Assembly (NCBI GenBank): GCA_001803565.1 | Contig: MHDQ01000292.1 | Location: 599-13,824 of the forward strand | Length of the DNA: 13,226 bases | Direction: 5' to 3' | DNA from: Nitrospinae bacterium RIFCSPLOWO2_12_FULL_45_22 | GTDB taxonomy: Bacteria > 2-12-FULL-45-22 | In this document: piece by piece, positions 1 through 13,226 of the stretch | Numbering within the stretch: the first letter of the stretch is position 1 | How the letters are laid out: the number at the start of each line of letters is the position of its first letter | Position numbers and translations under genes: made by a program | Notes under the pieces: model-generated | What the model saw: the letters and a program-made list of their open reading frames with translations, nothing else | What the model was told of the DNA's origin: nothing | Databases searched by the model: none

Positions 1-252
1 GAAAAGATAGGGGAAGTAGTAAAATATTTCGCTAAGCCCGGGGTAGCTGCAATCCAGTTAAGCAAAGGCTCTCTGAATATTGGCGACACCATTCATATAA
101 AAGGGCATACTACCGACTTTGAGCAGCAGATCCAATCTATGCAGATCGAACACCAATATGTCCAGAGTGCTGGCCCGGGACAATCCATAGGTATTAAGGT
201 AAGGGATAGGGTTCGGGAAGGAGATGCAGTTTATAAAGTTACTGCTGATTAG
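1..252 (+). CDS. Small translation elongation factor-like protein, 3' part
   Basis: The frame is open from base 1 to the TAG at 250-252 and gives 83 residues with no start codon in the window, so the 5' end lies to the left. The sequence resembles the beta-barrel domain 2 of EF-Tu/IF2-type GTPases: V-x-x-Y-F at the beginning, SLNIGDTIHIKG in the middle, and SAGPGQSIGIKV before a closing GDAVYKV strand. No GTPase domain is visible. Stand-alone proteins of about 85 residues of this type are known as 'translation elongation factor-like' and often sit next to U32-family peptidases. The neighbour to the left is outside the window, so that context is inference. The exact cellular role of the family is not established. 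Only a few residues should be missing if the length is typical. It converges with the next gene, leaving 46 bp between the stops. Confidence 0.72.
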   Translation, partial: EKIGEVVKYFAKPGVAAIQLSKGSLNIGDTIHIKGHTTDFEQQIQSMQIEHQYVQSAGPGQSIGIKVRDRVREGDAVYKVTAD

Positions 253-298
253 GTACACGTCATTCTTCGTAGCCTCAGCGCCTTGTGTTGCTACAAGT

Positions 299-1465
299 TT
301 ATGGGGGGGCAAGTTTAAAGATAAGGATACCGTGGGATATAGCCCCGTAAAGGAAACCGTTATTAGCCATCATGGTGCTGTAAGCAAGGATACCTTTACC
401 TTTTGGCAGGGCATCGAGGCCTGGCCCGGTTTCTGGCAGAAGGGGTATGAAGTCAATACCCTGGCTATTTTCCTCAAAATAATATAGCCTGCCAGACCAG
501 GCAGTCGCTATAGTAACCGCATTCCTGTGTTTTATATCCTGGATAACATCAAAGGGGAGGGGTTTTTTGTCTATAATCAAGCTCACTATCTTACCTCCGG
601 GATAGGTAATACTCATTTGCCAGGAGCCATCCTCTGATCGTTCTGCTACCCACTTCTTACCCTGACGATCAAAACTCATAAAAAAGACCTCCCGGGCCAT
701 AATCCTCTGCCTAACCCGGCCATCAGGCCCCAGGACAAAGGTGTCATGCCGGACCAGATCACCCTCTAAGGAAAACATATCGGTATTGATAATCATCTCA
801 CCCGTTATAGGCGAGACAGCGATGCTTTTTGGAGCGATAATAAACCCTGGAAGGTGAATGAAAAACTCTTTTAAAAGTCTACCCGAAGGGGTTATGACCA
901 CTACACTACCACTTTTTCCTGCAGAACTGTAACGAGTAACATAAATCTCTCCCCCAGGGCCTTGATAAAGTTCATTAAGCCCCGCCCCCAACCCTTTAAA
1001 GTAGACAACCCTTTTGCTATTGGGGTTGACATAACCCATAGTGTCAAAAAAGGTAGTAAAATAGACATTATGATTTTCTGTATGGTAGAGGACATCAAGG
1101 AGCGATGCCTTCCCGTGTCCCACTTTTAATGGTGCCAGAAAGGTATCTTTCTCGGTATCGAATCTGCCAATAAGATAATCCCCTTCTTCGCGAAGGTCTC
1201 CTTGCGGGTCAGGCTCTTTAGCAGCAAAATATGCCCGCCAAAAGGGACTCTGGCCAAAATAGATGATCCGCCCATCTGTATCGGCAAACCAACTATCATA
1301 AACCTCCTTCCCCTGATTAGTCTGAAGGCCAATATAATAAGTAGTATTGCCTCTATGATTACTTTCCAGTAAATATGGGGAAGAGTTACGGCAGGACGAT
1401 GGCTGGAATAGGAACAACCAGCTCAGAAGGAAAAGCAGGCAATTAATGTTTGGGTTTTTGCCCAT
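299..1465 (-). CDS. Exported beta-propeller-like (possible lipo-)protein
   Basis: This is a 388-residue protein of unknown function. I chose the ATG at 1465 because it is followed by a signal-like N-terminus: Lys3, a hydrophobic stretch at residues 9-20, then PSSC ending at Cys25. Cys25 could be a lipobox cysteine, but Pro at -3 is poor, so type I export is also possible. A longer reading from 1522 would put 19 extra residues before the signal and overlap the upstream gene by 80 bp. A GGTGGG-like site precedes the chosen ATG. The mature part shows repeated short units of hydrophobic strand, D/P-x-G-R/K turn and strand (DTDGRIIYFG, TPSGRLLKEF, GPDGRVRQRI, YPGGKIVSLI, SGRLYYFEE), which suggests an NHL/SMP-30-like beta-propeller acting in the periplasm or at the surface. 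It has no PEP-CTERM tail. It overlaps the upstream methyltransferase gene by 23 bp, so the two are probably co-transcribed. Function unknown. Confidence 0.72.
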   Translation of the reverse strand: MGKNPNINCLLFLLSWLFLFQPSSCRNSSPYLLESNHRGNTTYYIGLQTNQGKEVYDSWFADTDGRIIYFGQSPFWRAYFAAKEPDPQGDLREEGDYLIGRFDTEKDTFLAPLKVGHGKASLLDVLYHTENHNVYFTTFFDTMGYVNPNSKRVVYFKGLGAGLNELYQGPGGEIYVTRYSSAGKSGSVVVITPSGRLLKEFFIHLPGFIIAPKSIAVSPITGEMIINTDMFSLEGDLVRHDTFVLGPDGRVRQRIMAREVFFMSFDRQGKKWVAERSEDGSWQMSITYPGGKIVSLIIDKKPLPFDVIQDIKHRNAVTIATAWSGRLYYFEENSQGIDFIPLLPETGPGLDALPKGKGILAYSTMMANNGFLYGAISHGILIFKLAPP

Positions 1466-2318
1466 AGGCCCACCAACCCCGACACCAAAAGTTGTTGCTA
1501 AACCAGGTATCTGAGCGATCAAAACGTTGCCAGAGAGCTAAAAACCTTTTCAAGATTCCTACAAAAACTCGTTCTAAAAATTGCGGTAGTATGAGTCTCG
1601 GGAAGGGATTATTGCCCTTAATTACTGTTCCTTCCAATCCGGCTTCTTTAAGAAAGGCATGATATTCTTGTCGTGAAAAACGGTTTTCAAAGAATTCCGG
1701 AGAAAGCCTTTGCCTTATCCATCCCCAACCCTTCTTCCATTTGAAAGTAAAGATAGCATACAAAGCCACCAGAGGGATATTGAAAAATAAATCTGCTAAA
1801 GTTTGAACCGAAAATCGCCCGGGAACAATATCAGCAAACAAGACCCCTCCGGGTTTCAAAACCCTTACCATCTCCCCTAACACGGGCCTAACATCAACAA
1901 AATGCTCCAGGAGACCAAAACTCATTACTGCCTCAAAACAATTATCAGGAAAAGGAAGGCTTAATACATCGCCCCGGACAAAGAATCCCTTTTGGCCATA
2001 GTAGTCAAAAGAATATTGGGCCAGTTGTAGGGCACTGCCAGCCTTATCGAGCATAGTGGTCTGATAACCTCTGCTGGCAAGGTGGAGGGAGACACCAGCA
2101 CTCCCGCAGCCACACTCTAAAGAAGGGGTCCTTTGTTGGGGGGAAAAAATGCCAGCCAGATACTGAAATTTGATATATTCATACAACTCCCACTGGGTAG
2201 TAACTTGATAAAGGTGCTCTTTATAGAAACTGGTCTTAGATTGCCAAAAAGATTCCCATAAATTATTTTGTTTATCATCCATCACAATCTTGTTGCTAGC
2301 TCTAGTAGTTTGGGTCAT
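1443..2318 (-). CDS. Class I SAM-dependent methyltransferase
   Basis: A 291-residue methyltransferase of the Methyltransf_11/UbiE-like type. Motif I is LECGCGSAG (residues 67-75), the acidic residue at the end of strand 2 is Asp91 (TMLDKAG), the next motif is GDVLSLPFPD (116-125), followed by AVMSFGLLEHF (130-140) and the typical LKPGGVL (154-160). The C-terminal third (about 170-291) is rich in aromatic and basic residues and has a hydrophobic stretch near 178-193, possibly a membrane-associated or substrate-binding region. The substrate cannot be told; lipid, quinone or glycan methylation are all possible. The ATG at 2318 lies 11 nt after a TATAAT and has no Shine-Dalgarno sequence. An internal ATG at 2282 (codon 13) is the alternative start, also without a clear ribosome binding site. 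The gene is divergent from the secretion cluster and overlaps the downstream propeller gene. Confidence 0.85.
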   Translation of the reverse strand: MTQTTRASNKIVMDDKQNNLWESFWQSKTSFYKEHLYQVTTQWELYEYIKFQYLAGIFSPQQRTPSLECGCGSAGVSLHLASRGYQTTMLDKAGSALQLAQYSFDYYGQKGFFVRGDVLSLPFPDNCFEAVMSFGLLEHFVDVRPVLGEMVRVLKPGGVLFADIVPGRFSVQTLADLFFNIPLVALYAIFTFKWKKGWGWIRQRLSPEFFENRFSRQEYHAFLKEAGLEGTVIKGNNPFPRLILPQFLERVFVGILKRFLALWQRFDRSDTWFSNNFWCRGWWAYGQKPKH

Positions 2319-2329
2319 AAATTTGTATA

Positions 2330-2335
2330 ATTATA
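2330..2335 (-). promoter_or_regulatory. -10 element close to the methyltransferase start
   Basis: TATAAT reads on the minus strand from 2335 to 2330, with 11 nt to the ATG at 2318. A start point about 7 nt downstream would leave a leader of only about 5 nt. No convincing -35 is visible at 16-18 bp. The hexamer is part of the palindrome TATAATTATA (2326-2335), so it also reads as a -10 on the plus strand. Confidence 0.4.
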
Positions 2336-2400
2336 ACCCAAAGGAGAAGGGAAAGAACTATGGATTTTATCCCTCATCCCCCAACCAACCTCAAAATAAT

Positions 2401-2416
2401 CGTTAAAAAATTAACG
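2401..2416. promoter_or_regulatory. Palindrome, possible upstream activator site
   Basis: CGTTAAAAAATTAACG is a perfect CGTTAA-N4-TTAACG inverted repeat. Its centre lies about 160 bp upstream of the start point predicted for the sigma-54 promoter at 2545-2560, a usual distance for enhancer-binding activators. A second perfect palindrome, TGACGTCA, lies at 2432-2439. A weak sigma-70-type pair, TTGACC (2419-2424) and GCTAAT (2442-2447) with a 17-bp spacer, lies in the same stretch. The activator role is inference. Confidence 0.35.
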
Positions 2417-2544
2417 CATTGACCAATTTTTTGACGTCAGGGCTAATAGGTTAACTTTCACTCCCCAAAAATAACCCCTCCCAATCTCAATACTATTAAG
2501 TCTTGCGGCCAAGGCAGCAAACCCAAAGGGGATAAATCTGGCTG

Positions 2545-2560
2545 TGGCATGATAATTGCT
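2545..2560 (+). promoter_or_regulatory. Sigma-54 (-24/-12) promoter candidate
   Basis: TGGCATGATAATTGCT matches the consensus TGGCACG-N4-TTGC(A/T) at all but one position. The invariant GG (2546-2547) and GC (2558-2559) are separated by exactly 10 bp. It points towards the ATPase gene and predicts a start near 2571, giving a leader of about 125 nt. The leader holds a small hairpin, ACTAAA-N5-TTTAGT (2629-2645). Exosortase A loci in several bacteria are linked to the sigma-54-dependent PrsK/PrsR two-component system, which fits the downstream genes. No regulator of that type is in the window. Confidence 0.55.
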
Positions 2561-2685
2561 TTTCCTCATATTCGCTGTTAAAGGCAAGAGGCATCTTTGC
2601 GTATATTTCTCACCCATAGGCAGGAAAGACTAAACTATTTTTAGTATCTAGCCGATAAAGAGATAGAAGGATAACAATTTCTCGG

Positions 2686-2692
2686 GGTGGAG
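2686..2692 (+). promoter_or_regulatory. Ribosome binding site deciding the ATPase start
   Basis: GGTGGAG lies 3 nt before the ATG at 2696. It supports that ATG over the in-frame GTG at 2687, which lies inside this site and has only a distant AGAAGG upstream. Confidence 0.5.
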
Positions 2693-2695
2693 TTA

Positions 2696-3499
2696 ATGGA
2701 CATGGAAGAGTATTGGGGGTTAAAAGAGCCCCCGTTCGAGAATGTACCTGATCCGCGGTTTTTCTATGCCGCACCACAGCATGAGGAAGCTTTGACCAGA
2801 CTGATTTATGCGGCCAGCCGGAGAAAGGGTGCCGCGATGCTTACCGGAGATGTGGGGTGTGGAAAGACCCTTTTAAGCCGGGTCTTTATCCAGGGCCTCT
2901 CTAGCGACCGTTATGAAGTAGCCCTTATAGTTAATCCCGTCATGAATCCCTTAGACTTGATAAGAGAAGTTATTTATCAGTTTGGGATAAAAAATAAATA
3001 TTCTTCTAAGACACAGCTCTTACGCCTCCTGAACACAGAGTTAGCTAAAAATCTGCAACGGCAGAAAGATAGCGTTATCATTGTAGATGAGGCCCAGGCC
3101 ATTAGGGACCTTAACACCTTTGAAGAGCTGCGGTTGCTCTTAAACTTCCAGTTAAATGATCGCTTTTTATGCACCTTGATCCTATTTGGGCAGCCTGAGC
3201 TGCTAAATGTGGTGCGAAAGATCCCCCAGCTAGAACAGAGGATTGCTATAAAGTACCATATCAGACCTTTCAATCTTGAAGAAACCCTTAGTTACATAAA
3301 CATCAGGCTTCGAAAAGCAGGGACAGAAAGGATGCTCTTGAGCGAAAAGGCAATGCAGATCATCCATCAGTATTCCCAAGGAGTCCCCAGGAAGATCAAC
3401 AACCTCTGCGATCTTGCCCTCCTGGTAGGATTTAGCTCAAAGGTAAAAGTGGTTGACGAATCTCTTATATTAAAGATTATTGATGATGGCAGGGGATAG
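2696..3499 (+). CDS. XrtA/PEP-CTERM-locus secretion ATPase (ExeA/GspA-type AAA)
   Basis: A 267-residue AAA ATPase. It opens with the family hallmark YWGLKEPPFENVPDPRFFY (residues 6-24), then has Walker A GDVGCGKT (51-58), Walker B VIIVDEAQ (127-134), a sensor-like LILFGQPEL segment, and a C-terminal helical lid with GVPRKINNLCDLAL. Length and motifs fit the GspA/ExeA family, in particular the short version without a peptidoglycan-binding domain found in exosortase/PEP-CTERM exopolysaccharide loci ('putative secretion ATPase'). No membrane segment is visible, so it is cytoplasmic or peripheral. Its precise job in those loci is not established. I chose the ATG at 2696 from its ribosome binding site and because family members begin with M-x-x-(x)-Y-(W/F)-G-L. 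It is the first gene after the sigma-54 promoter and is followed after 2 nt by the HD-GYP gene, so the two are almost certainly co-transcribed and possibly translationally coupled. Confidence 0.88.
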   Translation: MDMEEYWGLKEPPFENVPDPRFFYAAPQHEEALTRLIYAASRRKGAAMLTGDVGCGKTLLSRVFIQGLSSDRYEVALIVNPVMNPLDLIREVIYQFGIKNKYSSKTQLLRLLNTELAKNLQRQKDSVIIVDEAQAIRDLNTFEELRLLLNFQLNDRFLCTLILFGQPELLNVVRKIPQLEQRIAIKYHIRPFNLEETLSYINIRLRKAGTERMLLSEKAMQIIHQYSQGVPRKINNLCDLALLVGFSSKVKVVDESLILKIIDDGRG

Positions 3500-3501
3500 A
3501 G

Positions 3502-4596
3502 ATGGTTAAACTAATAGACTTAATTAAGCAAGAAGGGGTTCCTGAGAGAAAAAACCTCTCAGACAAAGGAGGGTTGAGTTTTAAAACTATCTTAGCCTCA
3601 GAAGCGTCCTGCGAAGTACACTCTCCTGAGGATCTCAAGCGACCCTCAGAGAAAAAGCAAAAACAAGGGTTTCTACTCTATGAAAAGATGTGCAGTTTCA
3701 TAAGGGATATCACCGAAAAGATAGCTAAGAATGAAGGGTTTGCCCTGGAACGGGGGTTTGAGTTGATAGCTGAAGCTCTAAATCCTCCAGAGAATATCGA
3801 GCTCCTCTATTATTGGGCTCTTCATCCCCGGGAGGTCACGGACTTTCTAATTCGAAAACCGGTTAATGTGTCTGTCTTTTCGTTAAAGATGAGTAGGGGG
3901 TTGGGATACAGTCGGGATCAACAGCTAGAATTATGTATTGCTGCCATGTTACTTGATATAGGAATGGGGATGATCTCGCAGGAATTGCCCCACAAAGAAG
4001 GCTCTTTTACCCCTCAAGAACTAGAAGATATCCAGAAACATCCCATACACGGCTATGAGAAGATCCTTATCCTGGGAGAAAATTACCAATGGCTGGCAGA
4101 TATTGTGCTCCAAACCCATGAGAGGGAAGATGGTAGTGGTTATCCCCTGGGGCTTAAGGGAAAGGATATCCATGAATATGCCAAAATTATTGGAGTAGCT
4201 GATACGTTTGAAGCTCTGACCCATTACCGGCCTTATAGGAGACAACTCTCTCAAGCCGTTAAAGAGATTATAGGATCCCAAAAACATCTGTTTTCTTACC
4301 ATATCCTCAAGGTATTTATTCAGGAGATGACGGTCTTTCCTATCTCTAGCTATGTGAAGTTAAATTCTGGAGTCATCGGGAAGGTCATAACTACCAGCAA
4401 AGACCACCCCTTCCGTCCTACTATCGAGATAATATTCGATGCGGAAGGGAAAAAAGTCAATGGGCACAAGCTTATAAAGTTGAGGGAGGCCCCTTTGCTC
4501 CATATTATTGCGCCAGCAGATGAGTTAGAGGCAAATCAATATACTACGGGGGAGCAATGGCAAGAGGCAGAGGGCATTAGAGCTCTAGGGGTATAA
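3502..4596 (+). CDS. Degenerate HD-GYP domain protein
   Basis: A 364-residue protein with an HD-GYP fold whose catalytic metal site is largely lost. The recognisable frame is: VNVSVFSLKMSRGLGYS (121-137, where the family usually has His-Ser just before V-N-V; here Lys119-Pro120), LLDIGMGM (150-157, usual HDIGK; His is Leu151 and the Lys is lost), HPIHGYEKIL (180-189, intact), THEREDGSGYP (205-215, first His of the HHE replaced by Thr205), then ADTFEALTHYRPYR (233-246, intact GYP-family signature). So at least three expected metal-ligand histidines are missing while Asp152, His180, His206 and Asp234 remain. Phosphodiesterase activity on cyclic-di-GMP is therefore unlikely; binding or scaffolding is more likely. 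Residues 280-340 match the usual C-terminal extension of the family (FPISSYVKLNSGVIGKV). Residues 1-60 are basic and probably disordered. It starts 2 nt after the ATPase stop, with AGGGG 6 nt before the ATG, suggesting they work together. Confidence 0.85.
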   Translation: MVKLIDLIKQEGVPERKNLSDKGGLSFKTILASEASCEVHSPEDLKRPSEKKQKQGFLLYEKMCSFIRDITEKIAKNEGFALERGFELIAEALNPPENIELLYYWALHPREVTDFLIRKPVNVSVFSLKMSRGLGYSRDQQLELCIAAMLLDIGMGMISQELPHKEGSFTPQELEDIQKHPIHGYEKILILGENYQWLADIVLQTHEREDGSGYPLGLKGKDIHEYAKIIGVADTFEALTHYRPYRRQLSQAVKEIIGSQKHLFSYHILKVFIQEMTVFPISSYVKLNSGVIGKVITTSKDHPFRPTIEIIFDAEGKKVNGHKLIKLREAPLLHIIAPADELEANQYTTGEQWQEAEGIRALGV

Positions 4597-4604
4597 TTAT
4601 ACCC
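4589..4604. repeat. Perfect 16-bp palindrome over the HD-GYP stop codon
   Basis: GGGTATAATTATACCC includes the TAA stop at 4594-4596. Its core TATAATTATA is identical to the one at 2326-2335. It may be an operator or a small hairpin between the HD-GYP and export genes. It lacks a following T-run, so it is not a standard terminator. The remaining 4605-4752 gap shows no gene. Confidence 0.4.
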
Positions 4605-4752
4605 TCCCAGAATCTTCCTACCTTGTTAAAAAGCCAGATCCATCTGTAGGAGAGCGAGGGGAGAGAGATGTAATATGGGAGAACAGTTATAGTAGCATGT
4701 TAAAGTAGCTAGAAAATAGCTCTACCCTCGAATCAATATAGGAAGAGGTCTC

Positions 4753-5928
4753 TTGAGAAAGAATGTGTGGTTTATTGGCCTGCTAGCTATAGCGGCTATA
4801 GGGTTTGCCTGTGTCAGTACCTCGCCAATCCCGGCTACTAAGATGAGCGAGTCTGTCATGGCACCCCCTCAACTACCTGCTAGTTTACCTCCTCCACCGA
4901 TAGGTAATGGGGTAGAAAGAAACAAGGTCTATAGAGTAATATTTGACGTCCCCCAGTACCTCGTTGGACCAGGAGATGTCCTGGAGATTGTGCTGCGGCG
5001 CCGCAGTGAGGAGGAGGCTCACACGGTAGTGGTCAGACCGAATGGGACTATCTCCGTATCTTTCCTTGACGATCTAAAGGTATTAGGGCTAACCACCAGC
5101 CAGATAGACGCCCTTATAACCCAGGAGCTGGATCGGTTCGTTAAAAACCCCAGGGTAGATGTGCTGGTGAAGGGATATACTAGCAAAAAAGTCTCCCTCT
5201 TTGGAGAAATAAATATCCTCGAGACCGGAGTTTCCGGGCCAGGAAACTATCCTCTAACAGGCAAGACTACCCTGATAGACCTGCTGGTAACAGCCGGAGG
5301 GGCTAAAACTACCGCTGACCTCAAGAGAGTGAAACTCATCAGGGAGGGGGAATCCTATATGCTTAATCTGTATAAGGCCATGTTTGAAGGAAATATACAG
5401 CACAATATCATACTGGATGCTGGAGATGTAGTGATAGTACCTGAGCTTTCCACCATAGCAGATAAGGTAATAGTCTTGGGAGAGGTGGGCACTCCAGGGA
5501 TACATCCCTTCAAACAACAAATAGATGTTGCCTCGGCCGTAGGCCTGGCTGGTGGTTATGGGCTGGATGCTGCAGAGGAAAGTACCCTGGTCATCCGAAA
5601 AGATATTACTAATCCCAATACTCCCAGGGTATTCCGAGTAGACCTTAAGAAGCTCTTCAAGAAGGGTGACCTAGCTCAGAATATAGCTTTGCAGAGTGGG
5701 GATATTGTCTATGTCCCCAGAAGCTTTATTGCTGATGCAGCCTATTTTGCATCCCGTATTACCCCTATCTTGGATGTCCTTACTTATCCTGGCGTATACC
5801 GGAATTTATATACTACCGGTGGAGGGTTACGGATTGACACGGGCTTCCCTAAGACCAGGGAAGGCGCTCCTAGTACTATCTTCACTATCCCGGTCACCAG
5901 AGGTCAAACTGGGGGCACGGGGCAATAG
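4753..5928 (+). CDS. Wza-like polysaccharide export outer-membrane lipoprotein
   Basis: A 391-residue protein starting at TTG 4753. The TTG is supported by GGAAGAGG (4741-4748) just upstream and by the signal peptide that follows: Arg2-Lys3, a hydrophobic core at residues 5-18 and Cys20 in GFAC as lipidation site. The first in-frame ATG comes only after the signal (residue 31). A proline-rich linker (38-50) is followed by the Poly_export domain (about 68-142, beginning with YLVGPGDVLEIV and including VVVRPNGTISV), then two SLBB-type beta-grasp domains (about 146-230, with GDVVIVP at its end, and about 237-323, with GDIVYVP at its end). The 325-350 region could form the C-terminal amphipathic outer-membrane helix seen in Wza. 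It would form the outer-membrane exit channel for the polysaccharide made and length-controlled by the next gene product. Members of this family are typical of XrtA/PEP-CTERM EPS loci. Stop and next start are 49 bp apart. Confidence 0.9.
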   Translation: MRKNVWFIGLLAIAAIGFACVSTSPIPATKMSESVMAPPQLPASLPPPPIGNGVERNKVYRVIFDVPQYLVGPGDVLEIVLRRRSEEEAHTVVVRPNGTISVSFLDDLKVLGLTTSQIDALITQELDRFVKNPRVDVLVKGYTSKKVSLFGEINILETGVSGPGNYPLTGKTTLIDLLVTAGGAKTTADLKRVKLIREGESYMLNLYKAMFEGNIQHNIILDAGDVVIVPELSTIADKVIVLGEVGTPGIHPFKQQIDVASAVGLAGGYGLDAAEESTLVIRKDITNPNTPRVFRVDLKKLFKKGDLAQNIALQSGDIVYVPRSFIADAAYFASRITPILDVLTYPGVYRNLYTTGGGLRIDTGFPKTREGAPSTIFTIPVTRGQTGGTGQ

Positions 5929-5977
5929 CCTTAAATTTGCGCGGTTGTCGCGGCAAAAAAAATAGGTCGAGTAAGCC

Positions 5978-8224
5978 ATGAGCAAATATGATCTGAACTT
6001 AAGGGATTACTGGCGGATATTACGTAGGAGGAAAAATATTGTCATCTTATCTATCTTATTACTTGGTTCCTTTTCCACTTCCCTGGCCACTATCCATAAG
6101 CCTCCCCCGCTTTACGAGGCAACGGCCAGTGTCAAGGTAGAACAGGTTAGTACCCTCACCGGGCTTTATCTAGAAACTATCTCCTGGAACTCTGCCGACC
6201 CTTTGGAGACCCAGGCAGCCATTATCAGGAGCTACCCAATACTGGAAAAAGTATCCCAGCGGCTTCACCTGATCCCAGAAGGACTCACTACCCAGGAAAT
6301 TCAGCAAAATCAAGAATATCTCAAGGTAGTCCTGAGCCTAAAAGACCAAATTACTACTGAAAAACTAGGATTTACCAATATCATCAATATCACCGCAACC
6401 GCTCCTGAACCTAAATACGCCCAACAATTAGCCAACATCATCGCTCAGGTGTATCGGGAAGAAAATATCCGGGAGAAGAACAAACGGACCCGTGATGCCC
6501 GCCTCTTTATCGAATCCCAGCTCCGAGTATTAGAAAAGAAACTGGAGGAATCCCAGGAAAGGGTCCGGACCTTCAGGGAAACGAATAAGCTTATCTCCCT
6601 GGATTCCCAGAGTGATGTGGCGCTAAAACACCTGGCCGAAGCGGAGTCACAGCACAATGTTCTGAATAAGTCCCGGGAGGAGCTAGCTCTTATCTTGAAA
6701 CAGTTGAGAAACGGACAAGGCATACCAGAAAAGACTATGGAGGGGCTCTTTACTGACCAGACCAGCCCTATCTTTTCTAAACTTAACAGCCATCTGGTTG
6801 ACTTAAGACTCAGGAGGGATACCCTCCTCCTGGATTACCAGCCTAACCATCCCGAGGTACAGGAGGTAAACTCCCAGATTGACGAAGTGACAAAGAATAT
6901 GATCCAGGATATCTCTAGCCAGGAGAAGGCTATCCAGAGACAGGAGGAGGCACTTAAGAAGGAGATAGAGAGGTTTAAAGGAGATGTCACTGCCTTGCCA
7001 GAAAAAGGCCTAACCCTGGCAAGACTGGAACAGGAAGTAAAGATGAACCAGGAAATCTATACCCTCTTGAAGACCAAGCATCAGGAGGCCCTGATTAAAG
7101 AGGCCGAACAGGTGGAAGAAGTAACCATCATCAAACCTTCCCTGGAACCAAAGGCACCCACCAATCCCCCTAAAATCATGACTACCGGTCTGATAGGGAC
7201 AATTATGGGAATTATCCTTGGCCTGGCCCTCGCCTTTGTTGTTGAGACCATGGATACCTCTATCGGGGCTATCGAGGATGTAGAGAGTTTGTTGGGGGTT
7301 CCGGTAGTGGGTGTAATACCTCATGTAGACTTAGATGAAATGAGGGAAATGATCCGGACAAGATATCGCCAGGCCGAGGACGAGGAGACCTCCAGACGAT
7401 GGATGCGGCTAGCGACCCATTTTATCCCCCATTCCATGTTAGCAGAAAGCTACCGGACCCTCAGGACCAATATCCAATTTATCAACTTTGAACGGAGCGT
7501 CAAGATAATATCGTTTACCAGCTCTTCCCCACTAGAGGGTAAGACAACCATTGTGTCTAATCTCGCTATTGCGGCTTCCCAGGCGGGTAAAAAGACCTTA
7601 TTGATAGAGTCTGACCTAAGAAAGCCCAGTATCAGCCGGATACTGGGCCTGGAAAGGTTCCCTGGCCTGACCGATATCCTTTTGGGTAATTATGAATGGC
7701 GCGAGGTAGTCAGGAACACGGCTGACCTCATAATGGGGAAAATGGGTATGGAGGAAGTGTTGTTTACTCCCGGCCTGGATAACCTTAGCATAATAACCTC
7801 CGGCCATATCCCCCCTAACCCCTCTGAGCTGCTCAGCTCGTCCAGGATGGCGGAATTCATTTCCCAGGTATCCAGAGAATACGACCTGGTTCTATTGGAC
7901 TCCTCTCCGATCCTGTCTTCGGCTGATGCCGCCGTACTGGGCTCGAAGATAGATGGGGTTGTTATGGTTTATCTGGTAGGGAAGATTGCCCGGGGAGCCC
8001 TCAAACGGGCTAAGGTACAGTTAGAGCAGGTAAATGCCAAGGTCTTGGGAGTAGTATTAAACGGCCTTAGGCCTGAGATAAGCCCTGATTTTAAGGATTT
8101 GAGATACGATTACGAATATGCCTATGGAGCGGGGGATAATAACGAAAACAACTCCAGGCGTTGGTCAGCAGTGCTTCAATATATAAAAAGCCGGAAAAAA
8201 ATGCCTGCACAAGTAACATCTTAA
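5978..8224 (+). CDS. Wzz/BY-kinase: chain-length determinant fused to tyrosine autokinase
   Basis: A 748-residue inner-membrane protein. The N-terminal Wzz domain has a first membrane helix at about 20-38, a long periplasmic part with coiled coils (about 165-250 and 300-385), the proline-rich EPKAPTNPPK before the second helix, and the helix itself at about 403-422. The cytoplasmic kinase domain has Walker A SPLEGKTT (517-524), Walker A' LLIESDLRKP (541-550; the first Asp of the usual D-x-D is Glu544), and Walker B YDLVLLDSSP (635-644). A C-terminal tyrosine cluster, Tyr710, 712, 714 and 716 (YDYEYAY), is the expected autophosphorylation site. It would control polymer length and cycle between kinase oligomer states together with the Wza-like neighbour. 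In many proteobacterial XrtA loci the chain-length and kinase parts are separate genes; here they form one chain. The ATG at 5978 has only a weak AGGTCG upstream. Confidence 0.93.
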   Translation: MSKYDLNLRDYWRILRRRKNIVILSILLLGSFSTSLATIHKPPPLYEATASVKVEQVSTLTGLYLETISWNSADPLETQAAIIRSYPILEKVSQRLHLIPEGLTTQEIQQNQEYLKVVLSLKDQITTEKLGFTNIINITATAPEPKYAQQLANIIAQVYREENIREKNKRTRDARLFIESQLRVLEKKLEESQERVRTFRETNKLISLDSQSDVALKHLAEAESQHNVLNKSREELALILKQLRNGQGIPEKTMEGLFTDQTSPIFSKLNSHLVDLRLRRDTLLLDYQPNHPEVQEVNSQIDEVTKNMIQDISSQEKAIQRQEEALKKEIERFKGDVTALPEKGLTLARLEQEVKMNQEIYTLLKTKHQEALIKEAEQVEEVTIIKPSLEPKAPTNPPKIMTTGLIGTIMGIILGLALAFVVETMDTSIGAIEDVESLLGVPVVGVIPHVDLDEMREMIRTRYRQAEDEETSRRWMRLATHFIPHSMLAESYRTLRTNIQFINFERSVKIISFTSSSPLEGKTTIVSNLAIAASQAGKKTLLIESDLRKPSISRILGLERFPGLTDILLGNYEWREVVRNTADLIMGKMGMEEVLFTPGLDNLSIITSGHIPPNPSELLSSSRMAEFISQVSREYDLVLLDSSPILSSADAAVLGSKIDGVVMVYLVGKIARGALKRAKVQLEQVNAKVLGVVLNGLRPEISPDFKDLRYDYEYAYGAGDNNENNSRRWSAVLQYIKSRKKMPAQVTS

Positions 8225-8274
8225 TAAAGAAAGGATCACACTTCTTGCAATGACGACCCTATTTTGTCACTCAC

Positions 8275-8280
8275 TATAAT
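8275..8280 (+). promoter_or_regulatory. -10 element directly before the ABC exporter operon
   Basis: TATAAT ends 9 nt before the ATG at 8290 and no Shine-Dalgarno sequence lies between. The best -35 is weak (ATGACG at a 19-bp spacing). A start point about 7 nt downstream would make the mRNA leaderless or nearly so. This suggests that the ABC genes are expressed separately from the EPS cluster. Confidence 0.45.
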
Positions 8281-8289
8281 ATACCAACG

Positions 8290-9075
8290 ATGTATGCCGT
8301 TGAAACTCTAAATCTGACTAAGATATTCAGACCCGCGAGGAATATGTTCAGTCTTAAGTCTCCCCCGGTTAAAGCCATAACCGCCCTATATCAACTGAAT
8401 CTACAGATAAGAAAAGGTGAGATATTTGCCGTTTTGGGGCCCAATGGTGCCGGCAAGACCACCCTGATAAAGATTCTCTGCTCTCTTATTACTCCAACCA
8501 GCGGGACTGCCCTGATAAATGGTTACGATGTAATAAAAGATGAAGATAAGATTAAATCCCTTATCGGATTGGTTATTGGGGAAGAAAGGAGTTTTTACTG
8601 GAGATTGACTGGAAGGGAAAACTTAGAATTTTTTGGCGTGCTACATAACTTGAGTTTACGCGAGGTGCGAAAGAAAGCCGAGGCTATCATGGAACTGCTG
8701 GAGATAGAGGACCCCGATAAGAGATTCCACGAATATTCCACTGGTAATAAGCAAAAACTTGCCCTGGCAAGGTGCCTTCTTTCAAATTCAGAAATTATTT
8801 TTATGGATGAACCTACCAAAAGCCTCGATCCAGGTGTGGCATCAAGGCTTAAGAAGTTTATCAAGGAGGTATTGGTTGAAAAGGGAAAAAAGACCGTATT
8901 TTTTTCTACTCATATGATTCAGGAAGCGGAAGAGTTAGCAGATAGAATAGCCATTATGGACAAAGGACTGATTAAGGCATGCGGTTCTCTAAACGAGCTA
9001 AAGGTCAATGGAGACTCACTGCTCGATCTCTTTAATCGGGTTACAGCAAAGAGGGGGGCCAGAATTGCTATTTGA
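8290..9075 (+). CDS. ABC-2 type exporter, ATP-binding protein
   Basis: A 261-residue ATPase subunit. It has Walker A GPNGAGKT (50-57), an ABC signature in the STGNKQ form (150-155) common in ABC-2 exporters, Walker B EIIFMDEP (168-175), D-loop SLDP (178-181) and the H-loop histidine His208 in STHMIQEAEELADR. The usual Q-loop glutamine is replaced by IGEER (96-100) followed by SFYWRLTGREN. Insertion FRPARNMFSLKSPP (13-26) before the first beta-sheet is also seen in this type. It pairs with the overlapping permease gene. The substrate is unknown; a lipid, drug or glycan are all possible, and location beside an EPS cluster favours an envelope molecule only weakly. There is a TATAAT close upstream and no ribosome binding site. 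Stop and permease start overlap by 11 bp if TTG 9065 is right. Confidence 0.9.
   Translation: MYAVETLNLTKIFRPARNMFSLKSPPVKAITALYQLNLQIRKGEIFAVLGPNGAGKTTLIKILCSLITPTSGTALINGYDVIKDEDKIKSLIGLVIGEERSFYWRLTGRENLEFFGVLHNLSLREVRKKAEAIMELLEIEDPDKRFHEYSTGNKQKLALARCLLSNSEIIFMDEPTKSLDPGVASRLKKFIKEVLVEKGKKTVFFSTHMIQEAEELADRIAIMDKGLIKACGSLNELKVNGDSLLDLFNRVTAKRGARIAI
9051..9058 (+). promoter_or_regulatory. Ribosome binding site favouring the TTG start of the permease
   Basis: GAGGGGGG lies 6 nt before TTG 9065, in frame with the permease. The alternative ATG at 9008 has only AAGGTC near it and would add 19 polar residues that do not look like permease sequence and overlap the ATPase gene by 68 bp. Confidence 0.5.
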
Positions 9076-9874
9076 GAAGGTCTGGCTCTTTTTGAAAAGG
9101 GACTTTCTAACCACTTCCAGCTATAAATTTGCCTTTTTCTGGGATGCAGCCGGCATCATAGGAACCATACTTACCTTCTTCTTTATCGGAGAGCTATTTA
9201 AGAATAGTCACGTCCCTTTGCTTGATCAATATGGTGGCGACTATTTCTCTTTTGTTATTATTGGGGTTGCCTTCTCAAGCTATCTGGGCTCTGCCTTAGG
9301 AAATTTTGGCGGGGTGATCGGCAATGAGCAGGGGCTGGGTACTATGGAGGCATTAATTATGACTCCCACCAGGGTTTCTACCATACTGGTGGCGGGCTCA
9401 GTCTGGAATCTCCTCTTTACCACGCTCAGGGTGGCATGTTATTTTTTGGTGGGAATATTCTTTTTCCATATGGATTTAAAAATGACCAATCTACCGGCTA
9501 TCATAACTATACTAACACTGTCCATGATCCCTTTTATTTCACTGGGAATCATCTCAGCAAGTTTCATACTGGCCTTTAAAAGGGGCGATCCTATCAGTTT
9601 CCTCTTCCATGGGGCATCCAAGTTCCTGGCCGGGGCATTTTTCCCCCTAGGGATTCTGCCTTTATGGTTCAAGAAGCTTTCACTTTTTATACCCCTTACT
9701 TATTCTCTAAGGGCACTGAGAGAGGTACTTTTGGCAGAAGGCACAATGAAGGAGTTATGGCCCGAGTTAGCTGTCCTTTTACTATTTTCTATAATCCTAT
9801 TTCCCATTTCACTAAAATGTTTTAAAGTGGCCTTAAAGATGGCCAAGCAGCAGGGAAGCTTCTGCCAGTATTAA
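9065..9874 (+). CDS. ABC-2 type exporter, membrane permease
   Basis: A 269-residue integral membrane protein when started at TTG 9065 (M-L-F-E-K-V-W). It begins with a cytoplasmic amphipathic stretch (LFLKRDFLTTSSYK), typical of ABC-2 permeases, followed by about six hydrophobic segments: around residues 24-43, 62-80, 105-132, 140-165, 185-210 and 240-260. The loop GNEQGLGTMEALIMTPT (about 87-103) matches the conserved E-x-x-x-G-T-x-E-x-L-x-x-(S/T)-P motif of the family. It forms the transmembrane part of the exporter with the upstream ATPase. The substrate cannot be inferred from the sequence. The 453 bp after the stop hold no gene, so the operon ends here; no classical terminator was seen. 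Confidence 0.88.
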   Translation: MLFEKVWLFLKRDFLTTSSYKFAFFWDAAGIIGTILTFFFIGELFKNSHVPLLDQYGGDYFSFVIIGVAFSSYLGSALGNFGGVIGNEQGLGTMEALIMTPTRVSTILVAGSVWNLLFTTLRVACYFLVGIFFFHMDLKMTNLPAIITILTLSMIPFISLGIISASFILAFKRGDPISFLFHGASKFLAGAFFPLGILPLWFKKLSLFIPLTYSLRALREVLLAEGTMKELWPELAVLLLFSIILFPISLKCFKVALKMAKQQGSFCQY

Positions 9875-10002
9875 TTTCCATAAGAGTTGTAAATTCTGAT
9901 GTTATAGATAATCCAACTCCCCAAAAAACGGGATGAAGGTCATACTGAGGGAGTAAATCGAGCCTGTTAAACCTGACTTTCGGTAATTCTCTATTTGTGT
10001 CC

Positions 10003-10033
10003 TGCTAACTATTTGAAATTATTATTGTTAGCA
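10003..10033. repeat. Inverted repeat TGCTAAC-N17-GTTAGCA
   Basis: Seven-base arms at 10003-10009 and 10027-10033 enclose an AT-rich 17-nt loop. It lies in the 9875-10327 gap, which contains no supportable gene. It has no T-run behind it, so an operator is as likely as a terminator. Confidence 0.35.
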
Positions 10034-10073
10034 AAAATATCTCATGTAGTACCTTGACTTTGTCACATTTTTA

Positions 10074-10226
10074 GGGTAACACTTTTTACCCCATGGACCG
10101 AAGCCTGACGGGTACCCTCTGGGTGCCATTGGTGGACCTTCCTTACTCCTTTGCCTTTTCTCCTTCCCTGCCATAACACTTCCCCCCTCTTTTTAGGTTG
10201 ATTTTCCCAGGGGAAAAGTGTTACCC
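10074..10226. repeat. 153-bp inverted-repeat segment with three TAACACTT-type motifs
   Basis: The left arm GGGTAACACTTTTTACCCC (10074-10092) and the right arm GGGGAAAAGTGTTACCC (10210-10226) are inverted copies differing by 2 nt. They are separated by 117 bp with a pyrimidine-rich tract (about 10138-10195). A third, partial copy, TAACACTTCCCCCC, lies at 10174-10187. The dinucleotide TA flanks both outer ends, which would fit a TA-target miniature transposable element. However, the left arm is itself a palindrome (GGGTAA-N6-TTACCC) and a weak TTGACT(10054)-N17-TAACAC promoter runs into it, so repressor operators are an equal alternative. The right arm also joins a hairpin TTTTCCC-AG-GGGAAAA (10202-10217). 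Confidence 0.45.
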
Positions 10227-10290
10227 TATTTTGGGTCAATTTTTATAATTTCTTTGTAGCAAAAACAATGTACAAAAGTTACGTTTAAGC

Positions 10291-10319
10291 TTGACAAAAG
10301 TAAAGAAGAGGGGTATACG
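10291..10319 (+). promoter_or_regulatory. Sigma-70-type promoter of the XRE regulator
   Basis: TTGACA (10291-10296), a 17-bp spacer and TATACG (10314-10319) precede the ATG at 10328 by 8 nt. The purine-rich GAGGGG at 10308-10313 is 14 nt from the ATG and would lie upstream of the start point, so it cannot serve as a ribosome binding site. A leaderless mRNA is predicted. Confidence 0.6.
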
Positions 10320-10327
10320 TTTGCCCT

Positions 10328-10939
10328 ATGCCAGATAGGGGAGCTAATTTGGGATACCAAATAGGGAAGAGGCTGAGGGAACTTAGGCAGCAAAAGGGAT
10401 TAACCCAAAAAGCATTAGCTGGTAAGATCAAGGGAAAGATTGACCAATCTTATATTGGCAAGATAGAGCGGGGCGAGCAGCTCCCCTCTATTAAAATCCT
10501 TATGAGGATAAGCGAGACCTTCTCTATACCCATAGGTTATTTTTTCCAAGAAGAGGCCGGCCTTACTGGAATAGCAATAAAACAAGAAAATCTGATCCAG
10601 ATAGAGGAGTTAAGACAAAGAAGGTTGATCACCAAGGCACTACAGAAGGTTCATAGGGATGATGTCCCTTTATTAATCGAGATTATCAATATCCTGTATA
10701 AACACCGAGGGAAGAGGGTCAAGCCTAAACTAAAGGCGGGGGTATTGGGGGTAAGAGAACGACCTGGAGAATATGGAATGGAGGAGCCTAGCCGGGAAGA
10801 CCTCCTCTTTGCCGAGCATTTTATCCAGAAAATTCTAGCTGGTGAAAAAGGAGCCTTTTCTTTAGAAGAAAAGGATTTGCGGAAGGCCCTACAGATTGCC
10901 CTGGCTCAGCTAAGCAAAGGGCTAGAGGACAAAGGTTGA
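10328..10939 (+). CDS. XRE-family transcriptional regulator
   Basis: A 203-residue protein with an N-terminal Cro/CI-type helix-turn-helix (about residues 10-75): IGKRLRELRQQKGLTQKALA, then QSYIGKIERGEQLPSIKILMRISETFSIPIGYFF. This is the full five-helix pattern with the recognition helix around 39-48. Residues 76-203 are charged, predicted helical and not recognised; they may serve for dimerisation or sensing, and no catalytic LexA-type or cupin motifs are seen. It probably binds DNA as a dimer. The inverted repeats just upstream are natural candidates for autoregulation, and the adjacent EPS and ABC operons are possible targets, but this is inference. Its 3' end overlaps the convergent pyrophosphorylase gene by 34 bp. 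Confidence 0.88.
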   Translation: MPDRGANLGYQIGKRLRELRQQKGLTQKALAGKIKGKIDQSYIGKIERGEQLPSIKILMRISETFSIPIGYFFQEEAGLTGIAIKQENLIQIEELRQRRLITKALQKVHRDDVPLLIEIINILYKHRGKRVKPKLKAGVLGVRERPGEYGMEEPSREDLLFAEHFIQKILAGEKGAFSLEEKDLRKALQIALAQLSKGLEDKG

Positions 10940-11961
10940 GATAAAAACCCCTGCTCCTCCGGTACCTTTATTACTATCCGGTCTTCTATCATAGTTCCAG
11001 GAGGTAGATAGACCCCTGGGGCTATGATAGCATTCTTTACCCTAACATCATGAGCTAGCGTTACATTAGACCATAAAATACAACCTTGTACTTTACTCCG
11101 CTTGCCTATTGAACAATTATCTCCAATGATAGAGTAAGGGCCGAGGGAACAACTGTCCTGCAAGGTAGTATTATCTCCTAAGATCACTGGTGAAAAGATT
11201 TTTATCTCTTTTCCTAATCCGTTTGGTATGGCGGTAATAGCCTCTTTTGTCTTCCCTAAGAAATCTTTGTTAGCTTTAAAATATTTCTCTGGGGTCCCAA
11301 TATCAATCCAGTAGCCATTAAAGAGGTAGCCATAGACCGGATACCCTTTTCTTATTAGATTTGGATATACTTCCTCAGAGAATCCACAATATTGATTAGC
11401 CGGGATCTCCAGTAATATATCTGGTTCCAGGATATGAATGCCTGTAAACATCGTCTCATAAGTCCTTTCAGGGATTATAGGGGCAGAGTGGTCTAAAAAT
11501 TGGATTACCCTCCCATCAGATCCTATTCTGATAAGGCCATATTGTGGGGCTTCTTTATCCTCTCTCACTACTAAAGTAGCTAAGGCCCCTTTAGCACGAT
11601 GAAAGGCCAATGCTTCTGTTAGATCCAGGTCTACTAAGGTGTCGCCGTTATAAAGGATAAAGGTACCTCCTTTCAGGAATTCCTCTACCTTCTTTACGCC
11701 TCCGGCAGTACCTAATATTTGGGTTTCATAAGAATAAAAAAGTTTTATGCCCCAAAGAGAGCCGTCTTTCATAGCCTCATGGATCTGGGGGGCCAGGTGA
11801 TATAAATTTATTATTATCTCCTTAACGGAGAACTTAGCTAGATATTCGAGAATCCAGGCTAAAACTGGTTTGTTCAGCACCGGGAAGAGGGGTTTAGGTA
11901 AGATAGTTGTTAAGGGGTCTAGTCTTTGACCCCGACCGGCAGCCAAGATCATAGCTTTCAC
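10906..11961 (-). CDS. Sugar-nucleotide pyrophosphorylase with left-handed beta-helix domain
   Basis: A 351-residue NTP_transferase enzyme that makes NDP-sugar from a sugar 1-phosphate and NTP. The nucleotide-binding signature is LAAGRGQRLDPLT (6-18), followed by PKPLFPV (22-28), ETQILGTAGGVK (79-90), the metal-binding NGDT (105-108, Asp107), FTGIHIL (172-178) and YWIDIGTPEKY (217-227). From about 256 to 330 hexapeptide-like repeats form a left-handed beta-helix (ILGDNTTL, SIIGDNCSIG, AIIAPGVYLP). This two-domain layout is typical of mannose-1-phosphate guanylyltransferase-like and glucose-1-phosphate nucleotidyltransferase-like proteins; the exact sugar and nucleotide cannot be told. It could feed the EPS pathway. 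GAAAGG lies 8 nt before the ATG. The last about 15 residues (SQPLSSSPLLS) go beyond the domain and overlap the convergent regulator gene. Confidence 0.9.
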   Translation of the reverse strand: MKAMILAAGRGQRLDPLTTILPKPLFPVLNKPVLAWILEYLAKFSVKEIIINLYHLAPQIHEAMKDGSLWGIKLFYSYETQILGTAGGVKKVEEFLKGGTFILYNGDTLVDLDLTEALAFHRAKGALATLVVREDKEAPQYGLIRIGSDGRVIQFLDHSAPIIPERTYETMFTGIHILEPDILLEIPANQYCGFSEEVYPNLIRKGYPVYGYLFNGYWIDIGTPEKYFKANKDFLGKTKEAITAIPNGLGKEIKIFSPVILGDNTTLQDSCSLGPYSIIGDNCSIGKRSKVQGCILWSNVTLAHDVRVKNAIIAPGVYLPPGTMIEDRIVIKVPEEQGFLSQPLSSSPLLS

Positions 11962-11985
11962 TTTTCGCCTTTCCGTAAATTAAAT

Positions 11986-12193
11986 GTAACCGTTCACCCG
12001 GCTAAGCCTTATCAGCCACAAAGACACGAAGGCACCAAGAGATACGATCATTTATCCGGTGTATGACATACGCTGCATGTCCTATGCAGAGCAAGCTCTG
12101 CCACTACAGCCTACAAAAAAGTTTGTAGTGGTCGAGCTTGCTCGACCCCCTTCATGCCTTGGTGACTTAGTGTCTTGGTGGCTGAACGGTTAC
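11986..12193. repeat. 208-bp inverted-repeat element with nested hairpins (MITE-like)
   Basis: The outer arms GTAACCGTTCA (11986-11996) and TGAACGGTTAC (12183-12193) are exact inverted copies. Inside them, 26-bp arms at 12014-12039 and 12158-12183 (core CACCAAG with spaced GACAC/AAG words) are inverted with 23 of 26 matches. On the left, 17 extra bases separate the two arm parts. The centre holds two strong hairpins, GCAGAGCAAGCTCTGC (12086-12101) and GGTCGAGCTTGCTCGACC (12130-12147), linked by CTACAAA-N4-TTTGTAG (12111-12128). No transposase is present and no coding potential is convincing. It looks like a non-autonomous, repeat-type element between two divergent genes. Similar CACCAAGACAC-type repeats are, from memory, common in uncultured bacterial genomes. 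Confidence 0.7.
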
Positions 12194-12227
12194 TTAAGAT
12201 TTAGTATTTTCTATGTTCATCCGGGTA

Positions 12228-12251
12228 AAACAGTTGCAATTTAAACTGTTT
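12228..12251. promoter_or_regulatory. Palindrome upstream of the deacetylase gene, possible operator
   Basis: AAACAGTT-N8-AACTGTTT is a perfect 8-bp inverted repeat, directly followed by TATGAT (12253-12258), a possible -10. There is no T-run, so a terminator is unlikely. Its place 65 bp before the deacetylase start fits an operator. Confidence 0.35.
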
Positions 12252-12315
12252 ATATGATAAGGTAAAAAAACTGCTAGTCAAGGAAGGAAAGTAATCCCAG
12301 GGCGAAGAAGTAGAG

Positions 12316-13226
12316 ATGGGAAAGATAGGGTTTGTCTATGATCCTGCCTATTTAAGGCATGATACCGGGCCGAGGCACCCAGAAAATCCTACGCGGCTAA
12401 AGGCTATTATTAATCATCTGGATGCCGTTGGATTTCGTCAGCTATTAGAGTTCATTGAGCCTGCCCCGGCACCATTAAACTGGGTGCAGAAAGTACATTC
12501 TCTCGAATATATCCAGCGGGTGGAACAAAGCTGTAAGCAGGGATTAACTTTATTGGATTCACCTGATACCGGTATAGGCCCGGCCTCTTATGAAGTCGCT
12601 CTATTATCGGCGGGAGGCGTCTTAACCGCCATAGATAGGATTATGAATGGGTTAGTATCGCGGGCCTTCTGTGCTATAAGACCACCAGGCCATCATGCCG
12701 AGCGAGACCGGGCGATGGGATTTTGTATCTTTAATAATGTATCTATTGGGGCATGCTATTTACGAGAAAAATATGCTATCGAGCGGGTATTGATAATAGA
12801 TTGGGATAGCCATCATGGCAATGGGACTCAAAGCACCTTTTGGGCGGATCCTGCTGTTTTTTACTTTAGTGTCCACCAATATCCCCACTACCCTGGTACC
12901 GGCTCCCACCTGGAAAAGGGGATAGGGGTTGGCAAAGGCCATACTCTAAATATACCTTTACCCGCTGGATGCGGGGATAAAGAATATATCGAGGCCTTCC
13001 ATGATTTCTTATGGCCGGCCGCAATGACCTTTTCTCCTCAATTTATTCTGATCTCTGCCGGATTTGATGCCCACCGAGACGACCCTTTATCTGGGATGAT
13101 GGTTACTGAAGATGGTTACGAGGAGATGACTAGGATAGTGTTAGAAATTGCCTTACAAAAATGTCAGGGTAAAATTGTTTCGGTCTTGGAGGGTGGATAT
13201 AACCTCATAGCCCTAAGCCATTCTTT
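12316..13226 (+). CDS. Histone deacetylase/AcuC-family deacetylase, 5' part
   Basis: The frame runs from ATG 12316 to the window edge, giving 303 residues; the 3' end is missing. This is a zinc-dependent class II-type deacetylase of the HDAC/AcuC/acetylpolyamine amidohydrolase superfamily. Visible landmarks are FVYDPAYLRHDTG and RHPENPTRL (20-28), the catalytic histidine pair in RPPGHHAE (His126-His127), GFCIFNN (135-141), DWDSHHGNGTQ (162-172; zinc ligands Asp164 and His166), SAGFDAHRDDPLSG (247-260; zinc ligand Asp251) and EGGYN (292-296; the transition-state tyrosine Tyr295). All key residues are intact, so it should be active on an acetylated lysine or small amine; which one cannot be told. 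Few residues should be missing given usual lengths of 310-350. GAAGAAG is the only weak ribosome-binding candidate. It is divergent from the pyrophosphorylase gene across the repeat element. Confidence 0.92.
   Translation, partial: MGKIGFVYDPAYLRHDTGPRHPENPTRLKAIINHLDAVGFRQLLEFIEPAPAPLNWVQKVHSLEYIQRVEQSCKQGLTLLDSPDTGIGPASYEVALLSAGGVLTAIDRIMNGLVSRAFCAIRPPGHHAERDRAMGFCIFNNVSIGACYLREKYAIERVLIIDWDSHHGNGTQSTFWADPAVFYFSVHQYPHYPGTGSHLEKGIGVGKGHTLNIPLPAGCGDKEYIEAFHDFLWPAAMTFSPQFILISAGFDAHRDDPLSGMMVTEDGYEEMTRIVLEIALQKCQGKIVSVLEGGYNLIALSHS

Follow-up and report, generated by a model that had tools for sequence, protein, structure and literature searches.

A degenerate HD-GYP protein paired with an ExeA-like ATPase at polysaccharide export loci: a candidate non-hydrolysing c-di-GMP receptor

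The ATPase/HD-GYP locus

The window is the whole stretch of DNA that was analysed, 13,226 nucleotides from Nitrospinae bacterium RIFCSPLOWO2_12_FULL_45_22. It carries an ExeA-like ATPase gene (ORF 2687/2696–3499) followed on the same strand, after a gap of 2 nt, by the gene for a degenerate HD-GYP protein (3502–4596). As the initial annotation had it, this closely spaced pair heads an EPS export cluster, and profile matches identify Wza-like, Wzz–Wzc and ABC-2 genes downstream. The features of the locus are as follows.

2696..3499 (possible GTG start 2687), + strand: ExeA-like AAA_22 ATPase, a relative of the XrtA/PEP-CTERM ATPase (Pfam, TIGRFAM)
3502..4596, + strand: ATPase-paired degenerate HD-GYP protein, 364 aa (Pfam, alignment, model)
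3502..3537, + strand: N-terminal peptide MVKLIDLIKQEG, residues 1–12, putative ATPase docking tag (common to paired HD-GYPs; helix 4–9 in the model)
3538..3648, + strand: linker, residues 13–49, probably flexible (pLDDT mostly < 50)
3649..3822, + strand: N-terminal helical region, residues 50–107, no Pfam match (model; the Bd1817 alignment begins at residue 49)
3844..4326, + strand: HD-GYP core, residues 115–275 (Pfam, model, structure match)
3856..3858, + strand: codon AAA, K119 for the first metal-ligand His (PmGH H189; alignment)
3952..3954, + strand: codon CTT, L151 for the His of the HD motif (PmGH H221; alignment)
4114..4116, + strand: codon ACC, T205 for the first His of the HH pair (PmGH H276; alignment)
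4141..4143, + strand: Y214 of GYP, a phosphate contact in PmGH (Y285) and DvhD (Y621) (alignment)
4228..4239, + strand: R243-P-Y-R246, nucleotide contacts (PmGH R314/K317, DvhD R650/Y652; alignment)
4351..4536, + strand: C-terminal beta domain, residues 284–345, no Pfam match (model; common to paired members)
4753..5928, + strand: Wza-like outer-membrane polysaccharide export protein (Poly_export, SLBB; profile matches)
5978..8224, + strand: Wzz chain-length domain fused to a Wzc-type tyrosine autokinase (TIGR01007 over cut-off)
8290..9075, + strand: ABC-2 exporter ATPase subunit (the pair has this neighbour in G092, G356 and L064 too)
9008..9874, + strand: ABC-2 exporter permease (profile matches)

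The ATPase, which may start at GTG 2687 or ATG 2696 and ends at 3499, matches AAA_22 in Pfam (1.3e-22). It shares both ATPase family and EPS context with the XrtA/PEP-CTERM ATPase (TIGR03015), but its score against that model, 227.6 bits, lies under the equivalog cut-off of 324.5 and places it outside the equivalog. No XrtA or PEP-CTERM sorting gene is present among the window genes scanned. The fold of the ATPase, modelled on the homologue at locus L103, resembles those of Cdc6/ORC, RuvB and TnsC.

The HD-GYP protein matches HD_5 (1.8e-25) and retains the DGSGYP sequence, bearing out the earlier claim that fold and GYP motif are kept. Its model has a mean pLDDT of 84, with residues 4–9 helical and the linker at low confidence. 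The best structural match is Bd1817 of Bdellovibrio (3TM8, 3TMB; Z 24.6 over 219 residues, N-terminal helices included), a catalytically inactive protein which differs from the window protein in its di-iron centre, its closed lid and the absence of the GYP Tyr. PmGH (4mcw, Z 19.3), DvhD and PA4781 follow, all at about Z 18–19. Pfam gives no T2SSB match in the HD-GYP partner. The window protein is the sole copy of its type in the genome; three other HD-GYP matches are weak, two of these being ordinary HD-GYPs. The genome also has seven GGDEF and three PilZ matches, which makes it probable that the organism synthesises c-di-GMP. Neither a c-di-GMP riboswitch nor any other Rfam RNA is found in the window at gathering score. 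Upstream, a 407-aa ORF on the reverse strand (302–1522) has no Pfam match.

Occurrence of the pair and losses among the metal ligands

The pair is conserved well outside the window genome, the expectation on which the initial annotation had staked its case. Sixty adjacent, same-strand ATPase/HD-GYP pairs were collected from at least eight phyla. The predicted proximity to wza and wzc also holds in many cases, Wza or Wzc lying in the same fetched stretch for 29 of the 60 pairs, many contigs ending early; when ABC exporters are included the figure is 33 of 60, many loci being short. A contig scan with a single HD-GYP sequence as query gave no match, and an alignment of the ATPase was used instead. 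Scanning named genomes in this way recovered 80 loci, roughly half of them paired, a share which is a biased estimate of how often the ATPase has an HD-GYP partner since the alignment came from paired loci. The pair-bearing groups among named genomes are Desulfobacterota, Rokubacteria, Planctomycetota (including Scalindua), Omnitrophota, Aminicenantes, Nitrospirota, Elulimicrobiota, Gemmatimonadota and Zetaproteobacteria. A survey of 386 genomes yielded further pairs, giving 17 family groups including that of the window. Searches of an open-access library for HD-GYP proteins next to Wzc, ExeA or PEP-CTERM loci turned up no title or abstract that describes this pair. Degenerate HD-GYP receptors are already known; in the open-access literature searched, neither their coupling to an ATPase in EPS clusters nor the N-terminal tag appears to have been described.

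Active HD-GYP phosphodiesterases carry a seven-ligand set of H, HD, H, HH and D. An alignment with 35 other HD-GYPs substantiates the claim that at least three ligand histidines are gone from the window protein: K119, L151 and T205 replace three of the seven, leaving D152, H180, H206 and D234. Sequence decay or a frame error was considered as the source of these three residues and ruled out, the frame being open and the flanking residues conserved. Replacing H189, H221 or H276 of the active enzyme PmGH by alanine, at the positions equivalent to the three altered ones, essentially abolishes activity (PMC4159591). Going by its residues, the window protein is very unlikely to hydrolyse c-di-GMP.

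Ligand loss is the rule among paired proteins. All seven ligands are intact in only 4 of 60 paired HD-GYPs as against 78 of 98 unpaired ones, the latter counting only those with every ligand column filled and coming mostly from the same 22 genomes, otherwise from further genomes of the survey. The difference persists after removal of rows more than 70% identical (3/48 versus 71/89) and after thinning at 50% identity (2/32 versus 48/62). Since the paired proteins cluster on the tree and degeneration is concentrated in one part of it, Fisher-type p-values on these contrasts do not test independent events; a phylogenetically independent comparison offered few lineage pairs. The rarity of intact sets suggests that catalysis may be dispensable in paired HD-GYPs. 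Intact homologues in the same context, the finding that was to count against a dedicated sensor, do occur, but as a small minority of four (the first copy at L068, and L079, L150 and L151), from Omnitrophota and two sister genomes (L150, L151); paired members are overwhelmingly ligand-deficient.

The expectation that members would share the same lost ligands fails, since the positions lost vary from one lineage to another. H205 is replaced by E, I, A, Q, V or T, H151 by Y, I, F, E or L, and H119 by N, K or Q, and the triple loss of the window protein recurs in no other member found. The commonest loss is that of H205, where Glu is the most frequent residue (19 of 48 paired), followed by Ile, Ala and others.

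Such free variation at the ligand positions is what relaxed selection would produce in a decaying duplicate that lay beside the ATPase by chance. The conservation across phyla of the pair itself, the N-terminal peptide, the pocket and the C-terminal domain disfavours this explanation, which is judged very improbable. A residual or altered enzyme merits somewhat more attention. A mono- or binuclear site formed by D152, H180, H206 and D234, with E205 in relatives, might hydrolyse c-di-GMP or another nucleotide, providing phosphodiesterase activity locally where export takes place. D152, H180, H206 and D234 are mostly kept across paired members, Glu at position 205 could still bind metal, so that some relatives may be enzymes, and intact paired copies exist. 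Against this stand the scarcity of those copies and, for the window protein, the presence of Lys, Leu and Thr at ligands whose alanine mutants are inactive in PmGH (PMC4159591); a catalytic role is accordingly judged improbable.

Nucleotide pocket, N-terminal peptide and probable coupling to the ATPase

The PmGH residues that touch c-di-GMP, Y285, R314 and K317, correspond to Y214, R243 and R246 of the window protein (PMC4159591), while the DvhD contacts Y621, R650 and Y652 align with Y214, R243 and Y245 (PMC13090378). Y214 and R243 are conserved in most paired members whereas Y245 is not. The number of changes at each position was estimated on a tree of 124 HD-GYPs, comparing 79 ATPase-locus with 42 unpaired rows; three Zetaproteobacteria copies (KHHA...) were left out of the counts as they may be misaligned at the ligand columns. 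In the ATPase-locus rows the minimum is 21 changes at ligand 205, 13 at 151 and 9 at 119, and 1 each at G213 and P215, 2 at E207, 3 at Y214, 4 at R243 and 6 at R246. The unpaired rows require 2, 3 and 1 changes at the same three ligands, 7 at E207 and 12 at R246. Among paired members the nucleotide-pocket residues E207, Y214, R243 and R246 remain conserved.

This combination has a precedent in DvhD (DVU1020; 9RBZ/9RC0), a metal-free c-di-GMP receptor of Desulfovibrio vulgaris described in 2026 by crystal structure and assays, which binds c-di-GMP without hydrolysis, changes conformation and belongs to a system controlling surface adhesins (PMC13090378). The window protein has both features of a DvhD-like receptor: the metal ligands are lost (HD to SQ in DvhD) and the contact residues, namely the GYP Tyr and the RxYR loop, are kept. 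The two differ in their setting. DvhD has a dCache-PAS-HD-GYP architecture, lies in the membrane and is linked to a protease, whereas the window protein has no membrane part in its model and has an ATPase partner, an N-terminal peptide, a C-terminal beta domain and polysaccharide export neighbours. Judged by its conserved residues, the paired HD-GYP probably binds c-di-GMP.

The domain could instead be an adaptor that works independently of nucleotide, a scaffold through which the ATPase is recruited to the export machinery, with the pocket kept for folding or for a protein partner. There are exceptions to pocket conservation which fit this idea: in several Rokubacteria copies Phe takes the place of the GYP Tyr and R243 is missing, and a fused protein at L103 keeps the domain despite the loss of its GYP loop, so the domain may be only an adaptor in these cases. 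In addition, RpfG reportedly needs its GYP motif to bind GGDEF proteins (PMC4159591), and the pocket of the nearest fold, Bd1817, is shut by its lid. The equivalents of the PmGH and DvhD nucleotide contacts, R243, R246 and Y214, are nonetheless kept in most members and have changed less often than the metal ligands, and as a general account the adaptor is considered unlikely, with c-di-GMP binding preferred.

Many paired HD-GYPs open with a short peptide, typically MVR-[LIM]-SD-[IL]-[IVL]-[KR], followed by a linker; that of the window protein starts MVKLIDLIKQ. A strict form of the pattern occurs in 31 of 60 paired and 1 of 110 unpaired HD-GYPs, a contrast which is descriptive since the pattern was written after viewing these sequences, and in 37 of 1939 ORFs of at least 200 aa, paired ones included. 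About half of the paired proteins depart from it. More distant ATPases of the wider family are followed by genes for CheW (MELAKIRNKA), HTH_17 (MNLVDAIRMAS) or T2SSB/GspB (MSLIYEALTKAE) proteins, and these partners too open with a short amphipathic peptide that leads into a linker. We infer that the N-terminal peptide may act as a docking tag on the ATPase.

At L103 (6995–9268), from a Thermodesulfovibrionia MAG, the ATPase and a degenerate HD-GYP are encoded in a single ORF of 757 aa. Only the ATPase and linker of this fused protein were folded; in the ATPase-plus-peptide model the confidence of the peptide helix is moderate, at about 70. A hydrophobic, probably transmembrane segment lies close to the C-terminus of the fusion. 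The DUF3391 domain often precedes HD-GYP domains. GspA and GspB, the pair of this ATPase type that has been characterised, also occur as natural fusions, and DUF3391 is present in some GspBs or in their neighbours (PMC9239104). Fusion at L103 and in GspAB fits a physical coupling of the HD-GYP to the ATPase, which we regard as likely. Separately, a 160-aa ORF following the ATPase at L133 (5852–6334) has a peptide (MLKLSQVIKKG) and linker and no Pfam domain, and resembles a partner whose HD-GYP domain has gone while its tag remains.

A proposed mechanism and other partners of the ATPase

The recurrence of the pair across many phyla, with ligands lost and pocket kept, suggests that a c-di-GMP sensor is coupled to an ATPase of export or assembly. 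The HD-GYP domain would have too few metal ligands for hydrolysis while its pocket still held c-di-GMP. The MVKLIDLIKQ peptide, on its flexible linker, would dock onto the ExeA-like ATPase encoded upstream, as GspB does with GspA. Binding or release of c-di-GMP would alter the conformation or dimerisation of the receptor, and this change would switch the ATPase, which would then help the Wza/Wzc (or ABC) export machinery to assemble or to work and so influence EPS. Taken as a whole, the reading of a non-hydrolysing receptor, tethered by its peptide to the ATPase and gating polysaccharide export or assembly, stands in our judgement at an even balance; whether the HD-GYP/ATPase pair controls EPS export is likewise a claim that could equally well hold or fail.

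The closest parallel for the tether is GspA/ExeA with GspB/ExeB in type II secretion, where the ATPase belongs to the same wider family and the neighbour's product opens with a short peptide. At the window locus there is an adjacent partner with such a peptide and linker, but not a T2SSB-domain membrane partner. A typical GspA includes transmembrane and peptidoglycan-binding regions, and its partner GspB sits in the membrane, whereas the partner in the window is a cytoplasmic HD-GYP. Tentatively, ExeA-like AAA+ ATPases might form a general plug-in platform on which HD-GYP, CheW, GspB and HTH partners dock by a common short N-terminal peptide, the HD-GYP branch wiring c-di-GMP directly into polysaccharide export through a non-catalytic receptor.

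To our knowledge, control of Wza/Wzc-type capsule or EPS export by c-di-GMP is known in few systems, mostly through PilZ or degenerate EAL/GGDEF receptors. A phylum-spanning ATPase/HD-GYP pair would add a new type of receptor to these and would suggest what the secretion ATPase of EPS and PEP-CTERM loci, so far unexplained, might do. If the receptor reading is true, probably many proteins that carry the annotation of HD-GYP phosphodiesterase are in fact sensors. This reading can be tested directly by binding and pull-down assays.

The ATPase is also found in other company. In Geobacter-type and other genomes (L113, L120, L121, L110, L124, L156, L158–L161, L163, L168) it is followed by a product that mostly begins M[ED][LI][AS]K[IL]RxKA and continues into a linker. 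Those products of the Geobacter-type downstream genes that were tested against Pfam carry a CheW domain, which suggests a chemosensory version of the same ATPase–partner arrangement. In Armatimonadota/Fimbriimonadia (L094, L095, L106, L115) the next gene encodes a protein of about 130 aa (MNLVDAIRMAS...; HTH_17 in L106), and at L106 a pilM-like gene comes after the HTH_17 gene. At ten loci (L078, L086, L096, L112, L118, L119, L126, L128, L139, L144) the ATPase lies directly 5' of a PIG-L deacetylase-like gene (MKILAIGAHPDDLEYGCGG), without an HD-GYP. Several of these PIG-L-type loci have the ATPase directly 3' of a gene containing VHQPQYLPWLGYF; the arrangement as a whole makes a second conserved operon context. 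Finally, L004 and L186–L190 have about one protein per genome, of roughly 510–680 aa, that matches HD_5 only from about position 56, the first half of the domain looking diverged or interrupted.
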